DNA of 64,000 nucleotides from Synechococcales cyanobacterium GL140_1_metabinner_5_sub (GTDB taxonomy: Bacteria; Cyanobacteriota; Cyanobacteriia; Cyanobacteriales; Chamaesiphonaceae), in the NCBI GenBank assembly GCA_025359065.1, contig JANYHM010000038.1:1-64000 (forward strand), in the 5' to 3' direction. This document shows, one piece after another, positions 1 to 64,000 of the stretch. A model generated the notes under the pieces. That model was not told the origin of the DNA and ran no database searches. It saw nothing but the letters and a program-made list of their open reading frames with translations. The position numbers were made by a program, and so were the translations under genes. Positions within the stretch are counted from its first letter, which is position 1. Each line of letters opens with the position of its first letter.

Positions 1-146
1 CATTTTCTATTGCATCTTTCAAACGAAGAGCGTTGAATGAGCACTTATTCGAGTTATTTATGGAGCAGTTTGGTTTAAACCCAACTTTAATTAAATTACA
101 CCCAAACTACCAAAAACTCATACATCACGGTACTCTTAGGGCTTGA
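1..146 (+). CDS. C-terminal fragment of an unidentified protein (cut by window edge)
   Basis: An open frame runs from base 3 to a TGA at 144-146, giving about 47 residues with no start inside the window. The composition looks coding: it is rich in Leu, Phe, His and Asn, with segments such as RALNEHLFELFMEQFG and LHPNYQKLIHHG. I do not recognise the family. It converges with the helix-hairpin-helix gene at 191-682, whose stop is about 45 bases away. Confidence 0.4.
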   Translation, partial: FSIASFKRRALNEHLFELFMEQFGLNPTLIKLHPNYQKLIHHGTLRA

Positions 147-190
147 CTTTTCCTGAAATCTGTCCGGACTGTTGATATATGAAAGCCTCA

Positions 191-682
191 TTAAAACTTT
201 AAATAATGCATCAATTTGCCTAAAAATGCACCATTAATGTTTAGCCGGCGCTGGAAGTCGCCTAAATCACGATATGCGCCATTGTTTTGCCGATCAATCA
301 TCACCAACTCAATCAACTTTACATCCATCCCCGGAATTTGCATTAACTCCGGCAAACCAGCAATACTAGGATTACATAGCACTGGCTGCAACTCTCGATA
401 TTGAAAGCTAAGCACCAAACTCCAAGTCTGAATGCGCTGTACCGGCATTCCCAAAGCAGCAGCAAGGTCTTCGATCGAATATAGCTCTAACCCGGCCTGT
501 TGTAAGCCCACTAATGCTCGTGCTTGGTGAATAGATAGTCCTGGTAAGCGCAGCCAGTCATCGATCGTGGCTGAATTTACATCAATACGAATCCCTAGTT
601 CGGCAGCGATCGGCAGCTCAGCCAAAGAACCAAAACGATAATAGGGGTCATTGACCATCTTCTGCCGCGCAAATAAAGACAT
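191..682 (-). CDS. Helix-hairpin-helix (ComEA/T2SK-like) protein
   Basis: This 163-residue protein has no signal peptide. It contains two helix-hairpin-helix modules. The first, around residues 33-60, has the form DVNSATIDDWLRLPGLS followed by QARALV. The second, around 108-150, has LPELMQIPGMDVKLIELV and a further hairpin to the C-terminus. ComEA-type HhH pairs bind DNA non-specifically or act as protein-protein modules. A cyanobacterial ComEA would be expected to carry a membrane anchor; this one lacks it, so a cytoplasmic role is more likely. It lies downstream of clpC on the same strand, beyond the clpC terminator, and is probably transcribed separately. Confidence 0.75.
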   Translation of the reverse strand: MSLFARQKMVNDPYYRFGSLAELPIAAELGIRIDVNSATIDDWLRLPGLSIHQARALVGLQQAGLELYSIEDLAAALGMPVQRIQTWSLVLSFQYRELQPVLCNPSIAGLPELMQIPGMDVKLIELVMIDRQNNGAYRDLGDFQRRLNINGAFLGKLMHYLKF

Positions 683-757
683 TTTTGTAATGAGTGCAAA
701 GAATTTATCTGGTCAGCATTTTATCGTTTGGCGCAGGCGATAACCAGGCTTTTTTAG

Positions 758-793
758 AAAAAAGGAAACCGCTGCCCAAAGGCAGCGGTTTTA
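758..793 (-). terminator. Rho-independent terminator of clpC
   Basis: On the minus strand, an AACCGCTGCC/GGCAGCGGTT stem with a short TTTG loop is followed by a T-rich run. It sits about 20 bases beyond the clpC stop codon. Confidence 0.8.
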
Positions 794-811
794 AATTTAA
801 TCTATCAAACT

Positions 812-3334
812 CTATTCAGCAGCGCTGAGAGCCGGTGCTTCATCATTTACCGGCAAAGCTGGTGGATGAGTGGCAGTAACAAAGGCTTTGCCTTCTTCAT
901 CTAAGTCCACAATGCCAGAATCTCCTTCTTTCAGGCGACCCGAGAGCATTTCTTCAGCCAAGATATCTTCCAAGAGCCGCATAATGGCACGACGTAAAGG
1001 ACGGGCACCGTAGGCTGGGTTATAGCCTTCTTCGATCAACCGATCCTTGAACTTGGCGGTGACTTCTAGAGACATACCTTGCTTGGTCAAACGTTTGAAC
1101 AAGTCCTTCAGCATGATATCGGCAATGTTGCGCACTTCGTCTTTGGTGAGCTGTTGGAAGACAATGATTTCATCCAAGCGGTTCAAGAACTCAGGGCGGA
1201 AGTAGTTCTTCAGCTCTTCGTTCACCAAGCTACGAATCCGGTTGTAAGTAGCTTCGGTTTTGTTATCTTCAAACTCAAAGCCCAAACCACCGCCGCCTTT
1301 CTCGATTACTTTAGAACCGATGTTGGAGGTCATGATCAGCAGAGTATTCTTGAAGTCTACCGTGCGACCTTTAGAGTCAGTCAAACGACCATCTTCTAAG
1401 ATTTGCAGCAGCATGTTAAAAATGTCGGGGTGAGCTTTTTCGATTTCATCGAACAGCACCACGGTATAGGGGCGACGACGAACGGCTTCGGTAAGTTGGC
1501 CACCTTCGTTAAAGCCCACATAGCCCGGAGGTGAACCAATCAGTTTAGAAACTGTGTGGCGCTCCATGTACTCCGACATATCTAAGCGGATCATCGAGTC
1601 TTCGGAACCGAAGAAGTAGGCCGCTAATGCCTTGGTCAACTCAGTTTTACCAACTCCGGTAGGCCCAGAGAAAATAAAGCTGGCGATCGGGCGATTTGGA
1701 TTCTTCAGACCAACGCGGGCACGACGAATTGCCCGGGAGACTGCTTTGACGGCTTCATCTTGACCAATCAAGCGCTGGTGCAAGGTTTCTTCCATGTGCA
1801 GCAGCTTGACTGATTCGGACTCGGTGAGCTTGCTGACCGGTACGCCCGTCCAAGAAGCCACGATGTGAGCAATGTCTTCTTCGGTAACTTCGGGCTGCTT
1901 GGTGGTGTCACCAGCTTCACTAGCGGCAGCAGCGGCGGTTTCGGCTTTTTTGGCTTGGGCGATCGCTTTGATCTCGGTTTTGATTTCTAATTCGCGGTCT
2001 TTCAGTTGACCAGCTTTGTCAAAATCTTGCGACCGAACTGCTTCGTCTTTGTCCTTGAGCACTTGACGCAACTCTTTGTCGAGTTCCTTGGCTGCCGCTG
2101 GTAGCTGAGAATTCAACAAGCGCACCCGAGAACCAGCTTCATCCATCAGATCGATCGCCTTATCGGGCAAGAAGCGATCGGCGATGTATCTATCAGCCAA
2201 TTCGGCGGCAGCCTTGAGGGCATCATCAGTAATCCGCAGTTTGTGGTGTTGCTCGTAGCGTTCCCGCAGACCGTAAAGAATCTCGATCGTTTCTTCGACG
2301 CTTGGTTCGCCCACCATTACTGGTTGAAAGCGTCTTTCTAGGGCAGCATCACGCTCAATATGCTTGCGATACTCATCTAAGGTGGTGGCACCGATACATT
2401 GCAGTTCACCCCGCGCCAAAGCTGGCTTTAGGATATTTGCAGCATCGATCGCTCCTTCGGCGGCACCGGCACCAATAAGGGTATGAACTTCGTCGATTAC
2501 CAGAATCACGTTGCCGGCCTGGCGGATTTCATCCATGATTTTTTTCAGGCGCTCTTCAAACTCGCCACGATACTTGGTACCAGCTACCAGTAAGCCGATA
2601 TCTAAGGTCATGACCCGCTTGTCTTCCAAAATGTCTGGTACATCTGTAGCGATGATGCGCTGAGCCAAGCCTTCGGCGATCGCCGTTTTACCAACGCCGG
2701 GTTCGCCAATCAAGACTGGGTTGTTTTTGGTACGACGACCCAAGATCTGGATTACTCGCTCAATTTCTTTGGCACGTCCCACCACTGGGTCTAGTTTGCC
2801 ATCAAGAGCCATTTGGGTCAGGTTAGAACCAAATTCGTCTAGGGTAGGGGTCTTGTTGCCCCGCCCAGAAGATCCGCCACCAGGAGCCACTGCTTCAGCA
2901 GTTTCACCCAGCATCCGGATAACTTGAGTCCGAACTTTGGCCAAATCTACACCAAGATTTTCCAATACTCTGGCAGCTACGCCTTCACCCTCACGGATGA
3001 GACCCAGCAGCAGATGCTCGGTACCGATATAATTGTGACCGAGCTGACGCGCTTCTTCTAGAGATAGCTCCAAGACACGCTTTGCTCTGGGAGTAAAAGG
3101 AATTTCTACCGCCACGAAGCCTGAGCCACGTCCGATAATTTTCTCCACTTCAATCCTTGCGTCTTTAAGATTGACACCCATCGATTTCAGGACTTTGGCA
3201 GCTACGCCGGTGCCTTCTCCGATCAATCCTAGAAGGATTTGCTCTGTACCGACGAAATTGTGCCCTAGGCGACGTGCTTCCTCTTGAGCCAGCATGATCA
3301 CCTTAATGGCTTTTTCTGTAAAGCGCTCAAACAT
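812..3334 (-). CDS. clpC: ATP-dependent Clp protease ATP-binding subunit ClpC
   Basis: At 840 residues this has the full HSP100/ClpC architecture. Two N-terminal Clp repeats lie at about residues 1-145. The first AAA+ module has Walker A GEPGVGKT and Walker [14 protein letters not shown]-type middle region lies around 425-460. The second AAA+ module has Walker A GPTGVGKT and Walker [12 protein letters not shown]. It unfolds substrates for the ClpP protease; in cyanobacteria and plastids ClpC is essential and also works in protein import and quality control. The C-terminus is a short Ala/Asp/Glu-rich tail. It lies downstream of the PSRP-3 gene on the same strand with a gap of about 190 bases, and ends at its own terminator. 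Confidence 0.97.
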
Positions 3335-3520
3335 GACTTTTACCTACTACCTGCTGCTAGCCTGAATTCTCCGATTCTAACACAGGATTTTTACGGTGCG
3401 GGTTCGGTAATAACAACTAATTACGAACTTTTGTGTTTCAATTTTGGGCAAAAAAATATCGGCAGCTAGATTAGCTAGCTGTCGATCAGGTTACAAAGTG
3501 GCCGTTTGTTAGCTGCTGCC

Positions 3521-3826
3521 CTAATTACTTCCAGTGAAAACCACTTCCGGAAACTTAATCACAGCCTCAGTGAAAGGCTTGCCCTTGCCTTCTTCTTGCC
3601 AATAGTTGATGACTTCAGTGGCCTGATTGAGAATTCCTACTCGATCAACTTCTGCAATCCAATGTTTAGCTTCCATTTCAGATTTGAGCTGTTCCCAAGC
3701 ATCTGCCCGAGGCCAGAAAAAATAAGCAGTCAGTGGGCTAAGACCTTTGCCAACGACTTGATCGACTGCTAATGCGACGTTTTCATCGAGCCAGAGCACT
3801 TTTAAAATAAATTTTGACGACAGCAT
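3521..3826 (-). CDS. Plastid-specific ribosomal protein 3 homologue (PSRP-3/Ycf65)
   Basis: A 101-residue protein of the PSRP-3/Ycf65 family, a 30S-associated ribosomal protein found only in cyanobacteria and plastids. The segment [19 protein letters not shown] and the block [15 protein letters not shown] are characteristic. The ATG at 3824-3826 is chosen over one 14 codons upstream because GGAGG sits about five bases before it and the family begins with this short SKFILK-type N-terminus. It is divergent from rca and lies upstream of clpC. Confidence 0.9.
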
Positions 3827-4042
3827 AAATACCTCCGAGTCGATACCCGCAATATACATAAAAAACACAGCCCCCTACTCTAACACTTTTGTTGATTGAT
3901 CGATAGGGGGGTAAGGACCTCGATACTCCTGCACAATATTTCTAGATCAGGAATACATTTAGGTATTTCTAATCTCACATTGCAACATTGCAGCTTCCGC
4001 CTAAAATGTTTACTCTAAGCCATCTCAACTTGAATCTTAGAT

Positions 4043-4930
4043 ATGAAATATTATATCGCTCCTAGCTTTTTAGACAAACTCTCGGTTCACATCACCAAAA
4101 ACTACCTAGATTTGCCAGGAGTGAAGGTGCCACTAATTTTGGGGGTGCATGGTCGGAAAGGCGAAGGCAAAACTTTTCAGTGTGAACTGGTCTATCAGCG
4201 CATGGGCATCGAAACCGTTCATATTAGTGCTGGAGAGCTAGAAAGCCCCGATGCCGGGGACTCTAGCCGCCTAGTGCGACTGCGCTATCGCGAAGCGGCT
4301 GAGCTGGTGAAGGTGCGAGGCAAAATGTGTATTTTGATGATCAATGACCTGGATGCTGGGGCTGGTCGCTTTGATAGCGGTACTCAGTATACGGTCAATA
4401 CTCAGTTGGTCAATGCCACTCTAATGAACATTGCCGATAACCCCACCAATGTGCAGTTACCGGGTAGCTATGACTCCACGCCCTTGCCTCGGATTCCGAT
4501 CATCGTCACCGGCAATGATTTTTCGACTCTTTATGCCCCGTTGATTCGGGATGGTCGGATGGAGAAGTTTTATTGGAACCCCACCCGCGAAGATAAAATT
4601 GGGATTGTGAATGGAATTTTTGCTCCTGATGGCCTACAGCCAAATGAAATAGTCCGGCTGGTCGATCGATTCTCTACTCAAGCCGTAGATTTTTATGGAG
4701 CTGTTCGCGCTCGTTTGTACGATGAACAGGTGCGGAAGTATATTCATGAGGTGGGCATCGATCGGGTGTCGGCTTCGGTGGTGAACAGTGCTACTGGCAA
4801 GCCTACTTTTGCTAAGCCCTACATTAGTCTGGCGCGTTTGATTGAATTTGGTGATGCGCTGCAACAAGAGCAAAAGACAGTAGAAAATAATCGTTTGGTA
4901 GATGAATATAATCTCCGCCTGCGCAAATAA
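4043..4930 (+). CDS. rca: Ribulose bisphosphate carboxylase/oxygenase activase, form without SSUL domain
   Basis: A 295-residue AAA+ protein. The Walker A motif GRKGEGKT is at about residues 37-44, the Walker B-like stretch ILMINDLDAGAG at 97-108, and the arginine-rich IRDGRMEKFYWNP segment around 170. It matches RuBisCO activase, which removes inhibitory sugar phosphates from RuBisCO. Many beta-cyanobacterial activases are about 415 residues because an RbcS-like (SSUL) domain follows the AAA+ core; here the protein ends straight after the core at VDEYNLRLRK. No SSUL sequence appears in the next 140 bases. No RuBisCO genes are in the window. The gene is divergent from PSRP-3. Confidence 0.93.
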   Translation: MKYYIAPSFLDKLSVHITKNYLDLPGVKVPLILGVHGRKGEGKTFQCELVYQRMGIETVHISAGELESPDAGDSSRLVRLRYREAAELVKVRGKMCILMINDLDAGAGRFDSGTQYTVNTQLVNATLMNIADNPTNVQLPGSYDSTPLPRIPIIVTGNDFSTLYAPLIRDGRMEKFYWNPTREDKIGIVNGIFAPDGLQPNEIVRLVDRFSTQAVDFYGAVRARLYDEQVRKYIHEVGIDRVSASVVNSATGKPTFAKPYISLARLIEFGDALQQEQKTVENNRLVDEYNLRLRK

Positions 4931-5068
4931 GCTGACCGTATGGACAGTGGTTTGGAAGCTCGTTCACGTAGTGTCCGCGAAGCAGAATCGGCTAGGCAGG
5001 AGTGTGAGCTGTGAAAATAAAGCAACTTATTTTCACTCTAGCAATAGTCAACAAGGATCTAACTCATC

Positions 5069-5647
5069 ATGATTGCTGCAAAAGAAATCTTTCCCCGCTT
5101 TACCCCCGAAGAATATTTTGCTTGGGAAGAAAAGCAGCTAGAAAAGTATGAGTATATTGACGGTGAAGTCTACGCCATGAGCGGCGGTAGTGTAAATCAT
5201 GGTCGCATTGCCATCAAATTTACTGCCATGTTCGATACTCATCTAGAGGGTAGCAGTTGCATCACTGGTAATTCTGATATTAAGGTGAATATTGTCACCA
5301 CCAATAATTACACCTATCCAGATGCTAGTGTAACTTGCGACGACAGAGATAAAAGCACTGCTAAATATTTTACCTATCCCTGCTTAATCGTTGAAGTTTT
5401 ATCAGATAGTACCGAGGCTTACGAACGGGGTGGTAAGTTTAGAATGTATCGCAACAATCCAATTTTACAAGATTATCTATTAGTTAGTTCAACTAAAATC
5501 GAGATGGATTTATATCATAAAAATGATGCTGGCGAGTGGATAATTATTAACTATAAGGAAGGCGATACCGTAGAACTCAAAAGTATCAATCTGAGTTTTG
5601 AGATCGATCAAGTCTATCGTGGATTGGTATTAACTCCAGAATCTTAA
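5069..5647 (+). CDS. Uma2 family (DUF820) putative endonuclease
   Basis: This 192-residue protein has the Uma2/DUF820 restriction-endonuclease-like fold: an N-terminal SPEEYFAWEE-like start (FTPEEYFAWEEKQ), a YEYIDGEVYAMSGG block, an acidic YPDASVTCDD segment and the LIVEVLSDSTEAYERGGKF motif, where the Asp/Glu/Lys residues would form a PD-(D/E)XK-type site. Uma2 genes are very numerous in cyanobacteria and their physiological role is not established. An AAGGAT sequence precedes the ATG. It is the first gene of an accessory strip between rca and dnaK. Confidence 0.85.
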   Translation: MIAAKEIFPRFTPEEYFAWEEKQLEKYEYIDGEVYAMSGGSVNHGRIAIKFTAMFDTHLEGSSCITGNSDIKVNIVTTNNYTYPDASVTCDDRDKSTAKYFTYPCLIVEVLSDSTEAYERGGKFRMYRNNPILQDYLLVSSTKIEMDLYHKNDAGEWIIINYKEGDTVELKSINLSFEIDQVYRGLVLTPES

Positions 5648-5678
5648 TTAGTTCTGGCTTCGATCAAACCGAACAATC

Positions 5679-6110
5679 TCAAAAATCGTATTTTTTGTCT
5701 TTGACCCACAGTCCAACCAAGGCCGGATGACCACTGCGATCGACCTTCACTTCCACCAAAAGGTTGCGAGTGCCCCTGACCTCCTGCTTAATTGTGGCAG
5801 CCTGAGTTTCGGGCATATAAAACTTCTCCAGATCATACAGAATTTGTCCACCGTTGAGGACTCCGCGAATAGCCAGGTGATTGCTGGGTAAGTTATTAGG
5901 TTTTTGACTAGAGATGGCAATTGGCTGAGCAGCACTTCTGGCAGTTGTTGGCAGAGCCAGGGTGACAAAAACCTCCTGAGTAGCAGCTTTATAGTCTCTG
6001 TTGTATTGTGGTTGCAGAATTTCACTGCCGGGTAACTTTTTTAACTCATAGGAATCAGAAATTTTGTACCGCAAGGTCTGATAATAGCCCCGCAGGAGCA
6101 GTAATTCTAA
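5679..6110 (-). pseudogene. 5'-truncated GDYXXLXY-domain protein
   Basis: The readable frame encodes about 131 residues from a TTG at 6072-6074, ending in VDRSGHPALVGLWVKDKKYDF-type sequence (split here for length). It matches the C-terminal part of GDYXXLXY-domain proteins, small inner-membrane proteins usually found with DUF2157 partners. The frame continues upstream of the TTG through LLLLRGYYQTLRY, which is the family's signature motif, but meets an in-frame TAA 12 codons before the TTG. The usual N-terminal transmembrane helix is absent in any frame I checked. Conclusion: a truncated remnant. Alternatively it is a short soluble protein from the TTG, which would lack the signature motif. 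Confidence 0.6.
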
Positions 6111-6305
6111 TTATGGAAATCCTACTCCAAAGTAAATGAGATTAGTACTCTGAAAAATTGATCTGCCGTTAGGTCTCTGGCCTAAAACAAGAATAAATAG
6201 TACAAATACTCTAAAGCAAAAATTGCTGTCTTAGTAAAGAGTCTGAGACTTGGCAAGAAAAGTTAGATAGACTGAACAAAGCGAACCTAGTGCAGGAAGA
6301 CAATC

Positions 6306-7064
6306 ATGACTTTTGCTAAGCCTGTTATCCCCGAACTCGAATGTCTGGAATGCTTACTAGACCATAGGCAATTACCTGAATCCGATGGTACATTTGTGAA
6401 GAATTTTCAGGAGCATCCTCAAAGCCTGCTATTAACAGATGCCATTAAGCCTATTTTGGATGGTTTGCATCCCGATGAGCAGTATGTGATCGGTCAGGAT
6501 TGCGGTATCTATTGGCGCATGACCACGCCGCCTGAACGGGGAGCAGAGGCTCCTGATTGGTTCTATGTGGCCAATGTGCCGCCTACTTTACAGGGACAAA
6601 TGCGTCGATCTTATGTGATGTGGCAAGAAATTGTCGCGCCGTTGTTAGTATTAGAGTTTGTTTCGGGCAATGGCGATGAAGAGCGTGACTGCACACCTTT
6701 TAAGGGTAAGTTTTGGGTCTATGAGCAGGCTCTGCGAGTGCCTTTTTATGGCATTTATGAGGTGATGAAACCTAGCATAGAGTTGTATTACCTGTTAAAT
6801 GGTCGATATCAATTGGTGACACAAAATGAATGGGGGCATTTGCCGATCGAGCCGCTGGGGGTAGCATTGGGACTTTGGCGAGGACGATACCAGAATGTGG
6901 AGCTGCCTTGGTTACGCTGGTGGGATACCGATGGGAAGTTGCTGTTGACGGGAGAGGAACGAGCGGTAGAAGCGGAGGGTTTGCTGGAGCAAGAGCGTGC
7001 TCGATCGCAGCAATTGGCCGAACAGCTCAGAGCTTTGGGGTTCGATCCCAATGAGGTGATCTAG
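6306..7064 (+). CDS. Uma2 family (DUF820) protein with C-terminal coiled coil
   Basis: A 252-residue Uma2-like protein, a second and divergent copy in this strip. The central region has GAEAPDWFYVANV (the Asp of the nuclease-like fold) and VLEFVSGNGDEERDCT, followed by KGKFWVYEQALRVPFYGIYE. The last 40 residues form a short coiled coil (EGLLEQERARSQQLAEQLRA) ending in the typical LGFDPNEV tail. AGGAAG is placed six bases before the ATG. The role is unknown; the family fold suggests a PD-(D/E)XK nuclease. Confidence 0.85.
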   Translation: MTFAKPVIPELECLECLLDHRQLPESDGTFVKNFQEHPQSLLLTDAIKPILDGLHPDEQYVIGQDCGIYWRMTTPPERGAEAPDWFYVANVPPTLQGQMRRSYVMWQEIVAPLLVLEFVSGNGDEERDCTPFKGKFWVYEQALRVPFYGIYEVMKPSIELYYLLNGRYQLVTQNEWGHLPIEPLGVALGLWRGRYQNVELPWLRWWDTDGKLLLTGEERAVEAEGLLEQERARSQQLAEQLRALGFDPNEVI

Positions 7065-7105
7065 CAAAAGGATTTCATAAAATTTCTTTAACACGATGAG
7101 TTGTA

Positions 7106-7520
7106 CTAGCGATCTTTGAAGTAGAACGCCAGCGTCAAGGACAAAATTGAAGTCAGAGAGTTGATCAGTAGAGGCAAAGTGTCTTTAATCAGTGCAGTGT
7201 TAGCCTGGGGATAAAATGCCCCGAAGCCAATTAGGGCAATCTCTGCGAGTAAAGTCACCCCAAAAAAGACCAATAGGGTGATGGCAATACCACCTCTAGC
7301 TCCCTCTCGCTTTTGCTGAATCCATGACCTTCACGTCTTTTTCGGTCTGAGGTTGCGGCGGAATATCTTGAGGACTTATGGAGGCTAGATCAGCTTCAGG
7401 TGCTGGGATAGTAGCATCTACAGTGAAGGGGCGATCGGTAATGTAATTTTCTATGGACAGCGAACCAAAGACCTCCAAAACTTCGATCGAGTCTTGAGGC
7501 ACAGTATCGAGATTAATCAT
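7106..7520 (-). pseudogene. Frameshifted small membrane protein gene
   Basis: The first frame gives a 74-residue acidic, Pro-rich soluble segment from the ATG at 7520 to a TAG at 7296. An overlapping frame, open down to a TAG at 7106-7108, encodes QQKREGARGGIAITLLVFFG, then a hydrophobic helix ending in GFGAFYP, then DTLPLLINSLTSILSLTLA and a final YFKDR. That second part has the look of a two-helix membrane tail but has no start codon of its own. The total of 415 bases is one more than a multiple of three, so a single-base indel near 7300-7325 would restore a protein of about 138 residues. It lies 27 bases downstream of the ribbon-helix-helix gene, probably as an operon. A sequencing error or programmed shift is possible. 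Confidence 0.55.
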
Positions 7521-7547
7521 GAAAGTTGACCAGTAAGTAGTAGAAGC

Positions 7548-7787
7548 CTACCGGAACAACACCTCGCGGAGTTCTTTGTCAGATTTTTGAATAAGTACCG
7601 TACCGCCAGCAAGGCGTTCCTTCAGGAAGTATACATCTGTGGCGATCGCTCGCCGGATGGCTTCATTTTGAGAAATTCCTTGGCGATCGGCCAAAAACTC
7701 TAACAGCTCTACAATGTCACCAGAAAGACTGATGGACATACGTTTGGTGTTGCCAGGAGGGGCATTTGCTTGAATAGGTGTAGACAT
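7548..7787 (-). CDS. Ribbon-helix-helix (CopG-like) DNA-binding protein
   Basis: An 80-residue protein with a flexible N-terminus, then the strand KRMSISLSGDIVELLEFLAD and the helices QGISQNEAIRRAIATDVYFL. This is the beta-alpha-alpha pattern of Arc/MetJ/CopG repressors, which bind DNA as dimers through the antiparallel strands. I chose the ATG at 7785-7787 over one 29 codons upstream because the extra N-terminus (rich in Trp, Cys and Phe) is not family-like; there is no clear ribosome-binding site for either. It is the first gene of a likely two-gene operon with the frameshifted membrane protein. Confidence 0.75.
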   Translation of the reverse strand: MSTPIQANAPPGNTKRMSISLSGDIVELLEFLADRQGISQNEAIRRAIATDVYFLKERLAGGTVLIQKSDKELREVLFR

Positions 7788-7934
7788 ATATGAAGTTATG
7801 CAAAAAAGTCTAACGAAGGCGAATTGATCCCAAGTCACACCAATTCTACACCATTTTGGTGCTTCTATTAGCAAAAGCTCAAGTCATCTTTGCTACAAAC
7901 TTGCTGATTTTGGGAGCAATTGGGCAATCCAGTT

Positions 7935-8675
7935 TTAGTTTGCAAAGCTAAGAGCAGGTGGTAGCAATGGTTGTTGATAGTCGATACGGTATTCATAGCC
8001 TGCCTGATCGTACAAAGCTTCTAAAATATCTTGGAGATTAATTTCGATGTTCTCTTCAGGATCTTTTAGTGGTAGAGGAAAACAGGGAATTGGCTCCTGC
8101 AAATTGAAACCATAGAGATCGGCTTGGGGACGCTGTTCACTACGACTGATCAGAATGCGATAGTCCCAAGAAAGATTATCTTGCTGTAGAGGCATCGGCG
8201 CGAAAGCTCTGAGTAAATCAATTTCTATCAAATGAGCAGTGCTAGCTAAGATTTTTTGGCGCTTGTCTTCGTAGGTTACTCGACCTTTGCCGGGACGTTT
8301 ATTTACTGGGGAAAGTAGCTCAATCACTGTCACCACCGAGTTAGTGACAGTATTACGGACTTCCAGGTAGCGTTCTTTGACCTCTAGGCCGATCGGGATT
8401 TGGACTGTTTGTGGGCGGCTTTGCAAAGCCACAGCAGGACTAGTGGCTAAAGGTGATTTCTCAACTGCTCCTTGAGTAAGCACAACCGCATCCGGAATAC
8501 CAATCAGCAGTTCACTATCTTCAGAGTAGGTTCTGGTTTCGACTTCGATGTAATAGTGCGGCAATATTTGCGGTGCAACAGCGTCTGCCAACGCCACAAT
8601 CAAACGACTGTGTACCGATGACCAGAAGGCCGGTTGCTCTAAGTATGGATTCATTCCCGGAAAAGGATAAGGCAT
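7935..8675 (-). CDS. DUF4058 family protein
   Basis: A 246-residue DUF4058 protein. The family hallmark PFPGMNPYLEQPAFWSSVH opens the protein, followed by HSRLIVALADAVAPQILPHYYIEVE, the strand pattern VTVIELLSPVNKRPGKG and the LIEIDLLRAF block. The glutamate, aspartate and lysine arrangement (IELLSPVNK, LIEIDLLR) recalls a PD-(D/E)XK-like nuclease fold, but the function is not established. The ATG at 8673-8675 has AGGAA just upstream and replaces a TTG four codons earlier. DUF4058 genes are multi-copy in many cyanobacteria, like Uma2. Confidence 0.85.
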   Translation of the reverse strand: MPYPFPGMNPYLEQPAFWSSVHSRLIVALADAVAPQILPHYYIEVETRTYSEDSELLIGIPDAVVLTQGAVEKSPLATSPAVALQSRPQTVQIPIGLEVKERYLEVRNTVTNSVVTVIELLSPVNKRPGKGRVTYEDKRQKILASTAHLIEIDLLRAFAPMPLQQDNLSWDYRILISRSEQRPQADLYGFNLQEPIPCFPLPLKDPEENIEINLQDILEALYDQAGYEYRIDYQQPLLPPALSFAN

Positions 8676-8716
8676 GATTTCCTGCAATTATTGGCATTAC
8701 CCAAAGATTTTAAATC

Positions 8717-8746
8717 AAAAAAAACCCACCGTTTGACGGGTGGGAT
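8717..8746 (-). terminator. Rho-independent terminator of dnaK
   Basis: On the minus strand the stem CCCACCCGTC/ACGGTGGG is followed by a run of eight T residues, about 20 bases after the dnaK stop. Confidence 0.85.
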
Positions 8747-8766
8747 AATTCCTTGGAGTGGAAAAA

Positions 8767-10671
8767 CTACTTGGTTTCAGAGAACTCGGCATCAATTACA
8801 TCGTCACCGCCGCCACCGGTAGGGCCGGCACCACCATCATCGCTGCCGCCGCCTTCAGGGGGAACGCCGCCAGCTTGCTGGTAGATATTGCTGCCGATCG
8901 ACAGCAATATCTGCTGCGCCTCAGGTCTGATCCGCTGAATTTCAGCGTCATCTTCTTTGGCCACCGCTTCGCGCAGCTCCTTGACCAAACCTTCTAGCTT
9001 AGCTTTTTCGTCAGCAGGCACTTTATCGCCTAGCTCTTCCATTTGCTTTTCGGCTTGGTAACAAAAAGAATCGGCTTCGTTCTTGCGATCAACTTTTTCC
9101 CGAGTTTCTTTGTCAGCGCTGGCATTGCTTTCAGCTTCCTGCACCATCCGTTCTACTTCGTTTTTGTCCAAAGTAGAAGCACCGGTAATGCTGATGGACT
9201 GCTCTTTGCCTGTGCCTTTATCGCGGGCAGTAACGCTCAAGATACCGTTTACATCGATATCGAAGATTACTTCTACTTGAGGCACACCCCGAGGAGCCGC
9301 TGGGATGCCGTCGAGACGGAAGGTTCCCAAAGACTTGTTGTCGCGGGACATTTCTCGTTCACCTTGCAACACGTGGATCTCTACGTTGCTCTGGCCATCT
9401 ACCGCAGTCGAGAAAGTCTCAGATTTTTTGGTAGGAATGGTAGTGTTGCGTGGAATGATTTTGGTCATAACGTTGCCTAGTGTTTCTACACCCAAAGAGA
9501 GTGGAGTAACATCTAACAGCAAAATGTCTTTGACTTCACCAGACAACACGCCCGCTTGAACCGCAGCACCGATCGCTACTACTTCATCGGGGTTAACGGT
9601 CTGGTTTGGTTCTTTGCCCAAGATCTTTTTGACCAGTTCTTGCACAGCAGGAATCCGAGTGGATCCGCCTACCAGAACTACTTCATCAATTTTGGACTTA
9701 TCTAGCTTGGAGTCGGCGATCGCTTTCTCTACTGGCACACCGCAACGCTTGATCAAGTCGGCACAAATTTCTTCAAACTTGCCGCGAGTTAACTGCAACT
9801 CTAGGTGCTTAGGCCCATCTTGGGTAGCAGTAATAAAAGGCAGGTTGATTTCGGCTTGAGTCGAACTAGATAATTCAATCTTGGCTTTTTCGGCAGCTTC
9901 AGTTAAGCGTTGGAGAGCCTGACGGTCTTTACGCAGGTCGATGCCTTCTTTTTTGGCGAAATCGTCGGCCATGTGGTCTACGATTTTTTTGTCAAAATCG
10001 TCGCCGCCCAAATGGGTATCACCGGAGGTAGAAAGTACTTCAAATACGCCTTCGCCTACTTCTAAGATCGATACATCGAAGGTACCGCCGCCTAAGTCGA
10101 ATACCAAAATGGTTTCGCTGCTCTTTTTGTCTAGGCCGTAAGCCAAAGATGCCGCAGTAGGCTCGTTGATGATCCGGCGGATCTCAATGCCTGCGATTTT
10201 ACCTGCATCGATCGTGGCCTGACGCTGGGAGTCGTTAAAATAAGCTGGAACAGTTACTACAGCCTGAGTAACGGTTTCGCCCAAATACTTGCTGGCATCA
10301 TCTACTAGCTTGCGCAGCACTTGCGCAGAAATTTCTTCGGGAGCGAACTTTTTGCCAGCTCCAGGGCTATCAATCCGCACGTTGTTGCCGTCGTTGACTA
10401 CTCTGTAGGCAACTTCGGTGGCTTCATGAGTAATTTCATCAAAGCGACGACCAATGAAGCGCTTAACCGAATAAAAAGTATTTTCGGGGTTCATTACTGC
10501 TTGCCGCTTAGCAATTTGCCCTACTAGTCGATCGCCGTTTTTGGCAAATGCCACTACAGAAGGAGTTGTCCGAAAACCCTCAGCGTTAGCAATTACAGTT
10601 GGTTTTCCACCTTCCATCACCGCTACACAAGAGTTAGTGGTGCCTAAATCGATGCCTACAACTTTTCCCAT
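8767..10671 (-). CDS. dnaK: Molecular chaperone DnaK (Hsp70)
   Basis: A 634-residue Hsp70. The ATPase domain opens with [20 protein letters not shown] and has the [27 protein letters not shown] and [11 protein letters not shown] motifs. The substrate-binding domain carries [13 protein letters not shown], and the C-terminus is Gly/Asp-rich, ending in DDVIDAEF plus SETK. It folds and protects proteins with DnaJ and GrpE. The start is taken at the ATG 10669-10671, where the family begins; the longest frame would add 18 unrelated residues. dnaJ and grpE are not adjacent. No CIRCE element is visible upstream. The intact sequence suggests the essential DnaK2-type copy, but cyanobacteria have several and I cannot assign the paralogue. 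Confidence 0.97.
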
Positions 10672-10923
10672 AAGACTTAGAGATACTCCTAGAAATTTAA
10701 AATCGGGTCTGCCGTGTGGCGGCAAGCTTTTTTTGTGAAATTACAAGCCAACCTTATCCTGGTTTGATCCAGGTTTTTTTTGAAGGGTGGTTTACCGTAC
10801 CTGTCTTCTATCTGAGCGTTTGGAGGCTTTGATGGAAGTTGGTTTGGGCACCCTTTTAATCTACAGGCAGAATCTAAGTATCACGGGGGGCAAGCCGAAT
10901 AGTGGGGGTGAGGCTTCCCGAAA

Positions 10924-11616
10924 TTATTTTAAGTAACCAACCCATTGCTCTAAGGCATCTGGTGAACCATACCAAGGATCTTTCGATCTAGGGGAATGTT
11001 TAACTCCTTCGATAATCAAGTTTCTGGCTCCTGCTAAGTGGGCAGCTTCGATCGGGGTGATGCCATCGCCCCAGGTCTGACCGTTGCCGCAGGTGATTTG
11101 GTAGCTCTGGTAAGCTAAGCTCCAGCGAGACTCGCCATAGAGCGACTTACCAGCTACACAGGTGTAATCGACCTCCGGGTAAAATGCGCCGGGATAGTTG
11201 TCATTGACAAAGTTGAGGTTTTTCTTTGTCCAGCGTTCACCGCTGAATTGGGGGGTGCCCAGGCAAATTAAGGTGGCGATCGAACTCCGATAGTTCCACA
11301 GTTCATCAGCTTCGGTGGCATCGCCATGAATGTCGTAGGGCTTGGCTCCAATAAAAATGCGGGAAATCCAGCCGCCAGCAGAGTGGCCAATCAGGTTGAT
11401 TTGTTGAGTCTGATTATCGGCTAGTGATTTGGCTACGGTCTGCTGTAAAAGTTGTAAAATGGGCACCATCGATCGACCGCCAATGGTGGGCACCCAGTCC
11501 CAAAATTTAATCGGCACAACGGTTGTGGGCGATCCTCGATCGATCAAGGCTTGGGCGAGGGGCAAATAAACTGAAGAACTTTCGAGATATCCGGGTAAAA
11601 TGACGGTTGGCAGCAT
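10924..11616 (-). CDS. Alpha/beta hydrolase, lipase-like
   Basis: A 231-residue alpha/beta hydrolase starting MLPTVILPGYLESSSVYLPL. The nucleophile elbow is INLIGHSAGGWISR (Ser of GHSAGG). A probable acid residue lies in the WGDGITPIEAAHL block and the catalytic His in EGVKHSPRSKDPWYG. Homologues annotated as lipase or esterase are widespread in cyanobacteria and plastids; the substrate is unknown. The longest frame starts 26 codons earlier and would overlap the divergent TonB-like gene; I prefer the internal ATG at 11614-11616, which leaves room for divergent promoters. Confidence 0.8.
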   Translation of the reverse strand: MLPTVILPGYLESSSVYLPLAQALIDRGSPTTVVPIKFWDWVPTIGGRSMVPILQLLQQTVAKSLADNQTQQINLIGHSAGGWISRIFIGAKPYDIHGDATEADELWNYRSSIATLICLGTPQFSGERWTKKNLNFVNDNYPGAFYPEVDYTCVAGKSLYGESRWSLAYQSYQITCGNGQTWGDGITPIEAAHLAGARNLIIEGVKHSPRSKDPWYGSPDALEQWVGYLK

Positions 11617-11747
11617 GGAGATAGTAAATTGAGCTGTGGTCTGAAGTGGTTGAATCTCTCTATCTTCATTGATTTCTGGAACTAGCGTTGCCAAATTGGA
11701 AACTGGCCAAGTCTCTCTGCGCCAATTTTGGTAGTATCGAACCTGTT

Positions 11748-12806
11748 ATGGCTCAGAAACGCACTAATTACTCAAAATTCACTCAACCGAATGGCACCAT
11801 TCAAGTTTTAATGCTTTGGGCCTCCGTTGCGCTGCATTTGATGATCGGCAGTAATTTGGGTTTGTTTGGTCGTTTAGATCCGATTAAAGTGAAGCCTGCT
11901 GGTGGCACAGTGCGGGTTGTGGATTTGACTCCAGCGGAGCAGACTAGAGTCCCTGAGGCTGCTAAATCTAAGCCACTGCCGATCGCGCCAACCCCTGTAA
12001 ATCCTGAAACAGCTACTCGTGCTCCGGCTAACCCTAATAATGCTGGTAGATCAGGGGCTTCTAGCTTTGTACCGCCAAGAGTGGTGACTCGACCTCAGAT
12101 GCCATCTAGTCAGGTTCCACAGCCTCCAACAGTTCGTCAGCCAAGCTCACCATCGATACCATCAGCTCCTTTGGTTAACAGAGTTAATGGATCAGATATT
12201 CCAATTCCTCGACCGCCACGTTTATCAGGACAAGAGAATGAAGGAGCAAGCAATCCATCTGAAGGTAAATCTGTAGCGAGAGGAAGACCAAGCAGAAAAT
12301 CTGTAGCGGATGAATCAACGCCTAATTCGTCTGGAGATACGTCCAGCACTTCTCGTGCCCAAATTTCTAAAACCCCGTCAGATACATCACCGAACAAGGT
12401 AACTCCAAAAAATCCTGGTGAAACCAATTCTACATCAGAGGAAAGAAAGAAAATTCAAATTGCGGTAGCTGCACGCACCAGTGCTGGCAGTAATTTCATT
12501 CGAGTAGAAGTACCTAAAAAATTTCAAGAAAATTCGTCTTGCGAACAATATAAAAGTATAGATATGGCATGGCCAATTGATGAAAATGGCAATCAAGATC
12601 TATCTACATTTGGAGGAGACAACTATACTCGTGAAGAGATTTTTCCTGATGATAAAATTAGTCGCAAGCAAAGGAATCAAGCCATATCAATAGCTAAATC
12701 TACTCATGCAGAAATGAGTCTCTCAAAGAAAAAGGAACTAATTAGTAAGTACAAGAAAAATTCGCCAAATTTTGCCTATTATGCTTTTAAAATGCCTATT
12801 TGTTAA
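11748..12806 (+). CDS. TonB-like proline-rich membrane-anchored protein
   Basis: A 352-residue protein with a short cytoplasmic N-terminus, one transmembrane helix (IQVLMLWASVALHLMIGSN), then a long Pro/Ser/Asn-rich periplasmic linker (about residues 55-245) and a C-terminal globular domain of about 110 residues. The layout is that of a TonB-type energy transducer spanning the periplasm. The C-terminal domain does not show the canonical TonB signature; it has WPIDENGNQDLSTFGG, a Lys-rich helix and a terminal FKMPIC. Two cysteines (about residue 277 and the last residue) could form a disulfide. No ExbB/ExbD genes are adjacent. The internal ATG at 11748 is preferred over the one at 11688 because the extra 20 residues precede a typical MAQKR start. 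Confidence 0.55.
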   Translation: MAQKRTNYSKFTQPNGTIQVLMLWASVALHLMIGSNLGLFGRLDPIKVKPAGGTVRVVDLTPAEQTRVPEAAKSKPLPIAPTPVNPETATRAPANPNNAGRSGASSFVPPRVVTRPQMPSSQVPQPPTVRQPSSPSIPSAPLVNRVNGSDIPIPRPPRLSGQENEGASNPSEGKSVARGRPSRKSVADESTPNSSGDTSSTSRAQISKTPSDTSPNKVTPKNPGETNSTSEERKKIQIAVAARTSAGSNFIRVEVPKKFQENSSCEQYKSIDMAWPIDENGNQDLSTFGGDNYTREEIFPDDKISRKQRNQAISIAKSTHAEMSLSKKKELISKYKKNSPNFAYYAFKMPIC

Positions 12807-12890
12807 CAAGGCATTGCTGGCACCAAAGTCTGGGCTGTCGCGTCTTCGTAGAATAATTGAGCTATCGAGAACTTAAATAATGTGATGTAA

Positions 12891-13673
12891 ATGGATTTTC
12901 CCCCATCTCGATCGAACACAGCAGCCTATGGATGGAAGCGCTTCGCCTTTTGCTTCTTTTTGATTGGTCGAGTTTGGCTGCGTTTTATTCAAGGTCGTAC
13001 CTATTGGCACAAAGTCCCCGAACATCTATTTAAAACCGGCCCTAGCTCTCTGCTGCCGATCTTGTTAGTCAACGGCATGGGCGGCGTGATTTTTACGGTG
13101 CAAACTGCTCGTCAACTAGCCAAGTTTGGTGCAGTCAACTCGGTTGGAGGAGCCTTTGGTGCCTCTTTTTGCCGAGAGCTATCGCCAATTATTACTGCCA
13201 CGATTTTTGCTGGTCAAGTTGGCTCGGCCTTTGCCGCCGAAATTGGGGCGATGCGCGTCACTGAACAAATCGATGCTCTATATACATTGAAGACTGACCC
13301 GATCGATTACTTGGTATTACCCCGGATTGTAGCCTGCTGCTTCATGATGCCGGTTTTGATGGGTTTTGCGATGGTTTGTGGTGTTGTCGGTGGAGCCTTC
13401 AGTGCTCGGCAATTTTACCAGATGCCCTCTAATGTATTTATCGAATCGGTGCGCAGCTTTTTAGATTTTTCGGACTTGATGAGTTTGGTGATGAAAGGAC
13501 TGGTGTTTGGGATAATGGTTGGTATTATTGGCTGTGGTTGGGGCTTGACTACCAATGGTGGCGTAAAACAAGTGGGGGAATCGGCAACTGCGGCTACTGT
13601 AGTCTGTGCGATCGCCATTTTTGCCGCAGATTTAATAATATCCCTGCTAGTATTTGACTCTCTGCCGATTTAA
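12891..13673 (+). CDS. mlaE: MlaE/YrbE family ABC lipid-transport permease
   Basis: A 260-residue polytopic protein of the MlaE family. It has an N-terminal amphipathic helix, then about five transmembrane segments. The signature runs from SVGGAFGASFCRELSPIITA through AFAAEIGAMRVTEQIDAL, which contains the ABC-contacting EIG-MR loop, to ALYTLKTDPIDYLVLPRIVA. MlaE with MlaF (ATPase) and MlaD (MCE protein) moves phospholipids between membranes; the cyanobacterial orthologue corresponds to the plant TGD1 system. MlaF and MlaD are not adjacent. It is followed within ten bases by recF, so the two are probably co-transcribed. Confidence 0.9.
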   Translation: MDFPPSRSNTAAYGWKRFAFCFFLIGRVWLRFIQGRTYWHKVPEHLFKTGPSSLLPILLVNGMGGVIFTVQTARQLAKFGAVNSVGGAFGASFCRELSPIITATIFAGQVGSAFAAEIGAMRVTEQIDALYTLKTDPIDYLVLPRIVACCFMMPVLMGFAMVCGVVGGAFSARQFYQMPSNVFIESVRSFLDFSDLMSLVMKGLVFGIMVGIIGCGWGLTTNGGVKQVGESATAATVVCAIAIFAADLIISLLVFDSLPI

Positions 13674-13682
13674 TTTTTGCCC

Positions 13683-14804
13683 GTGTTCCTTAAACAGCTC
13701 CAGCTTCGCAACTTTCGTAACTATCACGACCAGCTCATCGACTTCACTGCCCCGAAGACGATCATTTTGGGTGAAAACGCTCAGGGTAAATCTAACCTGT
13801 TGGAGGCGATCGAACTCCTGGCTACCTTAAAAAGTCACCGGGTGAGCAAAGATCATGATTTTGTAGCCAAAGGTTGCCCGGAAGCCAAAATATTTGGCAA
13901 AGTCGATCGATTGCATGGGGAAATTGATCTATCTTTAACCCTTCGTAGTCCTGGTCGCCGCACCGCTAGCTTGAATTCGGAAAACTTGAAGCGCCAAGCC
14001 GATTTTTTGGGCTATTTGAACGCCGTGGAATTTTCTTGTCTAGATTTAGAGCTAGTTCGAGGCGCACCAGAGCGGCGCAGACTGTGGTTGGATGGGATGT
14101 TAGTGCAGGTGGAGCCTCTGTATGGACATATTTTGCAGAGCTACCAGCAGATTTTGAAGCAGCGCAATGCTTTGTTAAAGAAGGGCTTGGATGGCAATTT
14201 GCCCAATGAAGAATTGGATCTGTGGGATCAGCAGTTAGTTAATGCTGGTATTAAGGTGATAAGAAGACGATCGAGGATTTTGGAGCGGTTGGTGCCGATC
14301 GCCCAATCTTGGCACCAGCAAATCAGTCAAGGCCATGAGAGTTTGGTGATTACTTATTGCCCGAGTGTGGCGGTGGGAGATGGCGGGGTGGAGGCGATCG
14401 AACAAACTTTTCAGGAGCGCCTTGCCCAGCGCCAACTAGCCGAAAAAAGCTTGGGGACTACTTTGATTGGCCCCCATCGAGACGACTTGGCGCTGTTGAT
14501 TGATGGTGTGTTGGCGAAATCCTATGGTTCTCAGGGGCAGCAGCGGACTTTGGTATTGGCTTTAAAGCTGGCGGAGTTGGAGTTGATCGAGCAAATTGTG
14601 GGGGATACGCCGCTGTTGTTGTTGGACGATGTGTTAGCGGAGTTAGATTTGCAGCGTCAGAACCAGTTGCTTTCGGTGATTATGGATCGGTTTCAGACGA
14701 TCGTGACCACCACTCATTTGGGTTCTTTTGATGCCAGGTGGTTGAATGCTGCTCAGATTTTGCGGGTACAGAACGGCAAAATTAAAAATCAGGAGAATTT
14801 GTAG
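13683..14804 (+). CDS. recF: DNA replication/repair protein RecF
   Basis: A 373-residue RecF. The Walker A motif is ILGENAQGKSNLLEAI, the ABC-type signature region contains FLGYLNAVEFSCLDLELVRG and YGSQGQQRTLVLALKLAE, and Walker B is LLLLDDVLAELD. It loads RecA at gaps through RecOR and acts at stalled forks. The GTG at 13683 gives the family-typical MFLKQLQLRNFRNY start; a TTG two codons earlier is also possible. It follows mlaE with a gap of under ten bases. A bidirectional terminator lies about 190 bases downstream. Confidence 0.95.
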   Translation: MFLKQLQLRNFRNYHDQLIDFTAPKTIILGENAQGKSNLLEAIELLATLKSHRVSKDHDFVAKGCPEAKIFGKVDRLHGEIDLSLTLRSPGRRTASLNSENLKRQADFLGYLNAVEFSCLDLELVRGAPERRRLWLDGMLVQVEPLYGHILQSYQQILKQRNALLKKGLDGNLPNEELDLWDQQLVNAGIKVIRRRSRILERLVPIAQSWHQQISQGHESLVITYCPSVAVGDGGVEAIEQTFQERLAQRQLAEKSLGTTLIGPHRDDLALLIDGVLAKSYGSQGQQRTLVLALKLAELELIEQIVGDTPLLLLDDVLAELDLQRQNQLLSVIMDRFQTIVTTTHLGSFDARWLNAAQILRVQNGKIKNQENL

Positions 14805-14990
14805 GAAACTGTAATTTTTCTGGAAACCAAATAAATGTTAGTAGTCTACGTGTTTCTACTATTATCGATCGACTTTCTCTCCAGCTATAATCGGAACAGG
14901 TCAAACAAGACCAGAAATGAGTATAAGTTGAGTGGTTAGACTAGATAGAGATTGTGAAGATCGACAAAAAATAGTGTGATGATATGGTTG

Positions 14991-15032
14991 AAAATGCTTT
15001 GTTTTTATTTGTTGTAAAAACAAAGCATTTTT
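14991..15032. terminator. Bidirectional terminator between recF and the CobW gene
   Basis: The inverted repeat AAATGCTTTGTTTTTA / TAAAAACAAAGCATTT around a seven-base loop has T-rich sequence on both outgoing strands. It serves convergent recF (+) and the CobW-family gene (-). Confidence 0.8.
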
Positions 15033-15040
15033 ATTTGTGT

Positions 15041-16219
15041 TTATTTGCCAAAGCCCTTGCCAGCAGTGCTTCTAGGTAAGGATAAACAGTCATTTAACTG
15101 CTTGCGAATTTTGGCTGAATCGAGATTTTGTCCAATTAAAACTAGTTTATTTGAAGGTAAATCTTTCCACTCTTGATCATCGATCGAAAAGCGTTTGCCA
15201 CAGAGATGAAAAATATGACAATTGGGGCTTTCACTGAACCAAAGTAGACCTTTTGCCCGGAAAACTCCTTCGTCCAAATGGTTATCTAAAAAGTCTTGAA
15301 ATTTCTTTAATGAGAAAGGCCGATCGCTCTGGAAGGAAAGGGACGTGAATCCATCTTGAGCCAAATGGTCAGAGTGGCGATGATCTTGGTGGTCATGCTC
15401 ATCATGGGCATGATCCTCGTGTGTACATTTGCCGTGGTCGTGGTCGCAGGCGGAGTGATCATCATGGCTATGAGCTTTGTGATCATGAGAGTGGTCATGA
15501 CCGTGATCATCATGGCTATGGGCTTTGTGGTCATGGTCGTGATCACCTGTTTGATCCGCATACTTGTCAGATTCAAATAATCCCACGCTAAGCACCATGG
15601 GCAGCGGTACTTCGGAGTTTTTGGTACGCAGAATTCTGGCACCGGTCTTCATGTCGCGGATCCGAACTTCTAGCAAATCTACATCGGCTTCATCTACCAA
15701 GTCAGTTTTGTTCAGCAGCAAAATATCGCCATAGATAATTTGGTTCAAAGCAGCTTCGCTGTTGAATAAATCAATGCTGAAATTGGCCGAGTCAATCAGA
15801 GTAATAATCGAATCCAAGCGCGTCATATCTCGTAGCTCAGTCCCCAAAAAAGTCAGCGCCAAAGGTACCGGATCAGCTAAGCCCGTGGTTTCTACCACCA
15901 AATAATCGATATCTGGGCGATTAATAATTTTGTAAACTTCATTCACCATGTCTTCATTCATGGTGCAGCACACACAGCCATTGCTCAGCTCTACCATGGT
16001 GTTATCGGCGCTGGTAGCCACAATTAGGTCGTTGTCGATACCAATTTCGCCAAATTCGTTGACTAACACAGCCGTTTTTAGTCCCTGTTGATTGGTCAAA
16101 ATATGATTGAGCAAAGTGGTCTTACCACTGCCCAAAAAGCCAGTGATGATGGTGACAGGCAAAATCTTGCGAGTGCTGTCGGCGGTGGTCGGAGTGCTAG
16201 TAATAGTGGCAGAAGTCAT
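15041..16219 (-). CDS. CobW/ZNG1 family GTPase with His-rich metal-binding loop
   Basis: A 392-residue G3E GTPase. The P-loop is GFLGSGKTTLL, the CxCC metal motif is GCVCCTMNED, Walker B lies in YLVVETTGLADP and the guanine-specificity motif is LLNKTDL. Between about residues 225 and 290 is an extreme His/Asp-rich segment that includes two copies of KAHSHDDH. The C-terminal CobW_C domain has GLLWFSESPNCHIFHLCGKR. Family members load zinc (or cobalt) into client enzymes, often under zinc starvation, and the His-rich loop suggests zinc storage or delivery. A zur gene lies 7 kb away, but I see no convincing Zur box upstream of this gene. It is divergent from cysS. Confidence 0.85.
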   Translation of the reverse strand: MTSATITSTPTTADSTRKILPVTIITGFLGSGKTTLLNHILTNQQGLKTAVLVNEFGEIGIDNDLIVATSADNTMVELSNGCVCCTMNEDMVNEVYKIINRPDIDYLVVETTGLADPVPLALTFLGTELRDMTRLDSIITLIDSANFSIDLFNSEAALNQIIYGDILLLNKTDLVDEADVDLLEVRIRDMKTGARILRTKNSEVPLPMVLSVGLFESDKYADQTGDHDHDHKAHSHDDHGHDHSHDHKAHSHDDHSACDHDHGKCTHEDHAHDEHDHQDHRHSDHLAQDGFTSLSFQSDRPFSLKKFQDFLDNHLDEGVFRAKGLLWFSESPNCHIFHLCGKRFSIDDQEWKDLPSNKLVLIGQNLDSAKIRKQLNDCLSLPRSTAGKGFGK

Positions 16220-16307
16220 GGGGATGGTGGGAGAGTTGATATGATGTTACTGATTTGATGTTGTAGAGCATTCAATCGATCGACATTCTAGCAAACCACA
16301 GATCACC

Positions 16308-18128
16308 ATGAGTATTAGCATTTATAACACCCTCACTTCTCAAAAAGAGCCGTTCCAGCCTTTGGTGCCGCAGCAGGTGAATATGTATTGCTGTGGTGTG
16401 ACTGTGTATGACCTGTGCCATGTGGGTCATGGTCGTTCTTACGTGGTTTGGGATACCGTGCGTCGCTATTTAGAGTGGCGGGGCTACAGCGTTAAGTATA
16501 TTCAAAACTTTACAGACATTGATGACAAAATTTTAAATCGTGCCCGTGAGCAAGATTCTTCGATGGAAGCTGTTTCGAGTAAATACATTGAGACTTATTT
16601 AGCTGATTTGGCGCGCTTAAACGTTAAGCCTGCTACCAGTTACCCCCGCGCGACCGAGCATATTAAGCAAATTATTGATCTGATTAGGGATTTAGAAACC
16701 AAGGGCTTGGCCTATGCCGCCGCTGGAGACGTATATTATCGAGTCACCAAATTTCCGGGCTACGGCAAACTTTCTGGTCGCAAGCTAGAAGATATGCTGG
16801 CAGGAGCCAGTGGTCGGGTGGAAGATTCAGCCGAGCAGCAAAAAGAAAATTCGGGTGACTTTGCGCTGTGGAAGAGTGCCAAAGAGGGTGAACCTTTTTG
16901 GGATTCCCCTTGGGGTAAAGGGCGGCCAGGGTGGCACATTGAATGCTCGGCCATGATCGATGCGGCTTTTGATGGTGAAATTGATATTCACTGTGGCGGT
17001 AGCGATTTGATTTTTCCTCACCATGAAAACGAAATTGCCCAGTCCGAAGGTGCTCATGATCACCCTTTGGCTAAGTATTGGATGCACAATGGCATGGTGG
17101 TAGTGAATGGAGTCAAGATGTCCAAGTCTTTAGGCAACTTCACGACTATTCAAGATCTTTTGGATCGATCGCCTAACCCAGTAGACCCGATGGTGATACG
17201 GCTGTTTATTCTCACCGCTCAGTATCGTAAGCCCCTGGATTTTACTAAAACCGCACTGGCAAGCAATGCTACCAGTTGGCAAACCTTGAAAACCGGTCTG
17301 CTATTCGGTTCCCAATTTGGTGAGAAGCTAGGTTGGAATTTGAATGCTGAAGTGCCAGCGGCCCCTGTTTTACCTCTAGTTAGCAAGAATCCTCTAGAAG
17401 ATTTGCTGCCGATCGCCCCCTTTGTCACTCTGCCCGACAATGCCCGCAAATTTAGCCTAGAATATCGGGGATTTATTGTGCTGGCCGTGATTCTGTTTTT
17501 CACCCAGTTTCCTATTAAGTTTTTGGCCAGCTTTGTTGCTGATTTTAATACAGTGCCGGTACTACCAGAATTTTTTAAGGTAGTTGGTATGGCGGTATTC
17601 GCCCGCACCATTTTGTTCAAAGCTCCTCGGGAAAGATTTTTTGCCATATTGCGGGGACTGTTGGCGGCGATCTTTAAGGATCGATCGTCTTCAAAACCCG
17701 CTCCTCAGCCGGCAGTTACTGCTGATGCACAAAGCACCAGCTTCCAAAAGTTCTGTATGGCGGTAGATGAAGACTTCAACTTTGCTGGCGGTTTGGCTGT
17801 GCTGTTTGAATTGGCCAAGGGCTTGGGCAAACAGGCAAATAACCTGAATCATGGTGCTGAGCTGACGGTGGAATCTGGGGTGTTATTTCAACAGTGGCAA
17901 GAACTCTCTGTCTTGGCGAATGTGCTGGGATTAGAGGTAAAGACTGGCGAATCGATCGAGCAATCTCCAGATCAATCTGACGATGAAATTGATGCTTTGG
18001 TAGCCCAGCGCAATAAAGCTCGTCAGGATAAGAATTTTGCGGAGGCCGATCGGATTCGCAAAGAGTTAGAAGCTAAGGGTATTGAGCTGATCGACAAAAA
18101 AGGCACTACTACTTGGCGCTATCACTAG
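16308..18128 (+). CDS. cysS: Cysteinyl-tRNA synthetase with inserted CAAD-like membrane domain
   Basis: A 606-residue class I synthetase; CysRS is normally about 460-480 residues. The catalytic core has the zinc-binding CCGVTVYD segment, the HIGH variant HVGHGRS, HIECSAM, FPHHENEIAQSE and KMSKSLGN. The DALR-type helical region starts normally (LTAQYRKPLDF) and ends normally (AVDEDFNFAGGLAVLFELAK), but residues about 335-478 are an extra block. That block contains EYRGFIVLAVILFFTQF, a NTVPVLPEFFKVVGMAVF stretch and RTILFKAPRERFF, matching the CAAD/CURT1 pattern of two membrane helices joined by a Pro-containing turn. Such domains tether some cyanobacterial synthetases to thylakoids. A Pro/Ala/Ser linker closes the insertion. 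Confidence 0.95.
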   Translation: MSISIYNTLTSQKEPFQPLVPQQVNMYCCGVTVYDLCHVGHGRSYVVWDTVRRYLEWRGYSVKYIQNFTDIDDKILNRAREQDSSMEAVSSKYIETYLADLARLNVKPATSYPRATEHIKQIIDLIRDLETKGLAYAAAGDVYYRVTKFPGYGKLSGRKLEDMLAGASGRVEDSAEQQKENSGDFALWKSAKEGEPFWDSPWGKGRPGWHIECSAMIDAAFDGEIDIHCGGSDLIFPHHENEIAQSEGAHDHPLAKYWMHNGMVVVNGVKMSKSLGNFTTIQDLLDRSPNPVDPMVIRLFILTAQYRKPLDFTKTALASNATSWQTLKTGLLFGSQFGEKLGWNLNAEVPAAPVLPLVSKNPLEDLLPIAPFVTLPDNARKFSLEYRGFIVLAVILFFTQFPIKFLASFVADFNTVPVLPEFFKVVGMAVFARTILFKAPRERFFAILRGLLAAIFKDRSSSKPAPQPAVTADAQSTSFQKFCMAVDEDFNFAGGLAVLFELAKGLGKQANNLNHGAELTVESGVLFQQWQELSVLANVLGLEVKTGESIEQSPDQSDDEIDALVAQRNKARQDKNFAEADRIRKELEAKGIELIDKKGTTTWRYH

Positions 18129-18167
18129 TTCTCCTGAATTTTAGTTGGTGGGCATTGCTCAAAAAAG

Positions 18168-18205
18168 AATGGTGGCTGAGATTTTTCTCAGCCACCATTA
18201 CTTTG
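18168..18205. terminator. Terminator between cysS and tRNA-Ser
   Basis: A perfect 13-bp stem (AATGGTGGCTGAG / CTCAGCCACCATT) has a six-base loop. The T-run is better on the minus strand (ATTCTTTTTT), so it ends the tRNA transcript and probably also cysS from the other side. Confidence 0.8.
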
Positions 18206-18210
18206 TTATA

Positions 18211-18295
18211 CGGAGAAGGAGAGATTCGAACTCTCGGAAGCTTTCACTTCATCCGATTTCAAGTCGGACGCGATCGACCACTCTGCCACCTCTCC
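18211..18295 (-). tRNA. tRNA-Ser(UGA)
   Basis: The minus strand folds as a class II tRNA: acceptor GGAGAGG pairs with CTTCTCC (one G-U), the discriminator is G as expected for serine, and the anticodon stem TCCGA/TCGGA encloses loop CTTGAAA, giving anticodon TGA. There is a long variable arm and a TTCGAATC T-loop. CCA is not encoded. It is read toward the terminator at 18168-18205. Confidence 0.92.
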
Positions 18296-18311
18296 AGGTC
18301 GGGAGTCCATT

Positions 18312-19259
18312 TTAGCACAACAAATATGGCTCTTCGCTGCAAATCTGTCCTTGAGTATCTACCCAAATCAAACCAGCCATGATTGCCTGATCGCCCCGCA
18401 AAGTCACCACCGAAAAATTGCGTAAAGCCTTGCCCTCCATCTCCACTATCCGAGGACAACGTGCCGCATTTAAATACAAAGTATCATCCACCTGTCGATA
18501 AGCAGTGCGCAGTCGCTCCTGAGTATGACGCAGTCGATGGTGCATATGACCAAAAGCCACCAGCGGAATACTTTTTCCTTTGTCCTTAACTACCGCCAAT
18601 GCTGCTGCAAAATCTGGATCGCCGTAGTCGCCCCCCGCTGTCTCCCAATCGCGGCCACAGATATCTTCGGGTTGATCTCCCAAACCTGTGGGGCCATTGT
18701 GGCCAATAAAAATCAGTCGATCGGTAGATGTCTGAGCCGCTGCGGTAGTGATACGCTCGATCGATTCTGTAAAACCACCTACCCCAAAACGCTCTTGATA
18801 GAAATTTTTGTTGCGCCAGTCTCTGCCGCCCCAACTAAAAGGTCTGCTGCCCACCACACTCAAATTCAACTCCGGGAAATCTAGCTGACCGTAGCCCACA
18901 TGGTGAATTCCTAAAATGTCCAACTGCTGCTGCACCCGATCTTCTATGGTTCGATCGTAAGGGCATTTGCTTTGCCCCCAAGGACTGGCCGTAAACCAAG
19001 CATCGTGATTCCCCAAAATCACTGCTTTTGGTAGTTCTAACTTAGCTATTTGAGCGGCTACTGTCACATCTTCGTTACCCAAGTCTCCAACAAACAATAC
19101 CAAATCTAGATCTAGTTGACATAACAAATCGTTATCTAGATTGCTCCATTCACCATGAACATCGCCCACGATCGCAATCTGGATTGGTAGGCTAGGCCGT
19201 GAATTGTGGGCAGGTGATGTCGCATGAACCATTGGATTTTTGTATGAAGATTGTGTCAT
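18312..19259 (-). CDS. Metallophosphoesterase (TIGR04168-like)
   Basis: A 315-residue calcineurin-like phosphoesterase. All metal-site motifs are visible in order: VGDVHGEW, FVGDLGNED, LGNHDAWF, IFIGHNGPTGLGD and FGHMHHRLR. It resembles the TIGR04168 group conserved in cyanobacteria and plants, whose substrate is not known to me. The first 25 residues are variable; the conserved domain begins at IQIAIVGDVHG, so an internal start is possible, but the ATG at 19259 is acceptable. It lies just upstream of tRNA-Ser on the same strand, with 16 bases between its stop and the tRNA, so the tRNA could be part of a readthrough transcript. Confidence 0.85.
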   Translation of the reverse strand: MTQSSYKNPMVHATSPAHNSRPSLPIQIAIVGDVHGEWSNLDNDLLCQLDLDLVLFVGDLGNEDVTVAAQIAKLELPKAVILGNHDAWFTASPWGQSKCPYDRTIEDRVQQQLDILGIHHVGYGQLDFPELNLSVVGSRPFSWGGRDWRNKNFYQERFGVGGFTESIERITTAAAQTSTDRLIFIGHNGPTGLGDQPEDICGRDWETAGGDYGDPDFAAALAVVKDKGKSIPLVAFGHMHHRLRHTQERLRTAYRQVDDTLYLNAARCPRIVEMEGKALRNFSVVTLRGDQAIMAGLIWVDTQGQICSEEPYLLC

Positions 19260-19592
19260 GGTGTCAAGTAAATATTTTTGGTACCACCTAGCAGCTAATG
19301 GAACAAAAATAGAAGAGTATAAGTCGGTATCACTGTGTGTACAGTCAGTTCAACTCATGGTCAAGATCTATTAAGTCTTAACAAATTTTGTTAAAGCTAT
19401 TGATTTAAACCTTCGCAAACAATATAATGAGCCAATAATTTTCGCTTGTAAAGAACTTTATATATTGGCATACCCGATAGTACTACAAACCTTCTTGATC
19501 TGAAGCATAATTATTGTTGGTGTACGCTTATGTATGAATTAGATTACACAGTTTAAATCGATTAGGTTCCTCAAAACAGGGAGTATTCAAGT
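19260..19592 (+). promoter_or_regulatory. Intergenic region, likely promoter of the secreted-protein operon
   Basis: This 333-base stretch between divergent genes has no open frame of note. It contains a perfect palindrome TTAACAAATTTTGTTAA at 19378-19394, a plausible operator, and AT-rich sequence from 19375 to 19560. A GGGAG sequence lies about ten bases before the ATG of the first operon gene. Confidence 0.4.
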
Positions 19593-20798
19593 ATGAAACG
19601 ATTATTGTGGTCGGTAAGCCTAGCTTGCTTTTTGCCCATAGTTGCAGAAATGCCCAGTCAGGCGGCAGGCAATTTTGATGTAGTTGCCAATCCATCCACT
19701 AATCTGGCTGACAGCAAGGCAAATGGTTCTCTAGACAGCACTGCTAACTTGTCTGATCCTTTTGCCAGTGCAGAAAGCTTTGCTCCTGCCCAAAAAGTAG
19801 CCGCAGCAGATCTTTTTGGTACTGTTAGTCAACCAGTAGCGCCGTTAGAGTCAGTAGCACCTTCAAATAACCTTGAAAGCCCTTTTGTTACTACTAAGCT
19901 AGCAGGCAAGCCAAGCAAGAAAAGAATTAAACAGTTACCTGCCCTTAAAGCTGCTCCATCTGGCACTCAACTGCAACCAGTCAAAGCCGAAAACACTAAC
20001 CTGTTGTCTCAAAGTTCTCAAACTACTACAGATTTAGATAGACAGCTTGGAGAACTAAACAGTCAGAAGTTTCCCACTGCGGCACCTGGTTCTCAAGGCT
20101 TTGGTTTGTCTCCAGCAATGAGCATCAATAACCCAGTCGGCTTCGGTGCTGATGGTGGTGTGGGCTTTTTGTCGGGCAGCTATCAATCTAGAACTCGTGG
20201 CACCAACACCTCCGATGGAGAGTTAGGAGTAGGCTTAGGCTTATTTGATGCCACCGATGCGTTGGGTTTAGAGCTTTCTTACACCCTAGAAAGCTTTGGT
20301 TCTAGCAGAGGATTTGGCAGTGGTGGATTTAACGCTAAGTTACATAAGCGCTTCGGTGATAGCGGTATAGCCTTGGGCTGGAACCGTTTTGCTAGCGTCA
20401 ACTTGGGCAATACTGGCGTAGTTTCTGACGTTCCTAACAACTCTTACTATGCTGTTGCGACTCAGGTTATTCGCACCACCGAAGAAGTGGATAGCTTTTT
20501 GAGCAGAATTTCTCTTTCTGCCGGTGTTGGCGGTGGCCAGTTCTTACCATATTCCACTACCAGTACCAATCTAAATGCTGGTGGTGTAAACGCTTTTGGT
20601 TCGGCTGCGTTTCGTTTGGCTAAGCCAGTGAGCGCGATTGTAGAGTGGACTGGCCAAGATCTAGCTGCTGGTCTTTCAATCACTCCTTTCGGCGATGCGT
20701 TTCCACTGGTTCTTACCCCGGCTTTCCGTGATATCTCGGGTATTACTGGCCAAAGCGCAAGGTTTGTATTAGGCGTAGGAACAGCCTTTAAGTTCTAG
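19593..20798 (+). CDS. Secreted protein, probable outer-membrane beta-barrel
   Basis: I do not recognise the family. The 401-residue protein begins with a signal peptide (MKRLLWSVSLACFLPIVAEM, cleavage probably near SQAAG). Residues about 25-165 are low-complexity, rich in Ala, Ser, Asn and Pro. From about 180 to the end there are alternating hydrophobic strands with Gly and aromatic residues (GADGGVGFLSGSYQSR, LGLFDATDALGLELSYTLES, ARFVLGVGTAFKF), and the last residue is Phe, the usual end of a BamA-inserted barrel. It heads a three-gene operon of exported proteins, with 36- and 33-base gaps. The function is unknown; a cell-surface role is likely. Confidence 0.7.
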   Translation: MKRLLWSVSLACFLPIVAEMPSQAAGNFDVVANPSTNLADSKANGSLDSTANLSDPFASAESFAPAQKVAAADLFGTVSQPVAPLESVAPSNNLESPFVTTKLAGKPSKKRIKQLPALKAAPSGTQLQPVKAENTNLLSQSSQTTTDLDRQLGELNSQKFPTAAPGSQGFGLSPAMSINNPVGFGADGGVGFLSGSYQSRTRGTNTSDGELGVGLGLFDATDALGLELSYTLESFGSSRGFGSGGFNAKLHKRFGDSGIALGWNRFASVNLGNTGVVSDVPNNSYYAVATQVIRTTEEVDSFLSRISLSAGVGGGQFLPYSTTSTNLNAGGVNAFGSAAFRLAKPVSAIVEWTGQDLAAGLSITPFGDAFPLVLTPAFRDISGITGQSARFVLGVGTAFKF

Positions 20799-20834
20799 GT
20801 TGATCAAGAAGTAAAAAATTGCAGGAAAATAATT

Positions 20835-21332
20835 ATGAAATTACGTGATAGCTTGGTCGCTGCTGTTGTTCTCGCTACAGCCTGCTTAGCTGCTCCAGCT
20901 TATGCTCAAAGCAATAACTCTGGCATTACTGGTACAAATAACTCTGGCATTTCGGGGTTCAACAACAACAACAGTAGCATTCCTGGACTAGGTTTTCCTG
21001 GGGGAGCTGGCAGCGCTGGATTTAACTCCAGTACTCTTAGTCAAGCGCAGTCTTTACAGCAACAGTTGGCTGCGGCTCAAAACGCCTTGAATTCTTTTAC
21101 CCCACCTGCAGCACCAGGACCTTCTGGCCCCAGGTATTTTGCTCGTGCTAGTCAAGACTGTGGCTGTGCTAAACCAGCCGGTGACGGTGGAGCACAAGAG
21201 CGTGCTCAATTGGAAGCAAATTTAGCAAAGGCGCAGGCTGATGCCGCTGCTTTCTTGGAATCAGTGAAGAATCCCGGCTCTGATAAATTGGGTGCTGCCG
21301 TAAATGGCGCTCAAGTCGGCCGTACTTGGTAG
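20835..21332 (+). CDS. Secreted Gly/Asn-rich protein with CxC motif
   Basis: A 165-residue exported protein with a clear signal peptide ending APAYAQS. The mature N-terminus has two copies of NNSGI-(T/S)-G plus an Asn run (GFNNNNSSIPG), then a Gln/Ala-rich helical segment (AQSLQQQLAAAQNALNSF), a QDCGCAKPAG site and another Ala-rich helix (AQLEANLAKAQADAAAFLES). I recognise no known family. AGGAAA lies ahead of the ATG. Middle gene of the secreted operon; the CGC motif is echoed by CSC in the next gene. Confidence 0.7.
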   Translation: MKLRDSLVAAVVLATACLAAPAYAQSNNSGITGTNNSGISGFNNNNSSIPGLGFPGGAGSAGFNSSTLSQAQSLQQQLAAAQNALNSFTPPAAPGPSGPRYFARASQDCGCAKPAGDGGAQERAQLEANLAKAQADAAAFLESVKNPGSDKLGAAVNGAQVGRTW

Positions 21333-21365
21333 TATCACTCTCTAAACCCTGAAAAAATTAAAACA

Positions 21366-22052
21366 ATGGCAAACAAATTTAAATCTATTTTGGGCGCTGG
21401 TTTAGCCAGTGCTGCTCTGCTAGGTTTGGCTGCCCCAGCAGCCTTCGCTGCTGACGAGTTCGATGGCAATGCAATTACCTTTGACACTGACACCGCGATC
21501 GACTTTGAGTTCTTAGAATCTCATGGATCTTTTTTGGCAACCTTCGGTGTAATGGACTTAAACAGCGGCGAAAAAACTCCTCTGATTAAGGAAGACAAGC
21601 CTTCTGACAGTAGCGAGCGTGCTGTCAACAAGGCAACCGACTTTTTGGGCACTCCTGGCAATGCTGTTAGTCAGCCCAAAAACACCTTTACCTTTAAGGC
21701 CAATACTCCTTACACTCTCTATTTAGAGTCCAGAACTGGTACTGGTAGGGTAGCTTCTTTGGTGTATTCCAACAATCTAAGAAACCCTAACAGCCGCCAG
21801 CAAGCCAAGTTTGATAAAGGCTTTGAAGGTCTTGCCTCTCAAGGAGTCAAGCTCAATTGGGATGACCAAGCTATCGGTAAGCAGGTTACTGGAGCCGAAA
21901 GAAATGATGACGACTTCAATGACTTTGTGGTTATTGCCGGTGGTACTAATGGCTGTAGCTGTGCGATCGCGCCTACTGCACCAGTTACACCAGATGCGCC
22001 TCAAGCTCCTGAGCCACGTAGACCCAGAACTAAACCTCGCGGTCGCGGCTAA
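21366..22052 (+). CDS. Secreted DUF4114-like protein with CxC motif
   Basis: A 228-residue exported protein with the signal peptide MANKFKSILGAGLASAALLG and a cleavage site near AFAAD. The body looks like a beta-sandwich and ends in the acidic motif NDDDFNDFVVIAGG, which resembles the calcium-site-like DYNDLVV element of DUF4114 domains found in cyanobacterial surface proteins. A GCSCAIAP segment follows, then a Pro-rich tail (QAPEPRRPRTKPRGRG) with strong positive charge. This basic tail could contact polyanionic cell-wall or envelope components. It is the last gene of the operon, followed 14 bases on by a strong terminator. Confidence 0.65.
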   Translation: MANKFKSILGAGLASAALLGLAAPAAFAADEFDGNAITFDTDTAIDFEFLESHGSFLATFGVMDLNSGEKTPLIKEDKPSDSSERAVNKATDFLGTPGNAVSQPKNTFTFKANTPYTLYLESRTGTGRVASLVYSNNLRNPNSRQQAKFDKGFEGLASQGVKLNWDDQAIGKQVTGAERNDDDFNDFVVIAGGTNGCSCAIAPTAPVTPDAPQAPEPRRPRTKPRGRG

Positions 22053-22066
22053 TATTCAGCTAATCT

Positions 22067-22100
22067 AAAAAAGAGCCAGGATATTTCCTGGCTCTTTTTT
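22067..22100. terminator. Bidirectional terminator (secreted operon / purQ)
   Basis: The perfect repeat AAAAAGAGCCAGG / CCTGGCTCTTTTT around a six-base loop has T-runs on both strands. It serves the convergent secreted operon and purSQ. Confidence 0.9.
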
Positions 22101-22116
22101 GGTGTATTTGGATAGC

Positions 22117-22800
22117 TTAGCTGGCGCAGGCTGTCACCAAGCTTTGAAAAATACCTAGGCCGTCAGTGCTGCCTAATGCTTGGTCAGCGGCTCGCTCTGG
22201 ATGGGGCATCATCCCCAATACGTTTTTCTGCTCATTGCAAACACCCGCGATCGACTGCAAAGAACCATTGGGATTTTCACCCGCATACTTAAACAGCACA
22301 TGCTGCTTGTCTTCTAGCTGAGCCAAAGTATCAGCTTCGGCAAAATAGCAGCCCTCCCCATGGGCGATCGGCAGGGTAATTTCACTATCAACGTAGCTAC
22401 TCGTCCAAGGTGCAATATTTTGATGGATTTTGAGTGGTACCCGATCGCAAATAAAGTGCAAATCTCGGTTGCGCACCAAAGCTCCCGGCAACAAACCAAT
22501 TTCGGTCAATACCTGAAAGCCATTGCAGATACCCAACACATATTTACCTTTGGCCGCATGATCCACAATTGCCTGGACGATCGGTGAAAACCGCGCGATC
22601 GCTCCACAGCGTAGATAATCTCCGTAACTAAAGCCTCCGGGTAACACCACCACATCTAGGTCATCAATATTGGTTTCTTGGTGCCAAACCATCCGGGTGG
22701 GCATCTGCAACACATCCCGAGTCACGTAGGCCACATCTCGATCGCAGTTAGACCCAGGGAAAACCACCACCCCAAACTTCACGTTTGCCATATTTGCCAT
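22117..22800 (-). CDS. purQ: Phosphoribosylformylglycinamidine synthase subunit PurQ
   Basis: A 227-residue class I glutamine amidotransferase. The nucleophile region is GKYVLGICNGFQVLTEIG, the N-terminal strand is KFGVVVFPGSNCDRDVAY, and the catalytic His-Glu pair is in MMPHPERA. It supplies ammonia to PurL, forming FGAM in purine synthesis. A second ATG three codons in (MANVKFG) is an equally good start. It follows purS by two bases, so the genes are translationally coupled. purL is not in the window, the usual separation in cyanobacteria. Confidence 0.96.
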   Translation of the reverse strand: MANMANVKFGVVVFPGSNCDRDVAYVTRDVLQMPTRMVWHQETNIDDLDVVVLPGGFSYGDYLRCGAIARFSPIVQAIVDHAAKGKYVLGICNGFQVLTEIGLLPGALVRNRDLHFICDRVPLKIHQNIAPWTSSYVDSEITLPIAHGEGCYFAEADTLAQLEDKQHVLFKYAGENPNGSLQSIAGVCNEQKNVLGMMPHPERAADQALGSTDGLGIFQSLVTACAS

Positions 22801-22802
22801 TT

Positions 22803-23084
22803 TTACACACCCACTTTTGCAGAGGGCGTTGATTTCAACAGCTCGATCCGGTAATTTTCGATCACCGGATTAGCCAATAGCTGATCACAAATTTTATCTA
22901 TCTCGCTAGTGGCAGTGGCTTCATCGATCGCCACCACCGACATTTCTACATACTTGCCAATGCGCACATCGCTAATTCCGGCAAAGCCCATTTGTGTGAT
23001 GCCCGCTTGCACCGCTGCTCCCGCAGGGTCTAACACCGAAGGGCGCAGAGTAACATAAATTCGAGCATGATAAGTTTGAGCCAT
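22803..23084 (-). CDS. purS: Phosphoribosylformylglycinamidine synthase subunit PurS
   Basis: A 93-residue PurS. The segments YHARIYVTLRPSVLDPAGAA, GFAGISDVRIGKYVEM and CDQLLANPVIENYRIE are family-typical. PurS bridges PurL and PurQ in the three-subunit FGAM synthase. The longest frame begins 44 codons upstream, but the family starts at the ATG 23082-23084 (MAQTYHAR), so I use that. It is the first gene of purSQ and is divergent from zur. Confidence 0.93.
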   Translation of the reverse strand: MAQTYHARIYVTLRPSVLDPAGAAVQAGITQMGFAGISDVRIGKYVEMSVVAIDEATATSEIDKICDQLLANPVIENYRIELLKSTPSAKVGV

Positions 23085-23262
23085 ATTGGATAAAATTCTG
23101 AAGATAAAAATCTGCCGCCAGACCTCATTTAACACTCTTCTGAGTAGAAGAAAAGGGCTTATTCCCGGCAGCAAAGCACAGGGTTTTAAGTCAGCTTTCT
23201 GATAATATAACGCCATGGCTGCAAACTAGCCGGAAATCTTCATCTCCCAGCATTCGCTGCTC

Positions 23263-23739
23263 ATGAAAGTGGTACTTACCCGCAGCCAAGACCGCATTCT
23301 GCAACTCTTAAAACAAATGCAGCGATCGGCATCGGCGCAAGACATTTATGTAGAATTGCGCAATCGCAGTCAGGGCGTAGGCTTAGCCACGGTCTATCGC
23401 GCTCTTGATGCCCTGAAACTAGCTGGGGTAGTGCAGGTGCGGACTTTGGCTAGCGGTGAATCTTTGTATGGCTCGGTGCAAGAAGATCGTCACCACTTAA
23501 CCTGCTTGCACTGCCAAGAATCTATTCCGATTTTGGAATGTCCGGTACATCAACTAGAAGCCGAATTTCAGGCCAATCATCAGTTTCGGATTTATTATCA
23601 CACCCTAGAATTTTTCGGAGTCTGTAAAAACTGCGCTCTCCAGTATCCGGCTGATTCTGAAGATCAACCTGCCCATCATTGCCCAGATAACTGTTCAGAT
23701 CATTTGTCAGATCACGTGGCTCTACCCGAAAAACACTAG
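23263..23739 (+). CDS. zur: Fur-family zinc regulator (FurB/Zur type)
   Basis: A 158-residue Fur-family repressor. The winged helix has RSASAQDIYVELRNRSQGVG and LATVYRALDALKLAGVVQVR; the metal region has HHLTCLHCQES and CKNCALQYP, forming the structural CxxC pair sites. It matches the cyanobacterial FurB subgroup, which acts as Zur in Anabaena. The C-terminal 30 residues are unusual in being His-, Cys- and Asp-rich (AHHCPDNCSDHLSDH), a possible extra zinc site. A TGATAAT half-site lies at 23200-23206, about 60 bases upstream, and could be part of an autoregulatory box, but the second half is poor. The WecA-like gene follows after four bases. Confidence 0.82.
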   Translation: MKVVLTRSQDRILQLLKQMQRSASAQDIYVELRNRSQGVGLATVYRALDALKLAGVVQVRTLASGESLYGSVQEDRHHLTCLHCQESIPILECPVHQLEAEFQANHQFRIYYHTLEFFGVCKNCALQYPADSEDQPAHHCPDNCSDHLSDHVALPEKH

Positions 23740-23743
23740 CAAC

Positions 23744-24970
23744 ATGGATATTATCTTCGACTACATGAGATCGATCGGCATCAGTGATCCCCGGGGGACC
23801 GGCTGGCTGTCGGTAGTTTTGACGTTTATTTTGGGGTGGGGGGTAACGCATCGGTTTATTCCCAAACTGCGCTCTTTTTCGATGAAAGTAGGTTGGGCCG
23901 ATCAACCCAATCAGCGCCGTTTGAATCGCGAGCCATTGCCCAATGCCGGGGGCTTAGCTATTTATACCGGGGTGATCGCTGCTTTGATTTTGGCGGCCTG
24001 TCTCAGTCCCATGGTGTGGGATAACGTGTTGGTACAGATTCTAGCAATTTTGCTAGGGTCTTCAATTTTAGTGTTGGTGGGGTTTATTGACGATCAGTTT
24101 GGTCTGCCGCCCCTGTTTCGGTTGGTAGTACAAATTTTGGTATCGCTGCTGCTGGTGGTGGTGGGCATCACCATCAAAGTTACTTTGGGCACCCCGATCG
24201 ATGGCACCCTCTCGGTCTTGGCTACGGTTTTTTGGATTGTGGGCATTACCAACGCCGTGAACTTAATGGATGGCATGGATGGCTTGGCCGGAGGCATTAG
24301 CTTTATTACCGGCATGAGTCTGTTAGCGGCTTCCGCACAGTTTAAAGATCGCGCGGCTGCTACTCTCATTTTGTCGGCAGTCTCCGGTTCATCTTTGGGC
24401 TTTTTAAGGCACAATTACCATCCCTCAAGAATTATTATGGGCGATGCTGGGGCTTACTTTTTGGGCTATGTTTTGGCGGCTACCAGCATTTTGGGCAGCG
24501 TGAAAGTCACCACTATTTTTTCGCTGGTGCCGACGGCCATGTTTCTACTGGTGCCCGTGGTAGACACTACTCAAGTAATTGTGCGGCGAGTAATGGCTGG
24601 TAAAAACCCCCTGAGTACGCCCGGTAAAGACCATCTGCATCATAGGCTGTTGTCTTGGGGTTTATCACAGAGCCATTCAGCAATTATTTTATGGGGAGTT
24701 ACCTTGGTGGCCGATATGGTGGCTATGCACATGCAGGGAACCGGTCAAATGGCGATCTGGACAGTGGCGATCGGGATAGTGGCACTGTTGACTTTTACCG
24801 TAAAGTGGCGAAATGCTGTGGCGGCAAAAAAACGTCAGATGCAAATAGCCCATCCAGTAGCAGAAGATGAGCCAAAAACTAGTGAGGCTAGCAACCTAGA
24901 TGTAGGCAAGCTATCAAAGTCCCCGATCGGTGAGACAGGGGACTTAACCGCCGATGATCCAAAAAGTTAG
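23744..24970 (+). CDS. WecA/MraY-like polyprenyl-phosphate sugar-1-phosphate transferase
   Basis: A 408-residue polytopic enzyme with about ten or eleven transmembrane helices. The family motifs are present: FIDDQFGLPPLFR (catalytic Asp pair), NAVNLMDGMDGLAGG, MGDAGAYFLGY and the HxHH-type loop KDHLHHRLLSWGLS. It transfers a UDP-sugar 1-phosphate, probably GlcNAc, to undecaprenyl phosphate, starting envelope polysaccharide or O-antigen synthesis. The His-loop and the DGMDGLAG form favour the WecA/TagO branch over MraY. It has a long charged cytoplasmic tail from about residue 355. It is probably co-transcribed with zur, which is odd functionally. Its stop overlaps the convergent bamA stop by four bases. 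Confidence 0.88.
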   Translation: MDIIFDYMRSIGISDPRGTGWLSVVLTFILGWGVTHRFIPKLRSFSMKVGWADQPNQRRLNREPLPNAGGLAIYTGVIAALILAACLSPMVWDNVLVQILAILLGSSILVLVGFIDDQFGLPPLFRLVVQILVSLLLVVVGITIKVTLGTPIDGTLSVLATVFWIVGITNAVNLMDGMDGLAGGISFITGMSLLAASAQFKDRAAATLILSAVSGSSLGFLRHNYHPSRIIMGDAGAYFLGYVLAATSILGSVKVTTIFSLVPTAMFLLVPVVDTTQVIVRRVMAGKNPLSTPGKDHLHHRLLSWGLSQSHSAIILWGVTLVADMVAMHMQGTGQMAIWTVAIGIVALLTFTVKWRNAVAAKKRQMQIAHPVAEDEPKTSEASNLDVGKLSKSPIGETGDLTADDPKS

Positions 24971-27117
24971 AATCTTTCACCAATACCAAATTGAATGCGG
25001 CTATCACCTAAGCTATTTAAGCCAAAGTCTAAGCGCAGCGCACCCAGTGGGGAGTTGATCCGCACACCAGCTCCGTAACCCAAGCCATTTCCTGGCTTGC
25101 CTCGGGTACCAGCCGGATCGCCTAATACCTGATTGCCAGTACCTAAGTCGGTACCATAGTCCGCAAAAATAGTACCACCAAATATTGAGATGATCGGGAA
25201 GCGATATTCGGCACTGGCTTGTAAATAGCTCTTACCAGAACCCACTGCACCATCGTCGTAGCCGCGTACCGAAGTAGTTCCACCTAAGCTGAAGGCTTCG
25301 TATGGTGGGGCGTTGCCCAAGATAGTACCGCCTTGGACGTTGAATACAAATGCTTGAGCACCTTTATCAAAGTTAACCAAGCTCACCGGTACGTATTGGG
25401 TATAGCTACCACGAACTCTGGTCAGAGAAATATTGCCGGAGCCAATTGGTACTGCTTGATCTAAGCCCAATTTCAGGAGTGAACCCTGCGTTGGCTCGGC
25501 GAAGTTATTGCGTAAGTCTTGGCTAATACCAAGCTGTAACGTTAGTAAGTCGTCTTGACCAGTACCACTAGCCGTCAGCGGTTTACCAGCCGTATCTAAG
25601 ACAGCGCCATTACCAATAGCATCTTGCAGCGAAATTTTTTGATATTGTACACCTGCCGAAGCTCGCCAAGGGCTATCGGAATAAGGATTGCCATCCAGTG
25701 GGCGAGTAAAGGTAATTCCTCCACCCGATCGGACTACTCGCGGCACATCAAAAGTCCCTGCTACATAAGCCCGGTTTGGCCCACCATCAAAGATCAGCGA
25801 AGTAGATTTCCGTTGAAACACATTGAGGTTATAGGAGGTGCGGCTGGGGTCGCCCGCAATCCAAGGATCAGTCAAGTTAATGTCAAACAGGGTTTCTCTG
25901 GTACCGATTTGGACTTCACCGCCCAGTTTTTGGCCATTGCCACCTAAGTTTTGCTCTTGGTAGCTAACCGAACCAAAGAGTCCGCTCGATGAGCTGACCC
26001 CACCCCCGGCAGTAATCGAGCCGCTCTTTCGTTCAATTACATTGATTTGAACTACTGCTTTGGCTGGATCGGTAGTTCCTGGTGCGAGGGTAAGTCCTAA
26101 GTCCTCAAACAGACCGAGGGCAAAAATCCGCCGCAGATCTTGTTGAATTCTTTTGCTATTAAAAACCTGACCAGGCTTGGAAGCAATTTCTCGGGTAATG
26201 ATAAAGTCCCGGGTGGCACCTCTGACTGGTTGACCTTTATCGTCTACTGGCTTCCGTTCTTTGTTCAAGAAGCGAACCTGGAGGTCTTCAATTATGCCTT
26301 CAGCCACAATGATGTTGAGCACCCCGTCGGCACCGATGTTCTCGATTTTGATAACTTGTGCTAAATCATAGCCTTCTTGTTTATAGAACTTGTTGAGGGC
26401 TTTGATATCTTCTTGCAGGGCAGCGGCATTTAAGCTCTGGCCATAAATGTTGCCAAAAATTTTATCGGTATCAGCCTGGGTCAATGCAGTCGAAGTACCT
26501 TCTGGCAGCGTTTTGATGACGACTTTGCTGACATTGCCAAAGGGAGTGACCAAGTAAGTTAGTTTGACTCCTTGAGCATTTTGTTGGGGTTGGGTACGAA
26601 CCTCTTGGAAAGCGCCCAGAGCCTGAATAGCGTTGACATCCTGCTGTAGTTGTTCACTAGTGGTAGGCTGGCCAACTTTGCTAGTAATGACTCCTAAGAC
26701 CTGAGCTTTCAGTTCGGGAGAAATTGTTCCAGTGGTGGACTGCACATCGATCGCTGTCACCAACACCCGTTTGCTGGAAGTTGAAGATGATTCAGCAGGT
26801 GGGGTCGTGAAATCTGCTGGTTTCTCGATTGAAGATGGAATCCGAGTAGGTGGCTTAGCTGGTACTTGGGGCTTTTTCTTGGCAGTGCTGCGCTTAGCCA
26901 AAATAGCTGAGCCTTCTAGTTTGGGCACTGTTAAATTGAATCCTGTGGCACTAGCGTCAGGTTGAAGATTTGTGGCGCTATTTGCAACAGACGCGAGGTC
27001 TAGCCGAGTGGCGGCAGCTTCTAGCCCGGCAGAGTTGCTAGGGGATGCCATGGCGGAATTGACGTTACCTACTGTTGCAAGCATGGGCACAAGAATTAGT
27101 TTTGAGTAGAATTTCAT
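24967..27117 (-). CDS. bamA: BamA/Omp85 outer-membrane assembly protein
   Basis: A 716-residue Omp85. It has a signal peptide ending near NSAMASP, then a Pro/Ser/Lys-rich linker to about residue 105, three POTRA repeats (about 110-385, with segments such as VLGVITSKVGQPTTSEQLQ and DLAQVIKIENIGADGVLNI), and a 16-strand barrel. The barrel has the conserved L6 motif TTSVRGYDDGAVGSG and ends in Phe. It inserts beta-barrel proteins into the outer membrane; cyanobacterial members are the closest relatives of plastid Toc75. purC lies upstream on the same strand, a frequent cyanobacterial neighbour, but the lpxC-fabZ-lpxA genes that often follow are absent here. Confidence 0.95.
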   Translation of the reverse strand: MKFYSKLILVPMLATVGNVNSAMASPSNSAGLEAAATRLDLASVANSATNLQPDASATGFNLTVPKLEGSAILAKRSTAKKKPQVPAKPPTRIPSSIEKPADFTTPPAESSSTSSKRVLVTAIDVQSTTGTISPELKAQVLGVITSKVGQPTTSEQLQQDVNAIQALGAFQEVRTQPQQNAQGVKLTYLVTPFGNVSKVVIKTLPEGTSTALTQADTDKIFGNIYGQSLNAAALQEDIKALNKFYKQEGYDLAQVIKIENIGADGVLNIIVAEGIIEDLQVRFLNKERKPVDDKGQPVRGATRDFIITREIASKPGQVFNSKRIQQDLRRIFALGLFEDLGLTLAPGTTDPAKAVVQINVIERKSGSITAGGGVSSSSGLFGSVSYQEQNLGGNGQKLGGEVQIGTRETLFDINLTDPWIAGDPSRTSYNLNVFQRKSTSLIFDGGPNRAYVAGTFDVPRVVRSGGGITFTRPLDGNPYSDSPWRASAGVQYQKISLQDAIGNGAVLDTAGKPLTASGTGQDDLLTLQLGISQDLRNNFAEPTQGSLLKLGLDQAVPIGSGNISLTRVRGSYTQYVPVSLVNFDKGAQAFVFNVQGGTILGNAPPYEAFSLGGTTSVRGYDDGAVGSGKSYLQASAEYRFPIISIFGGTIFADYGTDLGTGNQVLGDPAGTRGKPGNGLGYGAGVRINSPLGALRLDFGLNSLGDSRIQFGIGERF

Positions 27118-27306
27118 TACTTCGATACACCTGACGCGGACATGAACTTGGTTACAAGACTGCTAAGTCTTGAGAGTGTTCCGGTGGAGCATCGATATAG
27201 CTGATATCATTACGCACCACCGGGGGCTTTGGCTTGGGCGGAATAGCTGAAAAGTAGGTGAATCTTGAAGATTTCAACCTGATTCCAACTTGGGGCTATT
27301 TAGTAA

Positions 27307-28032
27307 TTAACTGTTGCTGCGCACCCGATCGAGCACTTGCTGGTAGGCATTTTCTACCTGGCCGAGATCTTGGCGGAAGCGATCTTTATCAAGTATGCGC
27401 TTGACGGGATCGCTTTCGTCGGCTAGCCACAGACGGCAGCTATCGGGGCTGATTTCGTCGGCCAATAAGATTTGACCAAATTTGTCGATGCCAAACTCTA
27501 GTTTGAAATCAACTAGGATGATGCCGCATTGACTAAAGAAATCAGTGAGAATCCGATCAATTTCCAAAGCCTTATTCTGTAACTCGGCTACCTCCGCTGC
27601 TGTGGCCGCATTGATGAGATAGAGGCGATCGAGGGTCAACAAGGGGTCGCCCATGGCATCGTCTTTGTAGTAAAATTCTACCAGAGGCTGGGGCAATACG
27701 GTGCCGATTGCTAGTCTGGTCTGTTTGCAGAGGCTGCCAGCGGCAATGTTACGTACTACCACTTCTAAAGGAATGATTTGGACTGCTTTCACCCGCATTT
27801 CTCGGGGGCTAGGGCTATTAATATAGTGGGTGGGAATGCCTTTTTTGGCAATCAGCTTAAATAAGTGGGTGGTAATCTCGCAATTGATGATTCCTTTGTC
27901 GACGATCGTGCCCTTCTTTTGGGCGTTGAACGCGGTGGCATCATCCTTAAAGTAGGTTAGCAACACGTCCGGATCCTCGGTAGGGTAAAGGATCTTGGCT
28001 TTGCCTTCGTAGATGGCTAGAGTGTCAGACAT
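27307..28032 (-). CDS. purC: SAICAR synthase PurC
   Basis: A 241-residue phosphoribosylaminoimidazole-succinocarboxamide synthase. The signature segments are LAIYEGKAKILYPTEDPDVL, TAFNAQKKGTIVDKG, PLEVVVRNIAAGSLCKQ, LVDFKLEFGIDKFGQILLAD and DEISPDSCRLW. It forms SAICAR from CAIR and aspartate in purine synthesis. Length and motifs are intact. It is upstream of bamA with a 190-base gap that holds only a doubtful small frame. Confidence 0.97.
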   Translation of the reverse strand: MSDTLAIYEGKAKILYPTEDPDVLLTYFKDDATAFNAQKKGTIVDKGIINCEITTHLFKLIAKKGIPTHYINSPSPREMRVKAVQIIPLEVVVRNIAAGSLCKQTRLAIGTVLPQPLVEFYYKDDAMGDPLLTLDRLYLINAATAAEVAELQNKALEIDRILTDFFSQCGIILVDFKLEFGIDKFGQILLADEISPDSCRLWLADESDPVKRILDKDRFRQDLGQVENAYQQVLDRVRSNS

Positions 28033-28164
28033 AAAGAAATGTAAAGCTGGAGCATGATGATTCTACCGCGATTATGATCCTCTCTGGCGGCTCTAGGCCG
28101 ATTGGTAGCATTACACACCGCTAAGGGTAAGGGTTAAGGAGTATTGGCAGGGAATTTAAATCGC

Positions 28165-28206
28165 AAAAAACCCTAAAACTACTTATGGGAGAGGTTTTAG
28201 GGTTTC
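28165..28206 (-). terminator. Terminator of the small secreted protein gene
   Basis: On the minus strand, AAACCCTAAAACCT and AGTTTTAGGGTTT form a long stem followed by TTTTTTGCG. It sits about 30 bases beyond the stop at 28235. Confidence 0.8.
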
Positions 28207-28234
28207 TGTTTAGCTCTGTGAAGTGCGGTTAGAT

Positions 28235-28531
28235 CTATCTTTGGTGATAGCCAGTGCGATTGCAGTCGTTTTCGGCATATTGTCTTTCTAACCATTTAAC
28301 TTTGCGATACTCCTCATCCTCCCGAGCATCTTGAATCTTTTCGCGCAGATCTTTACAGATTCGAGGTTCGCGATACTCTTGGTTCCGATAATCGCGGTCT
28401 TTTTGAGCATGGGATTCACCACCATATCCGTAATCAGCGCTAGCCATCGGAACATTCACAGCTCCAACTAGTGCTGTGGCTGAAAGGCAGCCAACAGCAA
28501 TTAGTTGCAATTTAGAAAAAGTAATAGACAT
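28235..28531 (-). CDS. Small secreted charged protein
   Basis: A 98-residue protein with a signal peptide (ITFSKLQLIAVGCLSATALV, cleavage near ASADY). The mature part is very hydrophilic, with Arg/Asp/Glu/Tyr repeats (QKDRDYRNQEYREPRICKD), a helical stretch and two cysteines (in RICKDL and ENDCNR) that could pair in the periplasm. I do not recognise the family. The ATG at 28529-28531 has AAAGGA upstream and gives a clean signal peptide; the longest frame adds 65 implausible His/Lys-rich residues. It is divergent from the str operon and has its own terminator. Confidence 0.65.
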   Translation of the reverse strand: MSITFSKLQLIAVGCLSATALVGAVNVPMASADYGYGGESHAQKDRDYRNQEYREPRICKDLREKIQDAREDEEYRKVKWLERQYAENDCNRTGYHQR

Positions 28532-28791
28532 ATTTTGATTGTCCTTTGGAGTAAGTTGTTTGGAGATAAGTATCCCTGACATGATTTGGCACACATGTTT
28601 GTGGTGATGACTGTTACAGACAGTAATATGTTCCACTCTAGATTTGAATTGGCGATTCTTCAGCAACCCGATAAATTTTGGAGATTGGCCAGAAACTATT
28701 GATCGAAATTTGACATGATCGCACACAGTCTGCTACTTTGGTAATTTGTCCACAGTTGGAAACTCCCTTGGAGCTGTCAATTTTGTAACTT

Positions 28792-29175
28792 ATGCCAACC
28801 ATTCAACAGCTCATTCGCAAAGCCCGCGAAGACTATGTAGTCAAAACTAAGTCTCCGGCATTAAAGCAGTGCCCACAGCGCCGTGGCGTATGTACTCGTG
28901 TATATACCACCACTCCCAAAAAGCCTAACTCTGCCCTGCGCAAAGTAGCTCGGGTGCGCCTAACTTCTGGTTTTGAAGTTACGGCTTATATTCCTGGGAT
29001 CGGCCACAACCTACAAGAGCACTCGGTTGTCATGATTCGCGGCGGACGGGTAAAAGATTTACCTGGTGTGAGATATCACATTATCCGTGGCACCTTAGAT
29101 ACTTCCGGAGTGAAGGATCGTAAGCAAGGTCGCTCCAAGTATGGAGCTAAGAGACCTAAAGTTGCTGCCAAGTAG
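28792..29175 (+). CDS. rpsL: 30S ribosomal protein S12
   Basis: A 127-residue S12. It has the universally conserved [20 protein letters not shown] and [19 protein letters not shown] segments, the [21 protein letters not shown] loop (contiguous parts quoted separately) and a basic C-terminus. The decoding-site Lys residues linked to streptomycin response are wild type (the KPNSALRK and GRVKDLPG lysines). First gene of the str operon rpsL-rpsG-fusA-tuf-rpsJ. Confidence 0.98.
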
Positions 29176-29314
29176 AATTTGAATGGAATGCCCATGCTGA
29201 GGGCACCGTCAATGTTTTGCTATTTCACAACTCCAATATTTCCAGCGGATTGCCCCCAACCTGTTCGCTAGGGAGCCATTTAACCTTCTTCAGCCCTATC
29301 GATCGTAATTTTTT

Positions 29315-29785
29315 ATGTCTCGTCGTACCACAGTCCCCAAAAGACCCGTCCCCCCAGACTCTGTCTATAACAGCCGCCTAGTTAGCATGATGGTTCGAAG
29401 AATCATGTACAGCGGCAAAAAGTCGATCGCCTTAAACATTGTGTATGACGCAATGAAGTTGATCGAAGAGCGCACTGGCACCGAGCCACTAGAGACTTTT
29501 GAAAAAGCCGTGCGTAACACCACCCCCTTGGTAGAAGTCAAGGGTCGGCGAGTCGGCGGGGCTACTTATCAAGTGCCTATGGAAGTGCGACCCGATCGAG
29601 GCACCGCCTTGGCAATGCGCTGGTTGATCAACTATTCTCGCTCGAGAGCTGGCAAAAGCATGTCGATTAAATTGGCCAACGAGCTGATGGACGCGGCAAA
29701 CGAAACTGGCAGCGCGATTCGCAAGCGGGAAGAAGTTCACCGGATGGCCGATGCCAACAAGGCATTTGCTCACTATCGTTACTAG
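29315..29785 (+). CDS. rpsG: 30S ribosomal protein S7
   Basis: A 156-residue S7, starting [20 protein letters not shown], with [20 protein letters not shown] and the conserved [16 protein letters not shown] block. It nucleates the 30S head by binding the 16S 3' major domain. The 139-base rpsL-rpsG spacer and the spacer to fusA both lack genes. A stem AGTCGAGG/CCTCGACT without a T-run lies just after the stop, possibly a processing or partial attenuation element. Confidence 0.98.
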
Positions 29786-29939
29786 AGCTTTGCTCAGTCG
29801 AGGTTTGTCCTCGACTGCATCCACATATTTTTGCGCCTGCAGGAGTTTAGAGCGTTGCGGGCGACCGAAATTTTCTAAAAAGTATACAATCGTAAGTGTA
29901 TGAGTATTACTAAGGACATCAACACCTCAGGAGGTAACT

Positions 29940-32027
29940 GTGCCACGCACCGTCCCGTTTGAAAAAATACGCAACATCGGGATTGCAGCCCACATCGACG
30001 CGGGTAAAACCACCACTACCGAGCGCATTCTTTATTACTCTGGCGTAGTTCATAAAATTGGTGAAGTGCACGATGGTAATGCTACCACCGATTGGATGGA
30101 GCAAGAGAAAGAGCGCGGAATCACTATTACCGCTGCTGCAATCAGTACTAGCTGGAAAGATCACAAGATTAACATCATTGATACTCCCGGACACGTAGAC
30201 TTTACCATTGAGGTAGAGCGCTCTATGCGGGTACTTGATGGGGTAATTGCGGTATTTTGCTCGGTGGGCGGTGTGCAGCCTCAATCGGAGACGGTATGGC
30301 GGCAAGCCAATCGCTACAGCGTGCCCCGGATTGTATTTGTAAATAAGATGGATCGCACTGGTGCGAACTTCTACAAAGTCTATGAGCAGGTCTGCGATCG
30401 GCTTAAATCTAATGCTGTCCCAGTTCAGATTCCCATCGGTGCCGAAGCTGGTTTCCAAGGCGTAGTGGACTTAGTGACCATGCGGGCATTCATCCACAAA
30501 GATGATATCGGCAAAGATATCGAAGAAGTTGATATCCCGGCTGACTTGGCCGAGAAAGCCGCCGAATTTCGCCTGAAGCTAGTTGAAGCAGCCGCCGAAA
30601 CTACCGATGAGTTAATGGGAAAGTACCTTGAAGGTGGTGATCTGTCTCAAGACGAAATTAAGTTAGCCTTGCGTAAAGGCACTGTCACTGGGGCGATCGT
30701 TCCCATGTTCTGTGGTTCGGCCTTCAAGAACAAGGGCGTACAACAGTTGCTTGATGGTGTAATTGATTATCTGCCAGCCCCCACCGAAGTTCCACCTATT
30801 AAAGGCATCGTTCCTGATGCTCCAGAAGGCGAAAACGAAGTAGAGCGTCATGCTGACGACAACGAGCCATTCGCCGCTTTGGCCTTCAAGATTATGTCTG
30901 ACAAGTTTGGTCGCTTGACCTTCATCCGGGTATACTCGGGTGTGATCAAGACCGGCACTTATGTACTGAACTCTGCTAAGAATAAGAGAGAACGGGTATC
31001 CCGCCTGATTATTCTTAAAGCAGATGATCGGCAAGAAGTTGATGAACTGCGGGCTGGTGACTTAGGAGCGGTATTGGGTCTAAAAGACACCTTTACTGGT
31101 GACACTCTCTGTGATGAAAACAGTCCAGTAATTCTGGAATCGCTGTTTATTCCAGAACCAGTGATCTCCTTGGCTGTAGAGCCTAAAACCAAGGGAGATA
31201 TGGAGAAGCTATCCAAAGCTCTGCAATCTCTATCGGAAGAAGACCCTACTTTCCGGGTACATACCGACCCTGAAACCAACCAAACTGTAATTGCGGGGAT
31301 GGGTGAGCTACACCTGGAAATCTTGGTAGATCGGATGCTGCGGGAGTTTAAGGTAGAAGCGAATATTGGCGCGCCTCAGGTGGCTTATCGTGAAACCATC
31401 CGCAAGCCGGTCAAAATGGAAGGCAAGTACATCAAACAGAGTGGTGGTAACGGCAACTATGGTCACGTAGTAATCGAAGTCACTCCTGGCGATCCCGGTA
31501 GCGGTCTAGAGTTTGTCTCCAAGATCGTCGGTGGTTCGGTGCCTAAGCAATACATCAACCCGATTGAGCAAGGGATCCGTGAGAGCTGTGAGTCGGGCAT
31601 TATGGCGGGCTACCCAGTGATTGATCTCAAGGTCACACTGGTAGATGGCTCTTACCACGATGTAGACTCTAACGAAATGGCCTTCAAAATTGCCAGTTCG
31701 ATCGCCATCAAAGATGCCGTGCTGAAAGCCAACCCGGTCTTGCTGGAACCCAGCATGAAAGTGGAAGTAGAAGTACCCGAAGACTACATTGGTAACGTCA
31801 TCGGCGATCTCAACTCCAGGCGTGGTCAGGTGGAAGGCCAAGACTCCGGTCAAGGCATTGCCAAAGTCATGGCCAAGGTGCCCCTAGCAGAAATGTTTGG
31901 CTATGCCACAACAATCCGCTCCAACACCCAAGGTCGCGGTGTTTTCTCGATGGAGTTTAGTCACTACGAGGAAGTCCCCCGCAACGTTGCTGAAACTATC
32001 GTCGCCAAGAGCAAAGGCGGTAGATAA
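29940..32027 (+). CDS. fusA: Translation elongation factor G
   Basis: A 695-residue EF-G. GTPase motifs are [15 protein letters not shown], the ITITAAAIS switch, [12 protein letters not shown] and [12 protein letters not shown]. Domains II-V follow, with [13 protein letters not shown] and the domain IV tip region [14 protein letters not shown]. It drives ribosomal translocation. The start codon is GTG, with a near-perfect AGGAGG about five bases upstream. Length and motifs fit the main bacterial EF-G (EF-G1) of the str operon. Confidence 0.98.
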
Positions 32028-32107
32028 ACAGCCGAATCCAGCCAAAGAGTCTGCATAAGACCCTTTGGCTGCTAATATCAACCAGAGGAATATAAGGAAC
32101 TAGTTAC

Positions 32108-33337
32108 ATGGCACGCGCTAAATTTGAACGGAACAAACCGCACGTCAACATTGGTACCATCGGTCACGTAGACCATGGCAAAACCACCTTGACTGCTGCA
32201 ATCACTATGTCCCTGGCCGCAAATGGTCAGGCACTGGGTCGCAAGTATGATGAAATCGACGCGGCTCCAGAAGAAAAGGCGCGTGGTATTACCATCAACA
32301 CCGCCCACGTAGAGTATGAAACCAATGATCGTCACTACGCTCACGTAGATTGTCCTGGACATGCTGACTATGTGAAGAACATGATCACCGGTGCAGCCCA
32401 AATGGATGGTGGCATATTGGTGGTATCGGCTGCCGATGGCCCAATGCCCCAAACCCGGGAGCACATCTTGTTAGCGAAGCAAGTAGGCGTACCTAACCTA
32501 GTAATCTTTTTGAACAAAAAAGACATGGTAGATGACGATGAGTTGCTAGAACTTGTAGAAATGGAAGTCCGTGAATTGCTGACTTCTTACGACTTTGACG
32601 GCGACAATATTCCGATCATTGCTGGTTCAGCCCTGAAAGCTCTAGAGCAAATGGCTATTAACCCCAAGACCCAAAAAGGCGAAAACGAGTGGGTAGATAA
32701 AATCTATGACTTGATGGCTGCTGTAGATAGTTTTATTCCTACCCCCGAGCGGGAAGTTGATAAGCCTTTCTTGATGGCAATTGAGGACGTGTTCTCGATT
32801 ACTGGTCGTGGTACTGTAGCCACCGGTAGAATCGAACGCGGCATCGTGAAGGTTCAGGATGAAGTAGAAATTATCGGCCTGAAAGATGTCCGTAAAACCA
32901 CCATCACCGGGATCGAAATGTTCAAGAAATCCCTGGATCAAGGGATGGCTGGAGACAATGCTGGTGTGCTAATGCGCGGTATTCAAAAAACTGACATTGA
33001 GCGCGGCATGGTAATTGCTAAGCCCGGCACCATCAAGCCTCACACTCAGTTTGAAGGTGAAGTATACGTATTGACCGATAAAGAAGGTGGTCGTAAGACT
33101 CCGTTCTTCCCTGGCTATCGCCCGCAGTTTTACGTTCGTACAACCGACGTAACTGGCGACATCAAAGCATTTACTGCTGATGATGGCTCCGCTGCCGAAA
33201 TGGTAATGCCTGGAGATCGGGTTAAGATGACTGTAGAACTAATTTGCCCAGTAGCGATCGAGCAAGGTATGCGCTTTGCGATTCGTGAAGGTGGTAGAAC
33301 TATCGGATCTGGCGTAGTTTCCAAAATCCTTAAGTAG
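32108..33337 (+). CDS. tuf: Translation elongation factor Tu
   Basis: A 409-residue EF-Tu with [15 protein letters not shown], the [13 protein letters not shown] switch, [15 protein letters not shown] and [10 protein letters not shown]. It delivers aminoacyl-tRNA to the ribosome. The length (about 409 rather than 394) is the normal cyanobacterial form, with an insertion near [17 protein letters not shown]. Between fusA and tuf is a stem AGCCAAAGAGTC/GACCCTTTGGCT at 32040-32070 with no T-run. A genuine terminator-like hairpin follows tuf. Confidence 0.98.
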
Positions 33338-33353
33338 ATCAACCGATCAACCC

Positions 33354-33391
33354 AGACAGGGGTGAGTGCGCTCACCTCTGTCTTTTTCTCT
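33354..33391 (+). terminator. Terminator-like hairpin between tuf and rpsJ
   Basis: GACAGGGGTGAG/CTCACCTCTGTC with a four-base loop is followed by TTTTTCTC. Since rpsJ follows 40 bases on, it may be a partial terminator that lowers rpsJ expression relative to tuf, or rpsJ may have its own promoter. Confidence 0.65.
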
Positions 33392-33430
33392 CTTTGTTTA
33401 TTTTCCTGTACCTCAACAACAAAAAATATT

Positions 33431-33748
33431 ATGGCTACTGTTACCCAGCAAAAAATCCGCATCCGTCTCAAAGCTTTTGATCGTCGCCTTTTAGATACCT
33501 CATGTGACAAGATCGTCGAGACTGCTAGTCGCACCGATGCTACTGCTGTGGGTCCGATTCCTTTGCCTACTAGACGCAAAATTTTCTGCGTCCTACGATC
33601 GCCTCACGTAGACAAAGACTCCCGTGAGCATTTTGAAACCCGCACCCATCGGCGGATTATTGATATATATCAACCTTCTTCTAAGACGATCGATGCCTTG
33701 ATGAAACTAGATTTACCGGCTGGGGTAGACATTGAAGTGAAGCTGTAA
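33431..33748 (+). CDS. rpsJ: 30S ribosomal protein S10
   Basis: A 105-residue S10 (NusE). It contains [40 protein letters not shown] and [18 protein letters not shown]. It is a 30S head protein and also a NusB partner in antitermination. The start is the ATG at 33431 (MATVTQQK); an upstream in-frame codon at 33362 lies inside the terminator hairpin and is rejected. Last gene of the str operon, as usual in cyanobacteria. Confidence 0.98.
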
Positions 33749-33757
33749 TTTACGCTG

Positions 33758-33785
33758 AAGCGCCCAACATGGGGCGCTTTTTTTA
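33758..33785 (+). terminator. Terminator of the str operon
   Basis: The stem AAGCGCCC/GGGGCGCTT with a short loop is followed by a run of T residues, ten bases after the rpsJ stop. Confidence 0.85.
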
Positions 33786-33984
33786 TGTACTTCAGTAGAT
33801 GATTATTTCCGATTTCACAGCTATCCTTTTCTGACTGGAATTATTTAGAGCAAACCTTTGGTACTTTTGGCGCATACCAGTGTCTATTTACCCATCACTG
33901 CATGGCTACAAAAAAGAAAAGATATCCTGTAAGATGGGTTGCAGCTAATCAATACGTACCGGCAATAATTAGTTCCTTAAAATC

Positions 33985-34413
33985 ATGGAAATTAGTCTGA
34001 CTTGGCAAGATCCTGTTACCGGTGAGATTCGTACCCCGGTACTGAGTACTCCGATCGCTATTGGGCGCGATTTTTCGCAGTTGCCTCGCCGCATTGGTGG
34101 AAAGCGGGTATCACGGATTCGCTTAGATGACGGCGAAGTTTCGCGGATCCATTTGTTTCTAGACGAAGAAAATGGCTTGTTGGCGGCGATCGATCACAAC
34201 AGCAGCAATGGCATTGAAATTAATGGCAATAAGCAGTTGCGAGGTTATCTAAATCCAGGTGATCAGCTCAGTGTAGCCAGTTACGTCATAACTGTTACTA
34301 ATGTGGGAGCAGCAACTAACAGCTCTAAAATGCTATTTCAGCCAGTTACTGATGTGGACGGTCTACCCACGGTACCCAGCGCAAGTCGCAAGTCTCCGGA
34401 GTTTTCACGGTAG
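33985..34413 (+). CDS. FHA-domain protein
   Basis: A 142-residue protein that is almost entirely a forkhead-associated domain: PIAIGRDFSQLP (GR loop), VSRIRLDDGEVSRIHLFLD (Ser-Arg-x-His loop) and [14 protein letters not shown] (NG motif). These bind phosphothreonine peptides, so all phospho-binding residues appear intact. It is closely similar over its whole length to the N-terminus of the next gene, including the MxISxTWxDPxTGE start and SSKxLFxPVT end, so the two arose by tandem duplication. The kinase partner is not in the window. Confidence 0.85.
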   Translation: MEISLTWQDPVTGEIRTPVLSTPIAIGRDFSQLPRRIGGKRVSRIRLDDGEVSRIHLFLDEENGLLAAIDHNSSNGIEINGNKQLRGYLNPGDQLSVASYVITVTNVGAATNSSKMLFQPVTDVDGLPTVPSASRKSPEFSR

Positions 34414-34488
34414 GGTGAATGCTACTAACGTCCCAGATCTGTAAGGTATACTTACCGATGGCGGTGTGATGTTGGTGTTTAAGAACTC

Positions 34489-36432
34489 ATGCAAATTAGT
34501 ATTACCTGGAAAGATCCAGCTACCGGAGAGCGTCGCAGCCCGGTACTCAACACTCCGATCGCGATCGGGCGAGAGTTTTCGCAGTTGCCCAGCACAATTG
34601 CCGAGCGACGGGTATCGCGGATTCAGCTCAATGATGGGCAGATTTCGCGCTTTCATGTGTTGTTAGATGAAGAAAATGGCCTATTGCTAGCTGCCGATCA
34701 ACAGAGCAGCAATGGTATTGAAATCAATGGTGTTAAGCAGCTCCGAGGATCTTTAAAAGCTGGCGATCGGCTGGGTGTTGGCAGCTATGTTTTGACCATA
34801 TTAGAAGTAGGCGAAGCTGCCAATAGCTCCAAAATTCTGTTTAATCCAGTCACTAATGTTCCTGACCCGTATATCACTAGACCGGGTGGCAATCAACAAA
34901 ATGCTTTTTTGCCCCAAATTTTTCACCAGCAGCAGATCAGCATTGATGACATCCATGCCACTGGTCTTAAGGTAGAAACCGTAGAATATGGCACGGTTGG
35001 AGGCGGTTTTGGCAGTTTTGCTTGGGTTGATCTGTTGCGGATTGCGGGGGTGAAAGCCACGAATATCGCTGTGCTTAGCCCAGAGAAATCAGTTCATGGC
35101 CGCTATCGTCAGCTTTGCCTCAATGCCCATGTCTCTGATAGCTTCGCTTGTGCTAAAGGAGATAGAGAGCGCTTGCGTTCTCCGTCTGATGGTTGTCCTG
35201 ACAATATTTGGGGTTTTCCGGGCTACGGTGTGCGCGAAGCACTGCGCAAGCTGGGGCGTGGCCAGTTTGTGCCGGGACTGCAAATTTTGTGGCAGCTCTT
35301 GGCAGAGCCAATGCTAGAAAATTCCTATGGCCCAGTGGATGAGCAGGTGTTGCAGGCAGTCGATCGAGAGGCTGCCCGGATTGGCTGGCAAAGAATGCTG
35401 CGCTATGCCATGGTGCAAACTATTCGCCAGACTACCGATGGTCGTTATGCTTTGCTATATAGCCAGGGTGACAGCCAGGCCATTTTGGTGACTCGTTACC
35501 TACATCTAGCCACTGGTTATCCTGCCGTAGAGTTTCTGCCTGACTTACAAGAATACCGCCAGCGCACTAAAGATTTTCAGCTAGTAGTCAACGCTTACGA
35601 ACCCCACGATCATATCTATGAGCAGTTGGGTAATCGAGGGGGTACGGTGCTATTGCGGGGGGCTGGTACCATTGCTTGTCGGGTATTACAACGCATTTAT
35701 CGAGTGCGGCGGAATCATCCTCAACAGCAAATTAAAGTGATTCATCTTTGGCCCCAGGCGGTTGACGGCGATCGAAGTACTGGAGTGGCTCAGCGATCGG
35801 TGAATTTGAATTACCAAATCCAAGCTTTTGAGTGGCCAAAAGCCTGTTGGGGCGGCTCATATAAGATGCGGCTAGCAGCGGCCACCACCGAGCAACAGCA
35901 GCAGTTTTACTTCGGCTGGGAGGGAGCTACTATTCCCCAACGGCGCGATTGGCAAAAGATGTTGGTGGGTGGCATTAGTAAAGGCTGGTATCAGCAAATT
36001 ATTGGTCAGGTTCAAGTAGTGACTCCCAATCCGCCAAGATTGGCGGTGATGCTTCAGGGTGAATCTATGCCGGTTGCTGCTGACTATATTATTGATGCTA
36101 CTGGCTTAGCTGGTTCGGTGATGGATAGTCAGCTCTTGGCTGATTTGGTCCAGCAATATCAGGTAGCGCTGAATCTGCGTGGTCAGTTTAATGTAGGCGA
36201 AGATTTTGCGATCGATCAACTAAGCAATGGCACCGGACGAGTCTACGGCTCTGGTATTACCACTGCGGGCAATGGCTATGCTCCGGTGGATAGTTTTTTG
36301 GGGCTGCAATATGCGGCTTTGGCCTCGGTGTGCGATATGACCGATCGGGGTGCTCCCGAACTCAAGCAATTAACTGGGTTGCAGTCAACAGCTCAGTGGT
36401 GGCGATGGATGACCAATAAACCCCCAGCTTAA
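34489..36432 (+). CDS. FHA-domain / FAD-dependent oxidoreductase-like fusion
   Basis: A 647-residue protein. Residues 1-115 are an intact FHA domain ([31 protein letters not shown]). A short linker leads to a Rossmann-type nucleotide-binding domain starting [17 protein letters not shown] at about residue 166. A second domain centre has [19 protein letters not shown], and a [11 protein letters not shown] motif near residue 530 is typical of FAD/NAD(P)-dependent oxidoreductases. It ends with a [20 protein letters not shown] segment. The substrate is unknown. The architecture suggests a redox enzyme recruited by a Thr-phosphorylated partner. It is convergent with pcyA; the stops overlap by four bases. 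Confidence 0.75.
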
Positions 36433-37193
36433 ATTAGAGCTGCTGGTTCAATATTTGCCTCTGGCGAATCAAATAATACCGTGGTCATATATCGTTCAGC
36501 CCACTCATTGCCAAAAGCTTTCTCCAAAACCCGCCGAGTTTTATCGTTCTGCTGTTGTTTATCACAGTAATAGTCCTGCGCTGCCACAATCTCGGCTTTT
36601 TCCTGGGCATTTACTGGCTGTGCCTGTACTGCCAACTGACAATGTACCGTCAAGAACCCAGTAACTCTTTCCAAAAACCAGGCTTCTTCTTGGGGGTTGC
36701 CGGGGCGGACAAAAAAGCAAAAATCTGAAAAAATATCTGCCCAGTCTGGTAAATCGCGGGGTTGACTAAATTCTCGTTGGGGCAATGCAGCTAAAGCCTG
36801 ACTGTAGGTATCTGGAAGTACCCGCTGTTCATTAAGTGGTGAGAGGTCGGCGATCGCGGCACTAATGCCATTTTTACCACCCACGATATCTGCCCCAAAC
36901 ATAGGCAGGGCGTATTCTGGTCGTGGAAACATCACACAGTGCAAAATATCTAAGTTGCTGCCGACTTGAGCCAACTCCAGATGCAGCTTGCGAAATTGAG
37001 GGGTCTGGTAACAGCGATTTTCGATAATCAACTTTTCGCCTTCTAGCTTGCCTTCTACATAGCCCAAATCTGCCGGTAAATAATATGGCGATAGATCTAA
37101 AAAATTACCCCAGACCTGCTCGATCGCATCGGCGAGCTGGCGAATCAAGAGTTGTTGGCGATGACGGATAGATTCAGGGTTTTGGTCGGACAT
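36429..37193 (-). CDS. pcyA: Phycocyanobilin:ferredoxin oxidoreductase PcyA
   Basis: A 254-residue bilin reductase. It has the conserved [18 protein letters not shown] segment (catalytic Glu, about residue 73), [20 protein letters not shown] (His about 85) and ADIVGG (proton-donor Asp about 102), as in PcyA. It makes phycocyanobilin from biliverdin in a four-electron reduction using ferredoxin, giving the chromophore for phycobilisomes and phytochromes. The neighbouring minus-strand gene upstream is a 2Fe-2S ferredoxin, the expected electron donor, although a terminator separates them. Confidence 0.93.
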
Positions 37194-37252
37194 TGGTGGC
37201 GCAGACGGTGAGTGGGCGGGCTGTTAGTAAACCCAACAAAACACAAGTATAC

Positions 37253-37294
37253 AAAAAGTTGTGTGGAATCAGTATCTAGACTCCACACAACTTT
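37253..37294 (-). terminator. Terminator of the ferredoxin gene
   Basis: On the minus strand AAAGTTGTGTGGA and TCCACACAACTTT form a 13-bp stem followed by TTTTTG, just past the ferredoxin stop and before pcyA. Confidence 0.85.
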
Positions 37295-37312
37295 ACCATT
37301 CGGCGTTGAAAA

Positions 37313-37612
37313 TTAATACAACTGTTCTTCTTGATGTGTTTCGATTGTACAGTCAGACTTAGGATAAGCCACACAGGTCAACACGAAACCAGCTTCAATT
37401 TGATCGTCGTCTAAGAAAGACTGATCAGATTGGTCAATATCACCGCTGGTGATTTTGCCTGCGCAAGTGGAGCAAGCTCCAGCACGACAAGAGTATGGTA
37501 GGTCAAGACCTTGCTCTTCGGCAGCGTCTAAAATATAGGTGTCATCAGCCACTTCAATAGTTTGATTCAGCCCTTCAGCTTCACTGATTAATGTGACCTT
37601 ATAGGTTGCCAT
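37313..37612 (-). CDS. petF: Plant-type [2Fe-2S] ferredoxin
   Basis: A 99-residue ferredoxin. The cluster ligands are in [16 protein letters not shown] plus the downstream TCVAYP cysteine; the C-terminus is the usual acidic THQEEQLY. It carries electrons from photosystem I to FNR, nitrate/nitrite reductases and bilin reductases. The high motif conservation suggests the main photosynthetic copy. A GAGGG sequence is placed before the ATG. It has its own terminator. Confidence 0.95.
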
Positions 37613-37980
37613 GTTTCAATCCCTCTCTAAAAAATTGCGAAAATTTATTCTCCAAAATCCCACCATTTCAAAATGCAGTAATGCATTGATAATGAAGTAT
37701 GGTGGTGGCACTGCTCTATCAAGCGATTCACGAAGCAATCTGCTGTGCGCAGTAGGCAATGCTTCAAGCAAGATAAGCTGGGGTCGTGCCAACCCTATTT
37801 GAATACTAAGGGAAAAACTCACCTTTGCAACTGTTATCTTGCATTGTGTTGAACGGTATTCATAATCAGATTAGCCAAATCTATCCTGATTACTTATCGA
37901 TGCTGGGGAATTTTACCGAATAACATCTCTTCTCAGACCACTGCTGCGCTCTTTACTGACTAAAATCCAGACTAAGCTCC
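37613..37980. other. Gene-free intergenic region with divergent promoters
   Basis: These 368 bases separate the ferredoxin (-) from the glycosyltransferase (+). The short frames on both strands show no family resemblance. The stretch presumably holds the strong ferredoxin promoter and leader. A single GTTTCAATCCC sequence at the ferredoxin start resembles a cyanobacterial CRISPR repeat end but is not repeated. Confidence 0.4.
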
Positions 37981-39162
37981 ATGAAAATTCTAGTACTAAC
38001 TTGGGAATTTCCCCCGCGCTTGGTGGGTGGCATTGCACGACATTGTGCGGAGTTGTATCCTGAGATTGTGCGGATGGGGCATGAGGTACATGTGGTGACG
38101 GTAGCTTTTGGGACAGAGCCGCAGCATAAAGTAGTCGGCGGTATTCATGTGCATCGAGTGGATGATCCTGGGGTACCCGATCCTTTCTTGCCTTGGGTAC
38201 GGGATCTCAATCGCAATCTGTTGGAATACTGCCATCAGTTGTTGGCTAAGACCTCTTTTGATTTGATCCATGCCCATGATTGGCTGGTGGCGGCAGCAGC
38301 GATCGCCCTTCAGAGTAAGACCGGTTTACCGTTGGTATCTACTATTCATGCTACTGAGTTTGGTCGCCATAACGGGATTCGTGGTGATGATAGCACCGAA
38401 ATTTTCAATCAAGAGCGCCAGTTGACCGATCGATCAACTGAGGTAATTGTATGCAGTAACTATATGCGAGAAGAGGTGCATGAGGTGCTGGGGCGAACTC
38501 ATAGCCATATTATTTACAATGGCATTAACCCCGAGAAAAAGCAGCGCCCGCAAAACTTCGATTTTTGGCAGCTCCGTCGCACTTACGCAGCCGATCATGA
38601 AAAAATCATTTACTATGTGGGGCGAATGACCCCAGAGAAAGGGATCTTTCTGCTGCTGGATGCGGCTTCGATTGTCCTGTGGGAAATGGAAGGTGCTGTG
38701 AAGCTAGTGTTTATTGGGAAAGGTGATGGCAACATTGAGGCGCTGAAACGCAAGGCCACAGATTTAGGAATTGGTGAAAAATGCTACTTTACAGGCTTTA
38801 TGTCTGACCAAGATTTGGATAAGTTTCAGACAGTGGCAGATTGTGCGGTGTTTCCTAGTCTATATGAGCCTTTCGGCATTGTGGCTTTAGAAAGTTTTGC
38901 TTCTCATGTGCCGGTGGTGGTTTCCGATGCTGGTGGTTTGCCGGAGGTGGTGCGTCATTCTCAAACCGGGATTGTAACTTGGAAGAATAACCCGGATTCT
39001 TTGGCTTGGGGAATTTTAGAGGTATTGCGTAATCCCAGCTATTCTAAATGGCTGACTGATAATGCTTATTCAGAACTCAGTCAGCGTTTCTATTGGCCAC
39101 ACTTGGCCACTCAGACTTTGGCTGTCTATGAGATGGCTGTTGCCAGTGATGCGAAAGCCTGA
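37981..39162 (+). CDS. Family 4 glycosyltransferase
   Basis: A 393-residue GT-B retaining glycosyltransferase. It begins MKILVLTWEFPPRLVGGIAR, has the HAHDWLVAAAA segment, and in the C-terminal domain VGRMTPEKGIFLLLDA and the donor-binding SLYEPFGIVALESF (EX7E motif). The N-terminal sequence resembles the starch/glycogen-synthase-like subset of GT4. The donor and acceptor are not deducible. It heads the glycan region but is compositionally like the core genome. Confidence 0.85.
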   Translation: MKILVLTWEFPPRLVGGIARHCAELYPEIVRMGHEVHVVTVAFGTEPQHKVVGGIHVHRVDDPGVPDPFLPWVRDLNRNLLEYCHQLLAKTSFDLIHAHDWLVAAAAIALQSKTGLPLVSTIHATEFGRHNGIRGDDSTEIFNQERQLTDRSTEVIVCSNYMREEVHEVLGRTHSHIIYNGINPEKKQRPQNFDFWQLRRTYAADHEKIIYYVGRMTPEKGIFLLLDAASIVLWEMEGAVKLVFIGKGDGNIEALKRKATDLGIGEKCYFTGFMSDQDLDKFQTVADCAVFPSLYEPFGIVALESFASHVPVVVSDAGGLPEVVRHSQTGIVTWKNNPDSLAWGILEVLRNPSYSKWLTDNAYSELSQRFYWPHLATQTLAVYEMAVASDAKA

Positions 39163-39168
39163 ATAAAT

Positions 39169-39867
39169 CTAAAACTTTTGCCATTGCTGAGGTGGCGGTG
39201 TCAAAAACTCATAGGCACCAGCAGGTGCTCCGGCGGCTGCGGTGATTACAATATCAAAAGAGAGCGATATTCGTAGTTCTTCCGTCTCGTTTGTAGTTAC
39301 TTCATGTCGCTGCATTGCTGGGAACAACATCAACCTTCCTTCTGCTGGTGGATACGATACTTGTAGTTGATTCAAATAGTTGTCTTCGTCAATGATTGCA
39401 GTGTTTTCGCTGCCTAAGCCGGGACAGACTTCGTTGACTCTGGCGGTGTCGATAAATACCAGGCTGCCTGGATCGATGGTCTCTGATGCAGGGATGGCGA
39501 TGTAGTAAACGGCGCTAATGTGGGCGGTATTGTGACTGTGTGCGCCGACTGATTGGCGGGGACGAGAGACGATCGGCCACCCCCGCTGAATGTATAGATC
39601 TACTTGACTTCGATCGATCCCCAATTCTTGCAAATAAATATTGGTGTGCATTTGCACTTCGCTCACAATCCAAGCAAAGCGCGGATCTTGATGAATTTGC
39701 TGGACTCCGTGCAAATCGCCTGTCCAAGCCATCTCGGGGTAAGCTATTCGCTCTGCGCCAGTTTTTTCTAGTTCTAGAACTGTAGCCAGCAGGGCTTCTC
39801 GGTGGTCGGGGGCATCGGCGAGGTCTTCGTAGTAAATAGCAAGGGGAAACCAGGTTTTGATCGGCAT
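39169..39867 (-). CDS. TIGR02466-like putative 2OG-Fe(II) oxygenase
   Basis: A 232-residue protein with a jelly-roll pattern. The core has VGAHSHNTAHISAVYYIAIP (iron-binding His and nearby acidic/His residues) and PAMQRHEVTTNETEELRISLSFD (distal His and the 2-oxoglutarate-binding Arg). It begins with the MPIKTWFP start typical of TIGR02466 proteins. The substrate is unknown; members are often near glycan or small-molecule genes. It ends seven bases from the stop of the GT4 gene, convergent. Confidence 0.7.
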   Translation of the reverse strand: MPIKTWFPLAIYYEDLADAPDHREALLATVLELEKTGAERIAYPEMAWTGDLHGVQQIHQDPRFAWIVSEVQMHTNIYLQELGIDRSQVDLYIQRGWPIVSRPRQSVGAHSHNTAHISAVYYIAIPASETIDPGSLVFIDTARVNEVCPGLGSENTAIIDEDNYLNQLQVSYPPAEGRLMLFPAMQRHEVTTNETEELRISLSFDIVITAAAGAPAGAYEFLTPPPQQWQKF

Positions 39868-40061
39868 TTTAAAATTTTAGAGAGTCAGCGAGATCATCTT
39901 AGGCGATCTATGGCATTGTTGACTTATGCGCTTACCAGGAAACAGCCCAAGTGATTCCCTGCTATACCCCTTCCTAGCTTGGCTTTTCAGAGATATGTCT
40001 GGCAGTCAGGTTATGGAGACATTATGGGTATCCTATGTGAAAGAACAGTTAGGGGTGACAT

Positions 40062-41324
40062 ATGAATAGCATTAAGCAAGAACATATTAGTAATTTCGAG
40101 CAAGAGGGTGATAGCTTAAAAGGGCATAAAAATCTAGATACCTTCGGTGGTACGCCAGTATTTAAAGACAAGCTTCATGTGGGTCGCCCAAATATTGGCG
40201 ATCGAAATCGTCTTCTAGAAAGAATTAATGATATTCTTGATCGAAGATGGTTGACAAATAATGGAATTTACGTTCAGGAATTTGAGCAACGGATTGCTGA
40301 ATTAGTAGGTACAAAACACTGTATTGCCACCTGCAATGCTACTGTAGCCCTGGAAATAGCTATTCGAGCGACTGAACTAAAAGGCGAAGTGATTATGCCC
40401 GCTTTTACATTTATTGCCACTGCTCACGCTCTACAATGGCAAGAAATTACCCCAGTATTTTGCGATGTAGAGTCTAGCACTCACAATATCGATCCTCTGA
40501 AGATTGAGCAGATGATTACCCCTCGCACCACAGGTATTTTAGGTGTTCACTTATGGGGTCGTGCTTGTAACATAGAGGCTTTAAGTAAAATTGCTCAAGA
40601 TCACAACTTAAAATTGATGTTCGATGCTTCTCATGCTTTTGGTTGTTCTCATGATGGACAGATGATTGGCAGTTTTGGTGATGCTGAAGTCTTTAGTTTC
40701 CATGCAACCAAATTTTTGAATTCATTTGAGGGTGGTGCAATCGTCACAAACAATGATGATTTAGCAGCTAAAATCCGTTTAATGAAGAATTTTGGTTTTG
40801 CCGGTAATGATAACGTAGTTTACATTGGCACGAATGGTAAAATGCACGAAATATCTGCAGCGATGGGTCTAACTGGATTAGATAGTATGAAAGATTTTAT
40901 TGAAATTAACTATCAAAACTACAAACAATATCAGAAAGAATTAAGCCGTATTAATGGAATAAAGATTACCAATTATAACGAGACAGAAGCCAATAATTAC
41001 CAATATATTGTATTAGAAATTGACAAGGAAGTATTCGGCATCAGTAGAGATAAGCTAATTGAAATATTAGTTGCCGAAAACATAATGGCTAGACGGTACT
41101 TCTATCCAGGCTGTCATAGAATGGAACCTTATCATTCTTATTTCCCTCATAATAAAACATTGTTGCCAGAAACAGATCAGCTTTCAACAAAAGTTATGTC
41201 ATTGCCTACTGGAACAGCAGTGAGCTTATTAGATATCAGCAAGATTTGCCAAGTGATTGAATTTGTCAGAGAAAACAGATCTTATTTTCAAGATACAACA
41301 GAAAAATCTTTTATTTACAACTAG
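40062..41324 (+). CDS. DegT/DnrJ/EryC1/StrS aminotransferase
   Basis: A 420-residue PLP-dependent sugar aminotransferase. It has the TFGGTPVFKDKLHVGRPNIG start, CIATCNATVALEIAIRA, PAFTFIATAHALQW, an LMFDASHAFGCSH block (Asp to PLP ring nitrogen) and FSFHATKFLNSFEGGAIVT with the Schiff-base Lys. Such enzymes convert keto-sugar nucleotides to amino sugars for surface glycans. The gene is AT-richer than its surroundings and starts the island. AGGGGTG precedes the ATG. The 1466-residue glycosyltransferase gene follows after 32 bases, with its own AGGAG. Confidence 0.9.
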   Translation: MNSIKQEHISNFEQEGDSLKGHKNLDTFGGTPVFKDKLHVGRPNIGDRNRLLERINDILDRRWLTNNGIYVQEFEQRIAELVGTKHCIATCNATVALEIAIRATELKGEVIMPAFTFIATAHALQWQEITPVFCDVESSTHNIDPLKIEQMITPRTTGILGVHLWGRACNIEALSKIAQDHNLKLMFDASHAFGCSHDGQMIGSFGDAEVFSFHATKFLNSFEGGAIVTNNDDLAAKIRLMKNFGFAGNDNVVYIGTNGKMHEISAAMGLTGLDSMKDFIEINYQNYKQYQKELSRINGIKITNYNETEANNYQYIVLEIDKEVFGISRDKLIEILVAENIMARRYFYPGCHRMEPYHSYFPHNKTLLPETDQLSTKVMSLPTGTAVSLLDISKICQVIEFVRENRSYFQDTTEKSFIYN

Positions 41325-41356
41325 TTAAAATAATCAAAGCTTATCAGGAGAACAAA

Positions 41357-44300
41357 ATGAAAGTTAGTATATTAATGATTGCATATAATCATGAAGAGTA
41401 TATTGTCCAGGCGATCGAAAGCATCTTGGCTCAAAAGGTTGATTTCGAATACGAAATTGTCATTGGTGAAGACTGCTCAACCGATCAAACTAGACAGATT
41501 GTTATTGACTACAAAAAACAATATCCAGACAAAATCAATCTATTGTTACCAGAGTTGAATCTGGGAATGTTGCCAAACTTCATCAGCACATACAAAGCAT
41601 GTCAGGGAGAATATATTGCAATACTAGAAGGTGATGATTACTGGATTTCTCCAGATAAGTTACAAAAGCAAGTAAACTTCCTAGACAAAAATATAGATTT
41701 CACTATCTGTTTTACTAATACATTGCATGTCTGGGGAAATATTACGCGAGAACCTGAAGTTTTTTTAAATAATCAAGCAGCGGTATCCACTATTGAAAAT
41801 CTATTACTTCTCAACTTCATTCCAACTCCTTCCGTAATGTACCGAAATAAAGTAGTCAACGAATTTCCTGAGTGGTATTTCATGCAGGGTATGGGAGATT
41901 GGACTTTATCTATACTCCTTGCTGAGCATGGAAAAATTGGATATATAGATGAAGTAATGTCAGTATATAGAATCCATGATAAAGGAGTATGGTCGAGTAA
42001 AAATAAAGATTATCAGCTAACAGAAACAATTAGAATGCTTAACAGTATCAAAGAATATTTTTCTCATAAAAACAACAAGAGATACCAAGATATTGTTGAT
42101 GTATCTATTAAATGCTACTCAAAACAACTTTCTAATTCAGATGCACGAAATCTATTAGAAAAACGCCGGAGATTTCTTGATTTCTCAGATAAAGAAACAC
42201 CTTATAAACTACATGTTGGTTGTGGTCAAAACATTTTTGATGGCTGGATAAACATAGACATCGAGGGAGGTAATCCAGACATTGATTTAATTTGGGATGT
42301 AAGAAATGGTCTTCCTTTTGAGAATGGATCTTGTGGTTTAATATACAATGAAAATGTTTTAGAACATTTAACTTCAGAAGAAGGCCTGTCATTCTTGAAA
42401 GAGTGTCAGAGAGTTCTTCAAGTAGGTGGTATTTTAAGAGTAGCAATGCCTAGCCTAGAAAACATTGTCGAAAAATATCAATCTGAAAACTGGCAAAATC
42501 AAGATTGGTTGACTTGGCCAGATTATCAATTTGTTCGAACTCGTGCAGAAATGATCAATATTTCTTTTCGATGGTGGGATCACAAATGGTTGTATGATTT
42601 GGAAGAATTGAATTGCAAGCTTGTTGAAGCAGGCTTTATCACTATTAATACTGCCAAGTGGGGAGAAAGTGTTACTTCAGAACTTTTGAATCGGGAGACT
42701 AGGTCTGATTCCTTATTGATAGTTGAGGCTTCAATACCTAGGCCAACGCTAATCAACTATCCATTGGTAAGTGTTTGTATACCAACTTATAATGGTGAGA
42801 AGTTTATTAAAGAAACTTTATCTACTGTTTTGAGTCAGACTTACCCTAACTTAGAAGTGATTTTATCAGATGATAACTCTGGAGATCAAACTGTTAAAAT
42901 TGCTAAGTCTTTAATGGCAGAATCTGAATTGAATTTCTTGGCTTTTGAGCATGAAAAATATGGGTTGTCTCAAAACTGGAATTTCTGTATTTCTCAAGCT
43001 AAAGGAAAATATGTAAAATTTTTGTTCCAAGATGACTTGTTAGAACCAGATGCAATCTCAGAAATGGTTGCTTTGGCAGAGCAAGATCAAGAAATTGGAT
43101 TGGTTTTTTCTCCTAGAACCCTTTTTGTTTGTGATGAAGATAACTACTACAACAAAAAGTTTATAGAACATCATGGAGCAAAAGACATACACAAAGGATG
43201 GTCGAATTTAAAATCAATTCAATCAGGCCAAGAATTATTAACAGATCATCACTTATTTGACTATTCAACCAACAAAATTGGTGAGCCAACTACTGTCCTC
43301 ATCAAAAAAGATATTTTTGATAAAGTAGGATTATTTAATAATGATCTTTGCCAGTTGGTAGATCTCGAAATGTGGTTGAGAATAATTAGCAGATGTAAAG
43401 TTGGGTTTGTCAACAAATATTTATCCCATTTTAGAATTCATGAAAATCAACAAACTAATCGAAATATTGCTAACAAAAAATTGATAATCTCAGACCATCA
43501 GAAATTCTTTAATCTTATCTACAGTGACAGAAGATATCCTAATATTGCAAGACAAAATGCATTTTATAAATACGCATTATTGTCAGAACAAATATCAGAA
43601 TTATCTCAAGTTCGCACCAAGGTCGCGAAAGAATTCCTTAGTGTTTTAGACGGCCAGTTAATGAATGAATACCAAGGAATGCTGGGCAAATCACATAAAA
43701 TAATATCATCTTTTGATAGCTTGAAATTTCAAGTACAAACGGAAGAAGAGCAATTTTTTACTAGTAATTTGATAGCAAATATTTCTCAAGGATTAAGACA
43801 GCCGAAGTCAATTCAATCATTACTTGCTGCAATGCTTTATTATCGGGCTGATCAGATGGAATTGCCATGCGATTTGTCTGAAATTCCAGATTGGTTACTT
43901 TTAGATTATTTAAAATATCTATTTCCAGAATCTGTTGTTTTTTATCAGATAGGAGAATCAGAAAGTTATTACATTTACATGTGTAAATGGATCGATTATT
44001 TATATAATGCTATACTCAGCCATCCTGATCATCCTTACTGGCATCAAGTAGCTGACACCTTTGCTCAAATTGTTAATTTTATTCCTACTAATATTAACGA
44101 CCACAACCTCAGAGAGCTTTACGTCAAACGAGCAGAAATAATTGAGCTTTTCTTAAGAGTTAATGGGCACGAATTGGAATATGAGTTTCAATATCTTCCA
44201 TTGATCAAAAAGAAAATCAAATTAGGGATTCTTATCTATCAAAATACTCCATCTGCCGAAACTTTTGCAACTTTACCTTTCTATGAATATCTCAGTAGAG

Positions 44301-45757
44301 ATTTTGAGGTGTTTTTGTACACCATCAGAGAATCAGAAGGATCACTAGCAGAATATTGTCGAAGCTGTGTTAATCATGCCAAATTGTTACCTGCTGATTT
44401 TGAAGGTCAAATAAATTCTATTCGAGAAGATGATCTGGATATTTTATTCTTTGGGGCGAATGTTACGGCTATTACCAATCAGATGTGTTTGTTAGCTAGT
44501 CATCGTTTAGCCAGAATCCAAGTCACTAGCGGTGGGTCGATCGCCACCACTGGCCTCAAAAACATGGACTACTTTATCTCTGGAACTCTGACCGATCCCG
44601 AGCAAGATGCCCAATCACAGTATCAAGAAAAGTTATTGCAAATATCTGGAACTGCACACTGCTTTAGCTATGGTAACGATGAGGTTGTTGCACAGATTGA
44701 GGTAGATCGATCGAGCCTAAATATTTCACCAAAAGTAGTTGTTTTCACATCTGGTGCCAATCTATTTAAAATAGTCCCTGAGCTATTTCATACTTGGGCA
44801 AAAATCATCGCTCAGGTGCCTAATGCTGTATTGATGCTTTTACCCTACGGTCCCAACTGGTCAAAAAGCTACCATAAAAAACCATTTGAGGACAATTTGA
44901 TTCACATATTTACAGAATATGGGCTGTCAGCAGATCAGCTAATTATTTTAGATCCACAGCCGGTACCAAATAGAGCTGATGTCAAAGCCTATTACCAAAT
45001 CGCAGATATTTATCTGGATTCCTATCCATTTGCAGGTACAACTTCTTTAATTGAACCATTACAAGTTGGTTTACCAGTCATTGCCAGACAAGGTAATTGC
45101 TTCCGATCAGCGATGGGTGCGGCAATGATCCAATCATTGGGTATTGCGGACTTAGTGGCCACTAGTGAAGAATCATATATTCAATTGGCAATTAACCTGG
45201 GTAATAGTCTAGAACTGCGTCAACAAAAAAGTATTGAAGTCCAAACAAAAATGCAGAACAATCCCAGCTTTCTGGATAGTCGATCTTACTCGGCAAAAAT
45301 TGGTGAATTGTTTATTACTTTGTTCGATCAATATGCTGAAAATGCCCAAAATGAAAGCTTAAAACTAAGAGATATGAATCTAATGGTTTTCCCTGATTGG
45401 AATCAATCTGAGGACTCAGTAGGTTATGAGTTACAACAGGTTATTCAAACATTAGCGAGTCAGCCAAATGCTCAGAACACAACTCTTTTAATTGATACCA
45501 CCAATATTTCAACTGAAGATGCTCAAATGCTTTTGTCAGGCATTGCAATGAATATTATGATGGAGGAAGACTTAGATATCACAGAAGAGTTAGGCATTTC
45601 TTTGATTGAAGATTTACACAATATTCAATGGGAAAATTTGTTGCCTAGAATTAATTCTAGGATTTTGATGGATTGTGATAACCGGGCAACAATAGACAAT
45701 CTATTGCCAACGCAATTAATGACTAGCAGCTTATCAAATCTTTTGTCCAAAGTATGA
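41357..45757 (+). CDS. Modular glycosyltransferase: GT2 - methyltransferase - GT2 - GT41-like
   Basis: A 1466-residue protein with four catalytic-type modules. GT2 number one occupies about residues 1-240 (VSILMIAYNHEEYIVQAIES, then ILEGDDYW). A class I methyltransferase lies at about 284-440 (LHVGCGQNIFDGWINID, YNENVLEHL). GT2 number two is at about 468-720 (VSVCIPTYNGEKFIKETLS, FLFQDDLLEPDA). A GT41/SPINDLY-like domain spans about 950-1325 (KLGILIYQNTPSAETFATL, IYLDSYPFAGTTSLIEPLQ). A 140-residue C-terminal region is unassigned. It probably builds and methylates a surface glycan or glycoprotein. Probably in one operon with the aminotransferase and the FkbM gene (96 bases to the ATG used here). 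Confidence 0.85.
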   Translation: MKVSILMIAYNHEEYIVQAIESILAQKVDFEYEIVIGEDCSTDQTRQIVIDYKKQYPDKINLLLPELNLGMLPNFISTYKACQGEYIAILEGDDYWISPDKLQKQVNFLDKNIDFTICFTNTLHVWGNITREPEVFLNNQAAVSTIENLLLLNFIPTPSVMYRNKVVNEFPEWYFMQGMGDWTLSILLAEHGKIGYIDEVMSVYRIHDKGVWSSKNKDYQLTETIRMLNSIKEYFSHKNNKRYQDIVDVSIKCYSKQLSNSDARNLLEKRRRFLDFSDKETPYKLHVGCGQNIFDGWINIDIEGGNPDIDLIWDVRNGLPFENGSCGLIYNENVLEHLTSEEGLSFLKECQRVLQVGGILRVAMPSLENIVEKYQSENWQNQDWLTWPDYQFVRTRAEMINISFRWWDHKWLYDLEELNCKLVEAGFITINTAKWGESVTSELLNRETRSDSLLIVEASIPRPTLINYPLVSVCIPTYNGEKFIKETLSTVLSQTYPNLEVILSDDNSGDQTVKIAKSLMAESELNFLAFEHEKYGLSQNWNFCISQAKGKYVKFLFQDDLLEPDAISEMVALAEQDQEIGLVFSPRTLFVCDEDNYYNKKFIEHHGAKDIHKGWSNLKSIQSGQELLTDHHLFDYSTNKIGEPTTVLIKKDIFDKVGLFNNDLCQLVDLEMWLRIISRCKVGFVNKYLSHFRIHENQQTNRNIANKKLIISDHQKFFNLIYSDRRYPNIARQNAFYKYALLSEQISELSQVRTKVAKEFLSVLDGQLMNEYQGMLGKSHKIISSFDSLKFQVQTEEEQFFTSNLIANISQGLRQPKSIQSLLAAMLYYRADQMELPCDLSEIPDWLLLDYLKYLFPESVVFYQIGESESYYIYMCKWIDYLYNAILSHPDHPYWHQVADTFAQIVNFIPTNINDHNLRELYVKRAEIIELFLRVNGHELEYEFQYLPLIKKKIKLGILIYQNTPSAETFATLPFYEYLSRDFEVFLYTIRESEGSLAEYCRSCVNHAKLLPADFEGQINSIREDDLDILFFGANVTAITNQMCLLASHRLARIQVTSGGSIATTGLKNMDYFISGTLTDPEQDAQSQYQEKLLQISGTAHCFSYGNDEVVAQIEVDRSSLNISPKVVVFTSGANLFKIVPELFHTWAKIIAQVPNAVLMLLPYGPNWSKSYHKKPFEDNLIHIFTEYGLSADQLIILDPQPVPNRADVKAYYQIADIYLDSYPFAGTTSLIEPLQVGLPVIARQGNCFRSAMGAAMIQSLGIADLVATSEESYIQLAINLGNSLELRQQKSIEVQTKMQNNPSFLDSRSYSAKIGELFITLFDQYAENAQNESLKLRDMNLMVFPDWNQSEDSVGYELQQVIQTLASQPNAQNTTLLIDTTNISTEDAQMLLSGIAMNIMMEEDLDITEELGISLIEDLHNIQWENLLPRINSRILMDCDNRATIDNLLPTQLMTSSLSNLLSKV

Positions 45758-45853
45758 CAAAATATACCGATTTTCAATTTGGAGGTACAGCGTGGGAATA
45801 TTGTAATTAGAAATGTTTTCCGTGTCACCAATCTTTGTCACCAATCTTTTACT

Positions 45854-47266
45854 ATGACTTCTTCAATCACCCTTCGTTTCCATGATGATGTACAAATCGT
45901 TGTTCCCAATTCACTGGATCTGATCACCCCCTATGTGTTGCAGGAGCAAGAAGATTGGTTTGAAGACGAAATAAAATTTCTACGTCGTTTGCTACAACCT
46001 GGTCAAAAAATCATTGATATTGGTGCTAATTACGGAGTTTACACATTATCAATGGCCAAAACAGTTGGAGATACTGGCAGTATTTGGTCTTTTGAACCTG
46101 CTTCTAATACCGCAAGTTTTCTGGCGGATGGAATTAAAGCTAATGGTTTTCAGCACATTGTGCTAGAGCAAAGTGCTTTGTCAAGTGTTTGTGGTGAGGC
46201 TAAGCTATCTTTGAATATTAACTCTGAATTAAATTCGTTAGTTCATGGAGATACATCATCAGAGGCTACTGAAACTGTACCTCTAGTAACATTAGATATT
46301 TGCATGGATCATTATGATTGGCAAGAAATTGAATTTGTTAAGATTGATGCAGAAGGTGAAGAAACTAATATATTACAAGGTGGTCAGCACTTTTTTTCTG
46401 AGCTATCACCGTTGGTTCAATATGAAATCAAAGTAGATATTGATGTACATTTAGAACTGATACAGAGCTTTGCTGATATGGGATACAAATCCTATCGATT
46501 AATTCCAGGATTGAATTTGCTAGTTCCTTTTGATCCAGAGTCAATAGATGGATATTTACTGAACTTATTCTGTTGCAAGCCTGATCGTGCCCAAAAGTTA
46601 AGCGAGCGGGGCTATCTATTAGATACTGATCACTATTCATCTCAGCCTAACCAAGAACTAATATCACAAATATCAGATCAAATAAAAACCAAAGATAAAT
46701 ATAATTGGCAGCAGACAATCGCAAAACTCCCCTATGGCTTAGAACTTAGCAATCTATGGGAACAGACGATGTCTGACAATGATAATACTGATCTAAAACA
46801 ACTATTAGCTTATTATTCTTTTAGTTGTGATACGCAGGTTAGTAATAATGAGCGTTTCACTGCATTGCAAGCCAGTTTATCCGGTATGTCAACTTTGTGC
46901 AATCAAAAAACTTCTTATTCACTGCTAGCTAGTTTGGCTAGAATAGCAATAGATTTCGGAGCTAGATCGATCGCAGTTCAGGCTCTGAGGGTGATTGTTC
47001 ATAATATTTTTAATGGTGCTGAAATAGATATCAGTAAACCATTTTTTATTACCGGCAATCGATTTGATGCAGTTTGCCCTAACTTCGATGGAAACTGGTA
47101 CTTTGCGGCTGCACTAGAAGAATTAGAAAGACTAGAATCATTTTCGTCTTTTTATACTGGCCAGACTGCATTACCGCGACTGGAGCTATTAAGAGATTTA
47201 GGGTTTAGCAGTACTGAAATGGAGCGAAGATTATCATTACTACAGCAACGCTACAACCTAAATTAG
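45854..47266 (+). CDS. FkbM family methyltransferase with C-terminal extension
   Basis: A 470-residue protein. The FkbM domain (about residues 40-250) has the SAM site KIIDIGANYGVYTLSMAK, SIWSFEPASNTASFL and the FVKIDAEGEETNILQGG motif. FkbM enzymes O-methylate sugars or polyketides. The last 200 residues form a mostly helical region of unknown function with several Leu/Ala-rich helices. I use the ATG at 45854 rather than a TTG at 45779, which would add 25 residues of non-family sequence. Last gene of the AT-rich glycan operon; the stop overlaps convergent trhO by four bases. Confidence 0.85.
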   Translation: MTSSITLRFHDDVQIVVPNSLDLITPYVLQEQEDWFEDEIKFLRRLLQPGQKIIDIGANYGVYTLSMAKTVGDTGSIWSFEPASNTASFLADGIKANGFQHIVLEQSALSSVCGEAKLSLNINSELNSLVHGDTSSEATETVPLVTLDICMDHYDWQEIEFVKIDAEGEETNILQGGQHFFSELSPLVQYEIKVDIDVHLELIQSFADMGYKSYRLIPGLNLLVPFDPESIDGYLLNLFCCKPDRAQKLSERGYLLDTDHYSSQPNQELISQISDQIKTKDKYNWQQTIAKLPYGLELSNLWEQTMSDNDNTDLKQLLAYYSFSCDTQVSNNERFTALQASLSGMSTLCNQKTSYSLLASLARIAIDFGARSIAVQALRVIVHNIFNGAEIDISKPFFITGNRFDAVCPNFDGNWYFAAALEELERLESFSSFYTGQTALPRLELLRDLGFSSTEMERRLSLLQQRYNLN

Positions 47267-48093
47267 TTGGCTGAGCAACTTGATGAAACTAATCGAGTAG
47301 AGCCACAGTGAGGACAAGGAATTTTCTCAGCATCTAAAGTAGGAATTGGTAAACCGCAGTCATAGCACATGCGATAGTTTCCTGATTCCAAATTATGAGT
47401 GACAGCGACTCGTTCGTCGAACACAAAACAGTCACCTTGCCACTGGCTTTCGGCTGCTGGGACTTGTTCTAGATAGTTTAAAATGCCACCTTCTAGGTGA
47501 TAGACCTCCAAAAAACCTTCTGCAAGCAGTAAAGAAGTAGCTTTCTCACAGCGAATACCGCCGGTACAAAACATCGCTACTTTAAGATGTTCGGTGGGGT
47601 TAAGATTTTGACGCACATACTCAGGGAAATCGGTGAAGGCATCGGTATGGGGATCGATCGACCCTTTAAATGTACCAATCTCTACTTCGTAGGCATTACG
47701 TGTATCAAGCACTAAGACATCAGGGTTTTGGATAAGAGCATTCCAGTCTTGCGGCGCTACGTAAGTGCCTACTTGCCGACTGGGATTGGCTAATGGTTCG
47801 CGAAGAGTAACAATCTCAGCTTTGATTTTAATTTTCAGCTTAGAAAAAGGTGGTTTGCCGGTGCAGGTGGCAGATTTATGGCTGAGATCTGCAAAGCGCA
47901 GGTCTTGGCGCAAAAAGGCTAAAGCAGCATTGACAGTCTCATGGCTGCCACAGATCGAGCCATTAATACCTTCGGTGGCAATTAAGATGGTGCCCTTGAT
48001 TTCGTGGGCTTCGCAGTAGCTCTGCAACTGCATTTGTAATTCTGGGCAGTTGCTGATCGCAATAAATTTATAAAAGCTGGCAATGGTAATCAT
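47263..48093 (-). CDS. trhO: tRNA uridine(34) hydroxylase TrhO (rhodanese-like)
   Basis: A 276-residue YceA/TrhO protein. The N-terminal acylphosphatase-like domain has KGTILIATEGINGSICGS, the rhodanese domain has VLDTRNAYEVEIGTFKGSID and the active-site loop MFCTGGIRCEKATSLLL, with the catalytic Cys. A C-terminal zinc-binding segment follows (CYDCGLPIP, CPHCGS). TrhO hydroxylates U34 of some tRNAs using O2. The start at 48091-48093 (MITIASFYKF) is chosen because the extra 14 upstream residues are not conserved. Confidence 0.9.
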   Translation of the reverse strand: MITIASFYKFIAISNCPELQMQLQSYCEAHEIKGTILIATEGINGSICGSHETVNAALAFLRQDLRFADLSHKSATCTGKPPFSKLKIKIKAEIVTLREPLANPSRQVGTYVAPQDWNALIQNPDVLVLDTRNAYEVEIGTFKGSIDPHTDAFTDFPEYVRQNLNPTEHLKVAMFCTGGIRCEKATSLLLAEGFLEVYHLEGGILNYLEQVPAAESQWQGDCFVFDERVAVTHNLESGNYRMCYDCGLPIPTLDAEKIPCPHCGSTRLVSSSCSAN

Positions 48094-48144
48094 CCCAAGA
48101 CCCCCGAACATCGACCTGCCATTATAGCAGCTCATTAAGGGAGT

Positions 48145-48582
48145 CTATTGGGGCGGCTGCTGTTGGGCTTTTTTGATGGCTGCTTTTTTCTTACGCACTT
48201 TGACAGCCAAGGCTGCCCGGTCTACTAAAAACCCAGCCACAGGGATTTCTTGAAACTCGCGCTCGGCTTCCAGTTTTTTCAACTCAGTGTAATCTACCCA
48301 CTGAATACAGTTGACTGGACAGGTATCGATCGCTTCTTGTACAGTATCTTCGGAGTCGCCATCTTGGCGCACTACTCTCGATCGACCGTTTTCTGGCTCA
48401 ATATAAAAGGTGTTGCGGGCAACATGAGCACAGAATTTGCAGCCAATGCAGGTTAGTTCGTCTACATAGACTCCCTGCTGACGCACTATGCCACCCAGCT
48501 CTGGCTCAAAACCCGATCTATCACTTATATCTCTAAGCCCACCGCCTAACTCTGGTGAATTGTTTGGGGCGTTACCGCTCAC
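48145..48582 (-). CDS. [4Fe-4S] ferredoxin, third gene of the Ycf35 operon
   Basis: About 145 residues. After a Gly-rich leader (SGFEPELGGIVRQQ) comes one 4Fe-4S site: CIGCKFCAHVARNTF supplies three ligands (CxxCxxC) and TCPVNCIQW supplies a fourth. A long basic C-terminal helix (AVKVRKKKAAIKKAQQ) could bind nucleic acid or an acidic partner. This ferredoxin type is restricted to cyanobacteria, algae and plants. The GTG at 48582 overlaps the preceding Ycf35 stop by one base (TAGTG), suggesting coupled translation; a TTG at 48594 is an alternative. Confidence 0.82.
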   Translation of the reverse strand: MSGNAPNNSPELGGGLRDISDRSGFEPELGGIVRQQGVYVDELTCIGCKFCAHVARNTFYIEPENGRSRVVRQDGDSEDTVQEAIDTCPVNCIQWVDYTELKKLEAEREFQEIPVAGFLVDRAALAVKVRKKKAAIKKAQQQPPQ

Positions 48583-48968
48583 TAAGCTGACCAACGCTGT
48601 ACGACTAATCGCACAGAGCCGTCTTGCTGATTGTGTTCTTCGGCCACTTGGAAGCCCTGTTGGGCTGCTGATTCTTTGACTGCGTGGTAGGCATAGCGTT
48701 GAGTAATTTGACTCAAAAATCTATCTACCGACCAATTTTGCTGCCAGAACTGGAGGTCTGCAACTAACTCATATTCTTGACCATTGTGGCTGAAGCCTAC
48801 GTCATAGCCATTGTCTTGGGTGATCACCACATCTGCCGTGAGGCTTTTTCCCTGATACCCGCGCACCTGCTGCGGACCACTTTTCCATTCAACGCCTAAG
48901 TCGCTGAGGGCTGCGGCTAAGAATTCCACTTTGCGAATTTGAGTTTTGATGTTGCTAAAGTGAGACAT
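48582..48968 (-). CDS. ycf35: Ycf35 family protein (DUF1257)
   Basis: A 128-residue protein starting MSHFSNIKTQIRKVEFLAAA, with VRGYQGKSLTADVVITQDNG and YELVADLQFWQQNWSVDRF. This matches Ycf35/DUF1257, encoded in red-algal plastids and all cyanobacteria, with no established biochemical role. The longest frame begins 40 codons upstream, but the conserved start is the ATG at 48966-48968. It is flanked by DUF2997 upstream (34 bases) and the ferredoxin downstream, on one strand. Confidence 0.9.
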   Translation of the reverse strand: MSHFSNIKTQIRKVEFLAAALSDLGVEWKSGPQQVRGYQGKSLTADVVITQDNGYDVGFSHNGQEYELVADLQFWQQNWSVDRFLSQITQRYAYHAVKESAAQQGFQVAEEHNQQDGSVRLVVQRWSA

Positions 48969-49002
48969 AAGATTTTTGGGGAGAGAAGAGGGTGGTGATG
49001 GG

Positions 49003-49209
49003 CTACCAAGTAGTGAAATTGGTATTGGTGTCTGTAACAGCCTGAGTATTTTCTTGTTCAAAGAACTCTGCGGTAGGCTGGTGGGCAACTACCCGACCGA
49101 GGACTGCTTCAATTTCGGCTGTCACCTTGGTGCAAGAACTGCCAACGATGCCCGTAACGGTTTCTTGCACTCGTCCATCTGGGTAGATTACGAATTCCAA
49201 GGTTTCCAT
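49003..49209 (-). CDS. DUF2997 family protein
   Basis: A 68-residue protein with the DUF2997 pattern: METLEFVIYPDGRVQETVTG, CTKVTAEIEAVLGRVV and a TAEFFEQE tail. The conserved Cys sits before the helix. The family is a standing neighbour of Ycf35 genes, and together they have been discussed as an uncharacterised module, sometimes with an AAA+ ATPase that is not present here. A start two codons upstream (MTMET) is possible. First gene of the operon. Confidence 0.85.
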   Translation of the reverse strand: METLEFVIYPDGRVQETVTGIVGSSCTKVTAEIEAVLGRVVAHQPTAEFFEQENTQAVTDTNTNFTTW

Positions 49210-49693
49210 GGTCATGGGCTATACCAGTTGCGGTGAAAGGTTGGGAAGAATCTGACTCAAGAGCTGGGACTTAAAATCTGACGGGATAAATCGCCACAAA
49301 AGTCCTTGCTCGTAGGTGTAAGTACTCCCCTGTAAGTTTCGCGCAAGTTCCTTGAAGAGTCAAGAGAACTGTTAAGTTTTGCAAACTAAGTGTGAGAATG
49401 GCGAAAAACCAGGGCGGCGATCGATGGTATCAAGTCGGCTAAACGCTGATATGACAGTAGGACTGTCTCTAATTCATACATTAAATCAGCAACGCCAGAT
49501 TATGAATGTGGAAGCGGAAAGTTTGAAATTTGACAATTTATTCCAGAAGCAATGAACCTATGACCGAACTACAACTTCATTTGCTGGGGTTGATACTACT
49601 AAACTGATAAAGAAGTTTATCGATCTGAGCCAGAAACAGTTCCCTCAGTTCAGGGTAAAATGCAGGAGGAGTGTTGCAATTAAGGGCAAGTCT
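49210..49693. other. Gene-free intergenic region
   Basis: This 484-base stretch carries no frame that I can support. It is moderately AT-rich and presumably holds the DUF2997 operon promoter at its left and the antitoxin promoter at its right. CAGGAGGAGTG at about 49662-49672 lies about 22 bases ahead of the antitoxin ATG, too far for an ideal ribosome-binding site. The stretch may contain decayed DNA, as the next locus is broken. Confidence 0.4.
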
Positions 49694-49933
49694 ATGAATC
49701 CAGCGCAATTTCTTGAAAAAGTGCAGGCTTTACCTCCAGATAAGCAGTCTGAGGTGTTCGATTTCATCGAGTTTCTAACATCACGCAGTACGCCATTAAG
49801 TGATCACAAGAGTGTGGAAGAGGACTGGACAAATGCCGAATTTAGCAAAATGTCCATGATTCAGGCGATGCGTGGAATGGAAGAAGAACCAGTGCTTTAC
49901 ACTCTCGATGATCTCAAGGAACATTGGCAATGA
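49694..49933 (+). CDS. DUF2281-like antitoxin
   Basis: A 79-residue acidic protein starting MNPAQFLEKVQALPPDKQSE, then VFDFIEFLTSR and an acidic C-terminal half ending in YTLDDLKEHWQ. This is the DUF2281 pattern of small antitoxin-like proteins found upstream of MazF/PemK or PIN toxins in cyanobacteria; the short acidic tail would wrap a toxin. Its TGA overlaps the ATG of a truncated MazF-like frame (ATGA), a typical toxin-antitoxin arrangement. The antitoxin is therefore probably orphaned. Confidence 0.7.
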   Translation: MNPAQFLEKVQALPPDKQSEVFDFIEFLTSRSTPLSDHKSVEEDWTNAEFSKMSMIQAMRGMEEEPVLYTLDDLKEHWQ

Positions 49934-50013
49934 AACAAGCAGGACAGATTGTGCTGTTACCGTTTTCCTTCACCGATTCGTCAAAAACTTGCCCTTTGGA
50001 TTGCGGAAGATAG
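49930..50013 (+). pseudogene. Truncated MazF/PemK-like toxin remnant
   Basis: The frame starting at the ATG overlapping the antitoxin stop reads MKQAGQIVLLPFSFTDSSKT and ends after 27 codons. This is a close match to the MazF/PemK N-terminus (GxIVLxPFxFTD), the first strands of the toxin, but the rest of the domain (about 85 residues, including the conserved Arg/Thr active site) is missing. The following 40 bases do not restore it in any frame. It is a decayed toxin, likely lost by deletion. Confidence 0.6.
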
Positions 50014-50056
50014 CTAGTGAACCCATGACAACTCAATGCTCGTTCTAGATCTATCG

Positions 50057-51181
50057 TTAGTACATTTCGTACTTCATAAGCTGACAGGGAATCGTGCCAT
50101 TGTAGACCGCCGTGCGCGCCGCCGATCGCAGCCCGATCGACTTTGCCAACTCCTTATTACCACTCAACACATAAGCATTCCAGCCCCTAAACCGCTGCTT
50201 CAACACATCGCCTAAAAGCCGATAAAAATCCCCCAGATCTTCATTGCGTCCTAATCTCACACCATAGGGCGGATTGCACATCAAAATACCTGAATCTGCC
50301 GGTGCTTCTACGTCAGCCAACTCCCGTTGAGCAAACTTAATATGTCGATCGATCCCACAGCTCACCGCATTAGACTTGGCCTGCTCCACCACCGCCCAAT
50401 TGTGATCGCTGGCCACGATCGGCACCGTCAACTCCCCAATCTCACTGGCCTCAGCGGCCTTAAATAACTTATCGAACAACGGCTCATCAAAACTTGGCCA
50501 AGATTCAAAACCAAACTGCTCCCGAAAAATTCCTGGCGCAATATTCAAGCCGGCCATCGTTGCCTCCATCGGTAAAGTACCAGAGCCACAGAGCGGATCA
50601 AAGAAAGCCACATTGGGCTGCCAGCCAGAAATTTTAATCAAGGCCGCAGCCAAAGATTCCTTCAAAGGCGCATCACCCACCGCCGCACGATATCCCCGGC
50701 GGTGCAAACTGTTGCCAGAGCTATCTAAACTGACCGTACAGACTTCTTGGTGAATATGGACATTCACCCGCACCGCCGGGTTATCGGTATCGATGTCCGA
50801 TCGAGCGCCAAATTGTTTTTGCTGCTGATCAACAATCGCTCGTTTGGCTTGGACAGCGGTGAAATGGCTGTGGTTCAGCTTCTCGGTTTTGCCGGTCACA
50901 GTGACCGCCAAAGTTAACTCTGGGGTGAGATACTGCGACCAATCAATTTGCTGCAAGCCCTCAAACAAATCATCCCCATCGGCGCAAGGAAACTGAGTTA
51001 GCTCAAACAAAATCCGAAAAGGCAAGCGCGCCCACAGGTTAACCTTGTAGAGCAGCTCGATATTTCCCTGAAAAAACACCCCACAGAAACCAATCTCGGT
51101 AAACTGTGCGCCTAATTCGGTTAATTCTTGGGCAGCTAGAGTCTCTAAGCCTCTGGCAACGGTGGCAAAATATTGATTCAT
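50057..51181 (-). CDS. THUMP-domain 23S rRNA guanine-N2 methyltransferase (RlmL/RlmK N-type)
   Basis: A 374-residue methyltransferase. It has an N-terminal ferredoxin-like and THUMP region (about residues 1-155), then the class I SAM fold with FFDPLCGSGTLPMEATMAG and the N2-guanine motif ILMCNPPYGVRLG. This arrangement matches the Ypsc/RlmL family that methylates G2445 of 23S rRNA. It lacks the second methyltransferase domain of E. coli RlmKL, as in most non-gamma bacteria. The ATG at 51181 (MNQYFATVARGLETLAAQEL) is the family start. It is divergent from the subtilase gene. Confidence 0.88.
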   Translation of the reverse strand: MNQYFATVARGLETLAAQELTELGAQFTEIGFCGVFFQGNIELLYKVNLWARLPFRILFELTQFPCADGDDLFEGLQQIDWSQYLTPELTLAVTVTGKTEKLNHSHFTAVQAKRAIVDQQQKQFGARSDIDTDNPAVRVNVHIHQEVCTVSLDSSGNSLHRRGYRAAVGDAPLKESLAAALIKISGWQPNVAFFDPLCGSGTLPMEATMAGLNIAPGIFREQFGFESWPSFDEPLFDKLFKAAEASEIGELTVPIVASDHNWAVVEQAKSNAVSCGIDRHIKFAQRELADVEAPADSGILMCNPPYGVRLGRNEDLGDFYRLLGDVLKQRFRGWNAYVLSGNKELAKSIGLRSAARTAVYNGTIPCQLMKYEMY

Positions 51182-51282
51182 TTTTGACTACTTTAAGGTT
51201 CAGGATTTTCTGGAGCGGACGATTACCAATTCCTAGGCTATCCTGGTATAAAGAAAGAAATTGTAATCCATCCATAGTAGCC

Positions 51283-53109
51283 ATGCGCAGATTTTTATTG
51301 CTTTGCTGCCTGTTTGTCACTGGAATTGGCTTTGCCCTCTATAACTTCCAGGGCTTGGCCACCAAAGGCGAGTTCGACTCGATCGCCGTAGATTTTCGCG
51401 AAGACTTGCCTAAGGGGGAGATTGAATCCCAGCTCCAACAGTTGCAAAGCAAGTTTGGCTTGGCACCAAAACTCAACAGTAAGTTCTCTGAATCCGATCA
51501 TCTGTACATATTTAAGGGCAACAAGGCCATCTTGGATAAGATCAAGAGCCAAGATCCAGAACTGTTAAAGGATGTGGAGTCGATCGAACCCAACTATATC
51601 TATGGTCTCAACGACCCAGCTCCAGGCCAAGATATCAACGAGCCAGAATATCTGCCAACTGCTAGTGCTCCTAACGATCCTTTGTATAACAAGCAGTGGC
51701 ATCTGCACAATATTAATGCTGAGCAAGCCTGGGAAACCAACAAAGGCGCTGGTATCACCGTGGCAGTGATCGATACTGGCGTGACCAAAACCACCGATAT
51801 GGACAAGACTGAATTTGTGGCGGGCTACGATTTTATTAATAATAAAGTCGATGCCGATGACGATAACGGTCACGGTACCCACGTCGCCGGTTCGGTTGCT
51901 CAATCGACCAACAACTCGATCGGGGTAGCAGGCGTAGCTTACCAGGCCAAGATTATGCCGCTGAAGGTGCTTTCGGCTGCTGGTGGCGGTACAGTCTCCG
52001 ATATTGCCGAGTCTATTAAGTTTGCTGCCGATAAAGGTGCCAACATCATTAACATGAGCTTGGGCGGCGGCGGCGAAAGTGCCTTGATGAAAGAGGCGAT
52101 CGACTACGCCTATGCTAAAGGAGTAGTAATCGTAGCGGCGGCTGGTAACGAGAACCAAAGCTCTGCCTCTTATCCTGCTCGCTACAACCATGTAATTGGT
52201 GTTGCAGCCTTTGATGCCAAAGGCGAAAAAGCTGAGTTTTCTAACTTTGGTGCTGGCGTAGATATCGCTGCTCCGGGTGGTGGCCACGGCAGCCGGGTCT
52301 GGCAAGAAACCATTGATCCTGATGGTGGTGCGCCCCAAGTAATTGGCTTACAGGGCACCAGTATGGCTTCGCCCCACGTCGCTGGCGTAGCTGCCATGAT
52401 CATGTCTGCGGGAGTCAAAGATCCTGATGTTGTGCAGCAGGTGCTGCAAGAATCGGTGCGCAAAATCGCTGAAGATCCATTGAATCACTATGGTGCTGGC
52501 CAACTAGATGCCTCGGCTGCTGTCTTGATGGCTGCCCGTGGTCAGATTTCCTTCAACGATTTCTTTAGATGGCTGCACGAAAACGGCTACCTCAATCTGC
52601 GCTTCTGGTTCGATGGTGGTGCCGTAGCACTGTTACCTAAAATCTTAATGGTGGTGGGTTCCTACATGTTTGCCTTCTTGGTGCGCTATCTGTTCCCATC
52701 GGTTTCTTTGGCTACTGGCTTGATCACCGGCAGCAGCGGTCTGTTTTTCATGCGCGGCTTTTATATGTTTGATTTACCCCAAGCTCCTTTCCGGATGATG
52801 GGTAGTTCGGTAGCCGAAATGGGCAATGCGATCGCTGGAAACAACATTTTGAATCCCTTGTTTGCCAGCGTGCTGATACCCGCTACGTTGCTTGCCTTAC
52901 TGTGGAGCAATGAAACCGGTAAACGCTTCGCGATCGGCCTGCTCTTGGGCACCTCCGCCTGCTTAGCCGTAAATATGGTGTACGAACCCCATGTGTGGAT
53001 GCTGGGCGATGGCTTGTTGCCTCAAATCTTCCTTGGTGTGAATGCTGCTCTCTGTTTCGTCTTGGCTAGGTTTGCCGCCAAGGCCGCTAAAGCGGAGGCA
53101 CAGGCATGA
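51283..53109 (+). CDS. S8 family serine peptidase (subtilase) with C-terminal membrane domain
   Basis: A 608-residue subtilase. The N-terminal signal/anchor is FLLLCCLFVTGIGFALYNFQ, followed by a propeptide. The peptidase domain (about residues 130-420) has all three catalytic motifs: VAVIDTGV (Asp), GHGTHVAGSV (His) and LQGTSMASPHVAG (Ser). From about residue 440 there are several hydrophobic helices (ALLPKILMVVGSYMFAFLV, ASVLIPATLLALLWSN, IGLLLGTSACLAVNM, IFLGVNAALCFVLAR) ending in a basic tail, giving a protease held in the membrane, an unusual layout for a subtilase. The ATG at 51283 is chosen because a signal peptide follows; the longest frame starts 59 codons upstream. The next gene overlaps by four bases (ATGA). 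Confidence 0.9.
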   Translation: MRRFLLLCCLFVTGIGFALYNFQGLATKGEFDSIAVDFREDLPKGEIESQLQQLQSKFGLAPKLNSKFSESDHLYIFKGNKAILDKIKSQDPELLKDVESIEPNYIYGLNDPAPGQDINEPEYLPTASAPNDPLYNKQWHLHNINAEQAWETNKGAGITVAVIDTGVTKTTDMDKTEFVAGYDFINNKVDADDDNGHGTHVAGSVAQSTNNSIGVAGVAYQAKIMPLKVLSAAGGGTVSDIAESIKFAADKGANIINMSLGGGGESALMKEAIDYAYAKGVVIVAAAGNENQSSASYPARYNHVIGVAAFDAKGEKAEFSNFGAGVDIAAPGGGHGSRVWQETIDPDGGAPQVIGLQGTSMASPHVAGVAAMIMSAGVKDPDVVQQVLQESVRKIAEDPLNHYGAGQLDASAAVLMAARGQISFNDFFRWLHENGYLNLRFWFDGGAVALLPKILMVVGSYMFAFLVRYLFPSVSLATGLITGSSGLFFMRGFYMFDLPQAPFRMMGSSVAEMGNAIAGNNILNPLFASVLIPATLLALLWSNETGKRFAIGLLLGTSACLAVNMVYEPHVWMLGDGLLPQIFLGVNAALCFVLARFAAKAAKAEAQA

Positions 53110-53327
53110 TTACCGTAACCGGAATGGTCGAAAAGAAAGATATCGGCATGGGAGTCTGGGCTTTGGTTGGTGAAGATGGTAAAACCTATGAGTTACTTTC
53201 TTGCCCCAAAGACCTGCGCCAAGCCGGTTTGAAAGTGACAGTCAGTGGGGCGATCGATGACCAAGTAATGACAGCAGCAGCGATCGGCCCAGTGCTGGCC
53301 GTTAGCTCTTTTGAAAAGATGAGCTAG
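53106..53327 (+). CDS. Small OB-fold-like protein coupled to the subtilase
   Basis: A 73-residue protein with beta-strand-rich sequence (MITVTGMVEKKDIGMGVWAL, KTYELLSCPKDLRQAG, VTVSGAIDDQVMTAAAIGP). It resembles DUF5818-type or small OB-fold domains, with no catalytic motif. Its ATG overlaps the subtilase stop, so the two are translationally coupled and probably function together, perhaps as an inhibitor or regulator. That role is inference only. A terminator follows 23 bases on. Confidence 0.65.
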   Translation: MITVTGMVEKKDIGMGVWALVGEDGKTYELLSCPKDLRQAGLKVTVSGAIDDQVMTAAAIGPVLAVSSFEKMS

Positions 53328-53350
53328 TCGTCCGAAAGTTAGATACTGAC

Positions 53351-53389
53351 AAAAAGAGCCGAGTTCTCAGTTGAACTCGGCTCTTTTTT
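53351..53389. terminator. Bidirectional terminator (subtilase operon / secreted gene)
   Basis: AAAAAGAGCCGAGTTC / GAACTCGGCTCTTTTT with a six-base loop has T-runs in both directions. It lies between the convergent genes ending at 53327 and 53404. Confidence 0.9.
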
Positions 53390-53403
53390 AGTTACCCTAA
53401 GCT

Positions 53404-53931
53404 TTAGCGACCTACAGGCGGTGCATAATTACGAGGTGCCGTTGGTGTAGCGGCTTGCTGAGCTTGCTGCAAACGGAATTTTGTTTCGGCAATCTGTTGT
53501 TCCAACAAAGAAAGCTGGGTCTGAGCAAGCTTTTTATTAGTTTCTAACACTTCAGTTTCTTTGCGCAATCTGGCCATCCGATGATTATGATCATCTGTCC
53601 GACCGGGTTGAAAAACAAAACCCAGGTAAACCGTAACGTTGGAGCTATCTAGAGTATTGATCCCAACCGAAGCGTTGAGTCCAAAGTCATTTTCGGTGTT
53701 TACTGGTGCTGTGAGACTGTTTTGCAACGGATAAATGTTGGGAATATTGATGCTGTTAGAGTTACCAGTATTGGCATTGGCATTCTGTACCGGACGGTTA
53801 TCAATTAAGTTATTGCTAGAGTTACTACCCACCGTTGTAGGCTGGTTATTAGTAGTGCTCTGGGCATTCACTGGGCTTATAGCAAGCAGTAGTCCGGCTG
53901 ATGCCAATAGACAGATATGTGGTTTTTTCAT
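53404..53931 (-). CDS. Secreted Asn-rich protein with C-terminal coiled coil
   Basis: A 175-residue exported protein with a signal peptide (KKPHICLLASAGLLLAISPV, cleavage near VNAQS). An Asn/Ser-rich segment follows (residues about 30-60), then a small beta-like region (NASVGINTLDSSNVTVYLGF), then a helical coiled coil from about 115 (LRKETEVLETNKKLAQTQLS, LLEQQIAETKFRLQQAQ) and a Pro-rich end. The composition recalls the second gene of the 19.6-22.1 kb operon, but I see no clear homology. No family recognised. The ATG at 53929-53931 replaces one eight codons upstream. Confidence 0.65.
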   Translation of the reverse strand: MKKPHICLLASAGLLLAISPVNAQSTTNNQPTTVGSNSSNNLIDNRPVQNANANTGNSNSINIPNIYPLQNSLTAPVNTENDFGLNASVGINTLDSSNVTVYLGFVFQPGRTDDHNHRMARLRKETEVLETNKKLAQTQLSLLEQQIAETKFRLQQAQQAATPTAPRNYAPPVGR

Positions 53932-54142
53932 AGGTTCGCTAGTGATTAATCGCAATATAATTGACCAAAAATATCATTTTCACCCTAAAAAAGCAACATA
54001 GTCGCAGCATACAGGCTACGCCCAATCCAATCTAAAATACTTGTTTGGCTTTTATTCTGGTATAAAATAAAAGCCAAACAGCTCCAAAGTTTAAAATACT
54101 CCGAGCTATCTAGCCTATCTAAAATAAGTTTTACTAAATATT

Positions 54143-54502
54143 TTATCTTCTGCGATTTTGGCGATCACTAGGTAAATTACCGTTGGCATCGGGTATGCAA
54201 ACATCTACAACTACATTAGTGCTGGCACCGATCGAACCTTGATGGCTAACGTTGTTATTGACAGTCGATTTACCACAGCTTCCGCTCAGCACTAAATTAT
54301 TGTCAACATGCACATTGCCAATGCCAGGGTTATTAATTATGCTATGAGATTCACGATTCACTGTAATGGGAGTGCTGCTACCTAGGCTATTTACCACGTT
54401 ATTATGAACAACCGAGTTACCATTACTTTGACCAAAAGCCGGAGCGCCAGCAGTTAAAAAGATTGCAGAAGTAAGAGCCAGCGAAATTTTGTGTAAAGAC
54501 AT
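54143..54502 (-). CDS. Small secreted Asn-rich protein
   Basis: A 119-residue exported protein with a signal peptide (SLHKISLALTSAIFLTAGAP, cleavage near AFGQS). The mature part is rich in Asn, Val, Ser and His (VVHNNVVNSLG, NVHVDNNLVLSGSCGKSTVN) and ends in a basic tail (SDRQNRRR). Two cysteines, in SGSCGKS and VDVCIPD, may form a disulfide. The NNxVxxSG-like phrases hint at a short beta-helix-type repeat. I do not recognise the family. It lies 211 bases upstream of the coiled-coil gene (53404-53931) on the same strand. Confidence 0.6.
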   Translation of the reverse strand: MSLHKISLALTSAIFLTAGAPAFGQSNGNSVVHNNVVNSLGSSTPITVNRESHSIINNPGIGNVHVDNNLVLSGSCGKSTVNNNVSHQGSIGASTNVVVDVCIPDANGNLPSDRQNRRR

Positions 54503-54828
54503 ATAATTCCCCAAAATGTGATGTCAATTAAGTTAAGCGATTCAAAATGTGCAAAGCAACAATCATCTAGTCTGCTATCTTGCGCCTGATTAGTAATACA
54601 TTGTGATGCACGACATTTCTGAAATGTTCCCTTGTTTAATAATTTTTTGGGACTTATGCAAAATGGCTTACCGAATTTATTTAGAATTCAATAAGCCACT
54701 TAATTTTTTAGGAGTAGAGTTAATTAGCTGGGTTGAGCTATTTGATAGACTTGATGACGGGTAAGTTATAGTTGTTTGCGGGTATAGCCTAAACTACAGG
54801 CTAGCTGTTGAAATTCCGGAAACGACTT
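54503..54828. other. Intergenic region with a weak ycf48 terminator; psbEFLJ absent
   Basis: This 326-base gap follows ycf48 on the minus strand. At 54660-54698 is an imperfect hairpin (TGGCTTA.. / ..TAAGCCA) followed by TTTTG on the minus strand, likely the ycf48 terminator. I looked for psbE, psbF, psbL and psbJ, which often follow ycf48 in cyanobacteria, and found no frame resembling them. Confidence 0.5.
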
Positions 54829-55839
54829 CTAGGCCGCTGCAACTGCGGCACTAGCATCGTACTTCAGTAAAATACCGCGTTGACCAATGATGAAGCCCTG
54901 ATCTTGAGATAAGAACAAAATCTTGTACAAGTTGGAAGGTACGCTTTGGATGGCGTAGTCTTTTTCCCAAGTTTTGCCGCCATCAAGACTGCGCATCAAG
55001 TCGCTGCTGCCGCCGGAAACCCAGATTTCTTCAGGAGTGCGGTAAGCCAAGTCTAATAGACCAATGTTGTCTTTTTTGCCTGGAAACTCTGCTTCTTTCC
55101 ATTCTTCAGCCCCAGTATCGTCACTGAACTGTAACTGACCACCCCGTGCCAGCATCCATAGACCGCTACCATCGCGGGTAAAGCCCATGGTAGAAACCCG
55201 GCGAGAGCTGTTGCGGTTGTGGGGTTCCCACGATTCATTCCCGGGCTTCCAGACTGAGTAGAAGTTACCTTTGGCAGATACTGCCACGTATTTGCCATCA
55301 ACCGATCGATTAATGGTTCTAAACAAACCCACTGCATCGTTAACCAAAGACTTCCAATTTTTACCGCCATCTTCGGTGCGATAAATGGCACCAACATTGG
55401 TGGTCATTTCGGCGCTGTTTTTACCCAAAGCCACAATTGTGCTGGGGGCTCCAGGTAATTTAGAACTTAGAGGTAAGTTAGACCAATTTTTACCGGCATC
55501 GGTGGTGTGCAACATTAAAGTTGGTTCACCAATAATCCAGCCTTCATCGCCCTTGAAGCTAATGGAATTGAATCGATACTTTTGGTTGCCCAGTTCCAGC
55601 TTGCGGTTTTCCCAGGTGGTGCCACCATCGGTGGTTTCTAGCAGGGTGGCATCGCTGCCCACTACCCAACCATGCTGCTTATCGCTAAAGGCCAAGTCTT
55701 GGAGGTTAGATTCTGTCGGTAATTGCAGCGATCGCCAAGGGCTGTTGCTCATAGACGGTGTTTTGACACATGAGACACAGAGCAGTGCTACGACTAGCAG
55801 CATGACAATTTGTTTGAAATATTGTTTGAGAGAAGTCAT
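54829..55839 (-). CDS. ycf48: Photosystem II assembly factor Ycf48/HCF136
   Basis: A 336-residue lipoprotein-type Ycf48. The lipobox LLCVSC puts a lipid on the Cys, anchoring it on the lumenal side. The rest is a beta-propeller of repeated units: LQDLAFSDKQHGWVVGSDAT, LLETTDGGTTWENR, MLHTTDAGKNWSNLPLS and SLDGGKTWEKDYAIQS show the repeated DGGxTW phrase. It binds pre-D1 and helps build the PSII reaction centre. The ATG at 55837-55839 is chosen; the longest frame adds 13 codons. It is 38 bases downstream of rubA. Confidence 0.95.
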   Translation of the reverse strand: MTSLKQYFKQIVMLLVVALLCVSCVKTPSMSNSPWRSLQLPTESNLQDLAFSDKQHGWVVGSDATLLETTDGGTTWENRKLELGNQKYRFNSISFKGDEGWIIGEPTLMLHTTDAGKNWSNLPLSSKLPGAPSTIVALGKNSAEMTTNVGAIYRTEDGGKNWKSLVNDAVGLFRTINRSVDGKYVAVSAKGNFYSVWKPGNESWEPHNRNSSRRVSTMGFTRDGSGLWMLARGGQLQFSDDTGAEEWKEAEFPGKKDNIGLLDLAYRTPEEIWVSGGSSDLMRSLDGGKTWEKDYAIQSVPSNLYKILFLSQDQGFIIGQRGILLKYDASAAVAAA

Positions 55840-55877
55840 ATTAAAAGTAATTTTAGAAATTTTTAGCGAACAGCTCA

Positions 55878-56270
55878 TTAATTGAGAGTGTATAAGCTGA
55901 GGAAGAACACTACACCCAAGGCTAAAACTGTAAAAATTAGCACGTTTTTTTGGCTGGGGGTCATGGTGTTTACACCCAAACCGTAGCCCAGATTTTCTTT
56001 GAAGCCAGAAGCGGTATATTTGGGGCCGATATTGTTAAATGCCGATTTTTTGGCGCTACAGACTGGACAACGCCACACAATACTAATGTCATCAAAGGCA
56101 GTGCTAGCGGCGATGCCACTTTTTGGATCACCCTTGGCGGGTTCGTAGGTATAACCACAAGAACGACACTCAAAGCAATCGACTAGTGAGGTATCCACCT
56201 TAACTGGAGCGGCCTGTTCGGCAGGCGCAGATTCCAGGACTTCTAAATTTTCTGGTTCTTGGTCGCTCAT
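55878..56270 (-). CDS. rubA: Membrane-anchored rubredoxin RubA
   Basis: A 130-residue protein. After an acidic N-terminus, the rubredoxin iron site is formed by CRSCGYTYEP and RCPVCSAKKSAF, with the typical spacing and the GDPKSGIAASTAFDDI loop. A single C-terminal transmembrane helix (NVLIFTVLALGVVFFLSLYT) anchors it in the thylakoid. RubA is needed for photosystem assembly (PSI, and PSII in plants). It is upstream of ycf48 in the usual order. Confidence 0.95.
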   Translation of the reverse strand: MSDQEPENLEVLESAPAEQAAPVKVDTSLVDCFECRSCGYTYEPAKGDPKSGIAASTAFDDISIVWRCPVCSAKKSAFNNIGPKYTASGFKENLGYGLGVNTMTPSQKNVLIFTVLALGVVFFLSLYTLN

Positions 56271-56470
56271 GGGCGAAGGTTTAGCTCTAGATACTTTGCT
56301 CTTCCAGATTATGCCATGAAAGTATTAAGTTTTGTTAAATTTGAAGATATCCTGGAGGTAAGAGGCTGGCCTGATGCTAAGCAGACCGAACTTTTAGCAC
56401 TTTGAGCGACCAGCTTGCCAAGAATTACGAGAGCATAGTATGTTGATTTTGCCCTCCCTTGTCCACTGCC

Positions 56471-57253
56471 ATGACCTCGGTTTCTAGCTGCTTTCAGTCT
56501 CTGCGCGATCGCCACCAATGCGCTTTGATTCCTTTTATTACTGCCGGAGACCCAGATTTAGCGACCACAGCCCAGGCATTGATAGCCCTCGATCGAGCAG
56601 GTGCCGACATTATTGAGCTGGGCGTACCCTATTCTGATCCCTTGGCCGATGGTCCAGTGATTCAAGCCGCTGCGACGCGGGCGTTGCAGTCAGGAGTTAA
56701 ACTAGCCGACGTATTGGCAGTAGTCGCCAAGGTCAGCCCCGAGATCAAAGCGCCAGTTATTTTATTTACTTACTACAACCCTATTTTGAATTTGGGCATC
56801 TCAGAATTCCTGCGGCGGATTGTGGCGGCAGGAGTCAAGGGCTTGGTAGTACCCGATCTGCCTCTAGAAGAATCTGCCACTTTACTGGAGCCGGCCAGCC
56901 TGATGGGCATCGAAGTGATTATGTTGGTGGCTCCGACCAGCCCAGTCGATCGGATGAAAGCGATCGCCAACAGCGCCCAGGGTTTTGTTTATCTAGTCAG
57001 CGTTACTGGTGTAACTGGGATGCGCGAGGGCATGGGTAGCAACGTAGCTGGAATACTAAATCAACTGCGCAGTTTGACCGACAAGCCGATCGCCGTGGGC
57101 TTTGGCATCTCTGACCCAGTGCAGGCCAAGCAAATTAAAGAACTGGGTGCCGATGGAGTGATTGTGGGCAGTGCCATGGTGAAAAAGCTCGCTGCCGAAG
57201 GAGTGGACTCGATCGAACAATTCTGCCGCGAGCTGAAGACAGCAATTAGCTGA
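56471..57253 (+). CDS. trpA: Tryptophan synthase alpha chain
   Basis: A 260-residue TrpA. It has [39 protein letters not shown] (catalytic Glu), [30 protein letters not shown] and [16 protein letters not shown]. It cleaves indole-3-glycerol phosphate. The ATG at 56471 is used; a TTG four codons upstream is the alternative. Its TGA overlaps the rluE-like ATG (TGATG), so the two are coupled. trpB is not adjacent, as is common in cyanobacteria. Confidence 0.96.
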
Positions 57254-57828
57254 TGCGCTATCTGATTTTCTATAAACCCTATGGGGTGCTTAGTCAGTTC
57301 AGCCCCGAAGGCAATCACCAAACCCTGAGAGACTATATCGATGTGCCGGGGGTCTATGCGGCTGGTCGGTTGGATGCTGATAGCGAGGGTTTGCTGCTGT
57401 TGACCGATGACGGAGTGTTGCAGCATCGCCTCACAGATCCGAAGTTTCAGCATCCTCGTACTTATTGGGCACAGGTAGAACGGATTCCTGATGAACAAGC
57501 CATGATGCAACTGCGGACTGGGGTGATGGTGAAAGATTATCGTACTCGTCCGGCTCAGGCCAGATTGTTAGAAACAGAGCCAAATTTGCCCGATCGAGAT
57601 CCGCCGATTCGCCAACGCCAAAATATTCCCACGGCTTGGCTGGAGTTGGTGTTGACTGAGGGCAAGAATCGGCAAGTGCGGCGAATGACGGCTGCGGTAA
57701 GTTTCCCGACTTTGCGGTTAGTGCGGGTGGCAATCGGCTCTATTCAATTAGCTGATTTAGCACCGGGTCGTTGGCGAGATTTAACTGATCAAGAGCTGCA
57801 AGAAATCTCCAGCTCATTTAGGGCTTGA
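57253..57828 (+). CDS. RsuA/RluE family pseudouridine synthase
   Basis: A 191-residue pseudouridine synthase without an S4 domain. The catalytic motif is AGRLDADSEGLLLLTDDG, with the nucleophilic Asp in GRLDADS. It also has YLIFYKPYGVLSQFSPEG at the start and LTEGKNRQVRRMTAAVSFPT. Compact forms like this match RluE (23S rRNA U2457) or similar. The target here is not certain. It is translationally coupled to trpA. Confidence 0.9.
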   Translation: MRYLIFYKPYGVLSQFSPEGNHQTLRDYIDVPGVYAAGRLDADSEGLLLLTDDGVLQHRLTDPKFQHPRTYWAQVERIPDEQAMMQLRTGVMVKDYRTRPAQARLLETEPNLPDRDPPIRQRQNIPTAWLELVLTEGKNRQVRRMTAAVSFPTLRLVRVAIGSIQLADLAPGRWRDLTDQELQEISSSFRA

Positions 57829-57834
57829 GTTTTT

Positions 57835-57918
57835 ATGAATTGGAAGCAGACCGCAATAGTGGTGTTTACAGCATCGGTTAGTGGTGCAGCCTGGTTCCTT
57901 CGCAGCAGCAAGTTCTAG
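57835..57918 (+). CDS. Candidate 27-residue single-helix membrane peptide
   Basis: A short ATG frame six bases after the rluE-like stop reads MNWKQTAIVVFTASVSGAAW followed by a basic end. It predicts a single transmembrane helix of about 15-18 residues. There is no good Shine-Dalgarno, but the position right behind the previous stop would allow reinitiation. I have no family. It may be a chance frame. Confidence 0.25.
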   Translation: MNWKQTAIVVFTASVSGAAWFLRSSKF

Positions 57919-57993
57919 AACTGCCAAAAATCGTTGCTGCTCTTAGAACCGAGTTTTGCTAGAATTGATTGTTGCGTAATTTTAAGAACTCTC

Positions 57994-58221
57994 ATGCCAC
58001 ATTCGATCGTCACCAATACCTGCGAAGGCGTAGCCGACTGTGTCAGTGCTTGTCCGGTAGCCTGTATTCATGAAGGCCCAGGCAAAAACTCGATCGGCAC
58101 CGACTGGTACTGGATTGATTTTGCTACCTGTATAGACTGCGGAATTTGTCTACAGGTTTGCCCCGTAGAAGGCGCAATTTTGCCAGAAGAACGCCCTGAG
58201 TTACAGCAGCAAAATAGCTAA
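57994..58221 (+). CDS. Bacterial-type 2[4Fe-4S] ferredoxin
   Basis: A 75-residue ferredoxin. The two cluster regions are NTCEGVADCVSACPVACIHE and ATCIDCGICLQVCPVEGAI. The second site has the canonical CxxCxxCxxxCP spacing; the first has an expanded CxxxxxCxxxCxxxC spacing typical of one branch of these small proteins. It begins MPHSIVTNTC. The longest frame starts 20 codons upstream, but the ATG at 57994 is the family start. The electron partner is unknown. Its stop overlaps the convergent TPR-protease stop. Confidence 0.85.
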   Translation: MPHSIVTNTCEGVADCVSACPVACIHEGPGKNSIGTDWYWIDFATCIDCGICLQVCPVEGAILPEERPELQQQNS

Positions 58222-60263
58222 CGCGCTCGAAGCTGCCTAATCTTGGCGATCGTCTGTTGATATCTAACACTCTTGGCTTCTTTAAAGATCGCAGCGGCAG
58301 CTTCTAGATCGCTTAAGGCACTGGCAATATCACCTCGATCGGCTTTGACCAATCCCCGGTAATACAGCGCTCTACCCGATTGAGGGTCTAGCTCGATCGC
58401 TTGGTTGGCATCAGCTAAGGCTTTTGCTGGATTTTTAAGTAAATAATAAGCCCCGCTGCGATTGCCATACAGCCGGGGCAAGATGTATTTTTTGTTGGGG
58501 TCGGCTTGAATTAGCGTAAAACTTTTATTCAAATTGTTTAGAGCTAATTGTGGTTGATTGGTATCTATATAAACAACGCCACGCAAAAAATAGGCATCCA
58601 CAAAATTGGGATCAACTTGAATAAGTGTGTTCAAATCAACAAGTGCTTTGGGGTATTTTTGTAAAAAGTTATAAGCATTAGCCCGAAAATATAGCGCCGT
58701 CGTATCACGGGGGTTAGCTTGCAAAACAGTACTAAAGTCTGCAACAGCCGCTTCGTAGTTATCTTGACCCAAATATTCTGTGCCCCTGGCTGAAAGTAAA
58801 AGACCGCGCAAAGCTGGGTTTTGATTGAGCTTGATGGCCTGAGTGTAGTCTTGAATTGCACCAGCCCCTTGCTTGGCCTTCGATCGCGCTGAAGCTCTAC
58901 TCATATAGTAAGCAAGATTTTTAGGATTGATCTGTAAGGCTTTATTCAAATCAGCCAGAGCAGCCGGATAGTTTTTCTGCTCAGCATAAATGCCCGATCG
59001 CCCTCCATAGTAGACCGCAGAATATGGGGCGAGTTTAATAGCAGCACTGTAATCGGCTAAAGCCCCGGCCAAATCAGCAGTTTTGCTGCGAGCAGTAGCT
59101 CTGAGGGCATAAGCATTATCTGTTGGCTTGGTAACGATGGCCACATCCAAAATTTTAATGGCTTGAGCATAGTTACCCAGATCATTTTGAGTATTAGCAG
59201 CTCCTTCTAAAGCCCAAGTAGACTTAGGCGATAACTTATAAGCTCGTTGAAAGTCACTCAGTGCTAGCTGATATTCAGAGATAAACCGCTTTTTGGCTTT
59301 TTCTTCGGTTTCTAGGCGAGTTGTGATGCTTTCCAGAGCTTTAGAGTTGGTCAATAGACTTCTCGCCGTACCGCGATACAAATAGGCCGTCGATCGCTGG
59401 GGGCTAGCTTGAATTGCCTGATCAAAGTCTCCGATCGACTCGGCATACTTGCCATTGGTCAACTTAGCTAAACCACTGACCAATAAATCATCTACTGGGG
59501 TCGCTTTAGCAGCAACTGTCGCCGAGGCGAAGCCATTTATACCAGCAGATGCGGCTGACTTCGTAAAAGTGTTGACAGTAATACCCAAATTAAACCCGGT
59601 CTTGAACCGAATATTGGGATTAATTTCGGAGGTGCTGAGCTTAGTATCTACATCGCCTTTGCCATGAATAGCCACCAGTTCGCCTCGATCGTTCCACACC
59701 GGGCCACCACTATGACCGGGCAGAGTATTATTGCTATAGACCAGAGAATAGCCATCTTGCAGCGGCTTACTACTGTTAGCGGTGACTTTGCCCTCGGTGA
59801 AATTAAAGACTGCTAAATCGATTGTCGCCGTCGTCGGAAAACCTGATACATAGACAGTAGAACCCTCTCCAACTTCACTGGAATCTTTTACCAGCTTAGA
59901 AACTGAGTAGTTTTGTGTACTAGTAAATTCACCCACCGCCAAATCAACTTGGCCAGGAAAGGTTTTAATATTGCTAATGTTTTGACTACTGCCATCTGGG
60001 AGAGTAAGTCGATACTTCTCACTGCGGTCTTTCAGCACATGAGCTGCGGTCAAGACAGTATACGTATCACCTTTTTTACCTATAATTACCCCAGACCCTG
60101 GGGAGTCAGCACTTTCAATGCGTACCGTACACTGTTTAGCAATTTTTGCTACTTGCTGCCCGGTAAGTTGCTGGGCATTGACTGTTAAAACTCCACCTGC
60201 TAAAACTCCACAAAGGGCAGAGGTAACACCAAAGATCGGAACAATTATGGAAGATGGTTTCAT
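58218..60263 (-). CDS. Trypsin-like serine protease with TPR repeats
   Basis: A 681-residue exported protein. A signal sequence (GVLAGGVLTVNAQQ) is followed by a chymotrypsin-fold domain (about residues 30-235) with all three catalytic motifs: VLTAAHVLKD (His), QVDLAVGEF (Asp) and LPGHSGGPVWND (Ser). From about residue 260 to the end run about a dozen TPR units (e.g. AIKILDVAIVTKPTDNAYAL, ALADLNKALQINPKNLAYYM). Such protease-TPR proteins are common in filamentous cyanobacteria and may act in cell-envelope quality control. It is three bases downstream of the small TPR gene and probably coupled to it. Confidence 0.88.
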   Translation of the reverse strand: MKPSSIIVPIFGVTSALCGVLAGGVLTVNAQQLTGQQVAKIAKQCTVRIESADSPGSGVIIGKKGDTYTVLTAAHVLKDRSEKYRLTLPDGSSQNISNIKTFPGQVDLAVGEFTSTQNYSVSKLVKDSSEVGEGSTVYVSGFPTTATIDLAVFNFTEGKVTANSSKPLQDGYSLVYSNNTLPGHSGGPVWNDRGELVAIHGKGDVDTKLSTSEINPNIRFKTGFNLGITVNTFTKSAASAGINGFASATVAAKATPVDDLLVSGLAKLTNGKYAESIGDFDQAIQASPQRSTAYLYRGTARSLLTNSKALESITTRLETEEKAKKRFISEYQLALSDFQRAYKLSPKSTWALEGAANTQNDLGNYAQAIKILDVAIVTKPTDNAYALRATARSKTADLAGALADYSAAIKLAPYSAVYYGGRSGIYAEQKNYPAALADLNKALQINPKNLAYYMSRASARSKAKQGAGAIQDYTQAIKLNQNPALRGLLLSARGTEYLGQDNYEAAVADFSTVLQANPRDTTALYFRANAYNFLQKYPKALVDLNTLIQVDPNFVDAYFLRGVVYIDTNQPQLALNNLNKSFTLIQADPNKKYILPRLYGNRSGAYYLLKNPAKALADANQAIELDPQSGRALYYRGLVKADRGDIASALSDLEAAAAIFKEAKSVRYQQTIAKIRQLRAR

Positions 60264-60266
60264 TTT

Positions 60267-60908
60267 TTAATTAACGGAAGTTGTGTTGTTGAGGTCTTGC
60301 TGCATCTGTTTCACAATGCCATCAGATTCTGCGGCCTGAGCATTTTCACCCTGCTTTCTAAATAACTCTACCGACTTACGCACATCCGCCAGTCCAGATT
60401 CTTTTTCGGCCTTGTTGGCGGCACTAAGATATTTGATCATCCCCAAATTACGATGGGCGGTGGCGTAGTTGGCGTTCAACTCAATAGTAGTCTTAAAATC
60501 TGCGATGGCTTGTGGATATTGTCCTAAGCGGGCGTAAGTGATACCGCGATTGAAATAGGTGCTGTAATCGCGGCGATCGAGGCTTAAAGCTTTGTCATAG
60601 TCGGCTAAAGCACCTTGGGGATTGCCCAAATCATCCTTCACACTACCTCGACTGGCATAGGCGATCGCGTCATTGGGCTTCAGCTTAATGAATTCATCAA
60701 AGTCGGCTAAGGCACCTGTGAGGTCTTTGCCTTCGTACTTCTGCATAGCACTACGCAGAATTTCTTCTGGACTGCGGGTTTCCACAACCTGTTGAGCCGG
60801 GGAAACAATTTTGGCTGGAATCTTTCGAGCTAGATCCGCAGCGTGAACAGCGGGTAATGAGCTAACTAGTAATACAGAAATAGCAGTCAGGGCAAAAGTT
60901 TTAGACAT
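60267..60908 (-). CDS. Secreted TPR protein
   Basis: A 213-residue exported TPR protein: signal peptide (FALTAISVLLVSSLPAVHAAD), then about four TPR units from residue 55 to 165 (LTGALADFDEFIKLKPNDAI, AYASRGSVKDDLGNPQGALA, YFNRGITYARLGQYPQAIAD, AHRNLGMIKYLSAANKA). The ATG at 60906-60908 has a GGAGG five bases upstream and a clean signal peptide; the longest frame adds 13 residues. It is directly upstream of the protease-TPR gene, so the two proteins may act together through TPR contacts. Confidence 0.82.
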   Translation of the reverse strand: MSKTFALTAISVLLVSSLPAVHAADLARKIPAKIVSPAQQVVETRSPEEILRSAMQKYEGKDLTGALADFDEFIKLKPNDAIAYASRGSVKDDLGNPQGALADYDKALSLDRRDYSTYFNRGITYARLGQYPQAIADFKTTIELNANYATAHRNLGMIKYLSAANKAEKESGLADVRKSVELFRKQGENAQAAESDGIVKQMQQDLNNTTSVN

Positions 60909-61085
60909 GATACCTCCAGGTGAAATAGACTGGAACCAGACTTCCAAATTGTAGTTTCTGATTTGGCGATCATTGGGAATTCTTGCGAAATCGATACAAT
61001 CCTGGCTCAGATCCTGGCTTGCTGCGGCTTAATTTGGCATGATAAGATTTGTGGTGCGTTACTGCTGTTCATTGCTGAGGTTGTC

Positions 61086-61640
61086 ATGGCTTATTTGTGG
61101 TTTAAATCGTTTCATATTGTGGGGTTGGTAGCTTGGTTTGCCGGACTTTTTTATTTGCCGCGTCTGTTTGTCTATCACATCGAAGCAAATGAACAGCCCG
61201 AAAATGTGCGAGACATTTTGAAAAAGCAATATGTGATCATGGAGCAACGGCTCATGAAGATCATTATGAATCCAGCGATGGTGTTGACTTTGGCAATGGC
61301 AGCGGGGATGTTGTATAAATCTCCGGCGCTATTGAAGGAGCGGTGGCTACATGTAAAGATGGGTTTGGTATTGGTAATCGTGGGCTATCATTTTTACTGT
61401 CAGATTATTATGAAAAAGCTGGAAGCTGGTGAAACACCGTTGAGCGCCCAACAGTTTCGCTGGTTTAATGAGTTTCCGACGTTTTTCTTGGTAGTGATTG
61501 TAATGTTGGCTATCTTCAAAAACGATATTCCCCGTGATGCTACTGGCTATGTAGTGGTGGCAATGGCGATCGCTTTTGCGATTAGTATTCAGCTCTACGC
61601 CCGCAAAAGAAGACTGGACAAGGAAAAACTCGCAGCCTAA
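61086..61640 (+). CDS. hemJ: Protoporphyrinogen IX oxidase HemJ
   Basis: A 184-residue membrane protein of about four transmembrane helices, starting MAYLWFKSFHIVGLVAWFAG with the conserved heme-ligating His. Further signature residues are in FYLPRLFVYHIEA, QRLMKIIMNPAMV and WLHVKMGLVLVIVGYHFYC. HemJ oxidises protoporphyrinogen IX to protoporphyrin IX for heme and chlorophyll, and is the common form in cyanobacteria. The ATG at 61086 is used; the longest frame adds 41 non-family residues. Confidence 0.93.
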   Translation: MAYLWFKSFHIVGLVAWFAGLFYLPRLFVYHIEANEQPENVRDILKKQYVIMEQRLMKIIMNPAMVLTLAMAAGMLYKSPALLKERWLHVKMGLVLVIVGYHFYCQIIMKKLEAGETPLSAQQFRWFNEFPTFFLVVIVMLAIFKNDIPRDATGYVVVAMAIAFAISIQLYARKRRLDKEKLAA

Positions 61641-61664
61641 TTTTTAAGGTTTTAGTTAGCAGAT

Positions 61665-61748
61665 CTTTTTCTCTAAAGACTTAGATTAAAGACTTCAGAA
61701 CGAGAATTTGGCGGATTGAGAGTAGTACACCGGGCATATAGCAAGCTT
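61665..61748 (-). pseudogene. Truncated second copy of the dapB 3' end
   Basis: On the minus strand this stretch reads [20 protein letters not shown] followed by Ile and a TAA. It matches the C-terminus of the intact dapB at 62928-63749 ([23 protein letters not shown] form) over 21 codons with two amino-acid differences and six silent codon differences. Homology stops sharply at 61748, and the frame is cut six or seven codons before the normal dapB end. The silent differences suggest a diverged allele from another strain rather than a recent duplication. Confidence 0.75.
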
Positions 61749-61763
61749 TCAAGAATATTTTGG

Positions 61764-61826
61764 TTGTCACTTGACAATCATCTGATCTCAGAGGTACGAT
61801 TGCTAATACTTATTGTCGAGTGACAA
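61764..61826 (+). promoter_or_regulatory. Promoter and twin palindromic operators of the HicA-like/HTH operon
   Basis: Two related 14-bp palindromes lie here: TTGTCACTTGACAA at 61764-61777 and TTGTCGAGTGACAA at 61813-61826, 49 bases centre to centre. The first contains a perfect -35 box TTGACA (61771-61776); TACGAT at 61795-61800 gives an 18-base spacing to the -10. The second palindrome would fall just downstream of the transcription start. A repressor bound at both sites would block transcription, as in autoregulated toxin-antitoxin operons. Confidence 0.6.
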
Positions 61827-61866
61827 TGCTTGCTAGTTAAACTAGTCAAATAATGTTGAGGCTGTT

Positions 61867-62136
61867 ATGTCAAGACGATCTCATCCACACCCAGACATTG
61901 AGGATGCGTTGGAGTATGCCGAGAAAAATGGTTGGAGGGTTGATGTTGGTGGAAGTCATTGTTGGGGTAAAATTTACTGCCCTTATAATGACAAAGCATG
62001 TAGAGGTGGAATATTTTGCATATCTAGTATTTGGAGTACTCCTAAAAATCCAGGGAATCATGCAAAGCAAATCAAAAAAGTTGTTGACAACTGTACAACC
62101 AGCAGCAATATAAAGAATCTCTCTGAAGAGGAATAA
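61867..62136 (+). CDS. HicA-like small toxin candidate
   Basis: An 89-residue protein with the HicA-type pattern: a first helix (DIEDALEYAEKNGW), the GGSHCWGKIYCPYND loop with the His that is catalytic in HicA mRNA interferases, and a last helix after STPKNPGNHAKQIKKVV. It has more cysteines than usual (HCWG, YCPY, ACRGG, IFCIS, DNCTT), which could bind metal. GAGG six bases ahead of the ATG supports the start, and a frame starting 14 bases earlier in another register is a shadow. It is followed after five bases by the HTH gene. This could be a distinct HicA-related toxin group; the identification rests on motif pattern alone. Confidence 0.6.
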   Translation: MSRRSHPHPDIEDALEYAEKNGWRVDVGGSHCWGKIYCPYNDKACRGGIFCISSIWSTPKNPGNHAKQIKKVVDNCTTSSNIKNLSEEE

Positions 62137-62141
62137 TAAAC

Positions 62142-62669
62142 ATGAAAGAATATAGTTTCACTCTAAAATTCAATTTTCATGATTCTCAAACTGATCCAAG
62201 CAGTTATATTGAGCAGTTGTATGAAAGCGGATGTGATGACGCTTTGATCGGAATTGGAAGGCAAGGATCTATTGCCTTAGACTTCATTCGTGAAGCACAA
62301 TCAGCATTTGAAGCTATTTCTAGTGCAATAACTAATGTGAAAAAAGTTATTCCAACTGCAATCTTAGTTGAAGCATCTCCAGATTTTGTTGGTTTGACTG
62401 ATATAGCTGAAATTATTGGATGTACTCGCCAAAATGCTAGAAATCTTATTCTAAATAATAAGCCTAGATCTCCTTTGCCTGTTTACGAAGGTACACCATC
62501 AATTTGGCATTTATCTGAGGTTCTAACTTGGTTAAAAGAAGATAAGACCTATGTAATAGATGAATCACTAATAGAAGTTTCTAGCATAAACATGAACTTT
62601 AATATTGCTAGGAACTGGCAGAAGATAGAGCCTGCTCTACAAGAAAATATTAGAGTTTTAGTTGCTTAG
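62142..62669 (+). CDS. HTH protein, likely antitoxin/repressor partner
   Basis: A 175-residue protein. The N-terminal 85 residues form an alpha/beta domain (EYSFTLKFNF, then QGSIALDFIREAQSAFEAIS and VKKVIPTAILV) that may be HicB-like or ferredoxin-like. The middle (about residues 88-135) is a MerR/excisionase-type helix-turn-helix: LTDIAEIIGCTRQNARNLI, then a SPLPVYEGTPSIWHLSEVL segment. GAGGAA lies before the ATG. Being second in an operon with a HicA-like protein and two palindromes upstream, it is probably the antitoxin and autorepressor. The family is known in other bacteria as an uncharacterised HTH protein. Confidence 0.6.
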   Translation: MKEYSFTLKFNFHDSQTDPSSYIEQLYESGCDDALIGIGRQGSIALDFIREAQSAFEAISSAITNVKKVIPTAILVEASPDFVGLTDIAEIIGCTRQNARNLILNNKPRSPLPVYEGTPSIWHLSEVLTWLKEDKTYVIDESLIEVSSINMNFNIARNWQKIEPALQENIRVLVA

Positions 62670-62876
62670 TGCCAAATTCGATCGCCAAAGGTTTAATCTT
62701 TGCTGCCTGCCCTGTTTTTCAGCATTATCCAGAAAATACTGAATTTTGGTAGGTTTGTTAACCTGTAATATGAACTGAGGCTTATACTACAAGGTGCAAT
62801 TGACTGAATCGTTGATGACCGTCAAAAGTTGAGCAATTAAAAAGCTTAAGCATTCAATTTACTCATTGGAAATTTT

Positions 62877-62907
62877 CCTGCTAATTAAATTTTAATTAGC
62901 AGGTTTT
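62877..62907. terminator. Long inverted repeat, terminator-like
   Basis: A perfect 13-bp repeat (CCTGCTAATTAAA / TTTAATTAGCAGG, one-base centre) is followed on the plus strand by TTTTCC. The stem is AT-rich, so the strength as a terminator is doubtful. It lies between the HTH gene and dapB and could serve either. Confidence 0.5.
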
Positions 62908-62927
62908 CCTGCCTAGAAATCAGCAGG

Positions 62928-63749
62928 CTAAAGGATTTTCTCTAGGCCATAGATTAAAGACTTCAACTCCAAAATTTTGCGGATCGACAGCAATACACCG
63001 GGCATATAGCAGGCTCGATCCATAGTGTCATGGCGCAAAGTATAGATTTGACCAGCGGCACCAAACAGAATCTCTTGGTGGGCAATAAAACCGGGCAGGC
63101 GCACGCTATGAATCCGAATGTTTTCGTTAGCTATTGCGCCTCTGGCTCCAGTAATTTTCTCGGTTTCAGTGACTAGTGGCGGATTGAAAGTTTGACCTAA
63201 TTCTCCTAGTAACTGAGCAGTTTGTATCGCCGTGCCACTGGGGGCATCAGCCTTTTGGTTGTGGTGTAGCTCAATAATTTCCACATTTTCAAAATACTTA
63301 GCGGCCTGGATGGCAGCCTGCTGCATTAGCACTACCCCGATCGAGAAATTGGGAATAATCAGGCAGCCGGTGCTAGCTTTGTCGGCAAACTTGGCTAGTT
63401 CGGCCATCTGTTTTTCACTGAGTCCAGTGGTTCCCACTACTGGGCGCACCCCATAGGCGATCGCCGACCGCACATTTTCATAAACCCCATCTGGATGAGT
63501 AAAATCTACCATCACAGCCTGCTGCTTTTCTTGAGAAGCCATGGCCAGGGTTGCTTGTAGATCGTTTACTACCGGAATTTCTAATTCGCCGCAGCCTGCC
63601 AAAAGACCAATATCTTCGCCTTGGATCTTGGGGTTGCGATCGATCGCTCCAAACAACACCATGTCGGTGGCTTGGGCAACGGCCTTAATTACTTCTAGGC
63701 CCATTTTGCCAGCGGCACCATTGACAACTACCGGGATCGGTAAACTCAT
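62928..63749 (-). CDS. dapB: 4-hydroxy-tetrahydrodipicolinate reductase DapB
   Basis: A 273-residue DapB. The Rossmann motif is [18 protein letters not shown], with [54 protein letters not shown] (catalytic His and Lys) and [20 protein letters not shown]. It makes tetrahydrodipicolinate for lysine and peptidoglycan. The start is the ATG at 63747-63749 ([11 protein letters not shown]); the longest frame adds 19 residues. A diverged copy of its last codons lies at 61665-61748, with the toxin-antitoxin candidate in between. Confidence 0.96.
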
Positions 63750-63815
63750 ATATGATCGACCAAAATTCAGCTCTTTAAGTTTACCAGATGCCTCCACCAG
63801 CCCCAACGGCTTTCA

Positions 63816-64000
63816 CTAGTTTTTAGTCTGGGAAGATGTTTTGTTTCCGAGTTTTTCGGTGATTGATAAAGGTGGATTACTAGTCCAAAGTTTGAGATTT
63901 TCGGGACTGCCCAAAGAATAGTCTTCTAATTTAAAGTCTTTGCTGATATGTTTGAGGCGGTTGTATAAAGCTTGGTTGAGGACTACTCCTGTAGATTCGC
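63816..64000 (-). CDS. C-terminal fragment of an unidentified protein (cut by window edge)
   Basis: On the minus strand a frame open from the window end to a TAG at 63816-63818 encodes about 61 residues, including TGVVLNQALYNRLKHISKDF and GSPENLKLWTSNPPLSITEK. It looks coding and lies just upstream of dapB on the same strand. I do not recognise the family. Confidence 0.5.
   Translation of the reverse strand, partial: ESTGVVLNQALYNRLKHISKDFKLEDYSLGSPENLKLWTSNPPLSITEKLGNKTSSQTKN

Follow-up and report, generated by a model that had tools for sequence, protein, structure and literature searches.

A divergent CAAD domain inserted in the cysteinyl-tRNA synthetase of a Chamaesiphonaceae cyanobacterium

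Valyl-tRNA synthetase (ValRS) is brought to membranes by its CAAD domain, in E. coli as well, and the CAAD-bearing leucyl enzyme (LeuRS-CAAD) of Lyngbya localises to thylakoids (PMC4893482). The points at which CAAD is inserted into synthetases face away from the tRNA; the route by which the domain entered most of these enzymes was left open, acquisition from another synthetase being one possibility (PMC4893482). A cysteinyl-tRNA synthetase with CAAD (CysRS-CAAD) has already been reported in a single species, which has LeuRS-CAAD as well, and ArgRS-CAAD and MetRS-CAAD are likewise on record (PMC4893482, 2016).

Here we describe a CAAD domain inside the CysRS of Synechococcales cyanobacterium GL140_1_metabinner_5_sub (Chamaesiphonaceae), encoded in the 64,000 nucleotides of contig JANYHM010000038.1 that were analysed (hereafter the window). 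The initial annotation had put CysRS forward as an additional host of CAAD, a view already overtaken by the 2016 listing; the Chamaesiphonaceae lineage of the window adds a second lineage with CysRS-CAAD, and Chamaesiphon is absent by name from the main text of that paper (PMC4893482). As in the species reported there, the domain lies on the C-terminal side of the CysRS catalytic part. ValRS-CAAD of Anabaena PCC 7120 and LeuRS-CAAD of Lyngbya PCC 8106 are also class I monomeric synthetases with an internal CAAD; the window protein differs from them in its host enzyme and in a second hydrophobic segment that is 4 residues shorter. Membrane binding was shown experimentally for both (PMC4893482) and is predicted for the window CysRS.

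The cysS gene and its insert

The host gene, cysS (16308..18128; this and all features below are on the + strand unless stated otherwise), is the sole cysS of the genome and encodes a CysRS of 606 residues with an internal CAAD; the open reading frame scores 531.5 bits against TIGR00435. The class I catalytic domain (tRNA-synt_1e, PF01406, E=8e-130) spans residues 16-319 (16353..17264). Its HIGH-type motif (HVGHG) and KMSKS are both intact, and all positions at which the relatives do not vary are retained (C29, H38, C213, H238, E242 and KMSKS). CysRS is a monomeric enzyme. The insert follows the catalytic residues and lies directly ahead of the Pfam DALR_2 domain, whose first residue is 481 (residues 481-542; 17748..17933); the Pfam CysS_C match, the C-terminal anticodon-binding domain, covers residues 558-604 (17979..18119).

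Alignment with insert-free relatives placed the inserted segment, composed of linker, CAAD and linker, at residues 345-478 (17340..17741), a length of about 134 residues. Its edges fall after EKLGW (residue 344) and before FQKFCMAVDEDFN (from about residue 479). The start of 17310 given in the initial annotation is about 10 residues too early, because GSQFGEKLGW is common to CysRS that have no insert. The insert is absent from 24 of the 27 aligned CysRS of the same order; the three that carry it come from the sister species and from two members of another genus. In an AlphaFold model of the whole enzyme, the insertion site lies between helices 314-337 and 477-486, on the N-terminal border of the helical anticodon-binding half; the core is modelled confidently and most of the insert has a pLDDT below 50. 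Direct repeats flanking the insert, which would be a sign of a mobile element, were sought, and the one 11-nt pair found does not bracket it.

Sequence comparison identifies the insert as a divergent member of the CAAD family and a homologue of CURT1, the thylakoid curvature protein. Its CAAD core, taken from the Pfam PF14159 match, comprises residues 385-455 (17460..17672). The insert has the CAAD pattern of two hydrophobic helices, a P...G loop and a subsequent R.....R. Both hydrophobic segments noted at the outset were found: a putative transmembrane segment FIVLAVILFFTQFPIKFLA at residues 389-407 (17472..17528; mean KD 2.17) and a second segment VLPEFFKVVGMAVFARTIL at residues 418-436 (17559..17615; mean KD 1.48). 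The latter is shortened and moderately hydrophobic; its stretch from the conserved G to the conserved R has four residues fewer than that of CURT1. The one insert-free relative compared has no hydrophobic segment above KD 1.2. Helices are predicted in the expected order at residues 379-398, 404-412, 419-438 and 441-456, at the low confidence that the AlphaFold model has in the insert.

Divergent from cysS is a gene for a CobW-type metal GTPase (PF02492; 15041-16219, - strand) with a long histidine/aspartate-rich stretch, possibly a metal chaperone. Three adjacent open reading frames (401, 165 and 228 aa; 19593-22052, + strand) have no Pfam match.

Distribution and origin of the CysRS CAAD

Two samples were searched, an even one of 391 genomes across the order and one of 386 genomes from the phylum. 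Full-length matches to a profile of insert-bearing CysRS, which could miss a CysRS whose CAAD is too diverged, occurred in 4 of the 391 genomes and in two genera: the window genome (G000) and its sister species (G001) in genus g1, and G031 and G057 in genus g23. The phylum sample gave full-length matches only in two of these same four genomes. G031 and G057 have LeuRS-CAAD and CysRS-CAAD together, a pair that matches the species in PMC4893482, and are probably Lyngbya. Their CysRS carries CAAD in the same loop as the window enzyme. The window lineage differs in having no LeuRS-CAAD, in a far more diverged CAAD (24 versus 57 Pfam bits) and in a CysRS catalytic core that groups apart.

The only CAAD matches in the window genome are CysRS and one CURT1; no CAAD was detected in its IleRS (967 aa), ValRS (925 aa) or LeuRS (871 aa). 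A CAAD remnant was considered for the IleRS and rejected, as there is no trace at the corresponding site. The family of the window genome consists of two genera, the other of which contains Chamaesiphon. In that sister genus the CAAD bearer is a class I enzyme, 1134-1154 residues long, that clusters with the IleRS of the window genome; the CAAD-bearing synthetase is CysRS in the window lineage and IleRS in the sister genus. A Chamaesiphon genome also has two neighbouring CURT1-like genes (L152 and L163; G009:C269:8201-9919), and such extra diverged CURT1 copies are absent from the window genome. Elsewhere, a CAAD-bearing protein of 718 residues with an ArgRS-like N-terminus (L201, G038:C236) is a putative further host.

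The CysRS sequences themselves do not group by the presence of the insert. A single CysRS-CAAD clade was rejected by the N-terminal, catalytic part of CysRS (AU p=0.0006) and by the whole CysRS core (AU p=0.004, or p=0.04 without Chamaesiphon), so that a single origin, whether through descent or through transfer of the complete gene, is rejected for CysRS-CAAD. In the core tree g1 joins Chamaesiphon (97/88), both on long branches. The C-terminal part of CysRS is uninformative (p=0.54) and so leaves room for a transfer of just CAAD and the C-terminal segment.

The CAAD domains group differently. The window insert has an IAPF motif at residues 369-372 (17412..17423), an APF/QPF mark common to certain IleRS and MetRS CAADs. 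Within a set of 80 CAADs, six have A/QPF in the N-helix (four CysRS, one MetRS and one IleRS), and all of these except the MetRS are four residues short in the second segment, between its conserved G and R, a gap seen in no other row; neither mark occurs in any CURT1 of the 80-row set. A search for this subclass in the 391 genomes yielded 14 CAADs in synthetases, scoring 86-140 bits: 4 CysRS, 3 MetRS-type (f21), 6 IleRS-type (f18) and 1 IleRS-type (f12). For newly found members the type of host was assigned from length, flanking sequence and kinship. The next match was a CURT1-sized protein at 80 bits, and the others were at or below 80 bits among the matches listed. The f18/f12 IleRS-type proteins (L236-L238 and L241-L244; G027, G139, G124, G108, G092, G075 and G120) belong to the same CAAD subclass, with QPF in the N-helix and the four residues missing; they differ from the window protein in their IleRS host, and the f18 CAADs have three additional residues in the first hydrophobic segment. 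The f21 MetRS (L190, L235, L239, L240 and L249; G030, G077, G094 and G126), among which L190 alone is confirmed as MetRS by NCBIfam, have an internal QPF/RPF-type CAAD without the deletion. The single CURT1 of the window genome (G000:C84:30210-30461) is a homologous domain with two hydrophobic helices that stands alone, scores 111 Pfam bits and lacks both the QPF motif and the deletion.

In the CAAD tree the CysRS and subclass IleRS domains were united (94/93, not starred), followed by the MetRS domains (89/84); the four CysRS CAADs came together at 98/90 without the IleRS rows and weakly (85/2) with them. The tree is suggestive rather than proof, because it is built on about 100 columns with long branches and the alternatives were not rejected: origin of the window CAAD from the genome's own curt1 (p=0.25) and from the IleRS CAAD of the sister genus (p=0.30) were neither rejected nor favoured. 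The common A/QPF motif and 4-residue deletion, despite CysRS cores that do not group, suggest on sequence grounds that CAAD has passed between synthetases. We give roughly even odds to the fuller scenario, in which a CAAD lineage with A/QPF and the deletion moved among synthetases (IleRS, CysRS and, with the four residues retained, MetRS) as well as across cyanobacterial families, and came to occupy the same loop of CysRS in two lineages.

The window lineage may instead have captured its CysRS CAAD independently from its own curt1, the likeness to the other CysRS CAAD being convergence in the same loop. Such a capture agrees with the failure of the two catalytic cores to form a single clade, with the unrejected grouping of the window CAAD with its own CURT1 and with the preference of the 2016 authors for repeated curt1 capture (PMC4893482), but it has to contend with the two marks held in common by the CysRS and f18/f12 IleRS CAADs and with the separation in score of the 14 subclass members from the other matches listed; we consider it possible, though on the doubtful side.

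Predicted tethering to the thylakoid membrane

By analogy with ValRS-CAAD and LeuRS-CAAD (PMC4893482), anchoring of the window CysRS at thylakoids is likely. CAAD sits in a loop that borders the helical anticodon-binding half. Its two hydrophobic helices would make a hairpin, dipping into the membrane and emerging on the side of entry; the two halves of CysRS would still fold against each other in the cytoplasm, with the hairpin tethering the enzyme to the thylakoid membrane. An internal insert could act as a tether without splitting the CysRS fold, since a chain that passes through the membrane twice ends on the side on which it started. We infer in this way the hairpin topology and membrane location of the enzyme, as well as its catalytic competence. 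A CAAD-bearing synthetase (aaRS-C) is characterised by the lack of a paralogue of the enzyme, by restriction to cyanobacteria and by location in thylakoid membranes. One cysS above the family cut-off is present in the window genome, so that the CAAD form of the enzyme is presumably active; the window genome is cyanobacterial, its sister species G001 being recorded as a cyanobacterial metagenome-assembled genome (MAG) and the other genus of the family containing Chamaesiphon. The window CysRS is most likely a thylakoid-bound, active enzyme, as judged from its described counterparts. Since it is the sole CysRS of the cell, cysteine charging would take place at the membrane. We have considerable confidence in the reading as a whole, that the insert is a divergent CAAD whose hairpin would tether CysRS to the thylakoid membrane, where cysteine would be charged.

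Alternatively, the domain might serve chiefly to recruit a partner, for instance a thylakoid protein or ATP synthase, and attachment to the membrane would then be a by-product. ATP synthase subunits do co-purify with the Anabaena ValRS CAAD (PMC4893482); the window CAAD is far diverged from that domain, and anchoring and partner binding are not mutually exclusive. We regard a mainly recruiting role as improbable and retain membrane tethering as the preferred function.

Identity, conservation and significance of the insert

Another reading takes the insert for a two-helix hairpin or hydrophobic linker of unrelated origin, similar to CAAD in composition only. The proposed check against PF14159 gave a match, with E=5e-5 and 23.5 bits for the insert alone and E=5e-4 and 20.2 bits for the whole CysRS, at scores below the curated cut-off of 30.7 bits; CAAD was the single Pfam family to match the insert. 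Against a CAAD/CURT1 profile built without any CysRS sequence, the window CysRS reached 38.8 bits, with a maximum of 15.4 bits over 1000 full and 1000 local shuffles, and the other open reading frames of the window scored at most 4.1 bits, leaving CysRS as its only strong match. The insert scored just 19.4 bits against CURT1 proteins alone; its HHalign probability was 97% against CURT1 together with other synthetase CAADs and 76% against CURT1 alone. The Pfam E-value, the score against the CysRS-free profile and the HHalign probability of 97% support the initial proposal of a CAAD/CURT1-like domain inside CysRS. An unrelated hairpin would fit the Pfam score below the cut-off and the low model confidence in the insert; it is very unlikely in view of the composition-preserving shuffles, the retention of the Y, P, G, R and R columns that are invariant across six aligned CAADs, and the homologous insert in the same loop of the g23 CysRS (G031 and G057), which passes the Pfam CAAD cut-off at 57 bits.

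The sister species (G001, JAAFHZ010000037.1), a separately assembled MAG, carries the same insert, and the frame is open in both genomes. Amino-acid identity of the insert is 83% over 134 aligned codons. For the CAAD core it is 0.895, with an NG86 dN of 0.05 and dS of 0.83 (dN/dS about 0.06); by YN00 the constraint is weaker (dN/dS 0.28-0.29 for the insert and the core). The insert is under purifying selection between the two species by NG86, the YN00 ratio being higher. That the insert is an assembly error, as the initial annotation had allowed, or a decaying, non-functional insertion is hardly credible even for a draft genome in 121 contigs, because the sister species has it too, with synonymous changes far in excess of non-synonymous ones by NG86, in a single-copy gene of essential function.

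By analogy with the described enzymes, the window lineage would be a second lineage of membrane-anchored CysRS, one in which CysRS is the only CAAD-bearing synthetase detected in the cell. The exchange of CAAD host between CysRS in this lineage and IleRS in the sister genus suggests that having any anchored synthetase matters more than which one it is. The A/QPF motif and the 4-residue deletion are testable marks for the question raised in 2016 of CAAD acquisition between synthetases; if such passage is true, anchors would have been handed from synthetase to synthetase and not re-made from curt1 each time.
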